Source: Cyclobacteriaceae bacterium (GTDB taxonomy: Bacteria > Bacteroidota > Bacteroidia > Cytophagales > Cyclobacteriaceae). Taken from it: DNA of 64,000 nt. The translations under genes and the position numbers were made by a program. Below the pieces are notes generated by a model. The model ran no database searches. It had not been told where the DNA came from and was given only the letters and a program-made list of their open reading frames with translations. This document shows positions 1-64,000 of this stretch, in pieces. Position 1 is the stretch's first letter; the number at the start of each line of letters is the position of its first letter. The stretch spans positions 1 through 64,000 of the forward strand of contig PXCO01000071.1 of the NCBI GenBank assembly GCA_003565295.1, in the 5' to 3' direction.

Positions 1-1
1 C

Positions 2-1045
2 CCTCCGGAGTTCAAGAAAACAGACAGCCTTACCATTCATCATAAAGGTGACTTGCAACTGTTGAACTGGACGCAAGGCATGGAATACTTTGTCCTTTAT
101 GAATCCGAAGAAAAAAGGGTACTTCTGGCAGATAGGCAGGGGGAAATCCTTCAAAAAAAAAGTCTAAGCAATACAGATACAGCAGGTTCGCTTCCCAGTA
201 AGTTTTATTCCCTTCATTTTTTGGACGAAAACCAATTATTGTTGGTTGGTGCCACCAAGCTCTATTGGTTGGACGATTCACTGCAAGTGATAAAGGAAAA
301 AGATATCCCTATAAACCAACTCTCGCTTTACTTCAACACCGGGCATTTAAACCTCCTCCACCAAAATCATCTCTTCACCTTTGGCTATCCCAAACATGTG
401 ATGGAATGGCAAAAGGATGCCCCGGACTTTTATTCCAGATACCCTTTTCTTTGGGTGTATGACATGGAGGAAGATGACTTTGTTGCTCAGGCAGAATTGC
501 CCTTTACCATTAAGCAAAGGCAGGCACAGGGGCACTTTTTGGACATAGCCCCATATGCACAAATTCAAGAAGACAAACTTTACCTGCTATTTCCCCACAG
601 CCCGTATATCTTCAGTTACTCCTTTCCTGCGCTAGAGTTGGAGGATAGTGTAAAGCTGGAGCCGGGGAAGGATTTCACAGCCTGGGAACCAATTCCTAAG
701 GATGAGCTTGCTCCTGGACTTGCTTATGAGCGCATGATCATCTCTTCTGCCTGGATAGGCTTTCATATTTCCGGGGATAGGATATTAGCTAGCTACCGCA
801 TGGCAGCCAGCCGCAAAGCCTATTATTCCTATCTTCATGACCCTTCCCCAAAAGGGTTTAAAGAATTTATGGAAACACACAAAGGTGCAGTATCCTTGAT
901 ATATGAAAAGGACAAAAAAAGATGGGAGGGGAAATTAGACCCTACCTTTGAGTTTCGAAATGGCCTCATTATCCGAAGGGAAAAGTCCAAAATTCAACCA
1001 ACCACGACTTTTTACTTTCTATCGCTGCCCACATTCACCGAATAA
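2..1045 (+). CDS. DUF4221-like (beta-propeller-like) hypothetical protein, 5' truncated by window edge
   Basis: The frame is open to the left edge (PPEFKKTDSLTIHHKGD precedes the TTG at 53). Composition resembles the DUF4221 proteins common in Cyclobacteriaceae. Confidence 0.55.
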   Translation, partial: PPEFKKTDSLTIHHKGDLQLLNWTQGMEYFVLYESEEKRVLLADRQGEILQKKSLSNTDTAGSLPSKFYSLHFLDENQLLLVGATKLYWLDDSLQVIKEKDIPINQLSLYFNTGHLNLLHQNHLFTFGYPKHVMEWQKDAPDFYSRYPFLWVYDMEEDDFVAQAELPFTIKQRQAQGHFLDIAPYAQIQEDKLYLLFPHSPYIFSYSFPALELEDSVKLEPGKDFTAWEPIPKDELAPGLAYERMIISSAWIGFHISGDRILASYRMAASRKAYYSYLHDPSPKGFKEFMETHKGAVSLIYEKDKKRWEGKLDPTFEFRNGLIIRREKSKIQPTTTFYFLSLPTFTE

Positions 1046-1108
1046 GGGGGTCAATTCTTTTTCCAATCCTTGAGATTTGCTATTTTCGGATAAATCCAAG
1101 TAACCTTT

Positions 1109-3100
1109 ATGAATTACCGATTTGCTATCCCCTGTTATTGGTTTCTCGCTATTTTATTATTCCAGTCTGAAGCTTATTCCCAATCCCAATTGAGGCCTAG
1201 GTTACTGGTGACTGCCGAAGAAAAGGAAGGACTTATCTCCTTGGAAGCATTAACTGCCTCGTTGAACGAGGGTCATGGTAAATTGCTTTGGGAAAGTGTG
1301 AAAAGTCTGGCGGATGAGGCAGTAAACCAGCCTCCATTTACCGCATTTACCCCATTGGAAGGCCGGACCGGCGAGGATATCAGAAAAGGCAACCGGGAAT
1401 TCACCATTACGCATGCAGCGGGAATGCGTGTGAAAGCCTGTGCTTTAGCTCATCTGATCACCGGGGAAGGCAAGTATAAGCAAGCTGCCCTCACCCAGGT
1501 CAAGGTACTTTTCAACGACCAAGCTTGGCCGGAGTGGCAGGATATCTACCATAGGGAAAGTTTTGGTTTGGATGCGGATTTACGTACAGGCATGCTCTGC
1601 AGGGACCTGGGTTTGGCCTTTGATTGGCTCTATCCCAGCTTAAGTGCAGGTGAAAAGGAATGGTACATTAAGGGATTAGACCGAAAAGGCATTAAGCCCT
1701 ACCTAAAAGCCGTGGGGGAAAATGCTTGGTGGCTGGAAAGAAACAACAACTGGACCACTGTGGTGGTAGGTGGGCTTGGCATTTTGGGCATGGCATTGGA
1801 AGGGGAGCATAAAGAGGCCAAGACCCTTGTGGACTTGGCAATACCTCGTTTTCAGGATTATTTAGATCATTATGGGCCGGAGGGGGAGTTTAATGAAAAC
1901 CCAGCATACGCAGGCAGCTCCGGCCAACCGATTCTTTTTTTTACTGCCTACAGGTATTTTCGGGAGAATCCTGAACTACCAGACGAATTAAGGTTTTTTC
2001 AAAACCATTGTCACTGGTTGATCTATTCTACTGTTCCACCCGGTCATATCGTGCCGTTCGGGGATGGAGGACCTGAAATTCTCGCCGGTCAAACCACCTC
2101 CTTCTTCCCCGCTGTGGCCGCAGCTACAAAGGATCCGGTAATCCAATGGTATTATCATCAATTTGGAGGAAAGGATGATCGGGATCCTGTGCTTTCCTTA
2201 TTGTATTATGATGCAGAGGTGGAAGCCAAAGCACCGGACATCACCAATTTTCCTTTGGGAAGGGTATTCCCTGCCTATGATGGAATCATCTCGAGCAGGT
2301 CTAGTTGGGACTTTGAGGCTCCCGCATCGGTGGTGATTAGCAAAGCAGGAGGTGGAGAGGTAAATCACAGCCATCCGGACGCAGGTCAAGTGTGTGTCTA
2401 TGGCTTTGGTGAAGAGCTGATCCGGGATTTGGGAAAAGTAAACTATCCTGTCTGGTCTGAAAGGCAACATTATTACCATTTCAACAGTAATGGCCATAAT
2501 GTACTCTCCTTTGAGGGTAAAGACTTAATCTGGAATGCTGATCATAAAGCTGAAATTACCCGGCAGGATTTTAATCATGAAGGAGGTGGAAGCTGGGAGA
2601 TAAACACCACAGCTCTTTATAAGGGTGGCAACAAGGTGGTGAGAGCTGTTATGCATAATGTAAAGGGAGTGGTGGCCGTACTTGATGATGCCACTTTTGA
2701 CAAAAAAGGCAAGATAAGGGTAAGATGGCATCCTCAAAGCCCCGTTGAGCCGGATTCAGAAGGAAACTTCCTACTGGAGGTAAATGGGGTCACCTTGGTG
2801 GGAAAGATGGTGGAGCTTAAAGGGCAATCCCTAGATTTCACTTCTTCAACTCATTTTTATCAAACCCCTTATCACAAAGACCGAATCGGTAATGAACTTC
2901 CACAGCGCAGAGAACCTTATCTGGATGCCGAATTAGAAAGCCAAAGTGCCAAAATCTTAACACTATTTGCAATTTATGAGGGTGAAAGTAATGTGGCCAA
3001 ATGGAAGGAAGGTCATGGGCAAACCTGGAAAATTGACCTGCCTGCTGGGGATGTGGTGGTTAAATGGGACGGCAATGATATGATGGTTTCTCAAGAGTAG
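1109..3100 (+). CDS. Heparinase II/III-like polysaccharide lyase, secreted
   Basis: 663 aa with signal peptide; NNNWTTVVVGG, NPAYAGSSGQP and GGGEVNHSHPDAGQVCVYGFGEELIRDLG resemble alginate lyase/heparinase II-III proteins. Confidence 0.8.
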   Translation: MNYRFAIPCYWFLAILLFQSEAYSQSQLRPRLLVTAEEKEGLISLEALTASLNEGHGKLLWESVKSLADEAVNQPPFTAFTPLEGRTGEDIRKGNREFTITHAAGMRVKACALAHLITGEGKYKQAALTQVKVLFNDQAWPEWQDIYHRESFGLDADLRTGMLCRDLGLAFDWLYPSLSAGEKEWYIKGLDRKGIKPYLKAVGENAWWLERNNNWTTVVVGGLGILGMALEGEHKEAKTLVDLAIPRFQDYLDHYGPEGEFNENPAYAGSSGQPILFFTAYRYFRENPELPDELRFFQNHCHWLIYSTVPPGHIVPFGDGGPEILAGQTTSFFPAVAAATKDPVIQWYYHQFGGKDDRDPVLSLLYYDAEVEAKAPDITNFPLGRVFPAYDGIISSRSSWDFEAPASVVISKAGGGEVNHSHPDAGQVCVYGFGEELIRDLGKVNYPVWSERQHYYHFNSNGHNVLSFEGKDLIWNADHKAEITRQDFNHEGGGSWEINTTALYKGGNKVVRAVMHNVKGVVAVLDDATFDKKGKIRVRWHPQSPVEPDSEGNFLLEVNGVTLVGKMVELKGQSLDFTSSTHFYQTPYHKDRIGNELPQRREPYLDAELESQSAKILTLFAIYEGESNVAKWKEGHGQTWKIDLPAGDVVVKWDGNDMMVSQE

Positions 3101-3220
3101 ACAACGACTCTTTTCCCTAATTTTCTTAATACTGATATAATTTCTTTAGGAGAGCAAATTAAGAGAAAGTGAATTATTTAATTCATGTGTTTATATTTTC
3201 TTTTCAACGATCATTACCTG

Positions 3221-3356
3221 TCCCGAACTTGTTTCGGGAACTTGCCACGTACCACCGGTCGGGGTGGAGGAATCTCGCATCTCCCCGATAGCCCCGATAG
3301 CTATCGGGGGGCACCCCGGTGTGTGACGTGCTCGCCATGCCCTGACTGCCGTCAGG
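3221..3356. repeat. Intergenic mosaic of three hairpins, including perfect 18-bp palindrome CCCCGATAGCTATCGGGG (3292-3309)
   Basis: TCCCGAA/TTCGGGA (3221-3239), CCCCGATAG/CTATCGGGG (3292-3309), CCTGAC/GTCAGG (3341-3356); GC-rich island in an AT-rich intergenic region. Confidence 0.75.
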
Positions 3357-3475
3357 ACAGGCTCGATTTCATCTTGGGAAAAATACTGCCCAGGAATGCA
3401 TTAATTAAAAAATTGTATGTTTGTAAAGGTAAATGGTAAACCCTTTTTTAGATAAATACCTGCGCAAACATTCAG

Positions 3476-5110
3476 ATGAATTGGAAAATCGGTCTCCTTT
3501 TAGTTGGAATAGTGCTCAATATGCCTTCAAAAGCAATTGGTCAGCATAAGGTTTTCACCCGTGCGGATACCCTTAGGGGAAGCATTACCCCCGAACGGGC
3601 CTGGTGGGACCTAACCTATTACCATCTTAATATTGAAGTATTCCCGGAGACAAAATCCATAAAAGGTGAAAACAGGGTGCAATACAGGGTGGATAAACCT
3701 CACCAAGTGCTTCAAATTGATCTTCAGGAACCCCTTAGAATAACAGCCGTCACCCAAGACGAGATAGCATTGCACTTTAAAAAGGAAGGTGCGGCATATT
3801 TTATCCAACTTGCCAAAGAACAACAAGTGGGTCAGATAGAGCAACTGAGCATCCACTATGAGGGCATCCCCCAGGAGGCAGAACGTCCGCCTTGGGATGG
3901 TGGAATCACCTGGTCAAAGGATAAAAATGGTAATCACTTTATCGCCTCCTCCAATCAGGGCATTGGCTCCAGCATTTGGTGGCCAAGCAAAGACCACCCC
4001 GCAGATGAAGTGGATAGCATGCTCATCAGCGTAAAAGTTCCCAAAGGGCTGATGAACGTTTCAAATGGCCGGCTGAGACAGGTGGACGAACATGATGAGG
4101 GTAACACTTTTCACTGGTTTGTCAGTAACCCCATCAATGATTATGGGGTCAATATCAATATTGGGGACTACGTGCATTTTGGGGAAAAGTACATGGGGGA
4201 AGAGGGTATGTTGGACATGGATTACTATGTGCTTAGTTACAACCTGGAAAAAGCCAAAGGCCAATTTAAGGATGCGGCACGCATGATGGAAGCTTTTGAA
4301 CATTGGTTTGGGCCTTACCCTTTTTATGAAGATAGTTATAAGTTGGTGGAAGCCCCATATTTGGGTATGGAGCATCAAAGTTCCGTAACCTATGGCAATG
4401 GTTTTGAGAATGGCTATCTGGGCAGGGATCTTAGCGAAACAGGATGGGGAATGAAATTTGACTTCATTATCATCCATGAGTCTGGCCATGAGTGGTTTGC
4501 CAATAGCATCACTTATACCGACATTGCGGATATGTGGATCCATGAAAGCTTTACCAATTATTCCGAAAGCCTGTTCCTGGATTACCATTATGGTAAGGAG
4601 GCCGGGCAGGAATACGTGAGGGGCACCCGTCCCAAAATAGAAAACAAATTACCCATCATCGGTCGCTACTCGGTAAATCACCGGGGATCTGCGGATATGT
4701 ATTACAAAGGTGGTAACATTTTGAATACATTACGGGAAATCATCCAAAACGATGATAAATGGCGTGATATACTGAGAGGAATGAACAAAGAGTTTTTCCA
4801 TCAGAATGTAAGCAGTGCACAAGTGGAGAATTTTCTGTCCCAACAATCCGGGTTGGATTTAACTGCATTTTTTCATCAGTATTTGAGACATCCCTCCCTT
4901 CCTGTGCTGGAATATTACTTTTTCGACGAAAACACCCTCCGATTTAGATGGGTCAACTGTATCCCAAGCTTTGACATGCCCGTTGACCTTTTGCTCACAA
5001 ATGAGCGCATCCGGATTTATCCAACCACCAAATGGGGTGAAAAAGAAGTAAGACGGGAGAAAATCATCATCGAACCAAACTTCTACGTGGGTAGTTTTCA
5101 ATTAAGGTAG
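3476..5110 (+). CDS. M1 family metallopeptidase (aminopeptidase N-like), secreted
   Basis: HESGHEWFANSITYTDIADMWIHESFTNYSES (HExxH-x18-E) and signal peptide. Confidence 0.9.
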   Translation: MNWKIGLLLVGIVLNMPSKAIGQHKVFTRADTLRGSITPERAWWDLTYYHLNIEVFPETKSIKGENRVQYRVDKPHQVLQIDLQEPLRITAVTQDEIALHFKKEGAAYFIQLAKEQQVGQIEQLSIHYEGIPQEAERPPWDGGITWSKDKNGNHFIASSNQGIGSSIWWPSKDHPADEVDSMLISVKVPKGLMNVSNGRLRQVDEHDEGNTFHWFVSNPINDYGVNINIGDYVHFGEKYMGEEGMLDMDYYVLSYNLEKAKGQFKDAARMMEAFEHWFGPYPFYEDSYKLVEAPYLGMEHQSSVTYGNGFENGYLGRDLSETGWGMKFDFIIIHESGHEWFANSITYTDIADMWIHESFTNYSESLFLDYHYGKEAGQEYVRGTRPKIENKLPIIGRYSVNHRGSADMYYKGGNILNTLREIIQNDDKWRDILRGMNKEFFHQNVSSAQVENFLSQQSGLDLTAFFHQYLRHPSLPVLEYYFFDENTLRFRWVNCIPSFDMPVDLLLTNERIRIYPTTKWGEKEVRREKIIIEPNFYVGSFQLR

Positions 5111-5167
5111 TGCAATTGAGTTGAATTCAAGCAAAACGCAAGCTACACACGAAGGAATGTTCTCCCT

Positions 5168-5255
5168 TAATATCGGGGCTATCGGGCAGAACTTGCGGAA
5201 TCCCCCGAATCGAGTTCCACGATCCCGATAGCTACGAGATGGGGCAGGAAATCGG
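5168..5255. repeat. Second, diverged copy of the CCCGATAG-type intergenic repeat
   Basis: Contains tatcggggctatcggg, matching the reverse complement of the 3.3 kb element, plus gatcccgatagct. Confidence 0.5.
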
Positions 5256-5571
5256 GCCATTGAAAGGCAATTAAAAACAGATGTATTTCATGAAATTTGC
5301 ATACCTGTTAATCCCTGGCTTAAATTTTTACCAACCGATAAAATAGTATTCCCCTTTTCCCAAAAAAATTTTCGCCCTATATAAAAAGTATTTAGGTGTT
5401 TTCAATGAGTTTATTATTAATTTGAATTATTATTCTAATTTAATCGAATTGAAAGAATTTTAAGCGTAATTTTGTCTTTTTTATACATGTTTATTTTGCT
5501 TTACCTTAGCGAGCAGACAAGGTCACATTTTTGTACAACAAATTTATTTTATCAAAGTAATTCTATTTATC

Positions 5572-6096
5572 ATGGTACCTAAAAATCTAAAACACATCTG
5601 TTTGATCGTATTATTCTTATTTCCTTTTTTCACTTCGGTGCAGGGACAGGCCTTCAAGGAAAAAGACCTGGTGTTACACGGTGGAATAGGTATTGGAAGC
5701 ACCTATACATTGGGTTTATTGGGCGGTTTTGGCCTCCCAGTTGGAGTGGGCGCAGAGTATGGCATCACTGATTTTGAAAGTGGAGCAATCGGGGTTGGTG
5801 GCGAACTTGGATATGTGAATTACAGTGGATTTTCCATTACGCACATAGGAGGCAGGGGCTCTTATCATTTCTCCGAGCTATTGGACATGGACCATGACAA
5901 GTTAGATCTCTATGGAGGCTTAGGCTTGTATTACCGAAGTTTTAATTTTAACGGTGCCGCTTTTGCCAGCAGTGGCATGGTGCTTTCCCTGCATGCAGGT
6001 GCAAGGTATTATTTTACCGAAAAATTCGGGGGTTATGGGGAAATTGGCAACAACTGGGCCTGGCTCAACCTAGGGGTGGTATATAAAATTAATTGA
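5572..6096 (+). CDS. Outer-membrane beta-barrel-like protein of unknown function
   Basis: Signal peptide followed by Gly/aromatic-rich alternating strands, ending YFTEKFGGYGEIGNNWAWLNLGVVYKIN. Confidence 0.6.
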   Translation: MVPKNLKHICLIVLFLFPFFTSVQGQAFKEKDLVLHGGIGIGSTYTLGLLGGFGLPVGVGAEYGITDFESGAIGVGGELGYVNYSGFSITHIGGRGSYHFSELLDMDHDKLDLYGGLGLYYRSFNFNGAAFASSGMVLSLHAGARYYFTEKFGGYGEIGNNWAWLNLGVVYKIN

Positions 6097-6531
6097 TGAT
6101 TAGTCTCAGTTAAAGGAATCTTCAATTTAGATGGGGAAAGGGAGGCCATTCAAATCAGCCATTTTTTTGAATTGAGTCAGCCCCTTTCCTTTATCCTATC
6201 TTTTTATCGACTTAAGAATTTAATTGTTGAAGCCCAACTCCAATGCCATAAGTAGAAGTGTTTTCAATTTTAACAGATTTTGGAAATATTTAGTGGAAAA
6301 GCTATAGGAAAGAAAGCCTGGGGTAGGTTTAAATCCTTCAATTAAATTTCTTGATATTTAGCATTTGGTGAGTGTTTAACTAAATCCACCAATACCCATG
6401 AGACCCAATTTAAATACAACCATCATTTCATTCAAAAATTGGTTACTATGTTTCGGGAAGATCGGAAAGAAATCGCCAAAAAGCAGTAGATTTTAGGATA
6501 TTGATCCTTCCTGCAAGGGTTTTCTAACTGG

Positions 6532-9500
6532 TCACCTTAGCTTACTGGCCACCACCACGGTTTTCTTTATTTGATGCATCTGGCCACTTGGATGATATAG
6601 TTCTGCCCAAAGAATATAGTATCCTGCACTTACCCTGGCACCCTTCGCATCTGTTCCATCCCAGGTATAGAAGCCCTCCTGGCCCCAAAGTACATTGTGG
6701 CACAATTCTCTGACCATCCTTCCCGTAACACCGTAAATCCTCAACGTGGCCATATAACCCGGGTTATCCATCTTATAGGAAATGGTAGTAAATGGGATTT
6801 CCCCTGCGGCATCCGGGATAAAAACTTCTGGGGAAATGTGTAGCCCCTTTTCCAAGGGGTTTTCCAAATATACACTGGAATTCCTCCGGCCGGGGGTAGC
6901 AAACCCGGATGTCGCAGAAGCAGAATGCCAATTGCTGGGGTCATCTACAGGGGCCCTGGCCGAGTAACGCTCCAAAGACCCCCCCCGCACATCCCTCAAA
7001 TATCCATGATGCATTTTTTCGTGGTAGTCAAAGCGTTCCACAAATGTCTCATTTGGATCCAGCAAAACTACTGAACCACTACCCATTGGATAACTGGGAA
7101 GCACAAGCATCTTCATCTGCTCCCTGACTCCTTGGGGGTAAACCTGGTACAATTGATCAGGATCCGGAGTGAACACCAGGTAGGAATCTGGGGGCACTAT
7201 CATATCCCCTGTAGAAATGGCCCTTCGGTTACTGATCTGATCATTGGACACATTGGCAAGTTTCCACTGCTTTAGGTTTACCCAATGATCCGAGGCATTG
7301 TAAAGCTCCACGAATTTGGGGGTGCCCAATCTGGGATTAAATAGCACCTCGTTGATCACCACATCACCCGGTTCCGGCTCACCAGGCAGTATCAGGTGGG
7401 CAAGAGAAGCATCCTGATCGAGCTCTTCTCCCGAACAGTCCCTGAAGTTCGTGGCCTTAATGGTATAGAATTGGTTGATTCGAATTTCATCTTTCAGTTT
7501 TACCAGGATGATGGAAGGATCCACGCTATCCTGGACCATAAACTCAACCTCAAAATTCGGATCTATTTCCACCGCTGCCTGGGAAACATTGAAAACCGGT
7601 TTGGTAAAATGGAGAGAAAGTGTGTTAGCATCCATTTTTTCCACCTTTGACAGCCTAGGTAATTGAGGCATCTGTTCGGGGCCATATAAGGAGTTGACTT
7701 TTCCTGGCGTTCCCCTGTCAGGGGATACCGAAACTTGAATATTTTCAGCATCTGCACAGGCATAATAGGGATTTACCACTTCCAGGCTATAACCTCCCTG
7801 TGCGAAGGTTGAACCTCCAAAGGATTCAGTGGTATAAACTAACTCATCAATGATCTCACCATCGGCATTGAAGAGTGTTACATGGTCGCCGGCATTCAAA
7901 AGGGTAGGCCAAGAACTTAAACCCAGCACTTCTCCAAAACCTTCAAATGCAGCAACTTGACTCATGGGACATAAAATCAAATAGGAATTGGGGGATAGGT
8001 GGCTTCTGGGCAAATGGGTATTAGAGCGGCTATTGCCAATTTTCATTCCTCCTAGGTAAATGGTCTCTACAGAAGGGTTGTAAATTTCAATGTATTCCGC
8101 ATTGGGCAATTTCTGGTTTGGCCTCGGTGCAGGCATGATTTCATTGATGACCAGCTCCCGGTAAGCCGGGCTTCTGGGAGGGTCGAAGATTACCTCAAAA
8201 TGGGTATCCTCCATTACATTGCCATTCATATCCTCAAGTCCAGAGAGCTCTAGGGAAAGCACCGAACTATCTTCAAAGTTGTCGATAAATACCAATAAGA
8301 CCTGTTCTGAACTTTCGCCCAGCACTGCCTCTACGGGAGATTGGCCTTCTAGTGAGTAGAATTGGGGAATCACAGCGAACACGGGGGATAAAGGCTTATC
8401 AAAATACAATATAAATTCCTTGGCACTTATGACCCTCACATCCATAAGCCTAGGGGGGTTTGGATCCCATATCAAAGTTCTTGTGCTTCCTGCCAGCCAT
8501 TTCCCATCCTTTGATTTCCTGGGAGGAATTTTTAAGGTAAGAATCTCAGCTTCTGGCATAGGGCCATCCATAACTAGTTGAAGTCTCGTGGGATCACTTT
8601 GGTTGAGAATGGGGAAAACAGCTACTTCGTTGTCTAATAACTTGAAATCACCTAACCATGGATCCGAATCATCCAACGGCACCTGCTGAACAACCGAAAT
8701 ACTTTTACTGTTTTCTACCCAGATATCCTGAATGGCATCATCATACAAAAGCTCTAAGCTGATTTGGCTATCTGGAATACCTTCATCATTTCCTTGGAGT
8801 GAATAGGTGAATTGTAGCCATCCGTTAAGTTGAAGTGAATTTGAAAGTGAAAGGAGACAATCATAGCCCAAATCCCCCTTTCTTACCATTTCTGGCTTTA
8901 GGCCATTTATGGAAAATTGATCCGGGGTAAATTCATGATCCTCTTGCAAATATTGGGTGAACATAAGTTGAACCTCTTTTTCCCCCCAAATTCTGGCCTC
9001 TCCAATAGCCTTTAAGGAATGGTCCTTTTGATACGTTAAAGGTTCAAGCATTCTCCCCTTTTCGTCCTTAGCTCCGAAAATGTTGATTTCAATCAGCCCC
9101 TTGGGCAATGGCGTCTTGCTTTCAAGAATATATGGCTTGTCTGCTACAAAAAATTCCATACGTTTGCCGTTCACCAAGACCTCATCCAGTTCTTTAATGG
9201 GTTTACTGAGATATAGTTCTATGCGATAAGGAGAAAGCAAATGTACAGAATCGATGACAGGGGGAAGGGTATCCCAGACAAAGTCCAGGTTGATAGTTCG
9301 GTTCATGGGTTGACCGAATAAATCTTTTAATTGCCTAATGCTGAGCCTATAGTTTTGGCCCTGCTCCCAAGGATGTTGGAATCCTAAAGCGACCTCATCG
9401 GCAGATATCATCTTCACACTCTTAGGCTCACCAACACCGTTGTTCACCTGATAGTGGGCAGGAATGGCAGCCCATTTGGGATCTAAGGATTTATTAAAGG

Positions 9501-11790
9501 TTATGTTGAATTTTCCTGGCTGATCCGCTAAGAAAGCGCTTACGGAAATGGCACGTGTATCCCAGGTAAACGACTTCCTCAAGGTTTGTAGTTTTTCCCC
9601 ACTTAGGTCTTTTATGTTCTGTACGGTCAAGGTCATTGAGGTATTGGTAGGAAACTGCTTGGCAAAAAACAAATGAAATACACCAGTTTCCTCAATCCAG
9701 CTTACCTTTTCGGGGTGACCCATATCCCTGTCCAAGGTATAAAGAAGACGATTTTTGGCAGCAGCAGCTATTACCTCTTTTCCAAACTTAACGCCAAGCA
9801 CCGTGGGGCTTACCCAATAAACGGTATCCAAATGATCCTCCCAGGTCCAACTATGAAAAAGGCTATCGGCAATATTTCCGCTTAGATCGCTTACATTAAC
9901 AACCGTAAATATATAGCCCCTATTAATCTCCATGGGTTCCTTTACCTCGCAGTATAAAATGCTGTCCATTTCCATTCGGGATTTGACTATTTCATTCTGG
10001 CTGATGGATAATTGCTTTAAGGTAATGGGATGATCCGATAGCGATTTGTTGAAGTGCACCAAAAAGCCAGTTTTGTCCAAGCCGGAAATAGCATGGATCA
10101 AAGGGGCTTGGGTATCGTAAGTAAAAGAAACAAAGTTTGGAGTTAACGATTGACCATTACAATCATAAAAACCTTGAAACTCCAATCTATACGAAAGCCC
10201 ATCCCTCATGGGAGCATCGAGCCTCGCCCAAAGTTGATCTCTGCCTAAACTGTCCAAAATTAAAGGAGCTCCGTCTAAGTCACCCATAAAACCCGCATCT
10301 AAGTCGGATGGCAGGGGCTTCGAAAAAGAAATCATTAAACGTTGGTCATTCAGGGGCATCACAGAAATCACCTCAAAGGGACGCTCATCGGGTACATCAC
10401 TGTAAACAGAATTTATGTCCCCCGGAGTACCACCCATTGGAGCAGCAGAACCCCTCCAGTTTGTGGCATCCGAACATATCAGGTAAGGGTTGATGCGTTC
10501 AAGCGACCACCCCCCTTGTGACTTTTGGGCATCTCCATACCAGGAAGTATCATATGCCAGGCTATCCACCGTATCCTCAAAGGCATCTTTAATGGAAATA
10601 TGCCCTGAGTTATTGGGTAAAGCCCTAAACCCACTCACACCTGCCACCTTTGCGAATGCAGTGAAGCTTTCCTTTCTTGTGGCAGGGGTAAGTAGAAAGT
10701 ATTCCCCTGCTTCCACAGCGATTTCCTCCACTGGATTGCCATTATAGGTAAGCCCTTTTAACAACATGGGCTTATCTGTACTGTTCCAAAGTTCGATGTA
10801 CTCATCATTTGCCCCTGTCGGAAAAGTGGGCTGTGGAGGGGGCAATGCCTTTGGGTTGGGATCTGCCATAAACTCATTGATCAATAAACTGCCTGGCAAA
10901 AGAGGGGATAGCAGTTCAAAATCATGGGTGAGTTGGACAGGGTCATCGCTATCCTTCATCAATACCCCATCTATTACCAGAGAATAACGATTAGGGTAGA
11001 GGTACTCCTCAAACCATGCCAACAAGGAGCCATTCACTATTTCCATTTGTGTCGGCTCTCCATATTCGGGGGATAGTACCAGTCTTTGAGGCAGACTGGA
11101 AAGTTCCTGCGAAAATTCGAGGATCAATGCCTTATCTTCGTGAAGCGTTACCTGCTCCACCTTAAAGGTCTCCATCTGTTCAACATCCTCTGGATCATTT
11201 GTGAGGGGCTTTGGGATTGAAAAATTATCGATAAATAACCGTGCAGCACTACCGCTTCCTTCACCGTAGTGAACCGTGATAATTAAGGTAACTGTAGATA
11301 ATTCCATCCAATCCCCGGGAATTGTAAACCCGTATTCCTGATAGGCGGTATCCTCATTGGGAAAACTATTATCATCGCCGATAAATTGGGTTTCGGAACT
11401 ACTTTCGGTTTGAGGGTCAAAAATACGGTAAGAGATCAAAACTGGCCTTGTGCCGGTTCCGTTCCGCAGGGTTTTTGCAAAGAAGGAAATATTATTGTTT
11501 TTCAACCCAATAGTGGATGTTTTTACGTAAATTTGCGCGTCAAAACTACCGATGGTTTGTATGCCCAGTGCATGGGAACCATTCAGTCCTTCGCCTGCGG
11601 CTTGGAAAACCCTTGAAGTACCTGTGCGCACCTCATTGGCAGACCAACCCGGTAAAAATTCTTCAGGATAACTGACGATTTCAAAATTGCTTTCGAAATC
11701 CTGAAGGATAAAAGTTTCGGCTTTTGGCAAAAATCTAAAGCCTAGTATGGAAAAAGCAATCAAACCCCATACAGACAAGGAGGCTTTCAT
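6532..11790 (-). CDS. Large surface protein with repeated Ig-like (Big_5/SbsA-type) units, three lamin-tail domains and C-terminal FlgD-like domain
   Basis: 1752 aa; three lamin-tail signatures (LLINEFMADPNP...YIELWNST, LVINEIMPAPRP...YIEIYNPS, VVINEVLFNPR...FVELYNAS); recurrent FxWDTxxP...FxKPL units; C-terminal LRIYGVTGRMVREL...GFYTWDGTDAKGARVSAGYYI. Confidence 0.85.
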   Translation of the reverse strand: MKASLSVWGLIAFSILGFRFLPKAETFILQDFESNFEIVSYPEEFLPGWSANEVRTGTSRVFQAAGEGLNGSHALGIQTIGSFDAQIYVKTSTIGLKNNNISFFAKTLRNGTGTRPVLISYRIFDPQTESSSETQFIGDDNSFPNEDTAYQEYGFTIPGDWMELSTVTLIITVHYGEGSGSAARLFIDNFSIPKPLTNDPEDVEQMETFKVEQVTLHEDKALILEFSQELSSLPQRLVLSPEYGEPTQMEIVNGSLLAWFEEYLYPNRYSLVIDGVLMKDSDDPVQLTHDFELLSPLLPGSLLINEFMADPNPKALPPPQPTFPTGANDEYIELWNSTDKPMLLKGLTYNGNPVEEIAVEAGEYFLLTPATRKESFTAFAKVAGVSGFRALPNNSGHISIKDAFEDTVDSLAYDTSWYGDAQKSQGGWSLERINPYLICSDATNWRGSAAPMGGTPGDINSVYSDVPDERPFEVISVMPLNDQRLMISFSKPLPSDLDAGFMGDLDGAPLILDSLGRDQLWARLDAPMRDGLSYRLEFQGFYDCNGQSLTPNFVSFTYDTQAPLIHAISGLDKTGFLVHFNKSLSDHPITLKQLSISQNEIVKSRMEMDSILYCEVKEPMEINRGYIFTVVNVSDLSGNIADSLFHSWTWEDHLDTVYWVSPTVLGVKFGKEVIAAAAKNRLLYTLDRDMGHPEKVSWIEETGVFHLFFAKQFPTNTSMTLTVQNIKDLSGEKLQTLRKSFTWDTRAISVSAFLADQPGKFNITFNKSLDPKWAAIPAHYQVNNGVGEPKSVKMISADEVALGFQHPWEQGQNYRLSIRQLKDLFGQPMNRTINLDFVWDTLPPVIDSVHLLSPYRIELYLSKPIKELDEVLVNGKRMEFFVADKPYILESKTPLPKGLIEINIFGAKDEKGRMLEPLTYQKDHSLKAIGEARIWGEKEVQLMFTQYLQEDHEFTPDQFSINGLKPEMVRKGDLGYDCLLSLSNSLQLNGWLQFTYSLQGNDEGIPDSQISLELLYDDAIQDIWVENSKSISVVQQVPLDDSDPWLGDFKLLDNEVAVFPILNQSDPTRLQLVMDGPMPEAEILTLKIPPRKSKDGKWLAGSTRTLIWDPNPPRLMDVRVISAKEFILYFDKPLSPVFAVIPQFYSLEGQSPVEAVLGESSEQVLLVFIDNFEDSSVLSLELSGLEDMNGNVMEDTHFEVIFDPPRSPAYRELVINEIMPAPRPNQKLPNAEYIEIYNPSVETIYLGGMKIGNSRSNTHLPRSHLSPNSYLILCPMSQVAAFEGFGEVLGLSSWPTLLNAGDHVTLFNADGEIIDELVYTTESFGGSTFAQGGYSLEVVNPYYACADAENIQVSVSPDRGTPGKVNSLYGPEQMPQLPRLSKVEKMDANTLSLHFTKPVFNVSQAAVEIDPNFEVEFMVQDSVDPSIILVKLKDEIRINQFYTIKATNFRDCSGEELDQDASLAHLILPGEPEPGDVVINEVLFNPRLGTPKFVELYNASDHWVNLKQWKLANVSNDQISNRRAISTGDMIVPPDSYLVFTPDPDQLYQVYPQGVREQMKMLVLPSYPMGSGSVVLLDPNETFVERFDYHEKMHHGYLRDVRGGSLERYSARAPVDDPSNWHSASATSGFATPGRRNSSVYLENPLEKGLHISPEVFIPDAAGEIPFTTISYKMDNPGYMATLRIYGVTGRMVRELCHNVLWGQEGFYTWDGTDAKGARVSAGYYILWAELYHPSGQMHQIKKTVVVASKLR

Positions 11791-11911
11791 ATGTTGAATA
11801 TAATCATTAATGATTTAAATAAATACATAAAAAAGGAATAATTAACCAAAAAAATGCAAGTGTCTTTCTGAGTCACCTGCTTTTAATACCTTTTAAATAA
11901 AAAGAAGCGAG

Positions 11912-12901
11912 ATGAAATTAGCCGTAGTGGGAGCCACTGGATTAGTGGGCTCCGAAATCCTGGAAGTGCTGGAAGAGCATAGTTTTCCATTCGACGAATT
12001 GTTGCTGGTGGCCAGTGAACGATCCGCCGGAAAGAAAATGACCTTTAAAGGGGTGGAATATACCGTCATTGGTCTTAAGGAAGCGGTGGATAAAAAACCG
12101 GATATGGCCATTTTTTCGGCCGGTGGTAGCACCTCCTTGGAGTGGGCACCAAAATTTGCAGAGGTTGGCACCATCGTGATCGATAACTCCTCCGCCTGGA
12201 GAATGGATCCCACCAAGAAGCTGGTGGTACCTGAAATCAATGGGAAATCCCTGCGTATTGACGACCGTATCATCGCCAATCCCAACTGCTCCACCATTCA
12301 AATGGTCTTGCCCCTTTCACCCCTTAGGCAAAAATATGGCATAAAACGCATAGTGGTGTCCACCTACCAATCGGTGACCGGAACAGGAAAAGCTGCGGTG
12401 GATCAAATGATGGCCGAGAGAAATGGGGATAAAGCCGAAATGGTGTACCCCTATAAAATAGACCTCAATGTACTTCCTCATATCGATGTGTTTCAGGAAA
12501 ACGGATACACTAAGGAGGAAATGAAGATGATCAATGAGACCAAGAAAATCTTCGAAGATCCCAGCATCCAAGTTACCGCCACCACAGTACGTATTCCCGT
12601 GATGGGCGGGCACAGTGAATCGGTAAATGTGGAATTCAAAACAGACTTCGACCTGGAAGAAGTTAAAAAAATCCTTTCCACTACACCAGGGGTGGTCCTA
12701 CAGGATGATCCTGCCAACAATGTATACCCCATGCCCATCAATGCCCATAAAAAGGATGAGGTATTTGTGGGAAGATTAAGGAGGGACGAAAGTCAGCCCA
12801 ACACGCTGAACATGTGGATAGTGGCTGATAACCTTCGTAAGGGTGCGGCCACGAATGCGGTGCAAATCGCTTCCTACTTAATGGAACACAGCATGGCCTA
12901 G
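11912..12901 (+). CDS. asd: Aspartate-semialdehyde dehydrogenase
   Basis: GATGLVGSEILEVLEE N-terminus, IANPNCSTIQMV active-site Cys motif, RIPVMGGHSESV. Confidence 0.95.
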   Translation: MKLAVVGATGLVGSEILEVLEEHSFPFDELLLVASERSAGKKMTFKGVEYTVIGLKEAVDKKPDMAIFSAGGSTSLEWAPKFAEVGTIVIDNSSAWRMDPTKKLVVPEINGKSLRIDDRIIANPNCSTIQMVLPLSPLRQKYGIKRIVVSTYQSVTGTGKAAVDQMMAERNGDKAEMVYPYKIDLNVLPHIDVFQENGYTKEEMKMINETKKIFEDPSIQVTATTVRIPVMGGHSESVNVEFKTDFDLEEVKKILSTTPGVVLQDDPANNVYPMPINAHKKDEVFVGRLRRDESQPNTLNMWIVADNLRKGAATNAVQIASYLMEHSMA

Positions 12902-12904
12902 GCC

Positions 12905-14110
12905 ATGGATATTCTTTCCCTTTATACACAGGAATTACAAGCATTTGTGCAGGATCATTTATGGGATGATCCTGCTCATTTACTGCTCAAATATGCGGGA
13001 AGATCCCATTTGGACATCAAAGTCGCAGCAGCTCAAATAGCCGCTAGGCAGAAATCCGCGAATAAATTGCCCGAATGGAGTAAAAACCCTTCCATTATTT
13101 TCCCTCCTAGTCTATCTTTGGAGCAATGCTCTTCCCAAGCCACTGCCCTCTACAAGGCTCAACTGACTCATGGCCAATCCTTTGCAGACCTTACCGGAGG
13201 TTTCGGTGTGGACACCTTTTACATAGGACAACATTTTAAAAGTATTGTATATGTGGAAAAGCAAAATGACTTGTTTCATCTTGCAAGCCACAATCTGAAA
13301 TTTCTATTGCCAAACCAGGATATTCGTTTGGTAAATGGAGATGGCATAGCTTATATTAATAAATCGGATCAAAGGTTTGACCTGGTATATGTCGACCCTG
13401 CTAGGAGAGGGGAGGGGAATCAAAAGCTCTTTGAACTTAGCCTAAGTGAGCCAGATGTGGTAAAGCACTGGGGCCTATTATGCAATAACGCCAACATGGT
13501 CATGATCAAGGCTTCTCCCATGTTGGATATACATGCAGCCGTTCGCCAATTGAAGGGACTTTCTTCCATACATGTGGTAGCACATAAACAAGAGGTCAAA
13601 GAATTGCTACTTATCAAAGATTCTCGAATAAAAAGAACGGATCCTGAAATTGTTGTTGTGGAGTTGAGCAGGGATAATGTTTCTTTATTTACTTTTAGGC
13701 TTTTAGATGAAAAAGAAAGCAAGCCCACTACCGGCCCATTGGAACGGTTTCTGATTATTCCGCATCCAGGAATAATCAAGTCAGGAGGGTTCAACACTTT
13801 CGGTAAGCGATATGAACTTCTAAAGGCCCATGCCAACACACAAATTTACACCAGTCATAAGTTTCCAAGTTCAAAAATACCAGGAAAAGTATTGGAAGTG
13901 ATCAGTGAAATTAAATTGGACAGGAAACATATCCGCAGAGAGTTTCCGGATGGTTTGGTAAATGTAATTGCTAAAAACCATCCCTTGAAAGCCGAGGCCT
14001 GCAAAAAAAAATTCAAACTCAAAGATGGTGGGGATGATTATTTGGTTTTAGTGACAGATTCTGAAAACCGTGGCAGGGCATTAAAGTGTCAAGTGGCAAA
14101 ACAAGATTAA
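12905..14110 (+). CDS. Class I SAM-dependent methyltransferase with THUMP-like domain
   Basis: FADLTGGFGVDTFYIG SAM-binding motif and VYVDPARR. Confidence 0.75.
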   Translation: MDILSLYTQELQAFVQDHLWDDPAHLLLKYAGRSHLDIKVAAAQIAARQKSANKLPEWSKNPSIIFPPSLSLEQCSSQATALYKAQLTHGQSFADLTGGFGVDTFYIGQHFKSIVYVEKQNDLFHLASHNLKFLLPNQDIRLVNGDGIAYINKSDQRFDLVYVDPARRGEGNQKLFELSLSEPDVVKHWGLLCNNANMVMIKASPMLDIHAAVRQLKGLSSIHVVAHKQEVKELLLIKDSRIKRTDPEIVVVELSRDNVSLFTFRLLDEKESKPTTGPLERFLIIPHPGIIKSGGFNTFGKRYELLKAHANTQIYTSHKFPSSKIPGKVLEVISEIKLDRKHIRREFPDGLVNVIAKNHPLKAEACKKKFKLKDGGDDYLVLVTDSENRGRALKCQVAKQD

Positions 14111-14111
14111 G

Positions 14112-15035
14112 CTACCTTAGCTCTACCACCTCCCTTCGAAACACTAAGAGGTCCTGCTTCATCAGCTCAATGTAAGCTGCAAATAAGTCCAACATAGATG
14201 CCCTATTCTGAAGCTGGTCCACAGAATATTGACCTCCATCCGACAGGTACAAATCCAGGTTTTCACGAATATTGAAAGTTTCCCAAGAATGCATCATGTT
14301 ATCACGAATGGTTTCCCCATGAATTTCCACTTTTTTTTCATTGATATAATACCATACGGATGGAGGGATGTATTCGCTCCAATCCAGGTCTTCTGCATAC
14401 ACATCCCTAAGTAAGTTTACCTCGTGATCCACCTCCACAGTATACGTTTTCACCTTATTGAGCACGTTCAACACAATTGTAGCCAGCGATGCACCAACCC
14501 CCATAAGCTGCCGGAAAGTATTGGCATTGGCCACCCAAATGACCACCACTCCGCTAAGGATGTTAGCGGAAGCGTCCGTTACAATCCCCCCTACAGTTCT
14601 TTGGTTGGAAATATTCCTTTCCTTTCGGTTAAGATACCAGGCCAATTGCTCTGTTTTATCCTCCTCACATCTTATTGCCGCATTGAGAGATGAGACCTCC
14701 AATTCAGCCAAATTGATTTTATTTAGGATTTCTTGATAGTGCATAAAATAAAGAAGCTGATCCTCCTCACTGTCCAATTTGACAATTACCCTAAGTGGAT
14801 CTTTGAGGTTCAATGCATTGGCAACCACCAGGGCTCTTTCACTAAAGATATCCTGCAAATCATCATCAAAGTCATCTATTTCAAAATCGTCGGGTTTGGT
14901 CGCCTTAATGCCTTCGATGAAAGTATAACATGCTCCTTGAAAATCGTCCACTTTTTCCTCCACTATCCTAGTACCCCTACACGAAAAACCAATAAAAATA
15001 AGAACAATTAATAAGATTTGACGAAGGGTTTTCAT
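14112..15035 (-). CDS. Putative lipoprotein, paralog of the upstream lipoprotein
   Basis: N-terminal lipobox-like FIGFSCRGTR; shares CEEDKTEQLAWYLNRK, RTVGGIVTDA and MLDLFAAYIELMKQDLLVF with 15050-15979. Confidence 0.65.
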   Translation of the reverse strand: MKTLRQILLIVLIFIGFSCRGTRIVEEKVDDFQGACYTFIEGIKATKPDDFEIDDFDDDLQDIFSERALVVANALNLKDPLRVIVKLDSEEDQLLYFMHYQEILNKINLAELEVSSLNAAIRCEEDKTEQLAWYLNRKERNISNQRTVGGIVTDASANILSGVVVIWVANANTFRQLMGVGASLATIVLNVLNKVKTYTVEVDHEVNLLRDVYAEDLDWSEYIPPSVWYYINEKKVEIHGETIRDNMMHSWETFNIRENLDLYLSDGGQYSVDQLQNRASMLDLFAAYIELMKQDLLVFRREVVELR

Positions 15036-15049
15036 GTAACTTATGATGT

Positions 15050-15979
15050 TTAGTGCAAACTATAAAAAAATTTGGTAAAAAGCATCAGGTCTTGCTTCAT
15101 CAAATAAATTTGCGCCTCCAATTGATCCAACATATTGGCCCTGGTTTTCAATAATTCGGAATCATATTTGCCACCTTTTGAACGCAAAATTTCCAACGAG
15201 CTTACATCTACTTCAAAATCCTCCCATCGATCCACTAACCTATCTCTTTTTGAAACCGAGTCATCATTAACGTCAATATTGATGTATGCCCATACCGACT
15301 CAGGAAACACACGGTCTGAATTGTCTTTTAGGTAAATCATATCAATTACATTGAAAGGATGTTCAATTTCCACATATTTCTCCAGTCTAAGAATGGATAC
15401 ACCCAGCCAAACCTCTGCCAAACCTCCTACTATCCCAAGAACCTCCAACAAGGCTCCTGATGCTCCTGCCACAAGTGCCACTCCAGTCCCGGTGGAAATG
15501 GCTGCGCCTGTTACAATGGCTGCAACTGTTCGGTTGGTTTCTTTATTTTTGACTCTTTTATCGAGAAAAGTGGCAATTTGCTCAGCTTTCTCCTCCTCGC
15601 AATCTATGCCTCCGGTAATTGCAGAAATCTCGAAAGAGGCCATCTGAATGGCCCGCTCAATCTTCCTCCCCTCCTGATTGAGAAAATCCTCATCTGGTGA
15701 TTCTTTATTTATCTCCTTGATGTATCTGTGCATGGTGCCGCTTATCCCAAGGACTTTGGCCATTAGGAAAATTCTCTGGTCAGATATTTCGAGCTTCCAG
15801 CTTTCTGTCTCCTCATTCTCTTCAGAAATTTCGTAATTAATCTCGTTCATCATGACCAGCTCTTTGAGGCATTCTGCTTGGAAGGGCCTATCTAAGGACA
15901 CTCTAGCACGGTCGGTAGCACATCCGGCTACACCTATGAAAATGAAGGAAAAAGTCCAGAGTTTTATGTATTGCCTCAT
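15050..15979 (-). CDS. Putative lipoprotein with Gly/Ala-rich hydrophobic segment
   Basis: Lipobox VAGCATD; AAIVTGAAISTGTGVALVAGASGALLEVLGIVGG; start codon overlaps the CLC gene stop. Confidence 0.65.
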   Translation of the reverse strand: MRQYIKLWTFSFIFIGVAGCATDRARVSLDRPFQAECLKELVMMNEINYEISEENEETESWKLEISDQRIFLMAKVLGISGTMHRYIKEINKESPDEDFLNQEGRKIERAIQMASFEISAITGGIDCEEEKAEQIATFLDKRVKNKETNRTVAAIVTGAAISTGTGVALVAGASGALLEVLGIVGGLAEVWLGVSILRLEKYVEIEHPFNVIDMIYLKDNSDRVFPESVWAYINIDVNDDSVSKRDRLVDRWEDFEVDVSSLEILRSKGGKYDSELLKTRANMLDQLEAQIYLMKQDLMLFTKFFYSLH

Positions 15980-17277
15980 TCTAGTTTCCCCAATTTTTTG
16001 CCTTTATTCCTAAGTTGCCTGTGATGTTTTGGCGAGCCGATGATTTGAGAATTATAGATTCCTGCATGACCACTAAAGAGATAGGCCACCACACAAGCCA
16101 GCCCTACATATACTCCGGAGGGTGCACCAAACAATTCTATTCCCATCAGGGTGCAGGCCAAGGGGGTATTGGTGGCACCGGCGAAGACCCCCACAAATCC
16201 CATACCTGCAAGCAAGGCAACCGGTAAGGGTATTACCCCACTCAATGCATTGCCCAAGGTGGCGCCTGTGTAAAACAAGGGTGTAACCTCCCCTCCTTTG
16301 AATCCGGCACCAAGGGTTAGTGAAGTCATCCCGATCTTAGCCAAAAAATCATACCAGGGCAAATCCTCACTAAAGGCATCCACAATAGTAGGGATACCAA
16401 GCCCAATATATTTTGTAGTGCCCATCGCAAAAACAATCAGTGCCACCAGGATTCCCCCGATCACAGGCCTGAGAGGGGGATATGGAATTTGGTTTGAAAA
16501 GAGCTGGCTCCAGAAGTGTGTAGCCTTGGCAAATAGCCGACCTGAAAGCCCAAAGCAAATCCCAGCGGGAATAATCCAGAATATATTGATTAAATCCAAT
16601 CCTGGCACAAATGGAATTTCATAATGGGTATGAGGTACTTCCCACAAAACTGCGCAGGCGTAATCCGCCACAAAGGCCGAAAGGAAGGCAGGCAAAATGG
16701 ATTCATACCTGATCCTTCCAATGATCAACCATTCCAAAGCAAATACCGCCCCGGCCAATGGTGTTCCAAATACAGATGCAAATCCTGAAGCCACACCAAT
16801 CGTAATTAAAATTTTCCTATCGTCTTTTTCCAACCTGAACCATTTGGTGAACTGATCCGCAATAGCGCCCCCCATTTGGACGGCCGTACCTTCTCTCCCT
16901 GCCGAACCTCCAAAAAGGTGGGTCATGACTGTACCGAATAGCACCAAAGGCGCCATTCTTAAAGGAATGACCTTCAGTGGATTGTAAAATTCCTCAAGCA
17001 ATTGGTTATTCCCCTTTACCACCGATTCTCCGAATTTATGGTATACCCAACCAATGATAAAACCCCCCAAAGGAAGCAGGGCAATGATCCAAAGATTGGA
17101 TTCCCGGTAATTGGTGGCCCATTTCAATGAAATTAAAAAGACCGCAGAAGCAGAACCTGCCAAAAGACCCACTACAGTGGATACAAGAAGCCACTTTAGG
17201 GTATACTGGACGTTGGGAAAAAACTCTTCTCTGAGAAATTTTTGAAATTGCAGAAACTCATTGATCCTCTTCAACAT
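15976..17277 (-). CDS. CLC-family voltage-gated chloride channel / H+-Cl- exchanger
   Basis: FGGSAGREGTAVQMGGAIAD, GFASVFGTPLAGAVFALE and GAGFKGGEVTPLF motifs. Start placed at MLKRINEF; the ORF is open to 17457. Confidence 0.88.
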   Translation of the reverse strand: MLKRINEFLQFQKFLREEFFPNVQYTLKWLLVSTVVGLLAGSASAVFLISLKWATNYRESNLWIIALLPLGGFIIGWVYHKFGESVVKGNNQLLEEFYNPLKVIPLRMAPLVLFGTVMTHLFGGSAGREGTAVQMGGAIADQFTKWFRLEKDDRKILITIGVASGFASVFGTPLAGAVFALEWLIIGRIRYESILPAFLSAFVADYACAVLWEVPHTHYEIPFVPGLDLINIFWIIPAGICFGLSGRLFAKATHFWSQLFSNQIPYPPLRPVIGGILVALIVFAMGTTKYIGLGIPTIVDAFSEDLPWYDFLAKIGMTSLTLGAGFKGGEVTPLFYTGATLGNALSGVIPLPVALLAGMGFVGVFAGATNTPLACTLMGIELFGAPSGVYVGLACVVAYLFSGHAGIYNSQIIGSPKHHRQLRNKGKKLGKLE

Positions 17278-17637
17278 AAAGTTTTCAAATTTTTGCACAA
17301 ATAGATCTTCAATCCAGATAAACCTAGATGCACAGTTGAAGTAGGAGTCATCAGCCACTAAAAAACGGCGGTTTAAAAACTTACCGAATGCACAACCTTC
17401 GGTAATTTTTGGGCGGTACCCCATCACCATAGCGCACAAATATACAACTTGAATCAACTATTTCCCGAAGTCGGAACCTTTTTTAAGCATTTAATGAATT
17501 TTTATCTGATCCTACCTACGTATCCTTATTGTTGGGATTTATAAATTTCCTGTTGCATTTTCACCTATGGAATACTTTTTGAGCTGGGAGAAGTTATCCA
17601 GTTTCGGAAAAAAATTAAGGGGTTTGAACTATCACAA

Positions 17638-18534
17638 ATGAAAAACATACTAGTAACAGGAGGTTCGGGTTTAATAGGAAAAGAGCTTACGTCCAAATTA
17701 ACAGATCAAGGTTATCAAGTGGCTTGGTTGAGTCGAAACCCGGAGAATAAGCCTCAAAAATCATTTGCCTGGGATATTCAAAAGCAGGAAATGGATAAAG
17801 AGGCTTTAGATTGGTGCGATGCTATCATACACTTGGCAGGAGCGGGGGTAGCTGAAAAAAAATGGACTCAAGAGAGAAAACAAGAAATCCTAGAAAGCAG
17901 AACCCTTTCCACTCAGCTCCTTGTAAACAACTTGAGAACCATGGATAAACGACCCGCAGTAGTGATCGCTGCAAGTGGCATAAATTATTATGGTTATGAT
18001 ACTGGGGATAGATTGGTTGCAGAGGGAGAGCCCGCAGGGGAGGATTTTCTCGCCGAAGTAGTAAAAAAGTGGGAAAAAGCCACCGAAGAATTTGAGGTTT
18101 TCGGAATAAGGACTGTTCGATTTAGGTTAGGAATAGTTTTGTCCGCAGCGGGAGGCGCACTTACCGAACTGGTAAAACCCCCAGTCACTGCCCCATTGGG
18201 AAACGGAAAACAATACATGAGCTGGATCCACATTGAGGATATAGCCAACATGTTCATCCATGCCTTGGCAAACTCAGGTATACATGGTATATATAACGCC
18301 GTGGGACCCACACCAGTAAGCAACGCCATTCTCACGCAGCGCGCTGCAAAATTTAAAGGAAAACCATTTATAAATATTGGGGTACCTGGATTTGCCTTGA
18401 AATTAGCATTAGGAGAATTGGCCAATTTAGTGCTTGGGGGCATCAGAGTCAGTAATGACAAGATCCACTCATCTGGTTTTAAATACCAATTTCCTGAACT
18501 GGATGCTGCTCTGAAGAATATTTTTAAAAAATAG
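17638..18534 (+). CDS. TIGR01777/YfcH-type NAD-dependent epimerase-like protein
   Basis: NILVTGGSGLIGKELTSKL; DAIIHLAGAGVAEKKWTQERKQEILESR; C-terminal DUF1731-like. Confidence 0.9.
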   Translation: MKNILVTGGSGLIGKELTSKLTDQGYQVAWLSRNPENKPQKSFAWDIQKQEMDKEALDWCDAIIHLAGAGVAEKKWTQERKQEILESRTLSTQLLVNNLRTMDKRPAVVIAASGINYYGYDTGDRLVAEGEPAGEDFLAEVVKKWEKATEEFEVFGIRTVRFRLGIVLSAAGGALTELVKPPVTAPLGNGKQYMSWIHIEDIANMFIHALANSGIHGIYNAVGPTPVSNAILTQRAAKFKGKPFINIGVPGFALKLALGELANLVLGGIRVSNDKIHSSGFKYQFPELDAALKNIFKK

Positions 18535-18609
18535 GGCAAATCATAATTTTGGGGTTAATTTTATCTGTCGGCATTAAACCCCCTATGTTTTCGGTAAAAC
18601 CATTCATCC

Positions 18610-21177
18610 ATGCATTTCTCAAAAAATTCATTGCTAACTTACTTGGCTTGTTGCTTTTTATCTCTAAGTGTTTTGGGGCAAGAGACAAGTCTAGACTATT
18701 ATTTGCCAAGTGGATACACCTATGATCCCAATGTTCCTACCCCTGCAAGTCATTTAGGCTTTGAAGTTGGGGAGTGGCATGCCAGCCATGACCAGGTGGT
18801 CAGCTATTTCAAGGCCTTGGCAGCTTCATCAGACCGGCTTTCTCTACTTGAATACGGTAGAACCTACGAAAAGAGGCCATTAGTCATCCTAGTGGTCAGT
18901 TCCCCTACCAACCAACAAAACTTGGAAGAGATCAAAGAAAGCCGTAAAGGATTGCGCAGTGGCCGATTGGAAGGTCAGATTCAGGAAATGCCTCTGGTAA
19001 TGTATTTAGGCCATACCGTTCATGGCAATGAACCATCCGGGGTACAGGCTGCCCTACTTACGGCTTATCATTTTGCCGCGGCCAGGGAAATTGAGGAAGA
19101 GCTGGAAAACATCGTCCTACTGATAGATCCTGTTTTAAATCCTGATGGCATGAATCGGTTTTCATCATGGGTGAACATGCATAAAAGCTATATCCCTAAT
19201 GGTGACAGGAACAATAGAGAGCTCAATGAAGCCTGGCCAAGAGGCAGAACCAATCACTATTGGTTTGACTTGAACAGGGACTGGCTGCCTGTACAACACC
19301 CCGAATCCAGGGGAAGAATTACCCAGCTACAGGAATGGATCCCAAACATAGTCCTGGACTTTCACGAAATGGGCAGTGACAACACTTACTTCTTTCAGCC
19401 AGGGATACCCAGCCGAAACCACCCCCTTACCCCCGAGAAGAATTTTGAGCTCACCGAACGAATTGCCCAGTACCATGCAAAATACCTGGATGAAATAGGT
19501 TCGCTCTATTACAGCCAGGAAAGCTTTGATGATTTCTATTACGGGAAAGGCTCAACTTATCCCGATGTTCAGGGAGCTATTGGTATTCTGTTCGAACAAG
19601 CATCCTCAAGGGGCCATGTGCAAGAAAATGTGTTCGGCAAAATTACCTTCCCCTTCACCATCCGAAACCAGGTAAGGACCACTTTTTCCTCCTTTGAGGC
19701 TGCTCTGGATATGAAGGAGGAGCTGAATCAATACATGATAGATTTTTATAGGGAGGCCAAAGAAGAGGCCGATGCTGATAATAACAAAGCCTTTATTTTT
19801 GGTAATCGGGATGATTATGCGCGTTCATACCACTTAGCCGACCTGATTCTTCACCACGACATACATGTGTACGAATTGCAGGAAGATGTGGTAGTCAATG
19901 GGGTTCCTTTCCAAGCCAACAAAGCCTTTATCGTACCCTTTAATCAACCTCAGTACCGGTTGGTCAAGTCCATGTTTGAAACCAGGACCAGTTTTCAAGA
20001 CAGCCTATTTTATGATGTATCCTCCTGGACCTTGCCTATGGCCTTTAACCTGGACCATATGGCCTTGGGAAGCAGGATTTTTAATCTAGCTGAAGTGGAA
20101 GAATTAGAAAAGGGTTTTCCTATGAAAAACGGCAGAGTAATAGGAAGCCTGGGGGCAAATACCTATGTTTTTGAATGGCATGAATACTATGCGCCAAGAG
20201 CCGTATATAGCTTACTTGATAAAGGGTACCAGGTTAGGGTGACCCATGAACCCTTTGAAACCGACCTGGGCATAAATTTCAGAAGAGGAAGCATCCTTGT
20301 CGAAAAAGGCAATAATGATATCAATGACCAGCAGTTATATGATGACTTGCAGGAGGTGGCTACTCATTCAGGACTGAGTATTTATGCCATGGGAACGGGT
20401 TACACCGGAGGTATCAATCTTGGATCTCCTAGCATTGACGTATTAGAGAAACCAGAAATAGCGATTTTGGTGGATGGAGGGGCTTCCAGTAGTGATGCGG
20501 GCGAAGTCTGGCATTTATTGGATCAAAGAATGGAAATCCCTCTTACCCTTATGCCATTGGACCGTTTTGGGAATGCAGATTTGAACAGGTATAACGTTTT
20601 GATCTTACCTACAGGCTCATACGGAGCTCTCGGAAAATCTGGAGCAGAAAAGCTTAAAAACTGGGTACAAAGAGGTGGAACCTTAATCGCCAGAGGAAGT
20701 GCCATGATTTGGCTCTCCCAGCAGGAGTTGGCCAATTTTTCATGGAAATCAACTGACAAGGACGAAGATGCCATTCAAAAGGCCTATGCCGACTTAGAAA
20801 AAGAAAGAGGGGCGCGAGTAACTGGAGGAGCCATCTTCAAAGGAAAGCTAGATATCACCCATCCCTTGGGTTATGGGTATTCCAACGCTAATATTTTCCT
20901 TTTTAAGAATGGCAACCAATTCCTCAAACCTTCTTCTAACCCCTATGCCAATCCACTGCTCTACACTGAGGATCCACTTGCCAGTGGTTACATTCATCCC
21001 GAAAACCTGGAAAACTTAAAGGAAACAGGAATGATTCAGGTGGCCAGCCTCGGTCAGGGAAGGATCATTGGGTTTGTGGATAACCCCAACTTCAGGGCAT
21101 TTTGGTTTGGCACAAATAAACTTTTCTTGAATGCTGTCTTTTTTGGATCCACCATTAATCTACAGTCAGGAAAGTAA
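18610..21177 (+). CDS. M14 family zinc carboxypeptidase-like metallopeptidase, secreted
   Basis: GHTVHGNEPSGVQAALL (HxxE), LLIDPVLNPDGMNRF, LDFHEMGSDNTYFFQPG. Confidence 0.88.
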   Translation: MHFSKNSLLTYLACCFLSLSVLGQETSLDYYLPSGYTYDPNVPTPASHLGFEVGEWHASHDQVVSYFKALAASSDRLSLLEYGRTYEKRPLVILVVSSPTNQQNLEEIKESRKGLRSGRLEGQIQEMPLVMYLGHTVHGNEPSGVQAALLTAYHFAAAREIEEELENIVLLIDPVLNPDGMNRFSSWVNMHKSYIPNGDRNNRELNEAWPRGRTNHYWFDLNRDWLPVQHPESRGRITQLQEWIPNIVLDFHEMGSDNTYFFQPGIPSRNHPLTPEKNFELTERIAQYHAKYLDEIGSLYYSQESFDDFYYGKGSTYPDVQGAIGILFEQASSRGHVQENVFGKITFPFTIRNQVRTTFSSFEAALDMKEELNQYMIDFYREAKEEADADNNKAFIFGNRDDYARSYHLADLILHHDIHVYELQEDVVVNGVPFQANKAFIVPFNQPQYRLVKSMFETRTSFQDSLFYDVSSWTLPMAFNLDHMALGSRIFNLAEVEELEKGFPMKNGRVIGSLGANTYVFEWHEYYAPRAVYSLLDKGYQVRVTHEPFETDLGINFRRGSILVEKGNNDINDQQLYDDLQEVATHSGLSIYAMGTGYTGGINLGSPSIDVLEKPEIAILVDGGASSSDAGEVWHLLDQRMEIPLTLMPLDRFGNADLNRYNVLILPTGSYGALGKSGAEKLKNWVQRGGTLIARGSAMIWLSQQELANFSWKSTDKDEDAIQKAYADLEKERGARVTGGAIFKGKLDITHPLGYGYSNANIFLFKNGNQFLKPSSNPYANPLLYTEDPLASGYIHPENLENLKETGMIQVASLGQGRIIGFVDNPNFRAFWFGTNKLFLNAVFFGSTINLQSGK

Positions 21178-21182
21178 ATTCC

Positions 21183-21220
21183 AGCGGGGGTTGAAAAGGA
21201 CATTCAACCTCCGCTTACTT
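21183..21220 (+). terminator. Hairpin downstream of M14 peptidase
   Basis: AGCGGGGGTTGAA-N7-TTCAACCTCCGCT followed by a pyrimidine-rich tract. Confidence 0.5.
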
Positions 21221-21450
21221 CTTCTTTCAAGGCCTATCTTGGCTTCAGTGAGCAGACCTGGACAACACTCCTTCCTTGAAATGGTTACTCACCTCCAACC
21301 CTCGGTTTATCTTAACCCTCCACCTCTAAGAACCCTTTTTCAGAAATCCCTAGCTTAACCCATTGATACTAGGGAAATTGCCATTTTTAACCATACAACT
21401 TTTTAGTTTGCTTAAAAATTGTTTTTATTTGTGGTAGTTTACCCAACAAA

Positions 21451-21954
21451 ATGATTCAAAAGCTTTTCCCCTTAGATAAGAACTATCTGCTAAGACAAGC
21501 CCAGATGGGCGTGCAGGATGAGGCCATTTCCCTGATGATGGAAGAGCTCAGAATCTCATACACAAGGCTCTATAATCCGCTTCAGCTCAGGGACGACACC
21601 TATATCCGTATTATTTCCAATCGTAGATTTCCGATAAACCACGTTAAGTTCATCTACGAACAATTATGTGGAATATACAGGTATCGCTATGGCTCCAACC
21701 AATTGGAAATTTTGTTTGATGGAAAAAGTCATTTGGAAAAATACAAGGAGGATTGGCTTGAACAGTTAAGCAATTGGGTTAAAGACCTGGGAGCCCATGA
21801 AGCCTATGTTAAAAATTTGCTCAGAATGACCTTGTTGTTTGATACTGAAAACCGGGCTATTTTTTCCGAAAACCGCTGTAAGGGCTTTATTAATGAGTAT
21901 TTTGAAATTAAAATCGTTAAGCGCAAAGGGGATTTGGTATTGAAAAGCGCCTGA
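21451..21954 (+). CDS. Conserved hypothetical protein
   Basis: 167 aa ORF with plausible start and no overlap with neighbours; no family recognised. Confidence 0.6.
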   Translation: MIQKLFPLDKNYLLRQAQMGVQDEAISLMMEELRISYTRLYNPLQLRDDTYIRIISNRRFPINHVKFIYEQLCGIYRYRYGSNQLEILFDGKSHLEKYKEDWLEQLSNWVKDLGAHEAYVKNLLRMTLLFDTENRAIFSENRCKGFINEYFEIKIVKRKGDLVLKSA

Positions 21955-21957
21955 TTT

Positions 21958-22263
21958 TTACTCTACTGATTGCAATAACGATCTAAAAGAAACAAACTGG
22001 TCCCCAAACTTTCGCTCCAAATCCCCTCTTAGCCCTTTGGCAAATTTATCCTCAAATGCTCTCATTTCCTTTATGGAGGTAGTATGAAATTGTACAGAGA
22101 AATTTATACCCTCACCTGGTTCCTGATGGAGCAGGCGCATAAACCTATGTTCAAAGAAACATCCCGTGTCCAAAACCTTCGGAATATATTTGGCCTTCAT
22201 CCAATTGATGAATTCATTCTCAATTTCAGGGGAAATACTTATAGTAATATTATACAAGATCAT
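21958..22263 (-). CDS. DUF4286 family protein
   Basis: MILYNITISISPEIENEFINWMKAKYIPKVLDTGCF pattern. Confidence 0.8.
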   Translation of the reverse strand: MILYNITISISPEIENEFINWMKAKYIPKVLDTGCFFEHRFMRLLHQEPGEGINFSVQFHTTSIKEMRAFEDKFAKGLRGDLERKFGDQFVSFRSLLQSVE

Positions 22264-22294
22264 CGATAGCGTAAAACAAATGGGAGAACCGTGT

Positions 22295-22302
22295 TAACTT
22301 TG
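22295..22302 (+). promoter_or_regulatory. Candidate Bacteroidota -7 element TAnnTTTG (TAACTTTG)
   Basis: TAACTTTG lies 15 nt before the micro-ORF ATG. No clear -33 TTG was found. Confidence 0.4.
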
Positions 22303-22316
22303 AAACTTAATACAAT

Positions 22317-22391
22317 ATGGACGGACAGGAAATACCTCCAAAACAAATAGCTTGCAAAATGGATTGTAATGCCTGTACCATACAAAGATAA
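22317..22391 (+). CDS. Candidate 24-aa Cys-containing micro-ORF (MDGQEIPPKQIACKMDCNACTIQR) upstream of carotenoid genes
   Basis: Complete ATG-TAA frame ending 7 nt before the likely ATG of the next gene; CKMDCNAC motif. Below the ORF-track size cut-off. Confidence 0.3.
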   Translation: MDGQEIPPKQIACKMDCNACTIQR

Positions 22392-22398
22392 AAACAGG

Positions 22399-23055
22399 AT
22401 GACTCAGTTGATGACTTTTTCAACAAAATTACGCCCCGCCCTACTGGCCAAAATCGCCATTAGCCTCGTATATGGTGTAGGGATAATTGGCTTGCTGTGG
22501 GAAGAAAGTAGAGGCCTTTTTCAACAAATGACCCCATTTCACCTACTTCTGAACGCCATAATTTTATTATATTTTCATCAAGATTGGGATTGGCGTTTTG
22601 TTTTCTTTGCTGTGTTCGCATTTGTGGTGGGAATGATTTCAGAAATCATCGGTGTAAAAACAGGGCTGATCTTCGGGGACTACAGCTACGGACCTGTATT
22701 GGGGTGGAAAATAATGGGAGTTCCTATCATCATAGGGGTAAATTGGCTGCTTCTTGCTTATATGTGGGGTAAATTGGCTGCTACAAAGAAATGGCATCCC
22801 TTGGTTTCGGCAATACTGGCGGCTTTGGGAATGGTGATGATGGATTTTCTTATTGAGCCGGTAGCCATAAGCTTGGACTTTTGGTCCTGGTCTCAGGAAG
22901 ATATACCTTTGTCCAATTATGTGGGTTGGTTAGCTATCGCTTTTCTGATTCAACTTTTTTTTCAGTTTTTGAATTTTAGGAAGAAAAACACAATATCAGA
23001 CTACTTGTTGCTGAATATGTGCATTTTTTTTGCAATTTTGAAGGTTCTACTTTAG
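22399..23055 (+). CDS. Carotenoid biosynthesis (CruF/DUF422-like) membrane protein
   Basis: GLIFGDYSYGPVLGWKIMGVPIIIGVNWLLLAYMWG signature. ORF track start is 22369; the ATG at 22399 is preferred. Confidence 0.8.
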   Translation: MTQLMTFSTKLRPALLAKIAISLVYGVGIIGLLWEESRGLFQQMTPFHLLLNAIILLYFHQDWDWRFVFFAVFAFVVGMISEIIGVKTGLIFGDYSYGPVLGWKIMGVPIIIGVNWLLLAYMWGKLAATKKWHPLVSAILAALGMVMMDFLIEPVAISLDFWSWSQEDIPLSNYVGWLAIAFLIQLFFQFLNFRKKNTISDYLLLNMCIFFAILKVLL

Positions 23056-23085
23056 TTCTTTAAACAATCTACCCCCCTCAATGTT

Positions 23086-23538
23086 ATGTTGCAATATATG
23101 TATGCAATTGTGTTCATAGTGACGGGTTTCATAATAATGGAGCTATCTGGATGGCTTATACACAAATACATCATGCATGGTCCTCTTTGGAACATTCATA
23201 AAACCCATCATCAGCATAGCAGAGGTTGGTTTGAATTAAATGATTTGTTCTCCTTGGTATTTGGCCTTATAGCGATCATTTTAATTGTTCTAGGTGCTAA
23301 AAATTTAGATGCAAGGTTTTGGATAGGGATAGGAATTTCCCTTTATGGAATGAGTTATTTTATCCTTCATGATATCTTAATTCATAGAAGAGTAAAATGG
23401 TTGAAAAAACCCAAATCCGGATATCTGCTTGGAATTTTCAGGGCCCACCAAGCCCATCACGTTAATAATAAAAGAGACGATGCCGTCTCATTCGGTTTGT
23501 TCCTGGTACCTTTTAGGTATTTTAAAAGTAAAAAATAA
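23086..23538 (+). CDS. crtZ: Beta-carotene hydroxylase, sterol desaturase/fatty acid hydroxylase superfamily
   Basis: His-box motifs HKYIMHGPLWNIHKTHH and FRAHQAHH with four TM segments. Confidence 0.85.
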   Translation: MLQYMYAIVFIVTGFIIMELSGWLIHKYIMHGPLWNIHKTHHQHSRGWFELNDLFSLVFGLIAIILIVLGAKNLDARFWIGIGISLYGMSYFILHDILIHRRVKWLKKPKSGYLLGIFRAHQAHHVNNKRDDAVSFGLFLVPFRYFKSKK

Positions 23539-24428
23539 TGGTGAGAAATTATTCAATCAAAGATTTGGAGCAGCTCTCTGGAATTAAGGCACACACCTTG
23601 CGCATATGGGAGCAAAGGTATAATCTCCTCTCACCTAAAAGAACGGAAACCAATATACGTTATTACGATGATGCTGACCTCAGGCTGATTCTTAATGTGG
23701 CTTTATTGAACGAACATGGTTACAAAATAAGTAAGATAGCCAAACTTTCCGAAGAAGAACTGAAGGCCGAAGTGATGAATCTAACAGATCGTACTTACAC
23801 TTTTGACGATCAGATCCATTCACTTACCATAGCCATGGTGGACTTGGACGAACCCAGGTTCGAAAAGATCATATCGACCAATATTTTGAAGCTGGGTTTT
23901 GAGGAAACTATGCTCAACATCATCTACCCCTTTCTTTCCAAAATCGGGGTTCTTTGGCAGACAGGTTCCATACATCCCGGCCAAGAGCACTTTATCAGTA
24001 ATTTGGTGAGACAAAAATTAATTGTTGCCATCGATGGTCAGGTATATACCGGTGGGGGTAAGAAATTCCTGTTGTTCCTTCCTGAAGGTGAATTGCATGA
24101 AATTTCCCTTTTGTTCTCTTGCTATCTTTTAAAAACAAAGGGACACCAGGTCATTTATTTAGGACAAAATACCCCCGATGATGATTTGTACGCTGTCTAT
24201 AAGGTTCATCGGCCGGATTATTTGGTATCCGTCTTTACTACCCACCCCACCGCTGAGGAGGTGCAGGGTTATATTGAGGAATTAAGCGACAAATACAGAA
24301 ATAGCCATATTTGGATCTCCGGGTATCAGGTGATCGGCAAAGATTTATACATCCCCGAAAATGTCAGGGTGTTGCATTACCTAAAAGAAATTAAGGAATT
24401 CCTGGAAGAACTAAGTGAGGTGGCCTAA
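23538..24428 (+). CDS. MerR-family regulator with C-terminal B12-binding-like domain (CarH/LitR type)
   Basis: MerR HTH (YSIKDLEQLSGIKAHTLRIWEQRYNLLSPKRTETNIRYY); Wx9EH (WQTGSIHPGQEH); EGELHEIS in place of E/DxHxxG. Confidence 0.88.
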   Translation: MVRNYSIKDLEQLSGIKAHTLRIWEQRYNLLSPKRTETNIRYYDDADLRLILNVALLNEHGYKISKIAKLSEEELKAEVMNLTDRTYTFDDQIHSLTIAMVDLDEPRFEKIISTNILKLGFEETMLNIIYPFLSKIGVLWQTGSIHPGQEHFISNLVRQKLIVAIDGQVYTGGGKKFLLFLPEGELHEISLLFSCYLLKTKGHQVIYLGQNTPDDDLYAVYKVHRPDYLVSVFTTHPTAEEVQGYIEELSDKYRNSHIWISGYQVIGKDLYIPENVRVLHYLKEIKEFLEELSEVA

Positions 24429-24600
24429 AAGCTTAAACCTAATTTTATTCATTTTTTTTCCACTTATCCTTTTTTTTATTTTTACGCTCACAAATTATGT
24501 AATTTTTTTATCCAAATCCCTTATATTTCTAGAAATATGATTCCTGTTCAGTTTGATGATAGAGGTTCAAAACTGATTTAAAGTTATAGTTTACCGTACC

Positions 24601-26346
24601 GTGAAAAACTCATTGATTAAATCTTGTGGAATTTGTTACCAGTTCATTTTGTTGGCTATTGTGGCTTGCAGCGATCAAACGGGGTTACCCCCTGGCGATG
24701 AAGACCATGGGGGGTTATTTTTACCGGAAGGTTTTGAAGCCGTAGTGGTAGTGGATAGCGTAGGTAGGTCCCGCCACCTTACCGTCACCGAAAATGGAGA
24801 TATATATGTAAAACTTCGGGTGCCAGATAAGGAAGGGAGGGGATTGGTGGCTATCCGTGACGAATCTGGAAATGGAAAAGCTGATATTGTCCAATATTTT
24901 GGCGACTATGAGGATGTGGGCAATTATGGAACCGGGATGCGTATCTATGATGGCTATATGTACTTTAGCACTGCCGGAGAAGTCTACCGCCAAAAATTGG
25001 AAAAAGACGAATTGATTCCCACAGGGCCTGTGGAACTTATCCTCAAAGACGATTATAAAAACGCCGAACATGGATATGAACATATTGCCAAACCCATCGC
25101 CTTCGATGATGATGGATATATGTATGTGCCGTTTGGTTCTCCCGGTGATGTGTGCCAAGAACTCAACCGCAAGCCAGGTGCACCGGGTATGGATCCATGC
25201 CCCCAATTAGAGTGGCATGCAGGGATATGGAGATTTGATGCCAATAAGCTCAATCAGACACAAGCCGATGGATACAGGTTTGCCACTGGAATAAGGAGTG
25301 TGGTTGCGATGGACTGGAACTCTACAGACCGAACTTTGTATGTGGTGCAACATGGTAGGGACAATTTACACCGCACCTGGCCCAAACTCTATAATAGATG
25401 GGAAAACGCCGTTTTGCCTTCGGAGGAATTCTTCCGGGTAAAGGAAGGGACTGACGGAGGTTGGCCTTATTATTATTATGACCAAATACAAGGCAAAAAG
25501 CTCCTCAATGCTGAATATGGTGGAGATGGGCAAGATGAAGGTGATGCACAAAATTATGAAATGCCGATAGTAGGCTTTCCCGGTCATTTTGCGCCGAACG
25601 ACCTGCATTTTTACCATGGAAATCAATTTCCGGATCGCTATAAAGAAGGTGCATTTGTGGCTTTCCACGGCAGCACCATTCGGGCACCTTATCCTCAAGC
25701 CGGTTATTTTATTGGGTTTGTGCCTTTTAAGGACGGAGAACCTTCTGGAGACTGGGAGGTATTTGCCGATGGGTTTGCCCAATTAGATACCATCGTAAAT
25801 ACCAGCGATGCTGCGGCCAGGCCCATGGGCATATCCATGGGGCCAGATGGATCGTTATACATAACCGAAAGTGTAAAGGGCAAAATCTGGAGAATCATGT
25901 ATAAGGGCAAAAAAAATGGTTTTGGAGAAAGTCAGTTAGCAAAATTGGAAGAAAGAAAAAGAACCAGAACAAACATTAAAGATCCACACCCTGAGGATGA
26001 CAATTTGGAAAAAGGGTTGATAGAGGCAGGGGCATCCATTTACAATTTATATTGTGGGCCCTGTCACCAAAGAGACGGCAAGGGCGATGGTACCAGGTTC
26101 CCTCCATTGGCAGGAACAGACTGGGTGACAGGCGACAAAACAAGGTTAATCACTCTTTTACTGGAAGGTATGGAAGGGCCCATCACTGTGAATGACATTT
26201 CCTATAATGGCATAATGCCCTCCCACAGTTTTCTTAGCGATGAGGACGCCGCAGCTGTGCTCACCTATATCCGAAAAAGCTTTGGAAATGAAGCCAGCAG
26301 TATTTCTGCGGTAGAAGTGAAAAAAATTAGAGAATCACTTGAATAA
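24601..26346 (+). CDS. PQQ-type sugar/sorbosone dehydrogenase fused to cytochrome c, lipoprotein, GTG start
   Basis: Lipobox IVACSDQ; beta-propeller motifs ATGIRSVVAMDW and GPDGSLYITES; haem motif CGPCHQ. Confidence 0.85.
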   Translation: MKNSLIKSCGICYQFILLAIVACSDQTGLPPGDEDHGGLFLPEGFEAVVVVDSVGRSRHLTVTENGDIYVKLRVPDKEGRGLVAIRDESGNGKADIVQYFGDYEDVGNYGTGMRIYDGYMYFSTAGEVYRQKLEKDELIPTGPVELILKDDYKNAEHGYEHIAKPIAFDDDGYMYVPFGSPGDVCQELNRKPGAPGMDPCPQLEWHAGIWRFDANKLNQTQADGYRFATGIRSVVAMDWNSTDRTLYVVQHGRDNLHRTWPKLYNRWENAVLPSEEFFRVKEGTDGGWPYYYYDQIQGKKLLNAEYGGDGQDEGDAQNYEMPIVGFPGHFAPNDLHFYHGNQFPDRYKEGAFVAFHGSTIRAPYPQAGYFIGFVPFKDGEPSGDWEVFADGFAQLDTIVNTSDAAARPMGISMGPDGSLYITESVKGKIWRIMYKGKKNGFGESQLAKLEERKRTRTNIKDPHPEDDNLEKGLIEAGASIYNLYCGPCHQRDGKGDGTRFPPLAGTDWVTGDKTRLITLLLEGMEGPITVNDISYNGIMPSHSFLSDEDAAAVLTYIRKSFGNEASSISAVEVKKIRESLE

Positions 26347-26355
26347 TCCTATGAT

Positions 26356-27117
26356 ATGTGGAAAAATACCTGCTATTTATTTGGCATTACATTATTGATA
26401 CTATGGGTAATTTCCCCATTTCAGAATGCAGCTATGACTAAAAAATCAGAACAGCCCAACACCTACCATGTAAAGCCGATAACAGGACTTATGGTAATAG
26501 ATGCCAAATGGAACAAGGCTACGTGGGCAGCGATACCGAGTATCAATATTACGCACATCATGGGGGATAAACCCCACTTCATGCCGGAAACAGAGGCCAA
26601 ACTCGCCTATGACCAACACCATTTATATGGTATATTTCAAGTAAAGGATAGGTATGTTATCAGTGAAGAAACTAAAACCAATGGGCCGGTTTCCAGAGAC
26701 AGCTGTGTAGAATGGTTTTTTGCCCCAAATGAAGATAACCCTTTGCAATATTTTAATATTGAAATTAATGCTGGGGGTACCACACTTTTTCATCATGTGA
26801 CCGTACCAAGAAAAGAATACCTGGTAATTGATGAGGAGGATATTTCAAAAATTACGGTGGCCACTAGTCTGCCAAGTGTAATATCCCCGGAAATTACCTC
26901 CGATACCACTTGGACAGTGGAATTTAAAATACCTATTTCGCTACTTGAAAAATATAGCAAGGTGAGTGCGCCCAAAAAAGGGGTGGAGTGGAGGGCCAAT
27001 TTTTACAAGACTGCCAACAGAAACAGTAACCCCCATTATATTACCTGGAACAAAGTAGAAAACCCAAGACCTGACTTTCATTTACCACAATATTTTGGGA
27101 AATTGATATTTGAATAA
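26356..27117 (+). CDS. Carbohydrate-binding family 9-like protein, signal peptide
   Basis: AKLAYDQHHLYGIFQVKDRYV...SRDSCVEWFFAPNEDNPLQYFNIEINAGGT. Confidence 0.8.
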   Translation: MWKNTCYLFGITLLILWVISPFQNAAMTKKSEQPNTYHVKPITGLMVIDAKWNKATWAAIPSINITHIMGDKPHFMPETEAKLAYDQHHLYGIFQVKDRYVISEETKTNGPVSRDSCVEWFFAPNEDNPLQYFNIEINAGGTTLFHHVTVPRKEYLVIDEEDISKITVATSLPSVISPEITSDTTWTVEFKIPISLLEKYSKVSAPKKGVEWRANFYKTANRNSNPHYITWNKVENPRPDFHLPQYFGKLIFE

Positions 27118-27140
27118 ATCACCACTAACGAGAAAAGAAG

Positions 27141-27680
27141 ATGAAAAATTTGATGATTACTTTGATTTGCCTTTTGCTGGTTTGCTCCATGGAGTCCACA
27201 TTTGCACAGGGAAGCCATGATCCGGAGGCCAAACTTGCGGAAATGGGATTAAGCCTGATTCCCCCTTCTGATGCACCATCGAAAATCATGAAGGCCGTTC
27301 GAACTGGAAACTTGATTTTTCTCTCCGGACACGGCCCAACCAATGCCGAAGGGGAAACTACACGAGGAAAGCTGGGTGTGGATCTTACAGTAGAACAGGG
27401 GCGTGAAGCCGCTCAGCTAACGGGGGTTCAGCTTTTGTCCTCACTAAAAGCGGAAATCGGTGATTTAAAAAAGGTAAAGAAAGTGGTAAAAGTACTGGGC
27501 ATGGTCAACAGCGCCCCTGATTTTACCCAACAACCTGCGGTGGTCCATGGGTTTACCGACTTAATGATTGATGTTTTCGGTGAGGAAATAGGCAAACATG
27601 CCAGATCTGCGGTGGGCATGGCCTCGCTGCCTGGCGGAATGGCCATAGAAATAGAAATGATCGTAGAAGTAGAAGACTGA
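27141..27680 (+). CDS. RidA/YjgF family protein with signal peptide
   Basis: Signal peptide MKNLMITLICLLLVCSMESTFAQ; HARSAVGMASLPGGMAIEIE aligns with the RidA catalytic Arg region. Confidence 0.88.
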   Translation: MKNLMITLICLLLVCSMESTFAQGSHDPEAKLAEMGLSLIPPSDAPSKIMKAVRTGNLIFLSGHGPTNAEGETTRGKLGVDLTVEQGREAAQLTGVQLLSSLKAEIGDLKKVKKVVKVLGMVNSAPDFTQQPAVVHGFTDLMIDVFGEEIGKHARSAVGMASLPGGMAIEIEMIVEVED

Positions 27681-27740
27681 TTATCAGTCCCTATGATTAC
27701 ACTAGTGGTGTAATCGGCAAGCATATTAAATCCAATTGTC

Positions 27741-28964
27741 ATGATATCAAGACGAAAATTATTGAAAAGACTATCTACTTTCCCCTTGGTGGGAGGTATG
27801 ATAGGAACAGGATTACCCATTCATTCTGCCATAAGCCAACCATTGGAGGAAGCTCCTAAACGCGACGTGATGAAAGAATTGGGCATTCGCACCTTTGTTA
27901 ATGCTGCAGGTACCTATACCGCAATGACAGCCTCATTGATGCCTAAGGAAGTAATGGAAACCATCCAAATTTCAGGGACTCAGTTTGCCATGCTAGATGA
28001 AGTACAGGACAAAGTTGGTGAAAAAATAGCCAAACTCTGTCACGCAGAAGCCGCAACTGTCACGGCTGGATGTTGGTCAGCCATGGTGTTGGGATTGGCG
28101 GGAGTACTCACTGGCACCGATAAAAAAAAGGTAGCTCAATTGCCCAATCTCGAGGGGATGAAAAATGAGGTGATCGTGCAAAAATCCCATAATGTGGGCT
28201 ATGTCCATGCGCTAACCAATACCGGGGTCACCATGATAGAAGTAGAAACAGCACAGGATGTGGAGAGAGCCGTCAATGATAAAACCGCTATGATGTGGTT
28301 CTTGAATTATCAGGCACCTGAAGGAAAAATAGCTCATGAGGAATGGGTGTCCCTTGGCAAAAAACACAACATCCCAACCATGATAGATATGGCAGCGGAT
28401 GTGCCGCCTGTAGAAAATCTATGGAAATACAATGATATGGGCTTTGATTTGGTTTGTGTTTCAGGAGGAAAAGCCATGAAAGGCCCCCAAAGTGCCGGAA
28501 TTCTTATGGGCAAAAAAGACCTTGTCGAAGCCGCACGGCTAAGTGCTCCCCCAAGAGGAGGCAATATTGGCAGAGGCATGAAAGTGAACAAGGAAGAGAT
28601 TTTGGGCATGTATGTGGCCTTAGAAATGTACATCAACAAAGACCACGAAAAAGAGTGGAAATCATGGGAGGACAAGGTAGCTCAAATAGAAAATGCCGTA
28701 AAGGACCTTCAAAGCGTGAAAACGGAAGTGTCTGTACCGCCCATAGCTAACCACACCCCTTATTTGAATATTAGCTGGGACCTAGATGTGATTAAAATTA
28801 CCCGTGCTGAACTTCAGGACAAACTCAGGAGTGGCGAGCCTTCCATAGAGGTAATAGGTAGCAAGGACAACGCCATCAGCCTCACCGTATTTATGCTTAG
28901 GCCCAAGGAAGAAAAAATTGTTGCCAAACGAATTCGGGAAGAATTAAAAGCAGCCTTAGTTTAA
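27741..28964 (+). CDS. SelA-like/DgaE-like fold-type I PLP-dependent enzyme with Tat-like signal
   Basis: MISRRKLLKRLSTFPLVGGMIGTG Tat-like leader; DLVCVSGGKAMKGPQSAGILMG PLP-lysine region. Confidence 0.85.
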   Translation: MISRRKLLKRLSTFPLVGGMIGTGLPIHSAISQPLEEAPKRDVMKELGIRTFVNAAGTYTAMTASLMPKEVMETIQISGTQFAMLDEVQDKVGEKIAKLCHAEAATVTAGCWSAMVLGLAGVLTGTDKKKVAQLPNLEGMKNEVIVQKSHNVGYVHALTNTGVTMIEVETAQDVERAVNDKTAMMWFLNYQAPEGKIAHEEWVSLGKKHNIPTMIDMAADVPPVENLWKYNDMGFDLVCVSGGKAMKGPQSAGILMGKKDLVEAARLSAPPRGGNIGRGMKVNKEEILGMYVALEMYINKDHEKEWKSWEDKVAQIENAVKDLQSVKTEVSVPPIANHTPYLNISWDLDVIKITRAELQDKLRSGEPSIEVIGSKDNAISLTVFMLRPKEEKIVAKRIREELKAALV

Positions 28965-29049
28965 CTTAAAACCAATGCTCAATATCTATTCGCATTAAAC
29001 TTGATTAGTGAGCCTAGCTCACGTGCATGTGTCAATTAACTCTTTTCTA

Positions 29050-30306
29050 ATGAAAAACAATTTAATAGTTATTGCAATATGTGGCTTTCTCTGTTTCGGA
29101 GGGGTCACTTATGCCCAGGATTACGATTTAGTCATCAAAAATGGACATGTAATTGATCCAAAAAGCGGCACAGATGCCCTCAATGACGTAGCCATAAAAG
29201 ATGGGAAGGTAGCTAGAATAGCGGCTTCAATCCCCGGAAATGGGGCCAAGCAGGTGGTGAACGCAGAAGGAATGTTGGTGGTTCCAGGATTGATTGATAT
29301 TCATGGACACAACTTTGCGGGAACCAGGGAAAACAGTTACCTAAGTGACGGCCTTACGGCAGTGGATCCAGATGGCTATACTTTCCGTGTAGGGGTTACC
29401 ACTATTGTAGATTGTGGTGGTCCGGGATGGAAGAACATCCACATTTTTAAACAAAATATCATAGATCCATCAAAAACCCGGGTATTGGCCTTCTTAAACA
29501 TTGTGGGGGAAGGAATGCGTGGAGGAGCCTGGGAACAGGACACTACAGATATGGATGCAGAAATCACTGCTCAAGCCGCTTTAAAATACAAAGAGCATGT
29601 GGTGGGATTCAAGGTGGCCCATTATAGCCGAAGAGATTGGATTCCCATTGATCGTGCGGTGGAGGCTGGAAACATTGCCAGTATGCCTGTTATCATCGAC
29701 TTTGGAGGTTCAATGTCCTTTGCACCATTAAGATTGCGGGAACTGTTTTTTGAACGTTTACGCCCCGGCGACATCTATACACACACCTTTGCAGAACTTG
29801 GTGGTGCAAGGGAACCTATTGTGGAATATGAAACTCGGCAGTTTAAGCCTTTTGTCAGAGAGGCACAGGAAAGAGGAATAATTTTTGACGTGGGATACGG
29901 TGGTGCCAGTTTTGATTTTCGCCAGGCTTTACCTGCTTTGGAAGCAGGATTCTTGCCCAACACCATCAGTACTGACCTCCACAAAGGAAGTATGAATGCC
30001 GCTATGAAAGACATGTTGAACATCATGTCAAAGTTTTTGGCAATGGGAGTGGATCTTCCAAAGGTGATAGAAATGAGCACCTGGGAACCTGCAAAAGTCA
30101 TTCAGCGTGAAATGCTTGGAAATCTTTCCGAAGGAGGAATCGCTGACGTGGCCATCCTTGGGCTCAGAGATGGAAACTTTGGTTTTTGGGACAGGAACGG
30201 TTACAAAATTAACGGAGACAAACGCTTTGAATGCCAGATGACCATTAAAGAGGGTAAGATTGTCTATGACCTGAACGGGATAGCTGATCCTGTGGTGCTA
30301 AAATAA
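29050..30306 (+). CDS. Amidohydrolase/deacetylase family metallohydrolase with signal peptide
   Basis: VVPGLIDIHGHNF (HxH), IDFGGS, GGIADVAILGL. Start at the ATG preceding signal peptide MKNNLIVIAICGFLCFGGVTYAQ; the ORF track began at GTG 29008. Confidence 0.85.
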   Translation: MKNNLIVIAICGFLCFGGVTYAQDYDLVIKNGHVIDPKSGTDALNDVAIKDGKVARIAASIPGNGAKQVVNAEGMLVVPGLIDIHGHNFAGTRENSYLSDGLTAVDPDGYTFRVGVTTIVDCGGPGWKNIHIFKQNIIDPSKTRVLAFLNIVGEGMRGGAWEQDTTDMDAEITAQAALKYKEHVVGFKVAHYSRRDWIPIDRAVEAGNIASMPVIIDFGGSMSFAPLRLRELFFERLRPGDIYTHTFAELGGAREPIVEYETRQFKPFVREAQERGIIFDVGYGGASFDFRQALPALEAGFLPNTISTDLHKGSMNAAMKDMLNIMSKFLAMGVDLPKVIEMSTWEPAKVIQREMLGNLSEGGIADVAILGLRDGNFGFWDRNGYKINGDKRFECQMTIKEGKIVYDLNGIADPVVLK

Positions 30307-30327
30307 ACGTGTTAATATTGAAACATT

Positions 30328-30360
30328 TGCCTTCGGCCAATGGCCGGGGGCATTTTTTTT
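30328..30360 (+). terminator. Rho-independent terminator
   Basis: TGCCTTCGGCC-AAT-GGCCGGGGGCA followed by T8. Confidence 0.85.
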
Positions 30361-30404
30361 GCGGTAGATCTTTCCAGTTTTTATTTTAACCAAGCCTCGT
30401 AAAA

Positions 30405-30986
30405 ATGAACCATCGCATTAAGATTTTGAAAGATGAAATCCTTTCCAATCATTTTTACACCCTCAAAAAGATCACCTTTGAATACCATCTCCCCAATGGG
30501 GAAAGGCAGGTCCAAACACGGGAAGCTTTTGACAGAGGGAACGGAGCGGCTGTATTGCTATATCACCCCGGGCGAAAAACGGTGATCCTTACCCGGCAGT
30601 TTAGGATGCCCACTTTTATCAACGGGAATGCAGACGGAATGATGATAGAGGTATGCGCGGGCATGTTAGATGAGGACAATCCAGAGGAATGTGCACGCCG
30701 GGAAAGTGTAGAGGAAACCGGCTACCGGGTGGACAAGTTAGAAAAGGTGTTTGAGGCCTATATGTCACCCGGTGCTGTGACCGAAATTCTTCATTTTTAT
30801 ATCGGCACCTATTCTGATCAACAAAAAGTCGAAGATGGTGGAGGACTTGATGAAGAACAGGAAAATATAGAGGTTATGGAGATACCCTTAGACAGGGCCA
30901 TGCAGATGGTCAAATCCGGAGAAATCAAGGATGCCAAAACTATAATGTTGTTGCAGCAAATTCAATTAAAATTAATATCAACTTAA
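30405..30986 (+). CDS. nudK: NUDIX hydrolase, GDP-mannose pyrophosphatase-like
   Basis: Nudix-like GMLDEDNPEECARRESVEETGYRV; N-terminus and TRQFRMP resemble NudK. Confidence 0.8.
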   Translation: MNHRIKILKDEILSNHFYTLKKITFEYHLPNGERQVQTREAFDRGNGAAVLLYHPGRKTVILTRQFRMPTFINGNADGMMIEVCAGMLDEDNPEECARRESVEETGYRVDKLEKVFEAYMSPGAVTEILHFYIGTYSDQQKVEDGGGLDEEQENIEVMEIPLDRAMQMVKSGEIKDAKTIMLLQQIQLKLIST

Positions 30987-31010
30987 TTATTTTTGTTGTC
31001 CGTCATGTTT

Positions 31011-31029
31011 TTCATCCTATCTTCATCTT
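31011..31029 (+). promoter_or_regulatory. Candidate response-regulator direct repeat TTCAT-N6-TTCATCTT (site 1)
   Basis: TTCATCCTATCTTCATCTT, 59 bp before the ATG at 31070; same arrangement at 34401. Confidence 0.5.
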
Positions 31030-31069
31030 CACTATTTTATTTTACGGACGAAATAATTTCCAAAAAGTA

Positions 31070-31504
31070 ATGAAACATCTACTATTTTCCTTTATTTTAA
31101 CTTTTTGTTTATCAATTGGATACGGACAAGAGGGCGATAAAAAAGCGGAGAAAATTCCTATAATTGAAAAAGCCACAGATACCAAAAAAAATGAAATTGG
31201 TGACAAAAGTAGCGAAAGGAGTAGGTTTAGCATAAGTAGTGCTGCTAGAAGAAGATCGCTTCCAAATCGAAATGCTAACAATCATAGGGAAAATGAAGCT
31301 GTAGAGAAACCTGAAGGAAATAACGGATTAGAAACAGCTGAGCAGGCAACACAACTACGGGGAAGTACTCCATCAAATAGGCCAAATATAAATGTTCCTG
31401 CAGCTAGGCCTACTCCGCCTGTGGTCCGGCCTGGAAGGGTACCGGGAAGCCCTCCCAGGCCAAGAAATATTCCACAGCCGCCCTCAAGGCCGAACATACC
31501 TTGA
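31070..31504 (+). CDS. Secreted low-complexity Pro/Arg-rich protein
   Basis: Signal peptide MKHLLFSFILTFCLSIGYGQ; C-terminus RPTPPVVRPGRVPGSPPRPRNIPQPPSRPNIP. Confidence 0.65.
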   Translation: MKHLLFSFILTFCLSIGYGQEGDKKAEKIPIIEKATDTKKNEIGDKSSERSRFSISSAARRRSLPNRNANNHRENEAVEKPEGNNGLETAEQATQLRGSTPSNRPNINVPAARPTPPVVRPGRVPGSPPRPRNIPQPPSRPNIP

Positions 31505-31541
31505 CTAATTGAAAATTATCCAATTAACGTGAAGGAATGAG

Positions 31542-32360
31542 ATGAAGAAATGGAATTTTGGTTGTTTACTTTTATATTGGTTTTGTTGCAGTTTTTCATT
31601 TGCCCAAGAGCAGGATTCAATAGCTACTGAGCCTGTTTCCAAATATGATTATTTGATAATCAATGGGAAATTCTCTGATCGATTTATGTTTGCAGGAAGA
31701 GATTTTGGCATGAAAGTACCCATTTTCACCTCGGATATGATGTATTTATTTCATTCTGGCTGGTACCTGAATGCAACTGCTGTACAAATAATGGATCCTT
31801 ATATACCCAGCCAATATGCCCTTTCCGTGGGTTATCTTAGGGACATATCTGATAAAGTGGCGCTTAATGCCGCCTATTCCCAATTTTTGGTAGCCGGGGA
31901 AAGCCAATTAGCTGGTGTGCAAAACCTTGGGTTTTTGCAGGCAGGAATTGGGTTTGATTGGAATATATTGTACTCCACCATTCAATTTCAAGGCTTAATT
32001 CACCAATATCCGGATCTATTCATTACTTCAAAACATTCAAGGTATTTTGAATTTGACCAAAGGATTTTCCGACAAATAGTAGTGTCTTTTGAACCTTCCC
32101 TATCATTTATGATTGGAACCAGCCAATTCTATCACCTCGCTGTAAATGAGCAATACATAGGACAACAAAACTGGGACAAGCTCATGGCTTTAAATATGGA
32201 ATTTGCTATCCCTGTGCTTTTTGAATTGAATAATTGGGGACTAGAACTCCAGGCAAAATATGTGCACCCTCTTAATTTGGCCGAGTTTGATGAATCGGGT
32301 CAAAGAATAATATTAGGGGGAACGCTATCGTATACAATACCGGTCAAAAAGAAAAAATAA
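31542..32360 (+). CDS. Exported beta-barrel-like hypothetical protein (possible outer membrane protein)
   Basis: Signal peptide ending SFAQEQ; alternating amphipathic strands; C-terminal LGGTLSYTIPVKKKK. Confidence 0.6.
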   Translation: MKKWNFGCLLLYWFCCSFSFAQEQDSIATEPVSKYDYLIINGKFSDRFMFAGRDFGMKVPIFTSDMMYLFHSGWYLNATAVQIMDPYIPSQYALSVGYLRDISDKVALNAAYSQFLVAGESQLAGVQNLGFLQAGIGFDWNILYSTIQFQGLIHQYPDLFITSKHSRYFEFDQRIFRQIVVSFEPSLSFMIGTSQFYHLAVNEQYIGQQNWDKLMALNMEFAIPVLFELNNWGLELQAKYVHPLNLAEFDESGQRIILGGTLSYTIPVKKKK

Positions 32361-32372
32361 AATCCATAGACG

Positions 32373-33050
32373 ATGAGAGTGCTGTTGGTAGAAGATGAAG
32401 AGATGATAGGTAGGGAAATTCAAGAATACCTGAATGGTGAATCCCTCATATGTGACTGGTCGTCCAACTATGGAGATGCATCCGAAAAAATCTTTGTGAA
32501 TGAATACGATTTTATTCTTCTGGATTTAGGTCTTCCTGATGGAGATGGGCTGGGGTTGATAAAAGAAATTAAAGAAAACAGCCCAAATTCTCTAATAATC
32601 ATTTTAACGGCCAGATCAAATGTGGAGGATAGAGTACACGGGCTAGAATTAGGTGCCGATGATTACTTGGCTAAGCCCTTTTCATTTTTAGAATTGAAAG
32701 CACGAATGCAGGCCATCCTCAGAAGAAAATCAGGATGGGTGAAAAACATCATTAATATCGGTAAATTCTCTATTGATATTGAGGCTAGAAAGGTGTACTA
32801 TTTGAAAAATTCCATTGAATTGACTCACAAAGAGTTTACCGTACTCCACTTTCTTTTAATTCACTGCAACAAAGTGATCAACAGGTACCAGATTGCCGAA
32901 CATTTATGGGGAGATCATCTAGAAGAAGAGTATCAATCAAATTTTATAGATGTACATATCAAAAACATCAGAAAAAAATTAGGGGCTTTTGAACCTATCA
33001 ATTGGCTCGAGACAGTAAGGGGGGTAGGTTATAAAATTAATACAGGATAA
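32373..33050 (+). CDS. OmpR-family response regulator
   Basis: LLVEDEEMIG, ILLDLGLPDGDG, GADDYLAKPF; winged-helix C-terminus NFIDVHIKNIRKKLG. Confidence 0.95.
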   Translation: MRVLLVEDEEMIGREIQEYLNGESLICDWSSNYGDASEKIFVNEYDFILLDLGLPDGDGLGLIKEIKENSPNSLIIILTARSNVEDRVHGLELGADDYLAKPFSFLELKARMQAILRRKSGWVKNIINIGKFSIDIEARKVYYLKNSIELTHKEFTVLHFLLIHCNKVINRYQIAEHLWGDHLEEEYQSNFIDVHIKNIRKKLGAFEPINWLETVRGVGYKINTG

Positions 33051-33056
33051 GATCCA

Positions 33057-34370
33057 ATGCGACTGTCAACGAAATTACTTCTGTATAATGTCCTTGCAAA
33101 AGGAATCATCCTCCTCATTTTCCTGATGGGAGGCCCCATATTTCTACATTATTTTGCACTGAAAAATATTGATACCGAATTACTGGAAAAAAGAGAATAT
33201 ATTCTGACCCTCATCTCAAACAATGGCATTGAAGGTTTTTTTTATGAGGAAGACAGTCTAGCGGGCTTTGGAAGCTACAATATACTTAAGGAAGAATACA
33301 TACTATTAGAAAAACTGGATGTGGCGTACCCTCTTGACAGTATTTTTAATGAAGAAAGGATATTAGATGAGGTTGCTGTCCCGTATAGGGTTTGTGCATA
33401 TGTATTTGGATTCGAGAATGATTACTTTTTACTTGAGATAGGTAAAAGCCTGGAAACCATCCAAGATTTGAACGCCATTATTTTCAGACTAATGGTTATC
33501 CTCCTGATTTTGTTCATCTTTTTTTCCTTTATATTGGATCATTCATTCAATAAGCACATTTTTCACCCTTTCAAGTTAATTATACAGGATAAAATAGCTA
33601 AAATCAACGAGCCTTTAGCTTTTGACCACTCTCCCATCAAGAGTAGTACTGAGGATTTCAGGATTCTCGATGAAGCCATTAGTCAAATGATATGGAGGAT
33701 CCAAAAAGCCTTTAACCAAGAAAGGGTTTTTATTTCTCACGCCTCTCATGAATTGAAAACACCGATATCAATACTCCAATCTAAAATTGAGGCACTATTT
33801 TCCAAGGGGAAATTGAATCATTCAGAAATGGAGAAGCTTATGGATATGCAAAGGACCATACAGAGAATGAAGAAAACCCTAAACTCTCTCTTGTTACTGT
33901 CCAAGGTAAACAATGCACAATATATAAAAGAGGAGGAGTTTTCATTAAATCAACTTATTGTAGAAGTTGTGGAAGAATGGGAACCAATAGCAGAAGATAA
34001 GGGAATCAAACTAACCACGTCCCGGCCCCTGGATTTCAACTTAAAAAACAGTAATAGATCTCTCTGCCATATCTTGATCAGAAACCTTTTATCAAACGCC
34101 ATAAAATATTCTCCTAGCAACTCTGAAGTAAAAATTAATGGCTCAAGCATTTCGAATGGGTTCCTTATAGAAATAATTGACGAGGGGCCGGGTATCTCTG
34201 AGGAAAGAATCAATCAGATTCAAAATGGTCAGGTATTCTTGAAAGATGCCCATACAGATTCTTCGGGATATGGATTGCAAATTGTTTTTAAAATAGCTTC
34301 TTTCTTAGGTATTGACATCCATATCCTAAACACTTCCACCGGTACCAATTTTCAACTCACCTTCAAATAA
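33057..34370 (+). CDS. Sensor histidine kinase
   Basis: FISHASHELKTPISILQSKIEAL (H-box), LIRNLLSNAIKYSP (N-box), IEIIDEGPGIS, GYGLQIV. Confidence 0.95.
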   Translation: MRLSTKLLLYNVLAKGIILLIFLMGGPIFLHYFALKNIDTELLEKREYILTLISNNGIEGFFYEEDSLAGFGSYNILKEEYILLEKLDVAYPLDSIFNEERILDEVAVPYRVCAYVFGFENDYFLLEIGKSLETIQDLNAIIFRLMVILLILFIFFSFILDHSFNKHIFHPFKLIIQDKIAKINEPLAFDHSPIKSSTEDFRILDEAISQMIWRIQKAFNQERVFISHASHELKTPISILQSKIEALFSKGKLNHSEMEKLMDMQRTIQRMKKTLNSLLLLSKVNNAQYIKEEEFSLNQLIVEVVEEWEPIAEDKGIKLTTSRPLDFNLKNSNRSLCHILIRNLLSNAIKYSPSNSEVKINGSSISNGFLIEIIDEGPGISEERINQIQNGQVFLKDAHTDSSGYGLQIVFKIASFLGIDIHILNTSTGTNFQLTFK

Positions 34371-34400
34371 AGTAAACAATTTCTTCAATTTTAATTCTTC

Positions 34401-34434
34401 TTCATTTTAGCTTCATCTTGTTGACCTACTTTTG
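34401..34434 (+). promoter_or_regulatory. Candidate response-regulator direct repeat (site 2) with -7 element TACTTTTG
   Basis: TTCATTTTAGCTTCATCTT (34401-34419) and TACTTTTG (34427-34434, TAnnTTTG); the repeat starts 59 bp before the ATG at 34460. Confidence 0.55.
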
Positions 34435-34459
34435 AAGTATAAACTTAAATTTTATAGAT

Positions 34460-35266
34460 ATGAAAAAGTTGAAAGTTAACTTGTGGGTTTCAGGAGTGGT
34501 TTCACTTCTTTTTTTTATGGGCTGCAACGATCAGGACGATATGAGGGAAGGACATGCTAAATTGAATGTTTCTTTAATCGACGCTCCTGCCGATTATGAT
34601 GAGGTTTGGGTAGAGGTACTCTCGGTAGAGATCTTGCCTGATAAGGAAAATGAGAATAATGAATCTGCCTGGATCAGTATATCGAATGAGGCAGATGACA
34701 AGAAACTGAACCTATTAACCTTGACAGGGGGAAATTCAGCCTTTATAGGATCCAAAGAGGTGAGTGCCGGAAAGATTTCACAAATCCGCCTAGTATTGGG
34801 AAATGACAACTATATCATACAAGAAGGCGAAAGAATTGACCTGACCACACCAAGTGCACAACAAAGTGGCTTGAAACTTCAAGTAAACAAAGAGCTCTTG
34901 CCTGGTATACAGTATGATTTGGTAATTGACTTCGACGCTGCACAATCCATTGTAAGGGCGGGGGCATCTGGCATGTTTATTTTGAAGCCCGTACTGAGAG
35001 TTGTCGCAGAGGAATCTGCATCCATAAAGGGAAAAATTATACCTGAAGAAGCGGGTACAGTGGTTTGGGCGATCAAAGACCTTGATACACTTGCCACGCA
35101 CAGTAATGACAATGGGGAATTCCTTGTAAAGGGTCTACAAACCGGATCATACCGGGTTGAAATCCACCCTAAAAGTCCTTATTTGGGAGACACTTTATTC
35201 AACGTGGCCACTCAAAAAGGGGAGGTCACCATTTTGGACCCAATAATACTTGAAATAGAGGAATAG
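34460..35266 (+). CDS. DUF4382 domain lipoprotein with C-terminal carboxypeptidase-regulatory-like domain
   Basis: Lipobox FFMGCND; AKLNVSLIDAPADYDEVWVEVLSVEI is the DUF4382 opening. Confidence 0.82.
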   Translation: MKKLKVNLWVSGVVSLLFFMGCNDQDDMREGHAKLNVSLIDAPADYDEVWVEVLSVEILPDKENENNESAWISISNEADDKKLNLLTLTGGNSAFIGSKEVSAGKISQIRLVLGNDNYIIQEGERIDLTTPSAQQSGLKLQVNKELLPGIQYDLVIDFDAAQSIVRAGASGMFILKPVLRVVAEESASIKGKIIPEEAGTVVWAIKDLDTLATHSNDNGEFLVKGLQTGSYRVEIHPKSPYLGDTLFNVATQKGEVTILDPIILEIEE

Positions 35267-35292
35267 TTTTGTGAACAATTATAAATTCTTTA

Positions 35293-35330
35293 AAAAAGGT
35301 GCCTTGAATTTTTCAGGCACCTTTTCTATT
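35293..35330 (+). terminator. Rho-independent terminator
   Basis: AAAAAGGTGCCT-loop-AGGCACCTTTTCT. Confidence 0.8.
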
Positions 35331-35405
35331 CTTATTTGAGCTTGGGTTATTTCTTTTATTTTTACTTTCGATTTCCTAATTTAGGATTCTTTAAAATTTT
35401 ATTCC

Positions 35406-35918
35406 ATGCCAGTAGCCCAACCCATCAATTTCAATAAATGGATAGCCGAAAACCGGCACCTGCTGAAGCCTCCTGTAGGTAACCAACAAATGTATAAAGG
35501 CAACGATGATTTTATCGTTATGGTGGTGGGGGGTCCAAATGCCCGTAAGGACTTTCATTACAATGAGGGCGAGGAGTTTTTCTTTCAGGTGGAAGGCGAC
35601 ATTACCCTAAAGATCGTAGAGGACGGGGAAATCAAAGATATAAATATTCATGAGGGGGAGATGTTTTTGTTGCCCCCAAAAGTACCGCACAGCCCCAGGC
35701 GCCCGGCCAATACCATAGGCCTGGTCTTCGAACGATACCGGAAACCCGGTGAAAAAGACGGTTTCATATGGCATTGCGAAAATTGTGGGAATAAACTTTA
35801 TGAGGAATACGAGGAAATTACCGACATCGTCAATCAACTTCCGCCAATAATGGACCGATTCTGGAGCAATCCCGCCAACACCAGGTGTAAACATTGTGGA
35901 ACGGTAATGAGCAAGTAA
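35406..35918 (+). CDS. nbaC: 3-hydroxyanthranilate 3,4-dioxygenase
   Basis: Cupin motif with NEGEEFFFQVEGD and LPPKVPHSPRRP; C-terminal CENCG...CKHCG rubredoxin-like site. Confidence 0.93.
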   Translation: MPVAQPINFNKWIAENRHLLKPPVGNQQMYKGNDDFIVMVVGGPNARKDFHYNEGEEFFFQVEGDITLKIVEDGEIKDINIHEGEMFLLPPKVPHSPRRPANTIGLVFERYRKPGEKDGFIWHCENCGNKLYEEYEEITDIVNQLPPIMDRFWSNPANTRCKHCGTVMSK

Positions 35919-36007
35919 GCAAAAGATAAATTATTTTTTCCAAACAAGTAATCACCAATTTGGTTTTTACTTGTGATTTTTATCTTTGCAGGCATTAACC
36001 GAACGCT

Positions 36008-37297
36008 ATGCCCCCTTTCCAATACCGTGCTACGCTTTCTTTCGCCAAGCAGATGGATGAGGCCGACCCATTGAGAGAATTTAGGTCCAAATTCCTATTG
36101 CCAAAAACAAACAGTGGAGACAAAATTTATCTCTGTGGAAATTCCTTGGGACTTCAACCCACAACCGTAAGCAGCTACCTTTCAAAGGAACTTGAAAAGT
36201 GGGAAACACTTGGCGTGGAGGGCCATTTTAAGGGAGAGAACCCATGGGTGTTTGCCCGGAAAACTTCCAAACCCGCCTTGGCGATACTCCTCGGGGCAAA
36301 GGAAAGCGAGGTTACCCCAATGAACAGCCTAAGCACCAATTTACATTTGTTACTTGTTTCCTTCTATAGGCCTAGGCCGGGCAAATATAAAATCCTCGCT
36401 GAGGCAGGAGCCTTTCCCTCTGACCAGTTCATCCTCGCTTCACAGGCAAAGTTTCACGGCTATGACCCAAATGAGGCCATCCTTGAAATTAAACCCAGGG
36501 AGGGTGAACATACCTTACGAACAAATGACATTATAACCAAGATTGAACAACATGCCCATGAATTGGCCATGATAATGATGGCAGGGGTCCAATATTACAC
36601 AGGGCAATGGTTTGATATGGAAAAAATCAGTGCTTGTGCAAAGGCACATGGTGTTCCCGTTGGCTTTGACCTTGCCCACGCCATTGGCAATGTACCTTTG
36701 CAACTTCATCAATGGAAGGTAGATTTTGCCACATGGTGCAGTTACAAATACCTGAATGCAGGACCAGGAAATGTCTCTGGGGTTTTCGTGCACGATGATC
36801 ATGGACAGCATTTTAATGGCCCAAGGTTTACGGGTTGGTGGGGCACAAATGAGAAAACAAGGTTTCAAATGCAAAATGATTTTCAGGCCCTTCCAGGAGC
36901 AGATGGGTGGCTACTCTCTAATGACAACGTATTAGGTCTTTCAGCCTTACAGGCTTCTTTGGATATATTCATAGAAGCCGATATGGGGCGGATCAGGAAA
37001 AAAAGTGAACTATTGACCGGGTACTTGGAGTTCTTAATCAGGGATAGCTGTGACGATCCTTCTCTAATTAATATCATAACCCCCTCAAATCCAAAAGAAA
37101 GAGGTTCCCAGTTGTCATTATTTATCCATAAAAGGGGAAAAGAGATCTTCGAGCATATGCACTCAGAAGGGGTAGTGGCAGACTGGAGAAACCCAAATGT
37201 GATCCGGGTAGCCCCTTGCCCTCTATATAACAGTTTTACCGATTTATATAATTTCGGTAAAATTATTAAGCAATCCATCCGGAAATTCGTTGAGTAA
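36008..37297 (+). CDS. kynU: Kynureninase
   Basis: YLCGNSLGLQP, GFDLAHAIGNVPLQLHQWKVDFATWCSYKYLNAGPGNVSGVFVH. Confidence 0.95.
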   Translation: MPPFQYRATLSFAKQMDEADPLREFRSKFLLPKTNSGDKIYLCGNSLGLQPTTVSSYLSKELEKWETLGVEGHFKGENPWVFARKTSKPALAILLGAKESEVTPMNSLSTNLHLLLVSFYRPRPGKYKILAEAGAFPSDQFILASQAKFHGYDPNEAILEIKPREGEHTLRTNDIITKIEQHAHELAMIMMAGVQYYTGQWFDMEKISACAKAHGVPVGFDLAHAIGNVPLQLHQWKVDFATWCSYKYLNAGPGNVSGVFVHDDHGQHFNGPRFTGWWGTNEKTRFQMQNDFQALPGADGWLLSNDNVLGLSALQASLDIFIEADMGRIRKKSELLTGYLEFLIRDSCDDPSLINIITPSNPKERGSQLSLFIHKRGKEIFEHMHSEGVVADWRNPNVIRVAPCPLYNSFTDLYNFGKIIKQSIRKFVE

Positions 37298-37328
37298 CTA
37301 TTCTAGTCGAAAGCACAAACATCAAACC

Positions 37329-38681
37329 ATGAACCAACCCATCAGTATTTTAGGAGCAGGTCTTATAGGATCTCTTTTAAGCGTATATTTAAAGAAAAGG
37401 GGGCTGGATGTCACCATATTCGAAAAGCGAAAAGATTGGAGAACCTCTCAAACAGTTTCCCATGGAAAGTCCATTAATATGGCATTAAGTTATAGGGGGT
37501 GGAAAGCGCTGGAAAAAGGAGGACTTAAAGAGGCCGTGATTCCGCATACTATCCCTATGTATGGAAGACGTATACATGATGAACATGGCAGCACCTATTT
37601 CCAGCCCTATGGCAAAGAACAGGAAGCCATTTATTCCATATCCAGAAACACCCTAAACGGCATTCTGTTAGACGCGGCAGAAGCTTCTGGGGTGAATTTG
37701 GCTTTCGAGCATAAGGTAGAAAATGTGGATGTTCACCAAAACGAAATTACTTTCTCACTACCCGATCAATCCTTCAAAAAACGGGAATCAGCAATCATAT
37801 TTGGTGCGGACGGTGCTTATTCTTCCCTACGCAATGCCATGCAAAGGCAAAGTAGATTTAACTTCAAACAGGAATACATTTCGCACGGATACAAGGAACT
37901 GAGCATCCCCCCCACCAGAGGTGGTGAATATGCCATGGACCCAAATGCCCTACACATTTGGCCCCGTGGAAAGTTTATGCTCATTGCTCTACCCAATACC
38001 GACAAATCTTTTACTTGTACACTATTCCTCCCCTTTGAAGATTACAAAGTATGTTTCGACAAAATCCGAGACAAGGAGGATGTAGACCATGTGTTTCAGA
38101 CCTATTTCAACGATGCCTACCATTTAATGCCTAACCTGGGAAAAGAATTTTGTGAAAACCCCACTTCGGCATTAATTAATACCGAATGTTATCCCTGGAC
38201 AGTTAATCATTGCCTACTCATAGGTGATGCTGCCCATGCCATGGTGCCCTTTTATGGGCAAGGCATGAATTGCGGCTTTGAGGATTGTCATATTTTGGAT
38301 GACCTTATAGAAAAGTACGGTACTTTTTCATGGGATTTGGTTTTTGAAAAATTCCAGAAAGGCAGGAAACCAGATACGGATGCCATCTGCCAATTGGCCA
38401 TGAACAACTTTGTGGAAATGAGCGAAAATGTGGCGGATCCCAAGTTTTTGGTAAGGAAAAAGATAGAAGCTAAACTGCATGAACTTTTCCCTGAAGATTG
38501 GGTACCTCTCTATAGCATGATTACCTTTTCCGCTATTAAATATTCGGAGGCCTACGCCATAGGCAAAATCCAGGATGAGGTAATGGAAAAGGTGATGAAG
38601 GAACCTTTTATTACCCAAAACTGGGAGAACCTAGATTATCACGAAATACTCAACAAGGTGGAAACTGCCAAAGCAGTCTAA
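37329..38681 (+). CDS. kmo: Kynurenine 3-monooxygenase (FAD-dependent)
   Basis: ISILGAGLIGSLLSVYLKKRG; GDAAHAMVPFYGQGMNCGFEDC. Start at the ATG; ORF track start 37290 is TTG. Confidence 0.93.
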   Translation: MNQPISILGAGLIGSLLSVYLKKRGLDVTIFEKRKDWRTSQTVSHGKSINMALSYRGWKALEKGGLKEAVIPHTIPMYGRRIHDEHGSTYFQPYGKEQEAIYSISRNTLNGILLDAAEASGVNLAFEHKVENVDVHQNEITFSLPDQSFKKRESAIIFGADGAYSSLRNAMQRQSRFNFKQEYISHGYKELSIPPTRGGEYAMDPNALHIWPRGKFMLIALPNTDKSFTCTLFLPFEDYKVCFDKIRDKEDVDHVFQTYFNDAYHLMPNLGKEFCENPTSALINTECYPWTVNHCLLIGDAAHAMVPFYGQGMNCGFEDCHILDDLIEKYGTFSWDLVFEKFQKGRKPDTDAICQLAMNNFVEMSENVADPKFLVRKKIEAKLHELFPEDWVPLYSMITFSAIKYSEAYAIGKIQDEVMEKVMKEPFITQNWENLDYHEILNKVETAKAV

Positions 38682-38720
38682 AGCAGCAGGTAAAATTACG
38701 ACCCAATTAGCTGCTTTTCT
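38680..38720. terminator. Convergent terminator hairpin between kmo and BASS gene
   Basis: AAAGCAGC...GCTGCTTTTCT, overlapping the stop codon of the minus-strand gene. Confidence 0.5.
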
Positions 38721-39795
38721 CCGATGGAATTGTTCTCCAAAAAGAAGCTAAAATGGAACCTGTAATATTCATGATTACACTAAATACTGCAGGGGCCAGC
38801 CCCATGGTGGCAATTTTACCCATGCTACCTGCCAAGGCACCTGCTAAACCACCATTTTGAGAGCCCACCTCAATGGAGATGGTTCTGCTATCTTTTTCAT
38901 TCATCCCCAGGACTCTACCTGCGAAATATCCAAGAAAAAGGCCCAATACATTATGAAGCACCACTAATGCCAGTAAGAGCCATCCCATTTTCACTAAATA
39001 GGGTTTTCCTGATGCTGTGATAATGGCAATTACCACGGCAATGGTAAGCATGGACAGCAAAGGCAGGACCTGATGAAGGAATTTTGCCTTATCCTTGAGT
39101 ACATGATTGATCAATAAGCCTGCTGCGATCGGCACCAACACCATTTTGGCAATGTTCCACATCATCTCCACCATAGCGATTTCCACCAAAGTACCCGCCA
39201 GGTATTTCATTAGCAAAGGGGTAAAAACAGGAGCCAAAAGGGTGGAAACCACCGTGATCGAGATGGATAATGGCAAGTTGGCCTTAGCCAAATAACTGAG
39301 CACGTTAGATGCTACACCACTCGGCGCACAACCAACAAGAATGATCCCCGCAGCAATTTCTGCAGGCATTTGACTCATTAGTGCCAAAAGAGTGCCCGAT
39401 AATGGCATTATGGTGAGTTGACAGGCCAACCCTATAAATACCCCTTTAGGGGATTTGGCTATTGCCAAAAAATCTCTAATGGTCATGGTGCAGCCCATGC
39501 CAAACATTACAAATTGTATCAATGGGGTAATTAGCAAAGTAAGTTCTAGAGAACCAAAATTGGTAAAGGAACCAGGAAAAAGCAATGCAGCAAGGGAAAA
39601 GCCGGCGACCAATAAGGTATATAAGTAAGGCTTTAGGTTTTTCGAGAGATAAAATGCTATAAACAACATAGCTATCCCCAACAAAACAAATTTGCCTGCC
39701 ATTAAAGCCCCGATTTTCCACCAAGTTACAAACGCCAGCAAAAAGCAGCACAATCCTAGATAAACGATGAATTGCTGCAAGTATTTATTTTTCAA
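38707..39795 (-). CDS. Bile acid:sodium symporter (BASS) family protein, copy 1
   Basis: GCAPSGVASNVLSYLAKANLPLSISITVVSTLLAP; EVGSQNGGLAGALA. Confidence 0.9.
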   Translation of the reverse strand: MKNKYLQQFIVYLGLCCFLLAFVTWWKIGALMAGKFVLLGIAMLFIAFYLSKNLKPYLYTLLVAGFSLAALLFPGSFTNFGSLELTLLITPLIQFVMFGMGCTMTIRDFLAIAKSPKGVFIGLACQLTIMPLSGTLLALMSQMPAEIAAGIILVGCAPSGVASNVLSYLAKANLPLSISITVVSTLLAPVFTPLLMKYLAGTLVEIAMVEMMWNIAKMVLVPIAAGLLINHVLKDKAKFLHQVLPLLSMLTIAVVIAIITASGKPYLVKMGWLLLALVVLHNVLGLFLGYFAGRVLGMNEKDSRTISIEVGSQNGGLAGALAGSMGKIATMGLAPAVFSVIMNITGSILASFWRTIPSEKSS

Positions 39796-39799
39796 GGCC

Positions 39800-40882
39800 T
39801 TAGTCCTTAGGGGGTTTCCTATGCCAATAAGAAGCCAACATGGAACCTGTAATGTTCATCAATGGCCCGAATACCGCAGGAGCTAAGCCCACGGTTGCTA
39901 TCTTGCCCATTTCTTTGGCCAAACCGGAGGCAAGTCCCCCGTTTTGCATTCCAACTTCCAGGGCCACCGTGCGGGCGTCCCGCTCCGAAAGGCCAAGTCC
40001 TCTGCTTATCCAATAGCCAAAATTGTATCCGCAAAGGTTATGGATAAGCACAAGTAAAATTAACAATAACCCGATTTCCAATAAAGAATCCCTACCCGCA
40101 GCGGTGATGATGGTAATGATCACCCCTATACCTATCATGGAAACCAAAGGCATGGCATCATCCAGCCATTTTGCCTTTCCACTCAAAAACCGATTAAATA
40201 ACAGGCCTCCTCCAATGGGGATAATTACCATTTTGATGATGCTCCACATCATGTCCAAGACATCAATGGCGATAAATTCTCCTGCCAGAAACTTCATCAA
40301 TAGAGGTGTAGTAAAAGGAGCGAGTAGAGTTGCAATGGCTGTAATGGTGATGGAAAGGGCCAGATTTGCTTTTGCCAAAAAGCTCATCACATTTGAAGCC
40401 AAGCCACTTGGGGTACATCCAATCAGTATAATACCGGCTGCAATTTCCGAGGTAAAGGGACTTAAAGTGGCGATGGTAAAACCCAGTAAGGGCATGATGG
40501 AAAACTGGCAAATTAGTCCCACAAATACACCTTTTGGCATTTTTGCCACTCCCACAAAGTCCTTGACGGACATGGAAGTGCCCATACCAAACATGATGAT
40601 TTGAATCAATGGAGTTATCAAATTACTAAATTCATAATCCCCGTAAGAAACGAAAGTAGCCGGGTAATACATGGCAGCAGTCACCCCTGAAAAAATCATC
40701 ATGGTATAAGTAAGGCCTTTTAACCTCTCGTATCCCCTAAAACCTATTCCCAATAAAGCGAAGAAAACTATCAAATAAGGGCCTCCGTTTTCCGGTACTC
40801 CCATAAACCAAAGGGTCAAAAATATAAAAAATGATATAAAGCCAATAATAATTAAGACCTGGTAAAGCTTCTGATTTTTCAA
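39800..40882 (-). CDS. Bile acid:sodium symporter (BASS) family protein, copy 2
   Basis: GCTPSGLASNVMSFLAKANLALSITITAIATLLAP; EVGMQNGGLASGLA; tandem paralog of copy 1. Confidence 0.9.
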   Translation of the reverse strand: MKNQKLYQVLIIIGFISFFIFLTLWFMGVPENGGPYLIVFFALLGIGFRGYERLKGLTYTMMIFSGVTAAMYYPATFVSYGDYEFSNLITPLIQIIMFGMGTSMSVKDFVGVAKMPKGVFVGLICQFSIMPLLGFTIATLSPFTSEIAAGIILIGCTPSGLASNVMSFLAKANLALSITITAIATLLAPFTTPLLMKFLAGEFIAIDVLDMMWSIIKMVIIPIGGGLLFNRFLSGKAKWLDDAMPLVSMIGIGVIITIITAAGRDSLLEIGLLLILLVLIHNLCGYNFGYWISRGLGLSERDARTVALEVGMQNGGLASGLAKEMGKIATVGLAPAVFGPLMNITGSMLASYWHRKPPKD

Positions 40883-40932
40883 GGCGATCTGGGTTTAGGT
40901 TTTAGGTGATAAGGTATATTTTGGGTGAATAC

Positions 40933-41397
40933 TTATACGTAGGCGATACAGTCCATTTCTACCAAAGAGTCGCCGGGGACTCCTCCATAAGTGGCCACCG
41001 TGGTCCTTACTGGAGGCTTGGAACCAAATCTTCCCCTGTATACCTCATTCATACCTTTGTAATCATTTAGGTCATGCAGATATACGTTTACTTTCAATAC
41101 CTTTTCCATGCTAGATCCTGCTTTCTTTAGCTCCTTTTCTAATTCTTTGAGTACATGATCCGTATGGTCTTTGATGTCGCCGTCGAAGTGGGCACCCTTC
41201 CCGGCCACAAAGATCATATTGTTGAATTTCGTTGAACCCGCAAATAAGGGTACATCTTGGTCTTCGGTTACATTAAAAACCTCCTTTTCTCCAGAGCCTT
41301 GTTGATGATCCGCTTTGGCCACCAGACTTATGCCTGCAAAACCTGCTAAAGAGGTAAACAGCTTTTTAATGGTACTCCTTCTTTCTAGTTTTTTCAT
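40933..41397 (-). CDS. RidA family protein with Tat-like N-terminal signal
   Basis: MKKLERRSTIKKLFTSLAGFAGISLVAKA leader; VRTTVATYGGVPGDSLVEMDCIA RidA C-terminus. Start trimmed from the ORF track (41493). Confidence 0.85.
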   Translation of the reverse strand: MKKLERRSTIKKLFTSLAGFAGISLVAKADHQQGSGEKEVFNVTEDQDVPLFAGSTKFNNMIFVAGKGAHFDGDIKDHTDHVLKELEKELKKAGSSMEKVLKVNVYLHDLNDYKGMNEVYRGRFGSKPPVRTTVATYGGVPGDSLVEMDCIAYV

Positions 41398-41668
41398 ATG
41401 TGATAAGATTAAAATGTGTTTTGAATTAGATTCTACATGGGTCAAAATTAAATCCGTTGAATTTATGGCTTTCTCGATGAATGTGCAAACCATTTAGGTA
41501 GTAGTCCGCAAAATTCCTTTCCATTGGGCAAATATCTCCAGAGTCAACCCTGCCTAATATGTGTAAGCCTTCCATTCAATTCAAACATTATTTTGGGCAA
41601 AGGATTGCTTTTTCCCTAATATTTCACTTTGTTTAATCCTTCACTCACATCTAAACTTTCTCTATACG

Positions 41669-42592
41669 ATGACCACTTCCAATATGCCCTTGGTCGGATT
41701 ATGCCTTTTGTCAACATTGTTCGCCTGTCAACCCAAAAAAGAAAAAGCGATGAACCATTCAGAAAATGAAAAAGCACCTTATGCAAGTTTTCACTTTACC
41801 ACCGGAGGAGAATTTACATCCGGCATAGAAGGCCCCGCAGTTGATAAGGAGGGGAATTTGTATGTGGTAAATGTTTTTAAAGAAGGTACAATTGGCAAAG
41901 TCACTCCTTCTGGGGAAGTAAGCCAATTCATTACCTTACCGGAAGGCAGCACAGGGAACGGAATTAGGTTCAACAGCAAAGAGGAAATGCTTATTGCCGA
42001 TTACACGGGGCACAATGTCTTGCAAGTGAATATGGAAACAAAGGAAATTTCCGTATTTGCCCATGACCCTTCCTTAAACCAACCTAATGATTTGGCCATT
42101 ATGGATAATGATATTCTTTTTGCCAGCGATCCTGATTGGAAAAATGGCAAAGGACAAATCTGGAGAGTGGAGAGGAATGGAACCTTTGTTTTGCTGGAAA
42201 CAGATATGGGTACGACCAATGGGATAGAAGTGAGCCCTGATAACAAAACCCTATATGTAAATGAGAGTCTGCAAAGAAATGTTTGGGCTTACGACCTTAA
42301 TGAATCCGGAGAAATCTCCAATAAACGCCTGTTGATCCAATTTGAGGATTTTGGGATGGATGGAATGCGGGCAGATGTGGATGGCAACCTATACATTACC
42401 CGGCACGGGAAAGGTACAGTGGCAAAAATATCCCCGGAAGGGGAATTACTGGAGGAAATAGCACTATCTGGAAAGCTTCCCTCCAATATTGCTTTTGGAG
42501 GTAGTGATGGCAAAACTGCCTATGTCACCTTGCAGGATAATGGTAATATAGATGCCTTTTATGTAGAATCACCCGGAAGAGAATTTAGGTGA
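41669..42592 (+). CDS. SMP-30/gluconolactonase-like beta-propeller lipoprotein
   Basis: Lipobox LFACQPK; GIEGPAVDKEGNLYVVN, TTNGIEVSPDNKTLYVNES, GMDGMRADVDGNLYITRHG. Confidence 0.88.
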   Translation: MTTSNMPLVGLCLLSTLFACQPKKEKAMNHSENEKAPYASFHFTTGGEFTSGIEGPAVDKEGNLYVVNVFKEGTIGKVTPSGEVSQFITLPEGSTGNGIRFNSKEEMLIADYTGHNVLQVNMETKEISVFAHDPSLNQPNDLAIMDNDILFASDPDWKNGKGQIWRVERNGTFVLLETDMGTTNGIEVSPDNKTLYVNESLQRNVWAYDLNESGEISNKRLLIQFEDFGMDGMRADVDGNLYITRHGKGTVAKISPEGELLEEIALSGKLPSNIAFGGSDGKTAYVTLQDNGNIDAFYVESPGREFR

Positions 42593-42711
42593 ATAAACCG
42601 GATAAGTATGGATAAGAGGTAAAAATTGTCTTATTTTAAAGAAAAATTATGAAGTCCAAAGGCTTAAGAATATTTTTAAGGACTATATAGATAGGGACTA
42701 ATTTAACAGCT

Positions 42712-43755
42712 ATGGCTAATCCGCATTCCACCTATAAAATTTTAGTGGTTGAAGACAATGAGGGTGATGCAATGCTCATCGAAGAATACTTACGTGAGGC
42801 TATAGATACAGCCATTTTAGCATTTGCCACCACATTTGAGGAAGCAAAAAGGGTTTTAACATCAAAGGGAAAAACTTTTGATGTGATTGTATTGGACCTA
42901 ACATTACCCGATAAATTTGGTGAAGCACTCATCAAAGAAATGTCGAACCTTTGCCAAGATACCTGCTTGATTGTACTTACCGGGTATACCGATGTGGAAT
43001 TCGGAGCAAAGTCGCTTGCCTTTGGAGTTTCTGATTATCTTCTGAAAGATGAGATGACACCCACGAGCCTGTACAAAAGTATTTTGTACAGCATTGAAAG
43101 GAAGCAAGCTTCAGATCAGTTATTAGAATCGGAGAGAAGGTACAAGGAGCTATTCCATCTCAGTCCGCAGCCCATGTTTCTTTACTGCCTGGAAACAGAT
43201 TATATTCTGGACGTAAATGAAGCGGCTATTGATCATTATGGCTACAAGCGGTCAGAGTTTCTCAAAATGGCAATGGACACGCTTAAGCCAAGGGAAACTG
43301 ACAAGTCTTCCCCAATAGTCCAACCAGATAAAACAAGTGATCAAAAACCCTTTTCCCTCTCCAATATCTTTCATCACCAAAAGAAAAACGGAGAAATAAT
43401 ACAAGTGGACTTAAAAGGAAATCAAATTGAATACCTGGGGAAGCCCGCTAAGATAGTATTAGCCAATGATATCACGGACCGAATGAGGTACGTGCATGCC
43501 ATAGAAGCTCAAAACAACAGGTTACAGGAAATTGCCTGGACCCAGTCTCACATCGTCCGTGCACCATTGTCCAGGCTAATGGGTCTGGTACAATCCATGG
43601 AAGAACTGGAAAAGGAAATTGGGAGAAGCGAAGTAAAAATATTGATCAATAAATCTGCCAAGGAACTGGACGATGTGATCCGATCCATCGTAAGCAAAAC
43701 TGACAATATTCAGGTAGGGGGGAAAATTATCCCTGGTTCAAAAAAAAGCCTGTGA
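42712..43755 (+). CDS. Response regulator receiver-PAS-DHp-like protein lacking a kinase ATPase domain
   Basis: ILVVEDNEGDAMLIEEYL; VIVLDLTLPD; PAS (LFHLSPQPMFLYCLETDYILDVNEAAIDHYGY); SHIVRAPLSRLMGLVQ; ends at 347 aa. Confidence 0.88.
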   Translation: MANPHSTYKILVVEDNEGDAMLIEEYLREAIDTAILAFATTFEEAKRVLTSKGKTFDVIVLDLTLPDKFGEALIKEMSNLCQDTCLIVLTGYTDVEFGAKSLAFGVSDYLLKDEMTPTSLYKSILYSIERKQASDQLLESERRYKELFHLSPQPMFLYCLETDYILDVNEAAIDHYGYKRSEFLKMAMDTLKPRETDKSSPIVQPDKTSDQKPFSLSNIFHHQKKNGEIIQVDLKGNQIEYLGKPAKIVLANDITDRMRYVHAIEAQNNRLQEIAWTQSHIVRAPLSRLMGLVQSMEELEKEIGRSEVKILINKSAKELDDVIRSIVSKTDNIQVGGKIIPGSKKSL

Positions 43756-43780
43756 AACAGCAATTCCACAGGCTTTTCTT
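43741..43780. terminator. Bidirectional terminator between convergent genes
   Basis: AAAAGCCTGTG-AAACAGCAATTC-CACAGGCTTTTCTT. Confidence 0.85.
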
Positions 43781-43799
43781 AATGTGTAATTAGCTTTAA

Positions 43800-44570
43800 T
43801 TAGCCTTTGAGTGTTTCATATCTTTCATTGATTTTCGCCCAATCCACCACATTCCACCAGCTAGAAATATATCTTCCCCGCTCGTTTTGGTAGTTAAGGT
43901 AATATGCATGCTCCCACACATCTATGCCCATTAAAGGCTGACCCTTGAAATCCGAAATGTCCATCAAAGGATTATCCTGATTGGGCGTGGAACCAACTTT
44001 GAGGGATCCATTGTCCAAAACTAACCAGGCCCATCCGGAACCAAACCTGGTCATACCTGCATTTTCGAATGCCTCAACGAAGGATTGGAAGTTCCCGAAA
44101 TCCCCGTCTATTGCCTCGGCAAGTGAACCTGTGGGATTACCTCCTCCATTCGGAGACATGATTTTCCAAAAAAGTTCGTGGTTGTAATGGCCTCCGGCAT
44201 TGTTTCTCATCTTAGTGGAGTAGTTGGATATGTTGGCCAAGACATCTTCCAGAGGTTTCTCGGTATCGACATCCTCCTCACCTGCAGCCTCCTGGGCGTT
44301 ATTGGCATAGGCGGCAGCATGCTTATTATAGTGGATATCCATGGTCATGGCATCAATATGGGGCTCCAGCGCACTATAATCATATGCCAAATCAGATTGG
44401 CTGAATCCCGTTGATAACTTTGCCTTGTCGGACTCTTTAGGAGACTCGCATCCGGCGAAAAATGATGTTCCGACCATCCCCGCCCCCAGTCCAATGGACA
44501 ATGATGCCTTGGTGCTGTGGGATAGGAAAGACCTTCTCGATGGATCAAAGGAAGTTTTTTTCATTTTCAT
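43800..44570 (-). CDS. sodA: Fe/Mn superoxide dismutase with Tat-like signal and lipobox
   Basis: SRRSFLSHSTKASLSIGLGAGMVGTSFFAGCESP leader; DVWEHAYYLNYQNERGRY metal-ligand motif. Confidence 0.9.
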   Translation of the reverse strand: MKMKKTSFDPSRRSFLSHSTKASLSIGLGAGMVGTSFFAGCESPKESDKAKLSTGFSQSDLAYDYSALEPHIDAMTMDIHYNKHAAAYANNAQEAAGEEDVDTEKPLEDVLANISNYSTKMRNNAGGHYNHELFWKIMSPNGGGNPTGSLAEAIDGDFGNFQSFVEAFENAGMTRFGSGWAWLVLDNGSLKVGSTPNQDNPLMDISDFKGQPLMGIDVWEHAYYLNYQNERGRYISSWWNVVDWAKINERYETLKG

Positions 44571-44927
44571 AGCTTTTACTTATATATGGTTCAGTGTAAG
44601 AATTTGGTAGCTTATCGGTCTTCTGCTAAATTAACCAAATAATTACTAATGGGAAGTAATTTTTAGAGAATTAAGCTAATAATTATTTTCCCTTTTTTAT
44701 GAATTTATTGACAAATCTATGGATTGGCTGTACAATTGTTGTAGCCACAAATTTTGTGCCCTGCATTATTGGCATAGTTGCCATTGATTACTCTGTATTA
44801 ATTCCCATAAAGCCCAAATATTCCTTCAAGTTCCTTATTTTTGTATTTCATTGCCTCCCCAAAATAATGAAAGATCACTTTTGCAGGCAAGTAAAAGGCG
44901 GAAGTTTGACCTTGATACAGTAATTAT

Positions 44928-45743
44928 ATGGAAATCGAGTTTTATAAATATCAGGGAACCGGAAATGATTTTGTCATGCTAGATGACCGATCATGTACGT
45001 TGAATATCCAAGACACCTCATGGATTAAACTATTATGCCAACGAAGATTTGGTATTGGTTCCGATGGGCTAATTGTATTGCGGAATCATGAGAAATTTGA
45101 TTTCCATATGCATTATTTCAATGCAGATGGTTCCCAAAGTATGTGTGGGAATGGTGCCCGATGTGCAGTGGCTTTTGCTTCCTTTTTGGGAATGGTGGAG
45201 AACAAGGCTAAGTTCGTCGCCATAGACGGGCCACATATTAGCTTCCTCAAAAATGATCTGGTGGAGTTAAAAATGGGAGATGTGGAAAAGATTGATAAAG
45301 CAGATGAAGACTGGTTTGTGGATACTGGCTCCCCGCACCATGTAAGATATGTAGCTAAAGTGGAAGATTATCCGGTTTTGGAGGAAGGAGCCAAAATCCG
45401 CTATAGTGACCAATACCCCAATGGAGCAAATGTAAATTTTGTAGAAACTATAAGCGATAAAGCTATCTTGGTCCGAACCTATGAAAGAGGGGTGGAAGAC
45501 GAAACCTTATCTTGTGGAACGGGTGTAACGGCCTGTGCATTAGTCCATGGTAAGCTCAAAAATAGCAACGAAATAGCTATTAAAACTAAGGGGGGGGATT
45601 TGAAGGTCAACTTCAGCCTTCACCCCAATGGGAAAATTACGGACATTTGGCTTGTGGGCCCTGCAAAACAGGTTTTTTCAGGAAAAGTAGATTTAGAGAA
45701 AATGGCCACTAAAAGTGAAAAAAGTGGCATAATAATAGGATAG
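44928..45743 (+). CDS. dapF: Diaminopimelate epimerase
   Basis: YQGTGNDFVMLDDR, SMCGNGARC, LSCGTGVTAC. Confidence 0.96.
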   Translation: MEIEFYKYQGTGNDFVMLDDRSCTLNIQDTSWIKLLCQRRFGIGSDGLIVLRNHEKFDFHMHYFNADGSQSMCGNGARCAVAFASFLGMVENKAKFVAIDGPHISFLKNDLVELKMGDVEKIDKADEDWFVDTGSPHHVRYVAKVEDYPVLEEGAKIRYSDQYPNGANVNFVETISDKAILVRTYERGVEDETLSCGTGVTACALVHGKLKNSNEIAIKTKGGDLKVNFSLHPNGKITDIWLVGPAKQVFSGKVDLEKMATKSEKSGIIIG

Positions 45744-45766
45744 AAAAAGCGGAAAAGAATTCATAT

Positions 45767-48700
45767 ATGATAGAACTGATCGCAAAAGGACTCGCAAAGG
45801 TGTTCGGAACAAAATCAGACAGGGACATTAAACAACTTATGCCCCTTGTCGAAAATATAAAAGAAGCATATGCCAAATTATCCGGACTTACGGATGATGA
45901 ACTGCGGGGTCAAACTAGGGAGATTCGCTCCATCATAGATAAGGAGCTAAAAGTTTTTGACGATAAAATTGAAGATTTAAGAGCGCAGATAAATGCTCTT
46001 GACCCTGATAAAGTTCAGGCAAAAGATGCCCTGTTCACAGAAATAGAGAAAGTAGAAAAGGACAGAAATGAAGAGCTCGAAAAAGTACTGGAAAAGGTGC
46101 TGCCCAGGGCTTTTGCCGTCGTAAAGGAAACTGCCAAGAGGCTGAAGGAAAATCAACAATTGGTGGTAACTGCCAGCACGCAAGACCAGGAGATGGCTGC
46201 CGCCAAGGATTATGTGACCATCGATGGGGAAAAAGCGATTTGGGCAAATAAATGGATGGCCGCTGGCAGCGAAGTAACATGGGACATGGTCCATTATGAT
46301 GTGCAGCTCCTTGGCGGGGTGGCATTGCATAATGGAAAAATCGCCGAAATGGCCACGGGTGAAGGTAAAACCTTGGTATCCACGCTTCCTGCTTTTCTCA
46401 ATGCATTGTCCGGAAGGGGGGTTCACATTGTAACGGTAAACGATTATTTGGCCAAGCGGGACTCGGAATGGAATGCGCCACTCTTTGAGTTTCATGGGTT
46501 AAAGGTGGATTGTATAGATAAATACCCCCCCAACTCCCCAGGTAGAAGAAATGCATACAGCTGCGATATTGTATATGGCACCAACAACGAGTTTGGTTTT
46601 GATTACCTCAGGGATAATATGGCAAGAGATGCCAAAGATCTTGTGCAGGGAAAACATCATTTTGCCATGATCGATGAGGTGGATTCAGTACTCATTGACG
46701 ATGCCCGTACCCCTCTGATCATATCAGGCCCTATCCCTAAGGGAGATCAGCATGAATTTTACGACATGAAGCCCAGGGTATCCACCCTGGTAGACGAGCA
46801 GCGAAAATTGGTGCAGGGTTACCTGACAGATGCTAAAAAACTGATCAAAGGGGGCAACGAGAAGGAAGGAGGACTTGCCTTGTTTAGAGCCTTTAGGGGT
46901 TTACCGAAGTATAAGCCCTTGATCAAATACCTTTCTGAACCAGGCATACGTGTAATATTACAAAAGACAGAAAACTATTACCTTCAAGACAATAAGCGAA
47001 ACATGCCCGAGGCGGATGAACCGCTATTGTTTACTATAGACGAAAAGACCAACAGCGTGGACCTCACCGATAATGGCATAGAGGTAATCACAAAGAAAAA
47101 TGAAGATGCCAGCTTTTTCATTCTTCCCGACATAGGCACTGAAATCGCCGAAATGGAAAAAGATGAAAATGTGGATGAGAAGGAGAAGCTGATCAGAAAA
47201 GAAGAAATCATCAAAGATTACGGGGTAAAAGCGCAACGGATCCATACGGTAAACCAACTTCTGAAGGCTTATTGTATGTTTGAAAAGGACACCGAGTACA
47301 TCCTAGTGGATGGAAAGGTAAAAATCGTGGATGAGCAAACGGGACGGGTAATGGAGGGCCGAAGATATTCGGACGGACTTCACCAGGCAATTGAGGCAAA
47401 GGAAAACGTAAAGGTAGAAGATGCCACACAGACCTATGCCACCATTACCTTGCAAAACTATTTCCGTATGTACCACAAACTTGCCGGAATGACGGGTACC
47501 GCAGAAACAGAAGCCGGGGAATTTTGGCAAATTTATAAATTGGACGTGGTGGTGATCCCCACTAACAAACCCATACAACGGGCGGACAGGGAAGACAAGG
47601 TGTACAAAACGGTAAGAGAGAAATTCAACGCCGTGGTAGATGAGATCAACGAGCTCACCGAAGCCAACAGGCCAGTGCTCGTGGGTACCACCTCGGTGGA
47701 AATCTCAGAATTACTGAGTATGATGCTTACCCTGCGCAAAATCAAACACCAGGTCCTCAATGCGAAACAACATGCCAAAGAGGCAGACGTGGTGGCAGAG
47801 GCAGGGAAACCAAAGACCGTGACCATTGCCACTAACATGGCAGGTAGAGGAACGGACATAAAACTCACGCCAGAATCCAAGAAAGCCGGGGGTCTAGCCA
47901 TTATTGGTACCGAAAGACACGAATCCCGAAGGGTGGACAGACAGTTAAGGGGTAGAGCCGGGAGGCAGGGGGATCCCGGATCCTCTCAATTCTTTGTTTC
48001 TCTGGAGGACAACCTCATGCGGCTTTTTGGTTCAGAAAGAATTGCCAAATTGATGGATAGGATGGGACTGGAAGAAGGGGAAGTGATTCAGCACAGCATG
48101 ATCACCAAGTCCATTGAGCGGGCCCAACGTAAGGTAGAGGAAAACAATTTTGGCATCAGAAAAAGGCTGCTCGAATATGATGATGTCATGAACAGCCAAA
48201 GAGAAGTTGTCTACAAGCGTAGAAAGAACGCTCTAATAGGCGATAGATTGGAACTGGATATCCTCAACATCATGTATGATGTTTCGCAAGATGTGATAGA
48301 AATGGCCAAATCCACAGAAGATGTGGAAAACCTAAGAATGAACATTTTTAGTTCATTAGGAATTGACTATCCCATTACAGCGGAGGAGCTCAAGGAAAAA
48401 GACAGCCCCACGCTTACCAAGGAAGTATTTGATAAGGCTTATGAAAACTACGTGACCAAAAATAAGGGCATTTTAGAGAAGGCCATGCCTATCCTAAAAA
48501 ATGTCCACTTACAAAGAGGTGCAACGGTTAAGGAAATCCTTGTTCCCATTTCGGATGGGATAAAGCAGATCGGCGTTGTGATCAATTTGGAATCCACCTT
48601 GCAAAACGAAGGGAGAGACCTCATCAGAGCCGTGGAGAAAACGGTCACCTTGGCCATTATCGACCAAAACTGGAAAGAACATCTGCGGGACATGGACGAT

Positions 48701-49156
48701 CTTAAGCAATCCGTACAAAACGCAGTATATGAACAGAAAGACCCATTGCTGATTTATAAATTCGAGGCTTTTGAGATGTTCAAACGCTTCTTGGGCAAGC
48801 TTAACGACGATATCATCTCTTTCATTTCTAAATCCGACTTACCAAAACAAGACCCCGAGCAGGTAAAAGCAGCTCAAAGGGAGAGAAGGGAAGAAGCCAA
48901 AGTAACTGCCTCCAAAGAAGAGGCAGGAAGCACCTTGGGAGGGGGAGCTACAGCCACCGGACAGCGGGTAGCTGCTCAACAGGCCCAGGCAAGGGCCAGG
49001 AGAGAACCTGTACAACCCAGAAAAAGTGAAAGGGTATATGGAAGAAATGACCGGGTATCCGTGAAATACGCAGATGGCAAAGTAAAAAAAGACGTGAAGT
49101 ACAAAAGCGTGGAACAGGATATCGCTAATGCGAAATGTGTGGTAATAGAAGACTGA
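45767..49156 (+). CDS. secA: Preprotein translocase subunit SecA
   Basis: MATGEGKTLVSTLPAFLNAL, VDSVLIDDARTPLIISGP, TNMAGRGTDIKL, GTERHESRRVDRQLRGRAGRQGDPGSSQFF. Confidence 0.97.
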   Translation: MIELIAKGLAKVFGTKSDRDIKQLMPLVENIKEAYAKLSGLTDDELRGQTREIRSIIDKELKVFDDKIEDLRAQINALDPDKVQAKDALFTEIEKVEKDRNEELEKVLEKVLPRAFAVVKETAKRLKENQQLVVTASTQDQEMAAAKDYVTIDGEKAIWANKWMAAGSEVTWDMVHYDVQLLGGVALHNGKIAEMATGEGKTLVSTLPAFLNALSGRGVHIVTVNDYLAKRDSEWNAPLFEFHGLKVDCIDKYPPNSPGRRNAYSCDIVYGTNNEFGFDYLRDNMARDAKDLVQGKHHFAMIDEVDSVLIDDARTPLIISGPIPKGDQHEFYDMKPRVSTLVDEQRKLVQGYLTDAKKLIKGGNEKEGGLALFRAFRGLPKYKPLIKYLSEPGIRVILQKTENYYLQDNKRNMPEADEPLLFTIDEKTNSVDLTDNGIEVITKKNEDASFFILPDIGTEIAEMEKDENVDEKEKLIRKEEIIKDYGVKAQRIHTVNQLLKAYCMFEKDTEYILVDGKVKIVDEQTGRVMEGRRYSDGLHQAIEAKENVKVEDATQTYATITLQNYFRMYHKLAGMTGTAETEAGEFWQIYKLDVVVIPTNKPIQRADREDKVYKTVREKFNAVVDEINELTEANRPVLVGTTSVEISELLSMMLTLRKIKHQVLNAKQHAKEADVVAEAGKPKTVTIATNMAGRGTDIKLTPESKKAGGLAIIGTERHESRRVDRQLRGRAGRQGDPGSSQFFVSLEDNLMRLFGSERIAKLMDRMGLEEGEVIQHSMITKSIERAQRKVEENNFGIRKRLLEYDDVMNSQREVVYKRRKNALIGDRLELDILNIMYDVSQDVIEMAKSTEDVENLRMNIFSSLGIDYPITAEELKEKDSPTLTKEVFDKAYENYVTKNKGILEKAMPILKNVHLQRGATVKEILVPISDGIKQIGVVINLESTLQNEGRDLIRAVEKTVTLAIIDQNWKEHLRDMDDLKQSVQNAVYEQKDPLLIYKFEAFEMFKRFLGKLNDDIISFISKSDLPKQDPEQVKAAQRERREEAKVTASKEEAGSTLGGGATATGQRVAAQQAQARARREPVQPRKSERVYGRNDRVSVKYADGKVKKDVKYKSVEQDIANAKCVVIED

Positions 49157-49160
49157 CAGC

Positions 49161-49712
49161 ATGAAAAACTTTAGATTACTATATGGATTGTTCCTGCTCT
49201 TGTTTTCAAGTTGTGGACTGATCAACATTAAGAAAACCGGAGGTGCCGAGCGTTTTGTGGGATACACCGAAGATTTGGAAAGTAGTAGGATCCGATTTGA
49301 CGAGTTGCCCGAACCAAGCACAAGAGCAGGTAGCTTCGTGGAGGTAAATGCCGTGGATGAAGATTTGAAGGAGGCCATAGACAACTACATCCGGGAGAAA
49401 GAAAGAGATGATTTCATTTCTGGCTTTACCATTCTGGTTTACAGTGGTGTGGATAGAGAAGAAGCCTTTAAAACCCGTAACAAGTTATATTCCGAACATG
49501 AAGATATCCTCACCTTTATGCAATACCAGCAACCCAGATATTTGGTGAAAGTTGGCAAATACATCAATAGAATAGAAGCGCTCGCCTGGTATGAAAAGAT
49601 CAAGGAGGAATTTCCAGCTGCCAGAATCATCCAAGATAGATTCGAAAGGGAGAAAGTAAGAAAAAGACAAGAACAAGAAGAAACCCTAGAAAATGTCAAT
49701 ACAGAAAATTAA
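49161..49712 (+). CDS. SPOR-domain-like lipoprotein
   Basis: Lipobox FSSCGL; C-terminal FTILVYSGVDREEAFKTRNKLY...YLVKVGKYINRIEALAWYEKIKEEFPAARII. Confidence 0.75.
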   Translation: MKNFRLLYGLFLLLFSSCGLINIKKTGGAERFVGYTEDLESSRIRFDELPEPSTRAGSFVEVNAVDEDLKEAIDNYIREKERDDFISGFTILVYSGVDREEAFKTRNKLYSEHEDILTFMQYQQPRYLVKVGKYINRIEALAWYEKIKEEFPAARIIQDRFEREKVRKRQEQEETLENVNTEN

Positions 49713-50880
49713 GGATTTGGCAGCGGCCTACAAAGAAGAAGTGATCGCCAACAGAAGGCACTTGCATCAGCATCCTGAACTTTCATTTGAAGAGCACCAA
49801 ACTGCATCCTATGTAGAGGGCCAATTGAGAAAAATTGGAATTAGCGATGTTGAACGAAAGGCGGAAACGGGGATTGTGGCTTTGATCAGAGGAAAAAACC
49901 CAGAAAAAAAGACCATTGCCCTTAGGGCTGACATGGATGCTTTACCGATTCAAGAAACGAACGAAGTTCCTTATAAGTCTAAAAATCAAGGGGTCATGCA
50001 CGCATGTGGACATGATGTGCATACTTCTTCTTTGTTAGGATCTTCCAAAATTCTACATGAATTAAGAAACGAATTTGAAGGCACCATCAAATTGATTTTC
50101 CAACCTGGAGAGGAACGTGTTCCAGGAGGGGCGTCTTTGATGATTAAGGACAAGGCCTTGGAAAACCCGAAACCAACAGCCATCATAGGCCAGCACGTGA
50201 TGCCCCTTATCCCTGCCGGAAAAGTGGGTTTCAGGCCGGGCATGTACATGGCCAGTGCAGATGAGCTATACCTTACCATCAAAGGTAAAGGAGGCCATGG
50301 GGCCATGCCGGAAACCTTGGTTGATCCTGTGTTGGTAACTTCTCATATCATCGTTGCATTACAACAGGTGGTGAGCCGGAGGGCAAGTCCTAAAATTCCA
50401 TCTGTGCTTTCCTTCGGTAAAGTGATTGCAGATGGTGCTACCAATGTAATTCCAAATGAGGTAAAGGTAGAAGGTACTTTCAGGACCTTAGATGAAGATT
50501 GGCGACAAAAAGCCCATGAAATTATGGTCAAGATAGCAAAGGGAATCGCTGAAGGAATGGGAGCAGAAATTGATTTCGAAGTGAGAAAAGGATACCCTTT
50601 TTTAAAAAACGACCCCCTGCTTACAGCCAACAGCATCTCCGCAGCAAAGGATTATCTGGGAGAGGAGAATGTGGTGGACTTAGATATATGGATGGCTGCA
50701 GAAGATTTTTCCTACTATACGCAGGAAATGGACGGTTGTTTTTACCGCCTGGGAACCCGCAATGAAGAAAAAGGAATTATCTCCGGAGTACATACCCCCA
50801 CCTTTGATATAGATGAAAATGCCTTGGGGATTAGCACAGGTTTGATGGCTTATTTGGCCATTCAAGCATTAAAGGAATAA
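49693..50880 (+). CDS. M20 family amidohydrolase (N-acyl amino acid/hippurate hydrolase-like)
   Basis: IALRADMDALPIQETNEVPYKS, MHACGHDVHTSSLLG, IFQPGEERVPGGASLMI, GGHGAMPE. Confidence 0.93.
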   Translation: MSIQKIKDLAAAYKEEVIANRRHLHQHPELSFEEHQTASYVEGQLRKIGISDVERKAETGIVALIRGKNPEKKTIALRADMDALPIQETNEVPYKSKNQGVMHACGHDVHTSSLLGSSKILHELRNEFEGTIKLIFQPGEERVPGGASLMIKDKALENPKPTAIIGQHVMPLIPAGKVGFRPGMYMASADELYLTIKGKGGHGAMPETLVDPVLVTSHIIVALQQVVSRRASPKIPSVLSFGKVIADGATNVIPNEVKVEGTFRTLDEDWRQKAHEIMVKIAKGIAEGMGAEIDFEVRKGYPFLKNDPLLTANSISAAKDYLGEENVVDLDIWMAAEDFSYYTQEMDGCFYRLGTRNEEKGIISGVHTPTFDIDENALGISTGLMAYLAIQALKE

Positions 50881-51110
50881 TTTCTGATTGAACGGATATG
50901 CCATTGTTTATCCCTTTTTTTCCATTTTGGATAGGCAATAAAAATAGCGTTGAGCATGATATACTTGCTCAAGGCCCATTAGCCGATAGCTTATTCAACG
51001 GGGGTATTCTCTATCCTGTGAGAAGGTATTCCATTCTTTGCTGCTTAGCGAAAAGCGGTTCTTGGGTTGCAGCATTCAGCTTTTCTGAAGGAAACTTGCA
51101 GGGCCGATGG

Positions 51111-51803
51111 CTAATTTCCGGCCGCAATCACCGCTAGGTCTACAGAGGTAGGCTGGCTCTCCTCCAAACAAGTGGCGCAGGATGCAAGGGTGGCTCCGGT
51201 GGTGAGCACGTCATCTACCAGTAGAAGGCGCTTTCCCGAGAATAATTCCTGCTGCTTGACTTCAAAAACATTGTCCACGTTTATCCATCTTTGCAGTCTG
51301 GATTTTTTGGTTTGCGTACTGGTATCCACTTTTCTGGAGATACCCTGCACCACTTCCACGCCCAAAACTTCTCCTATTCCTTGAGCAAAACAAAAACTTT
51401 GGTTGTATCCTCTTCTTCTTAATTTATGGGGATGCAGGGGCACGGGTATGATATAATCCCATTCGGACCCAAAACCATTTTCCAGTAATAGTCTGCCATA
51501 TCTCTTTCCCAACATGATGCCCAAATTAGGTCTATTTTTATATTTCAACTGGTGGAGTAATTTTTGACTGCTGCCCTTTTTGGCGAATCTCAAAAAAGCC
51601 ATGACCCTACCCACCTTTGCCAGTCCCTTGATTTTTTGACTAAGGTCGTTTTCAAAGGGCATCAGATGGTAATCTGCAATGGGCAGTTTCATTTCACAAA
51701 ACCGACAGATCTGATCCTCAAAGGCATAAAGGCTTCTTTTGCACACTGCACAGGTGCTGGGGAAAACAAGTGCCAAAAAATCTTCCCAAAATGTGAAACG
51801 CAT
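51111..51803 (-). CDS. comF: ComF family protein (phosphoribosyltransferase-like)
   Basis: CAVCKRSLYAFEDQICRFC; IIPVPLHPHKLRRRGYNQS; LLLVDDVLTTGATLASC. Confidence 0.9.
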   Translation of the reverse strand: MRFTFWEDFLALVFPSTCAVCKRSLYAFEDQICRFCEMKLPIADYHLMPFENDLSQKIKGLAKVGRVMAFLRFAKKGSSQKLLHQLKYKNRPNLGIMLGKRYGRLLLENGFGSEWDYIIPVPLHPHKLRRRGYNQSFCFAQGIGEVLGVEVVQGISRKVDTSTQTKKSRLQRWINVDNVFEVKQQELFSGKRLLLVDDVLTTGATLASCATCLEESQPTSVDLAVIAAGN

Positions 51804-51900
51804 AGAGAATTCGACTTGTTAATTCATTGAGCCATCAATAACTATTATATTTGTAGGCTATAATTGAGTAATTTAGCACTTAGGTGTTAATTTGACAAAC

Positions 51901-52263
51901 ATGTTTCGAAAAGACCTAGATTTAGAAATACGCTGGAAAAAACTTTGTGTAGGCCTGGGAGAGCTTCTGGGCAAGCAACCTACAGACTTAAATGCCGTAC
52001 TCTTTATCATCGGTGTGCAGGAATTAGGCAAGGGTAATCTTTCATTTTCAAAGGAGGAAAAACAAGATTTAATGCATATAGCGGTATGTAAGGTCTTGAG
52101 TTATTCCGGTTTTTATGAACTGGATTTCCTGGATCAGGAGGGTTGGCCCCATTGGAAATTGACAAAAGAGCTTCCCCATTTGGATACGGCTGAACAAGAA
52201 AAGATGCTGAAACTCCATGTGTTAGAATATTTTGAGAAAGAGTTTGAAACGGAAATCAAATAA
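51901..52263 (+). CDS. Conserved hypothetical protein
   Basis: Intact ORF immediately upstream of the exonuclease gene; start assigned to ATG, not TTG 51892. Confidence 0.65.
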   Translation: MFRKDLDLEIRWKKLCVGLGELLGKQPTDLNAVLFIIGVQELGKGNLSFSKEEKQDLMHIAVCKVLSYSGFYELDFLDQEGWPHWKLTKELPHLDTAEQEKMLKLHVLEYFEKEFETEIK

Positions 52264-53028
52264 ATGAAACTTATTTCCTATAACGTGAACGGAATTCGTG
52301 CGGCCTTGCGAAAAGGTTTTCTGGATTGGCTAAAGGCATCGGATGCGGATGTGGTGGCATTACAGGAAGTTAAGTCCACACTGGATCAAATCAGCCCTGC
52401 AATGTTTGAAGACCTAGGTTATAACGTTTACTGGCACGCAGCCGGTAAAAAGGGATATAGTGGAGTGGCCACCTTAAGCCGGATTACCCCTAAGAAGGTT
52501 CATTACGGAATAGGTAAGGAATTATTCGATATGGAAGGAAGGGTGCTCCGTTTGGATTTTGATGAATTTGCCTTCATAAACACCTATTTTCCCTCTGGCA
52601 CCACAGGGGAAATAAGACAGACCATAAAATATGAATTCTTGGATGATATCTACGAATTAAGCAAGGACTTAAAAGAAGCAGTTCCAGGAATCATTTGGAG
52701 TGGTGATTACAACATTTGCCATAAAGCAATAGATATCCATGACCCGGTGTCCAATAAAAAAAGTTCAGGCTTTTTACCTGAGGAGCGTGCTTGGATGGAT
52801 AAATTCACCTCATCGGGTTTTACCGATACCTTTAGACTCATTCACCCTGAGATTCCCCACCAGTACACTTGGTGGAGTTACAGGGCCAATTCCCGCAGTA
52901 AAAACAAGGGTTGGAGGATAGATTACCACATGGCCACAGAAAATTTAAGGGAAAGGGTAAAAGATTCAAAAATTTTATCAGATATTGTTCATTCTGACCA
53001 TTGTCCGATTTTGCTGGAGATGGATTAG
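52264..53028 (+). CDS. xth: Exodeoxyribonuclease III
   Basis: MKLISYNVNGIRAALRKGFLDWL, VALQEVKST, SGDYNICHKAIDIHDP, YHMATENL...HSDHCPILLEMD. Confidence 0.94.
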   Translation: MKLISYNVNGIRAALRKGFLDWLKASDADVVALQEVKSTLDQISPAMFEDLGYNVYWHAAGKKGYSGVATLSRITPKKVHYGIGKELFDMEGRVLRLDFDEFAFINTYFPSGTTGEIRQTIKYEFLDDIYELSKDLKEAVPGIIWSGDYNICHKAIDIHDPVSNKKSSGFLPEERAWMDKFTSSGFTDTFRLIHPEIPHQYTWWSYRANSRSKNKGWRIDYHMATENLRERVKDSKILSDIVHSDHCPILLEMD

Positions 53029-53070
53029 ATGGAATATTAAATATATTCATCACATAAGGAAAAAATCTTA

Positions 53071-53472
53071 ATGAAATCGATTAAAATTTCTATTCCATCA
53101 TTAATTGAGAATATTACCATCATTGAGAGCTTCATTGATAATGCAAAAGAGAGGTTCCATATTAATGACGATATTTACGGTAATATCATGATATCAGTAA
53201 CGGAATGTGTGAGCAATGCCATCATACATGGAAACAAACAAAACAGTAAGAAGACCGTAAACATAGAACTTAAATTTTTAGACAACCAGATTAAGTTCAT
53301 TATCCAAGACCAGGGCGAAGGCTATGATTTCCAACATTTGGAGGATCCTACCTCACCAGAAAACCTGGAAAAATCAGGAGGAAGGGGAGTGTTCATCATG
53401 AAGCATCTCTGTGACGAAATTGAATTTGAAGATGAAGGAAGAAAAACCATCCTTACTTTTTACATGAACTAG
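53071..53472 (+). CDS. Anti-sigma-factor-like (RsbW-type) ATP-binding protein
   Basis: SVTECVSNAIIHGNK (N-box), FIIQDQGEGYDF, GRGVFIMKHLCDEIEF. Confidence 0.85.
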   Translation: MKSIKISIPSLIENITIIESFIDNAKERFHINDDIYGNIMISVTECVSNAIIHGNKQNSKKTVNIELKFLDNQIKFIIQDQGEGYDFQHLEDPTSPENLEKSGGRGVFIMKHLCDEIEFEDEGRKTILTFYMN

Positions 53473-53473
53473 G

Positions 53474-53890
53474 ATGCCTATCAGGTTTTTTACGGAAGAG
53501 ATAAACTTTAACCTCAAAGAAAAGAAGAAGCACCGTAATTGGTTGACAGACTTTGTCAAGGAGGAGGGTTTTATAATCGGAGAAATCAATTATGTGTTTT
53601 GTTCCGACGAATACCTTCACAAAATCAACATAGCGTACCTTGGCCATGACACCTATACGGATATCATTACCTTTGATCAGAGTGATTCATCTGAAGAAAT
53701 CTCAGGAGATATTTTTGTGAGCATTGAGCGTGTAATTGAAAACGCAAAACAAAACAAAACAGGATTCGAAGAAGAGCTCCGAAGGGTAATCGCACATGGT
53801 ATTTTACACCTTATGGGCTATAAAGATAAATCTAGCCAGGATGTAGAACAAATGAGGGAAAAAGAGAACAATGCATTACAGAAATATTGA
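53474..53890 (+). CDS. ybeY: Endoribonuclease YbeY (rRNA maturation)
   Basis: VIAHGILHLMGYKDKS; D-T-Y-T-D-I-I-T-F motif. Confidence 0.92.
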   Translation: MPIRFFTEEINFNLKEKKKHRNWLTDFVKEEGFIIGEINYVFCSDEYLHKINIAYLGHDTYTDIITFDQSDSSEEISGDIFVSIERVIENAKQNKTGFEEELRRVIAHGILHLMGYKDKSSQDVEQMREKENNALQKY

Positions 53891-53902
53891 ATAAACAGAT
53901 GG

Positions 53903-53918
53903 TGTTCCACGTGGAACA
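53903..53918. promoter_or_regulatory. parS-like ParB/Spo0J site 1 (TGTTCCACGTGGAACA)
   Basis: Perfect 16-bp palindrome matching the TGTTNCACGTGNAACA-type parS pattern. Confidence 0.85.
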
Positions 53919-53948
53919 TTCCCCGAGAAGACCAAAGGCATAGGCAGG

Positions 53949-53964
53949 TGTTCCACGTGGAACA
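53949..53964. promoter_or_regulatory. parS-like site 2 (TGTTCCACGTGGAACA)
   Basis: Identical to site 1, 46 bp downstream. Confidence 0.85.
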
Positions 53965-53993
53965 CAAGCAAAGAACCAAAAAGATTAAACTGA

Positions 53994-54009
53994 TGTTTCA
54001 CGTGGAACA
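53994..54009. promoter_or_regulatory. parS-like site 3 (TGTTTCACGTGGAACA)
   Basis: One base different from sites 1 and 2; 45 bp downstream of site 2. Confidence 0.85.
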
Positions 54010-54152
54010 TTGCAAACGGAAATCGGGGTGAAAATAGGGCGGATGGGGGTTTCATAAAAGTTGATAAATTCACCAAAAATAATTTCCTATCGGGTCAGTT
54101 ACCTTAAGAGATCAAAACCGACAACCGAGGGAATAATTAAAAATTGAACAAT

Positions 54153-56018
54153 ATGTTTGAAAAATACGATGTGATAGTGGTTGGTGCAGGACATGCCGGC
54201 TGCGAAGCTGCGCATGCGGCAGCTCAGATGGGCTCAAAAGTACTCCTATGCACCATGAATATGAACACTATTGCTCAAATGTCATGCAACCCCGCAATGG
54301 GAGGAGTGGCAAAAGGACAAATTGTTAGGGAAATTGATGCATTAGGAGGAATGTCAGGAATTATTTCAGACAAATCCATGATACAGTTTAGAATGCTCAA
54401 CCGATCAAAGGGTCCGGCAATGTGGTCTCCTAGAACACAGAATGACCGAATGCGCTTCGCAGAGGAATGGAGATTGGCTTTGGAAAAAACACCCAACGTT
54501 GATTTTTGGCAAGAGATGATAAAGGGAATCATCGTAAAAAAGGGTAGGGTAGTTGGTGTGAAAACAGGACTTGGAATAGAAATTCCAGGAAAATCCGTAA
54601 TTCTTACGAATGGCACCTTTCTCAACGGCATCATACATATCGGTGAAAAACAGTTTGGTGGCGGCAGAACAGGGGAAGCGGCGGCAAAAGGAATCACAGA
54701 ACAGCTGATTGAACTTGGGTTCGAATCAGGAAGAATGAAAACGGGTACACCCCCACGGGTAGATGGTAGATCTCTAAACTATGAAAGAATGGAAATCCAA
54801 CATGGTGACGAGAAACCAGAAAAATTTTCATATGGAGATGAAACAAAAATATTAGAACAACAAAAAAATTGCTGGATAACCTATACCAACAAAGCAGTAC
54901 ATGAAACCTTGGAAACTGGATTTGATCGATCCCCTATGTTCAATGGAAGAATAAAAGGTCTAGGCCCAAGATACTGCCCTTCCATAGAAGATAAAATAAA
55001 CAGATTTGCTGAAAGGGAAAGACATCAAATTTTCGTAGAACCGGAAGGTTGGGATACTGTAGAAATCTATGTAAATGGATTTTCTACGTCTTTGCCAGAA
55101 GATATTCAACAAAAAGCATTGAGAAGTATCTCCGGATTTGAACAAGCGAAAATGTTCAGACCGGGATATGCAATAGAATACGATTTCTTCCAACCTACAC
55201 AGTTGAAAGCAACTTTAGAAACAAAATTGATCCAAAACCTGTTTTTTGCGGGACAAATCAATGGAACCACAGGATATGAGGAGGCTGCATCACAAGGTTT
55301 GATCGCAGGCATAAATGCCCACCAAAACATAAACGAGAATGAACCATTTGTCCTAAAAAGAGCAGATGCCTATATAGGCGTATTGATTGACGATCTCATT
55401 AATAAGGGTACCCAGGAGCCATATAGAATGTTCACATCCCGTGCAGAATTCAGGTTATTACTGCGACAGGACAATGCAGATATCCGACTCACAAAAAAAG
55501 GGTATGATATAGGTCTTGCAAAAGAACACAGATGGAAAGCCGTTCAGCAAAAAATGGAGGAAACAAAGGAAATCTTAAAGGTGGTAAAAAACATAAAACT
55601 AGACCCTGAATGGATAAACCCATTTCTTAGAAAGAAGAAAACTGCAGAAATAAAAGAAAAAACCAATATGGAAAAATTGATCAAAAGACCACATCTAGGA
55701 ATAGCTGACCTCTTAGAGGCAAATGTGATAATAAGTGATCAATTATCCACTTTCTCAAAAGAAGCATTAGAGCAAGCAGAAATCCAGATAAAATACGAAA
55801 GCTATATCAGTAAAGAAAAACAGATGGTAAATAAAATACATCAGCTAGAAGGATATAAAATACCATCAGATTTCCGATATGAGCAGCTAAAAGCATTGTC
55901 AGCAGAAGGCAGACAAAAATTGCTCAACATCCGACCCGAAACCCTAGGTCAGGCTTCCCGTATAAGTGGTGTTTCCCCAGCAGATTTATCAATTTTAACC
56001 GTTTACCTAGGAAGATAA
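54153..56018 (+). CDS. mnmG: tRNA uridine-5-carboxymethylaminomethyl(34) synthesis enzyme MnmG (GidA)
   Basis: VIVVGAGHAGCEAAHAAAQMG; SCNPAMGGVAKGQIVREIDALGG; MKTGTPPRVDGRSL. Start at ATG; ORF track start 54144 is TTG. Confidence 0.97.
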   Translation: MFEKYDVIVVGAGHAGCEAAHAAAQMGSKVLLCTMNMNTIAQMSCNPAMGGVAKGQIVREIDALGGMSGIISDKSMIQFRMLNRSKGPAMWSPRTQNDRMRFAEEWRLALEKTPNVDFWQEMIKGIIVKKGRVVGVKTGLGIEIPGKSVILTNGTFLNGIIHIGEKQFGGGRTGEAAAKGITEQLIELGFESGRMKTGTPPRVDGRSLNYERMEIQHGDEKPEKFSYGDETKILEQQKNCWITYTNKAVHETLETGFDRSPMFNGRIKGLGPRYCPSIEDKINRFAERERHQIFVEPEGWDTVEIYVNGFSTSLPEDIQQKALRSISGFEQAKMFRPGYAIEYDFFQPTQLKATLETKLIQNLFFAGQINGTTGYEEAASQGLIAGINAHQNINENEPFVLKRADAYIGVLIDDLINKGTQEPYRMFTSRAEFRLLLRQDNADIRLTKKGYDIGLAKEHRWKAVQQKMEETKEILKVVKNIKLDPEWINPFLRKKKTAEIKEKTNMEKLIKRPHLGIADLLEANVIISDQLSTFSKEALEQAEIQIKYESYISKEKQMVNKIHQLEGYKIPSDFRYEQLKALSAEGRQKLLNIRPETLGQASRISGVSPADLSILTVYLGR

Positions 56019-56022
56019 TAAT

Positions 56023-56904
56023 ATGTACGAAAAATTGAATAAATGCCCCCTATGCGAAAGTGGGCATTTTTCTAATATGAGCGTCATTAAAGACCATGCA
56101 GTTTCCAAGGAATCGTTTTCAATTTGTAAATGCAAAACCTGTGGCTTAATATTTACAAACCCGAGACCAGACGAAAAAAACATCCAAAACTATTACCAGT
56201 CACCAAACTATATATCACACACAAACCAAACGAATAATTTCATTGATTTCCTCTATAAACTAGTTAGAATTTACACTACCAGACAAAAATTATCATGGAT
56301 CAATAAGTTTCACCCTAAAAAGGGGAGACTATTAGATCTGGGTTGCGGGACAGGCCATTTTTTATCAATGGCTATGAAGAAAAATTGGAAAACAATAGGG
56401 ATTGAACCTAATGAAATAGCAAGAAAACAAGCATTGCTAAAGCATTTGGATATCAGAAAAGACATAGATTCCATTAAAAATGAAAAAAAATTTGATGTCA
56501 TCACTCTTTTTCATGTACTGGAACATATTCATCAACTTGATCCTACAATCAAAGATCTTTTAAAAGCTCTTAAAAAAAGAGGAAGTTTAATCATAGCCTT
56601 TCCCAATCATGATTCACATGATAGAGCCCACTATGAAGAAAAATGGGCATCCTATGATATTCCCCGACATCTCTATCATTTTAATAAAAATTCAATGGAG
56701 CATTTGGCAAATAAATACTCCCTGACAATAAGAGAAATATTACCAATGAAATTTGACAGCTATTACATCAGTCTACTATCTGATAAGTATCAAGGAAATA
56801 CAAAAAATCCAACAGGTGCTTTCTTAAAGGGTCATCGGTTTAATAAAATGGCAAAAACAGATGGCAATTATTCAAGTTTAGTTTTCGTTCTGAGAAAGAA
56901 ATGA
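56023..56904 (+). CDS. Class I SAM-dependent methyltransferase with N-terminal Zn-finger-like CxxC motifs
   Basis: CPLCESG, CKCKTCGLIFTNPRP; LLDLGCGTGHFLSMA. Confidence 0.88.
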   Translation: MYEKLNKCPLCESGHFSNMSVIKDHAVSKESFSICKCKTCGLIFTNPRPDEKNIQNYYQSPNYISHTNQTNNFIDFLYKLVRIYTTRQKLSWINKFHPKKGRLLDLGCGTGHFLSMAMKKNWKTIGIEPNEIARKQALLKHLDIRKDIDSIKNEKKFDVITLFHVLEHIHQLDPTIKDLLKALKKRGSLIIAFPNHDSHDRAHYEEKWASYDIPRHLYHFNKNSMEHLANKYSLTIREILPMKFDSYYISLLSDKYQGNTKNPTGAFLKGHRFNKMAKTDGNYSSLVFVLRKK

Positions 56905-58655
56905 ATAAACTGATCTCATACATTTTGGGAATCATCAGCATCGCTTTGTTACTATCCTGTGCAAAACAAAGTAGTCCCATGGGAGGACCTAAAGATGAGG
57001 CACCACCAGAATTGGTTTCGATGGATCCAAAAAATGAAAGTACAAACATAAACCCATCGGAAATTAATTTAATCTTTAATGAATTCGTCAAATTAGAAAA
57101 CCCAAATAAACAAATTATCATCACTCCCAAAATCAATGTAGATGAAGTTGAGTTCCTAGCCACAAGAAATAGGGTAAACATAAAACTAAACCAAGAGCTG
57201 GAAGAAAACACTACCTATGTTTTCAACTTTCAAAAAAGCATCCAGGATATCACAGAAAGCAATCCGGTAGAAAATATGAAACTAGTGTTTTCAACAGGGG
57301 ATAAAATAGATAGCCTAAAGGTTAGTGGTAAAACTGCTTATATATTTCCTCCAAAAAACAGGGAAATTAAAGATGTACTGGTAGGTCTATATGAAGATGC
57401 TGACACTACAGATTTGTTTATTGCTCCACCCTATTATATCGCACAAACAGATACGGCTGGAAACTTTGAAATAACCAATATTAAAGCAGGCAGATACAGG
57501 GTTTACGCTTGGCATGATGATAACAATTCCTTGAAAGCTGAATATAAAACAGAGGCATATGGGTTTCTGGAAGAACCAATCGATGTGGTAGAAGACATAA
57601 ATAATATACACATCAATCTCTTCAAGGGAGACCTTACAGAGTTAAAAATAAACAGAACTGGAACTACAGGCAGCAATTTTGACATCATCCTCAGCAAACC
57701 ACCCTTAGAATATGAGGTCATTCATGAAGACCTCAACGAAAGCCTGTTTTACAGACTAAATGATAAAAATCTAAGAGTTTACCATACAAACATACGGGAA
57801 GACAGTACACAAATTCAATTAAAAGTAAGGGACTCTGTAGGCTTTGAAATTGACACTACCCTATACGCAAAATTTATGGAAAGTGACAGGAAAAAAGAAG
57901 AGCTCGAAATCACAACAAACAGTGGCAAATCTTTTCTAAAAACCATCCGATCAGAATGGAGATCCAATAAACCATTAAAATCCATCAATTTTGATTCGTT
58001 GTTGGTCAAATATGATACGGCAGGAATAATTCCCATAAAACCGGAAAACGTATATTTCACTGATAGCATAAAACGAACAAAGTTCATCATTGAAATAAAT
58101 ATTCCCGATACACTTACTTTTGAAACATACAAAATCTACGCAGGGGATTCCACATTACAGGACATAGAAAATGTCTATAATAAAGATAAGATCGAGGCAA
58201 ACTATAAGAAATTAAAGGAAGATAGACTAGCAGACGGACTTTCCGGAAAAGTAAATACAGAAGAACGTCCAATAATTTTACAATTATTAAATAAAAATGG
58301 AGATATTTTACAGGAAAAATACTTAGAAGAATCAAATATATTCAATTTTGATAGAATAGAAGCTAGTGAATACAGGCTAAGGGCAGTAATAGATCGAAAT
58401 AAAAATAAACGATGGGATACAGGCAACTACTATGAAAAAAGACAACCCGAGCCCGTATATTTTTTCTTTGATCAAGAAAACAAATCAGGAGAGATCATGT
58501 TAAGGGGAGGTTGGACACTTACAGATTTGATGATTGATCCAAGAAGAGATACGGGTATTTATAGAACCGAAAAACCCACGCCAAACCTGGAAGATGAAAT
58601 AAAACTGGAATGGCCGGAAATCACTGAAAAAGACCTTGCCATTAATAGCCCATAG
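56901..58655 (+). CDS. Ig-like (Big_5) domain lipoprotein
   Basis: Lipobox LLSCAKQ; SPMGGPKDEAPPELVSMDPKNESTNINPSEINLIFNEFVKL. Confidence 0.85.
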   Translation: MNKLISYILGIISIALLLSCAKQSSPMGGPKDEAPPELVSMDPKNESTNINPSEINLIFNEFVKLENPNKQIIITPKINVDEVEFLATRNRVNIKLNQELEENTTYVFNFQKSIQDITESNPVENMKLVFSTGDKIDSLKVSGKTAYIFPPKNREIKDVLVGLYEDADTTDLFIAPPYYIAQTDTAGNFEITNIKAGRYRVYAWHDDNNSLKAEYKTEAYGFLEEPIDVVEDINNIHINLFKGDLTELKINRTGTTGSNFDIILSKPPLEYEVIHEDLNESLFYRLNDKNLRVYHTNIREDSTQIQLKVRDSVGFEIDTTLYAKFMESDRKKEELEITTNSGKSFLKTIRSEWRSNKPLKSINFDSLLVKYDTAGIIPIKPENVYFTDSIKRTKFIIEINIPDTLTFETYKIYAGDSTLQDIENVYNKDKIEANYKKLKEDRLADGLSGKVNTEERPIILQLLNKNGDILQEKYLEESNIFNFDRIEASEYRLRAVIDRNKNKRWDTGNYYEKRQPEPVYFFFDQENKSGEIMLRGGWTLTDLMIDPRRDTGIYRTEKPTPNLEDEIKLEWPEITEKDLAINSP

Positions 58656-59161
58656 AAACCGTGTGGATGAAATGTGTAAAACTGAGGATAATGAAAGGAT
58701 AAAGCATCGATTTTCCACAAGACAAATAGGAAAGCAATTTCAAAACTTACACGATGCTGATAACTCTCCACTTATCCCCAATTATTCACAAATAGGTTAA
58801 CAAGGATTTATTCACTCCATTATAAGAAACTCTTTCCACAGGCTTAAATCCATATATTACAAGTGACATAAATTCAACCAGTTAAGGCATAAATCAAAGT
58901 GGACAAAATGTAGACAAGTCAAAGAAGTTGAGCATAAAAAGGTGAACAAATCAGAAACCATTACTTATCTACATATCCACAGTATAATAACCATAACCGT
59001 TTTTTCTTAAATTAAATAACTATAATAATTAGACTGTGGGTAACTTCTGTCCATAAGGTCAAAAACCATTTTTTGGTTAAATTTTTTTATAAATTTAGTA
59101 TGCATGCATAATTTTTGTAGCTATTTTGAGCTAAAGGCTTTCAATATCCGTATTAACATTA
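58656..59161. other. Candidate chromosomal replication origin (oriC) with DnaA-box-like cluster and AT-rich segment
   Basis: TTATTCACA (58782-58790), TTTTCCACA (58711-58719), TTATTCACT (58808-58816), ATATCCACA (58973-58981), TTACCCACA on minus (59035-59043), TCATCCACA on minus (58662-58670), TTATCCCCA (58772-58780); AT-rich stretch 58983-59100. Confidence 0.65.
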
Positions 59162-59608
59162 ATGGGTAAAGAAGAAACATTCGATTTTCATATCAAGCAA
59201 ACCTGGCATGCTATTTCCAGGATGTATAATCAGATGGCACTTCAGGAGGGAATCACTACATCAATGGGATATGTTTTGATTAACATCAATTCCAAGGAGG
59301 GCACAGCTGCTACAAAAATAGCCCCTTTGATGGGCTTGGAGTCCAGAAGTCTTACCAGGGTATTAAAAAGTTTGGAGGAAAAAGGTTTGATCAAAAGAGT
59401 TCCAGACTTAAAGGACAAGCGTTCAGTGAAGGTGTATTTAACCAAAGAAGGTAAGGATAAACGCTCCACTGCCATTAAGACCATTAAAGATTTTAATCGG
59501 CAAATAGAGGAAACCTTAAATTCCAAAGAAATTGAATGTTTCTATAGCACCTTTGAAAAAATCAATCAAGTAATCTATCAATTACAAAACCGAATAAACC
59601 AACGATAA
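59162..59608 (+). CDS. MarR family transcriptional regulator
   Basis: GTAATKIAPLMGLESRSLTRVLKSLEEKGLIKRVPDLKDKRSVKVYLTKEG. Confidence 0.93.
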   Translation: MGKEETFDFHIKQTWHAISRMYNQMALQEGITTSMGYVLININSKEGTAATKIAPLMGLESRSLTRVLKSLEEKGLIKRVPDLKDKRSVKVYLTKEGKDKRSTAIKTIKDFNRQIEETLNSKEIECFYSTFEKINQVIYQLQNRINQR

Positions 59609-59609
59609 C

Positions 59610-62015
59610 ATGAAGAGAACCATTAAAAAAGTTGCCGTATTAGGTTCAGGTATCATGGGCTCAAGAATTGCATGTCATTTTGCAAATATTGGTGTCCAGG
59701 TATTGTTATTGGATATAATCCCAAGAGAACTCAACGAAGACGAGAACAAAAAAGGCTTAACGTTAGAGGATAAAGAGGTGCGGAACCGTATAGTTAACCA
59801 ATCCCTGACACAGGCACTAAAAGCAAAACCTTCTCCCATTTACAGCAAGGATTTAGCGACCCGCATTCAAACAGGAAATTTTGAGGACGACTTATCTAAG
59901 GTAAAGGATTATGACTGGGTAATAGAGGTGGTAGTGGAAAATTTGGAGATCAAAAAACAGCTTTTCGAAAAAGTGGAACTCCACCGTAAAGCAGGGACAT
60001 TGATCACCAGCAATACTTCCGGGATCCCTATGCATTTGATGTGTGAAGGAAGGTCAGAAGATTTCAAACGTCATTTTGCAGGTACCCACTTTTTCAACCC
60101 TCCCAGGTACCTCAGGTTATTGGAAATCATTCCTGCCCCTGAGACCCATCCGGACATCGTCGAATTTTTAATGGAATATGGAGATAGGTTTTTAGGTAAG
60201 GAGACAGTACGCTGCAAGGATACCCCTGCATTCATCGCTAACCGCATAGGCGTATATGCTATCATGTCTGCTATCCATATTATTGAGGAGATGGATATGG
60301 GAGTATCTGAGGTGGATAAATTAACGGGAACAGTAATCGGCAGGGCCAAGTCGGCAACCTTTAGAACCTTGGACATAGTAGGCTTGGATACCACCGTAAA
60401 TGTGGCCAACAATTTACGGGAAGTGCTGGAACATGATGAATCCAAAGACAGGTTCAACTTGCCAAAAAGTGTTCAAGTATTGCATGAAAATGGTTGGCTG
60501 GGAGATAAATCAGGAAAAGGATTTTTCCATATGATCCGTCACAAAGACGGAAGCAAGGAACTTAAAGAAATTGATTTCAATACCTATGAGTACAAGGACG
60601 TTGAAAAGCCTAAGCTCAAAGCTCTTGATGAAGCCAAGGGCATAGAGGACCTAAAGAAAAGGATTAGGTTTTTGGTCAATTATGAAGACAAATCAGGCGA
60701 GTTTTATAGGGCGGTTTTCTATGACCTTTTCAGGTATTGTTCCTTCCGCATTCCCGAAATTACAGACGATCTTTATAAAATAGACCAAGCCATTTGCGCT
60801 GGATTTGGCTGGGAATATGGGCCATTTGAGAATTGGGATATCCTAGGTTTGAGGGACACTTTAACCAATATGGAAAAGGCAGGACAAAAACCCGCTGACT
60901 GGGTGTATGAAATGTTGGAAAATGGTCATCAGTCTTTCTACAAAGTGGAGAAAGGCAAAAATCATTACTATGATATTCCGTCAAAATCTTACAAAGAAAT
61001 TCCAGGTCAGGAAGATTTTATCTTATTGGATACCCTTACTGCGGCAGGCAAAGAGTTATGGTCCAATGAGGGAGCCACCATTTATGATTTGGGTGATGAT
61101 GTCATCGGACTTGAATTCCATACGAAAATGAATTCATTAGGTCAGGAGGTCATAGAAGGCATAAACACTGCAATTGGCATGGCCGAAAAATCACACAAGG
61201 GACTGGTGATAGGAAATGAGGGACAGAATTTTTCCGCTGGTGCCAACCTTTCCATGCTCTATATGTTTGCAGGCGACCAGGAATATGATGAGATCAATCT
61301 TATGATTGCTCAATTCCAGAAAACCATGATGAGGGCAAGATTTAGCAGTGTGCCTGTGGTAGTAGCCCCTCATAATATGGCGCTAGGGGGTGGCTGTGAA
61401 TTGTCACTGCATGCCGATGCCATACAAGCGCACGCAGAGCTGTATATGGGATTAGTTGAGGTCGGGGTAGGTTTAATTCCTGCCGGGGGTGGTACCAAAG
61501 AGATGACCTTGAGATTTTCTAATCAGGTGACCTCAGGAGATGTGGAGTTAAATAGGCTTCAGGAAGCTTTTATGAATATTGCAATGGCCAAAGTCTCCAC
61601 CTCGGCAGAGGAGGCCAAAGGTTTGGGCTATTTGCAGGCTAAAGATGATATTACCTTGAATAGAAAAAGACAATTGGCAGAAGCCAAGCAAAAGGTAATT
61701 TCACTGTACGAGGCCGGCTATACCCAACCTATGGAACAAAACAATATCAAGGTATTGGGAAAAACGTCTTTGGCATTGTTTGAGGCAGGAATTACCAGCA
61801 TGCTCTATGGGGCTTATATATCTGAGCATGACGCAAAAATTGCCAGAAAACTGGCATGGGTGATGAGTGGGGGTGATCTTTCCTCCCCGACGGAGGTTAG
61901 CGAGCAGTATCTGCTTGATTTGGAAAGGGAAGCCTTTTTGAGCCTTACGGGTGAGAAAAAGACCTTGGAAAGAATCCATAGTATTTTGTTTAAGAATAAA
62001 CCCTTGAGAAACTAG
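59610..62015 (+). CDS. 3-hydroxyacyl-CoA dehydrogenase / enoyl-CoA hydratase
   Basis: VAVLGSGIMGSRIACHFANIGVQVLLLDI; HFFNPPRYLRLLEIIP; crotonase region NFSAGANLSMLY and ALGGGCELSLHADAI. Confidence 0.95.
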   Translation: MKRTIKKVAVLGSGIMGSRIACHFANIGVQVLLLDIIPRELNEDENKKGLTLEDKEVRNRIVNQSLTQALKAKPSPIYSKDLATRIQTGNFEDDLSKVKDYDWVIEVVVENLEIKKQLFEKVELHRKAGTLITSNTSGIPMHLMCEGRSEDFKRHFAGTHFFNPPRYLRLLEIIPAPETHPDIVEFLMEYGDRFLGKETVRCKDTPAFIANRIGVYAIMSAIHIIEEMDMGVSEVDKLTGTVIGRAKSATFRTLDIVGLDTTVNVANNLREVLEHDESKDRFNLPKSVQVLHENGWLGDKSGKGFFHMIRHKDGSKELKEIDFNTYEYKDVEKPKLKALDEAKGIEDLKKRIRFLVNYEDKSGEFYRAVFYDLFRYCSFRIPEITDDLYKIDQAICAGFGWEYGPFENWDILGLRDTLTNMEKAGQKPADWVYEMLENGHQSFYKVEKGKNHYYDIPSKSYKEIPGQEDFILLDTLTAAGKELWSNEGATIYDLGDDVIGLEFHTKMNSLGQEVIEGINTAIGMAEKSHKGLVIGNEGQNFSAGANLSMLYMFAGDQEYDEINLMIAQFQKTMMRARFSSVPVVVAPHNMALGGGCELSLHADAIQAHAELYMGLVEVGVGLIPAGGGTKEMTLRFSNQVTSGDVELNRLQEAFMNIAMAKVSTSAEEAKGLGYLQAKDDITLNRKRQLAEAKQKVISLYEAGYTQPMEQNNIKVLGKTSLALFEAGITSMLYGAYISEHDAKIARKLAWVMSGGDLSSPTEVSEQYLLDLEREAFLSLTGEKKTLERIHSILFKNKPLRN

Positions 62016-62063
62016 CAATAGCATTTTCCTGACTCAATTAACATCAATTCAAATTTTAATCTT

Positions 62064-63236
62064 ATGGAAGCGTATATAGTCAATGGATATAGATCGGCAG
62101 TAGGAAAAGCCAAAAAAGGCGGCTTCAGGTTTTATAGACCGGATGATCTCGCCGCCGACGTGATAAAACATCTAATGTCTCAAACCCCTGGCATTGAAAA
62201 TAAAATGGTGGATGACCTTATTGTAGGGAACGCCATTCCGGAGGCTGAGCAGGGTATGCAGATGGGAAGGATGATTTCTCTCCTTGCATTAGGTGAAGAG
62301 GTGCCAGGATTCATTATCAACAGGTATTGTGGTTCTGGCCTCGAAGCAATTGCCTTGGCCACATCAAAAATCAAAATGGGAATGGCGGATTGTATCATAG
62401 CAGGAGGTACAGAATCCATGTCCTTGGTACCGATGATGGGGTATAAGACCGCCCTTAATTGGAATATAGCCAGTAAAAATCCTGATTATTACTTGAGCAT
62501 GGGACTTACAGCCGAGGAATTGGCCAAGGATTATTCCATCAGCAGGGAAGATGCAGACCAGTTTGCGGTGGGATCTCATGAAAAAGCTTTAAAAGCGATT
62601 GAAGAAGGGAGATTCAAAGATGAGATTGTTCCCGTGAGTGTGGAAGAAACGTTTTTGGATCAAAACAAGCAAAGAAAAACCCGGTCCTTCACGGTGGATA
62701 CCGATGAAGGCCCAAGGCCCGGCACCAATATGGAGGTGTTGTCGAACTTAAAACCTGTCTTCAAACAGGGAGGACAAGTGACTGCTGGTAATTCTTCCCA
62801 AACTTCAGATGGAGCAGCCTTTGTTATGGTAATGTCCGAAAAAATGATGAAATCCCTCAACTTGGAACCCATTGCAAGGTTGGTTAGCTACAGCGTCGCC
62901 GGAGTAGAGCCTAGAATCATGGGAATTGGTCCTAAAGAAGCTGTCCCAAAAGCTTTGAAGCAGGCAGGTATTTCACAGAATGAGATTGACCTTATAGAGC
63001 TCAACGAGGCTTTTGCTACACAGGCGCTGGCAGTGATCAGGGCATTGGACTTTAATCCTGATATAGTAAACGTAAATGGAGGTGCTGTGGCACTAGGCCA
63101 TCCTCTTGGTTGTACCGGCGGAAAACTTACCGTTCAAATCATTAACGAGCTGAAAAAGAGGCAAAAAAAATATGGACTTGTCACTGCCTGTGTGGGAGGG
63201 GGACAAGGTGTGGCTGGAGTTATTGAAATGATGTAG
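62064..63236 (+). CDS. fadA: Acetyl-CoA C-acyltransferase (thiolase)
   Basis: NRYCGSGLEAIALA, ELNEAFATQALAVIRAL, NVNGGAVALGHPLGCTGG, VTACVGGGQG. Confidence 0.95.
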   Translation: MEAYIVNGYRSAVGKAKKGGFRFYRPDDLAADVIKHLMSQTPGIENKMVDDLIVGNAIPEAEQGMQMGRMISLLALGEEVPGFIINRYCGSGLEAIALATSKIKMGMADCIIAGGTESMSLVPMMGYKTALNWNIASKNPDYYLSMGLTAEELAKDYSISREDADQFAVGSHEKALKAIEEGRFKDEIVPVSVEETFLDQNKQRKTRSFTVDTDEGPRPGTNMEVLSNLKPVFKQGGQVTAGNSSQTSDGAAFVMVMSEKMMKSLNLEPIARLVSYSVAGVEPRIMGIGPKEAVPKALKQAGISQNEIDLIELNEAFATQALAVIRALDFNPDIVNVNGGAVALGHPLGCTGGKLTVQIINELKKRQKKYGLVTACVGGGQGVAGVIEMM

Positions 63237-63317
63237 AGTAGGAGCTGTTTCCCTTGATTCAAAGTAAAGAACAAATGTGATTTTCCGTATTTGCTTTTAA
63301 AACAAAAGGAGTGAGAG

Positions 63318-64000
63318 ATGAAAAATTCGATAAATGGTGGTGAGTTCCTCATAAAAGAAAGTCGTGCCGAGGATATTTTTATTCCGGAACATTTCAATGA
63401 GGAACAATTAATGATGGCTCAGGCATGTCAGGATTTTGTAGATACCGAAATCATGACTAAGATCGAGGCAATCGACAGTATGAAGGATCCTGAACTGGTA
63501 CCAGGAATTCTAAAAAAGGCAGGTGAGATGGGTCTTTTGGGGATTTCTGTGCCAGAAGAATTTGGGGGTCTTGGCATGAGTTTCAATACCTCCATGTTGA
63601 TTGCTGATGTTATTGGAGCCGCAGGTTCTTTTTCTACGACTTATGGCGCACATACAGGAATAGGCACCTTGCCCATCCTTTATTATGGAACCGAAGAGCA
63701 AAAGCTAAAATACCTTCGCAAGTTGGCCACAGGAGAATGGGCGGCCTGTTATTGTCTCACGGAGCCGGATGCCGGCTCAGATGCCAATAGCGGAAAGACA
63801 AAGGCCATTTTAAATGAGGAGGGTACACATTACCTTATCAATGGCCAAAAAATGTGGATCTCCAATGGTGGTTTCGCTGATCTGTTCATCGTTTTTGCCA
63901 AAATAGATGATGATAAAAATCTTTCTGCCTTCATCGTGGAAAAAGGATTTGGGGGTATAACCATGAATGAGGAGGAGAAAAAAATGGGCATCAAGGGTAG
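63318..64000 (+). CDS. Acyl-CoA dehydrogenase, 3' truncated by window edge
   Basis: ATG at 63318, frame open to the edge; MGLLGISVPEEFGGLGM, CYCLTEPDAGSDANSGKTKA, KMWISNGGFADLFIVFAK. Not in the ORF track because it runs off the end. Confidence 0.93.
   Translation, partial: MKNSINGGEFLIKESRAEDIFIPEHFNEEQLMMAQACQDFVDTEIMTKIEAIDSMKDPELVPGILKKAGEMGLLGISVPEEFGGLGMSFNTSMLIADVIGAAGSFSTTYGAHTGIGTLPILYYGTEEQKLKYLRKLATGEWAACYCLTEPDAGSDANSGKTKAILNEEGTHYLINGQKMWISNGGFADLFIVFAKIDDDKNLSAFIVEKGFGGITMNEEEKKMGIKG

What the first reader, a model, noticed from the sequence alone, without database searches (positions are those of the whole stretch)
58656..59161. Candidate oriC: DnaA-box-like cluster and AT-rich unwinding segment, not next to dnaA
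Seen: the 506-bp non-coding gap upstream of marR contains one perfect TTATNCACA (58782-58790) and several one-mismatch 9-mers on both strands: TTTTCCACA 58711, TTATCCCCA 58772, TTATTCACT 58808, ATATCCACA 58973, TTACCCACA(-) 59035-59043, TCATCCACA(-) 58662-58670. The boxes at 58973 (+) and 59035 (-) face each other across a 53-bp AT-rich stretch; on the minus strand the latter is followed by TAATTATTATAGTTATTT, which only weakly recalls a DnaA-trio. Established: DnaA boxes plus an AT-rich unwinding element define oriC. Inference: with the parS cluster about 5 kb upstream and mnmG between, this is likely the chromosome origin.
Basis: partly seen in the sequence, partly recalled or inferred. Interest (0 to 1): 0.75.

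Follow-up and report, generated by a model that had tools for sequence, protein, structure and literature searches.

The report
Chromosome replication origin beside mnmG
This stretch of DNA is very probably where this bacterium (family Cyclobacteriaceae) starts copying its chromosome; it lies far from the initiator gene dnaA, which is unusual among bacteria at large but already described as normal for its phylum, so the find is real but largely ordinary.

Summary
The 506-bp gap 58656-59161 has 8 DnaA boxes (≤1 mismatch) against 0.22 expected in shuffles (0 of 3000 reach 8) and about 0.24 per 506 bp in relatives. That tandem core is unique in the 5.6-Mb draft assembly. The same cluster follows the mnmG-methyltransferase-Ig operon across the family. 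In a complete relative the GC-skew minimum falls at this spot and the maximum half a chromosome away. All three parS sites of the genome lie 5 kb upstream, and dnaA is far off. So this is very probably the chromosomal oriC, about 58656-59045. The lowest-stability duplex of the gap lies exactly between the tandem pair and the facing box.

Corrections: the last ~60 bp (59099-59161) are the promoter/operator of marR, with a conserved ATGCATGCAT palindrome. The conserved landmark is the Ig gene/mnmG side, not marR. A DnaA-trio is only partly supported.

An oriC far from dnaA is already reported as common in Bacteroidetes, so this is a new member of a known kind. Side finding: several relatives, but not this genus, carry dense perfect DnaA boxes inside ordinary genes, mostly near oriC.

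The parts
58656..59045 (.). candidate chromosomal oriC (DnaA-box cluster plus AT-rich unwinding segment)
   Evidence: 8 boxes vs 0.22 expected; orthologous cluster in the family; GC-skew minimum in G048
58662..58670 (-). DnaA box TCATCCACA
58683..58691 (-).
58711..58719 (+). DnaA box TTTTCCACA
58772..58780 (+). DnaA box TTATCCCCA
58782..58790 (+). DnaA box TTATTCACA
58965..58981 (+). conserved tandem DnaA boxes TTATCTACA/ATATCCACA (8-bp offset), the origin core
   Evidence: pattern TTNYCNACANATCCACA occurs once in the whole draft assembly, here; aligned across the family
58982..59034 (.). AT-rich DNA-unwinding segment (81% AT) starting with the conserved TAATAA motif
   Evidence: lowest duplex stability of the gap, rank 48 of 63,948 windows; conserved position
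59035..59043 (-). facing DnaA box TTACCCACA; followed on the minus strand by six trio-like triplets in this genome
53903..54009 (.). three perfect parS sites, the only ones in the assembly
59099..59110 (.). palindrome TATGCATGCATA, probable MarR operator (not part of oriC)
   Evidence: ATGCATGCAT 49-88 bp upstream of marR in 25 of 30 orthologous loci, 2 hits in 2.4 Mb background
54144..56018 (+). mnmG (gidA), conserved origin neighbour
   Evidence: Pfam GIDA E=4.7e-163
56901..58655 (+). Big_5 (bacterial Ig-like) domain protein whose stop codon abuts the origin; conserved landmark
59162..59608 (+). MarR-family regulator
   Evidence: Pfam MarR E=6e-12

Best explanation
This is the chromosomal origin of replication (oriC) of a Cyclobacteriaceae bacterium in the same genus as Pleomorphovibrio marinus. 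Inferred mechanism: DnaA binds the scattered boxes at 58662-58790 and the tandem boxes at 58965-58981, oligomerises towards the adjacent AT-rich segment 58982-59034 and opens it, with the inverted box at 59035 bounding the opened region. ParB loads on the three parS sites 5 kb away to segregate the new origins. Shown here: box clustering, conservation, the least stable duplex of the gap, the skew minimum in a relative, parS co-location, distance from dnaA. Inferred: DnaA binding, unwinding and actual initiation.
For: (1) 8 boxes vs 0.22 expected, 0 of 3000 shuffles; no cluster above 3 in the rest of the window. (2) A box cluster directly downstream of the Ig-domain gene in relatives: at least 3 boxes in the first 600 bp in 19 of 20 genomes of 16 genera, and 5 and 7 in two Lunatimonas. 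(3) The tandem core aligns across the family, occurs once in this assembly, once in the same-genus relative and once in G048, each time in this gap, and in 43 of 69 family genomes with a hit it lies within 13 kb upstream of marR, 42 of 43 on the same strand; about 11 hits with the reversed control. (4) Complete genome G048: cumulative GC skew falls to a floor at 1.425-1.435 Mb and then rises; the box cluster is at 1,433,084-1,433,482 bp; the maximum near 4.35 Mb is about half of 5.69 Mb away. The best change point of strand-balanced 4-fold skew brackets the site in G118 and lies just after it in the same-genus G001 contig. (5) The only parS sites of the assembly are 5 kb upstream; where exact parS sites were found (15 of 20 genomes) they sit by the Ig/mnmG operon, apart from one extra site in G149. 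(6) dnaA is far away in the complete genomes and on another contig here with only scattered boxes. (7) An oriC far from dnaA is reported as common in Bacteroidetes (PMC4755523).
Against: No box in the gap is a perfect TTATCCACA; the single perfect TTATNCACA is at chance level. The skew in the same genus is weak with a broad minimum (740-925 kb against the site at 937 kb). The assembly is in 403 contigs, so no skew or ori/ter depth test was possible in this genome. Only about 20% of G048 and half the length of G118 were sampled, and raw skew in G118 bottoms at 1.21-1.45 Mb, not sharply at 1.29 Mb. Strict DnaA-trios after the conserved tandem pair are weak.
Confidence: 0.95

Rival explanations
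1. The box cluster is a DnaA-titration or DnaA-regulated control site (datA/DBC-like, or a DnaA-controlled marR promoter) close to, but not at, the real origin.
For: DnaA-box clusters outside oriC exist in B. subtilis and E. coli (PMC5295017), and several relatives have dense perfect boxes near the origin.
Against: In G048 the skew minimum coincides with this gap. The cluster follows the Ig/mnmG operon even where marR is 2-3 kb away. Only this gap joins tandem boxes, unstable duplex and facing box.
Confidence: 0.03
2. The gap is simply the marR promoter/operator and the DnaA-box matches are chance hits in AT-rich DNA.
For: The right end does carry a conserved marR operator palindrome, and the gap is 70% AT.
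Against: 0 of 3000 composition-matched shuffles reach 8 boxes; the cluster is conserved in position across genera, including those where marR is not adjacent.
Confidence: 0.01
3. The origin of an integrated element or plasmid rather than the chromosome.
For: parS also occurs on plasmids (general knowledge).
Against: Neighbours are core chromosomal genes (ybeY, mnmG); synteny is family-wide; in the complete relative G048 the site is on the single 5.69-Mb contig.
Confidence: 0.01

Closest known systems
Predicted oriC regions of Bacteroidetes (Prevotella intermedia, PMC4755523; Elizabethkingia meningoseptica, PMC8994065; DoriC)
   Same: Intergenic DnaA-box cluster at a GC-skew transition, far from dnaA.
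   Different: Neighbour genes of those origins were not compared here; in this family the fixed landmark is the parS-mnmG-methyltransferase-Ig operon.
Basal unwinding system (BUS) of the Bacillus subtilis oriC
   Same: Co-oriented pair of DnaA boxes next to the unwinding DNA (PMC10721633). The TTATCCACA-AATCCACA arrangement followed by a T-rich tract recalls the B. subtilis element (sequence recalled from memory, not tested).
   Different: Not next to dnaA; an inverted box closes the far side; trios after the conserved pair are short (usually 2 in a row) and not above chance.
E. coli-type oriC next to mnmG (gidA)
   Same: mnmG is a neighbour, and the origin is one continuous intergenic region (E. 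coli side from general knowledge).
   Different: Two genes lie between mnmG and the origin; parS sites are present upstream.

Membership tests
DnaA-dependent chromosomal oriC | cluster of DnaA boxes beyond chance | tested here: met
   8 vs 0.22 expected, 0/3000 shuffles
DnaA-dependent chromosomal oriC | AT-rich, easily melted segment next to boxes | tested here: met
   58982-59034 is the least stable 53-mer of the gap to within 1 bp, rank 48/63,948 in the window
DnaA-dependent chromosomal oriC | located at the GC-skew minimum | tested here: met
   met in complete relative G048; change point brackets or adjoins the site in G118 and G001; not testable in the own 403-contig assembly
DnaA-dependent chromosomal oriC | evolutionary conservation of the element and its setting | tested here: met
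DnaA-dependent chromosomal oriC | DnaA binding, unwinding and initiation in vivo | not testable with these tools
   needs footprinting, marker frequency, autonomous replication assay
DnaA-dependent chromosomal oriC | adjacent to dnaA (common in bacteria, not required) | tested here: not met
   dnaA on another contig and far off in complete relatives; reported as common in Bacteroidetes
BUS (tandem boxes + spacer + DnaA-trios) | co-oriented tandem DnaA boxes | tested here: met
   58965/58973, 8-bp offset, conserved
BUS (tandem boxes + spacer + DnaA-trios) | run of trios with middle A (3'-GAT-5' type) after the boxes | tested here: inconclusive
   two in a row after the tandem pair (P=0.68); six after the facing minus-strand box (P=0.02), not conserved family-wide
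Origin-proximal ParABS centromere | parS sites clustered near oriC | tested here: met
   3 perfect sites 5 kb upstream, none elsewhere in the assembly even with 1 mismatch

The most novel reading that the evidence does not exclude
Cyclobacteriaceae share a compact opening module: tandem DnaA boxes, a TAATAA motif, an AT tract and an inverted DnaA box, with box starts mostly 62-82 bp apart. It would be opened from both sides by DnaA rather than by the one-sided BUS. In some genera it is backed by a reservoir of perfect DnaA boxes written into ordinary genes around the origin that tunes initiation.
Probability: 0.3. Interest if true: 0.5.

Novelty: new member of a known kind. Interest (0 to 1): 0.3.

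Why it matters
It fixes the replication origin for a family whose genomes are often started at dnaA (several complete relatives here have dnaA at about position 1 kb). It gives a usable landmark, the parS-mnmG-methyltransferase-Ig operon and the gap after it, for finding oriC in draft Cyclobacteriaceae genomes. The conserved core is a ready target for testing how DnaA opens origins in a phylum with few experimental data.

Tried and rejected
marR as the landmark was rejected: the core is 2-3 kb from marR in most relatives. One search left minus-strand loci unturned, so its empty rows for those loci are not used. An alternative origin at dnaA was rejected: only scattered imperfect boxes there. 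The 12.4-13.3 kb box group in the window was rejected: 4 boxes spread over 830 bp. A strict DnaA-trio scan gave a mixed result. A text search for the B. subtilis BUS sequence found nothing. Pedobacter and other distant mnmG loci show parS by mnmG but no box cluster within 10 kb, so the arrangement was not extended beyond the family, apart from a weak two-box case in L016.

Full report
What is there. The gap between the Ig-domain gene (ends 58655) and marR (starts 59162) is 506 bp, 30% GC. Counting ≤1 mismatch to TTATCCACA there are 8 boxes. Dinucleotide shuffles of the gap give 0.22 on average and never more than 4 in 3000 trials. The best other 506-bp stretch of the window has 3, and background in two relatives is 0.24 per 506 bp. 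The 53-bp segment between 58973(+) and 59035(-) is 81% AT. It is, to within one base, the least stable 53-mer of the gap and ranks 48th of 63,948 in the window.

Surroundings. Upstream run an ATPase-domain protein, ybeY, three perfect parS sites, mnmG, a methyltransferase and an Ig-domain (Big_5) protein. Downstream are marR, a 3-hydroxyacyl-CoA dehydrogenase and a thiolase. The three parS sites are the only ones in the 5.62-Mb, 403-contig assembly even with one mismatch. dnaA is on another contig (C101) and only scattered imperfect boxes lie around it.

Relatives. The closest genome held is in the same genus; its contig matches Pleomorphovibrio marinus SW125 in length and position. In 20 family genomes the DNA just after the Ig gene was read: 19 have at least 3 boxes within 600 bp, and two Lunatimonas loci have 5 and 7. 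Alignment shows a conserved core TTAyCnACA-aATCCACA, then TAATAA, often TAATAG and a T-run, an AT-rich stretch, and an inverted box, with box starts mostly 62-82 bp apart. A pattern for the tandem boxes hits 69 of 150 family genomes at 81 sites, against about 11 for the reversed control. It occurs exactly once in this assembly, once in the same-genus genome and once in G048, each time in this gap. In 43 genomes the hit lies within 13 kb upstream of the marR orthologue, 42 on the same strand, most often about 2 kb away, so another gene commonly sits between origin and marR.

Skew. G048 is a single 5,693,670-bp contig. Sampling 20 kb every 100 kb, cumulative GC skew falls to its minimum around 1.4-1.5 Mb and peaks near 4.35 Mb. 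At 2.5-kb steps the floor spans 1.425-1.435 Mb and then climbs steadily; the box cluster is at 1,433,084-1,433,482 bp (box positions). dnaA is at 1.2 kb, far from either turning point. With four-fold degenerate sites balanced for gene strand, the best change point lies between samples bracketing the site in G118 (1.21-1.32 Mb, site 1.29 Mb) and just after the site in the same-genus contig (next sample 962 kb, site 937 kb). In that contig the raw skew is weak and its minimum broad.

Mechanism. The evidence supports a continuous oriC of about 390 bp. DnaA would bind the left boxes and the tandem pair, extend onto the AT-rich segment and open it. The tandem, co-oriented boxes match the first part of the basal unwinding system described for B. 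subtilis (PMC10721633; PMC8287927). The trio part is not settled: after the tandem pair only two triplets in a row meet the middle-A rule (P=0.68). On the minus strand, after the facing box, six do (P=0.02; first triplet a perfect 3'-GAT-5'), but this is not conserved across the family. Binding, opening and initiation are inferred.

What is not origin. The last part of the gap carries the palindrome TATGCATGCATA at 59099-59110. ATGCATGCAT occurs 49-88 bp upstream of marR in 25 of 30 orthologous loci, with or without the origin beside it, and only twice in 2.4 Mb of background. It is most simply the MarR operator.

Known or new. A study of Prevotella states that oriC is commonly far from dnaA in Bacteroidetes (PMC4755523), and Elizabethkingia gives another case (PMC8994065). 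Defining an origin from parS clusters plus skew, including where dnaA is elsewhere, has also been done (PMC10197239). This is a new member of a known kind, with a useful family-wide landmark.

Side finding. In G048, 48 of 128 perfect TTATCCACA sites fall in 228 kb (4% of the genome) around the origin. Most of those examined lie inside unrelated ordinary genes such as a family-A DNA polymerase gene, an amidase gene and a response-regulator gene, in various reading frames, so they are not a repeat. G116 has 38 within 27-143 kb left of its core, and G088 has 12 in 9 kb about 555 kb from its core. This assembly and its genus mate show little excess (105 vs 75 and 120 vs 99 against the reversed control). 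It resembles the DnaA-box clusters of B. subtilis (PMC5295017) but was not followed further.

Noticed in passing
G048 C1 1,352,369-1,579,909 (loci L169, L124, L167, L125); G116 C1 841-957 kb; G088 C1 622-631 kb: Perfect DnaA boxes are strongly concentrated in stretches near the origin (G048: 48 of 128 in 4% of the genome), mostly inside unrelated ordinary genes; a possible DnaA-titration reservoir in other genera of the family, not evident in this genus.
   Followed up: partly
window 59099-59110: Palindrome TATGCATGCATA upstream of marR, conserved in 25 of 30 marR orthologues: probable MarR operator.
   Followed up: yes
window 53903-54009: Three perfect parS sites between ybeY and mnmG, the only ones in the assembly; parS also sits just before mnmG in two Pedobacter loci (L013, L015).
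   Followed up: yes
window 12424-13260: Four one-mismatch DnaA-box-like 9-mers within about 830 bp; probably near chance.
   Followed up: no
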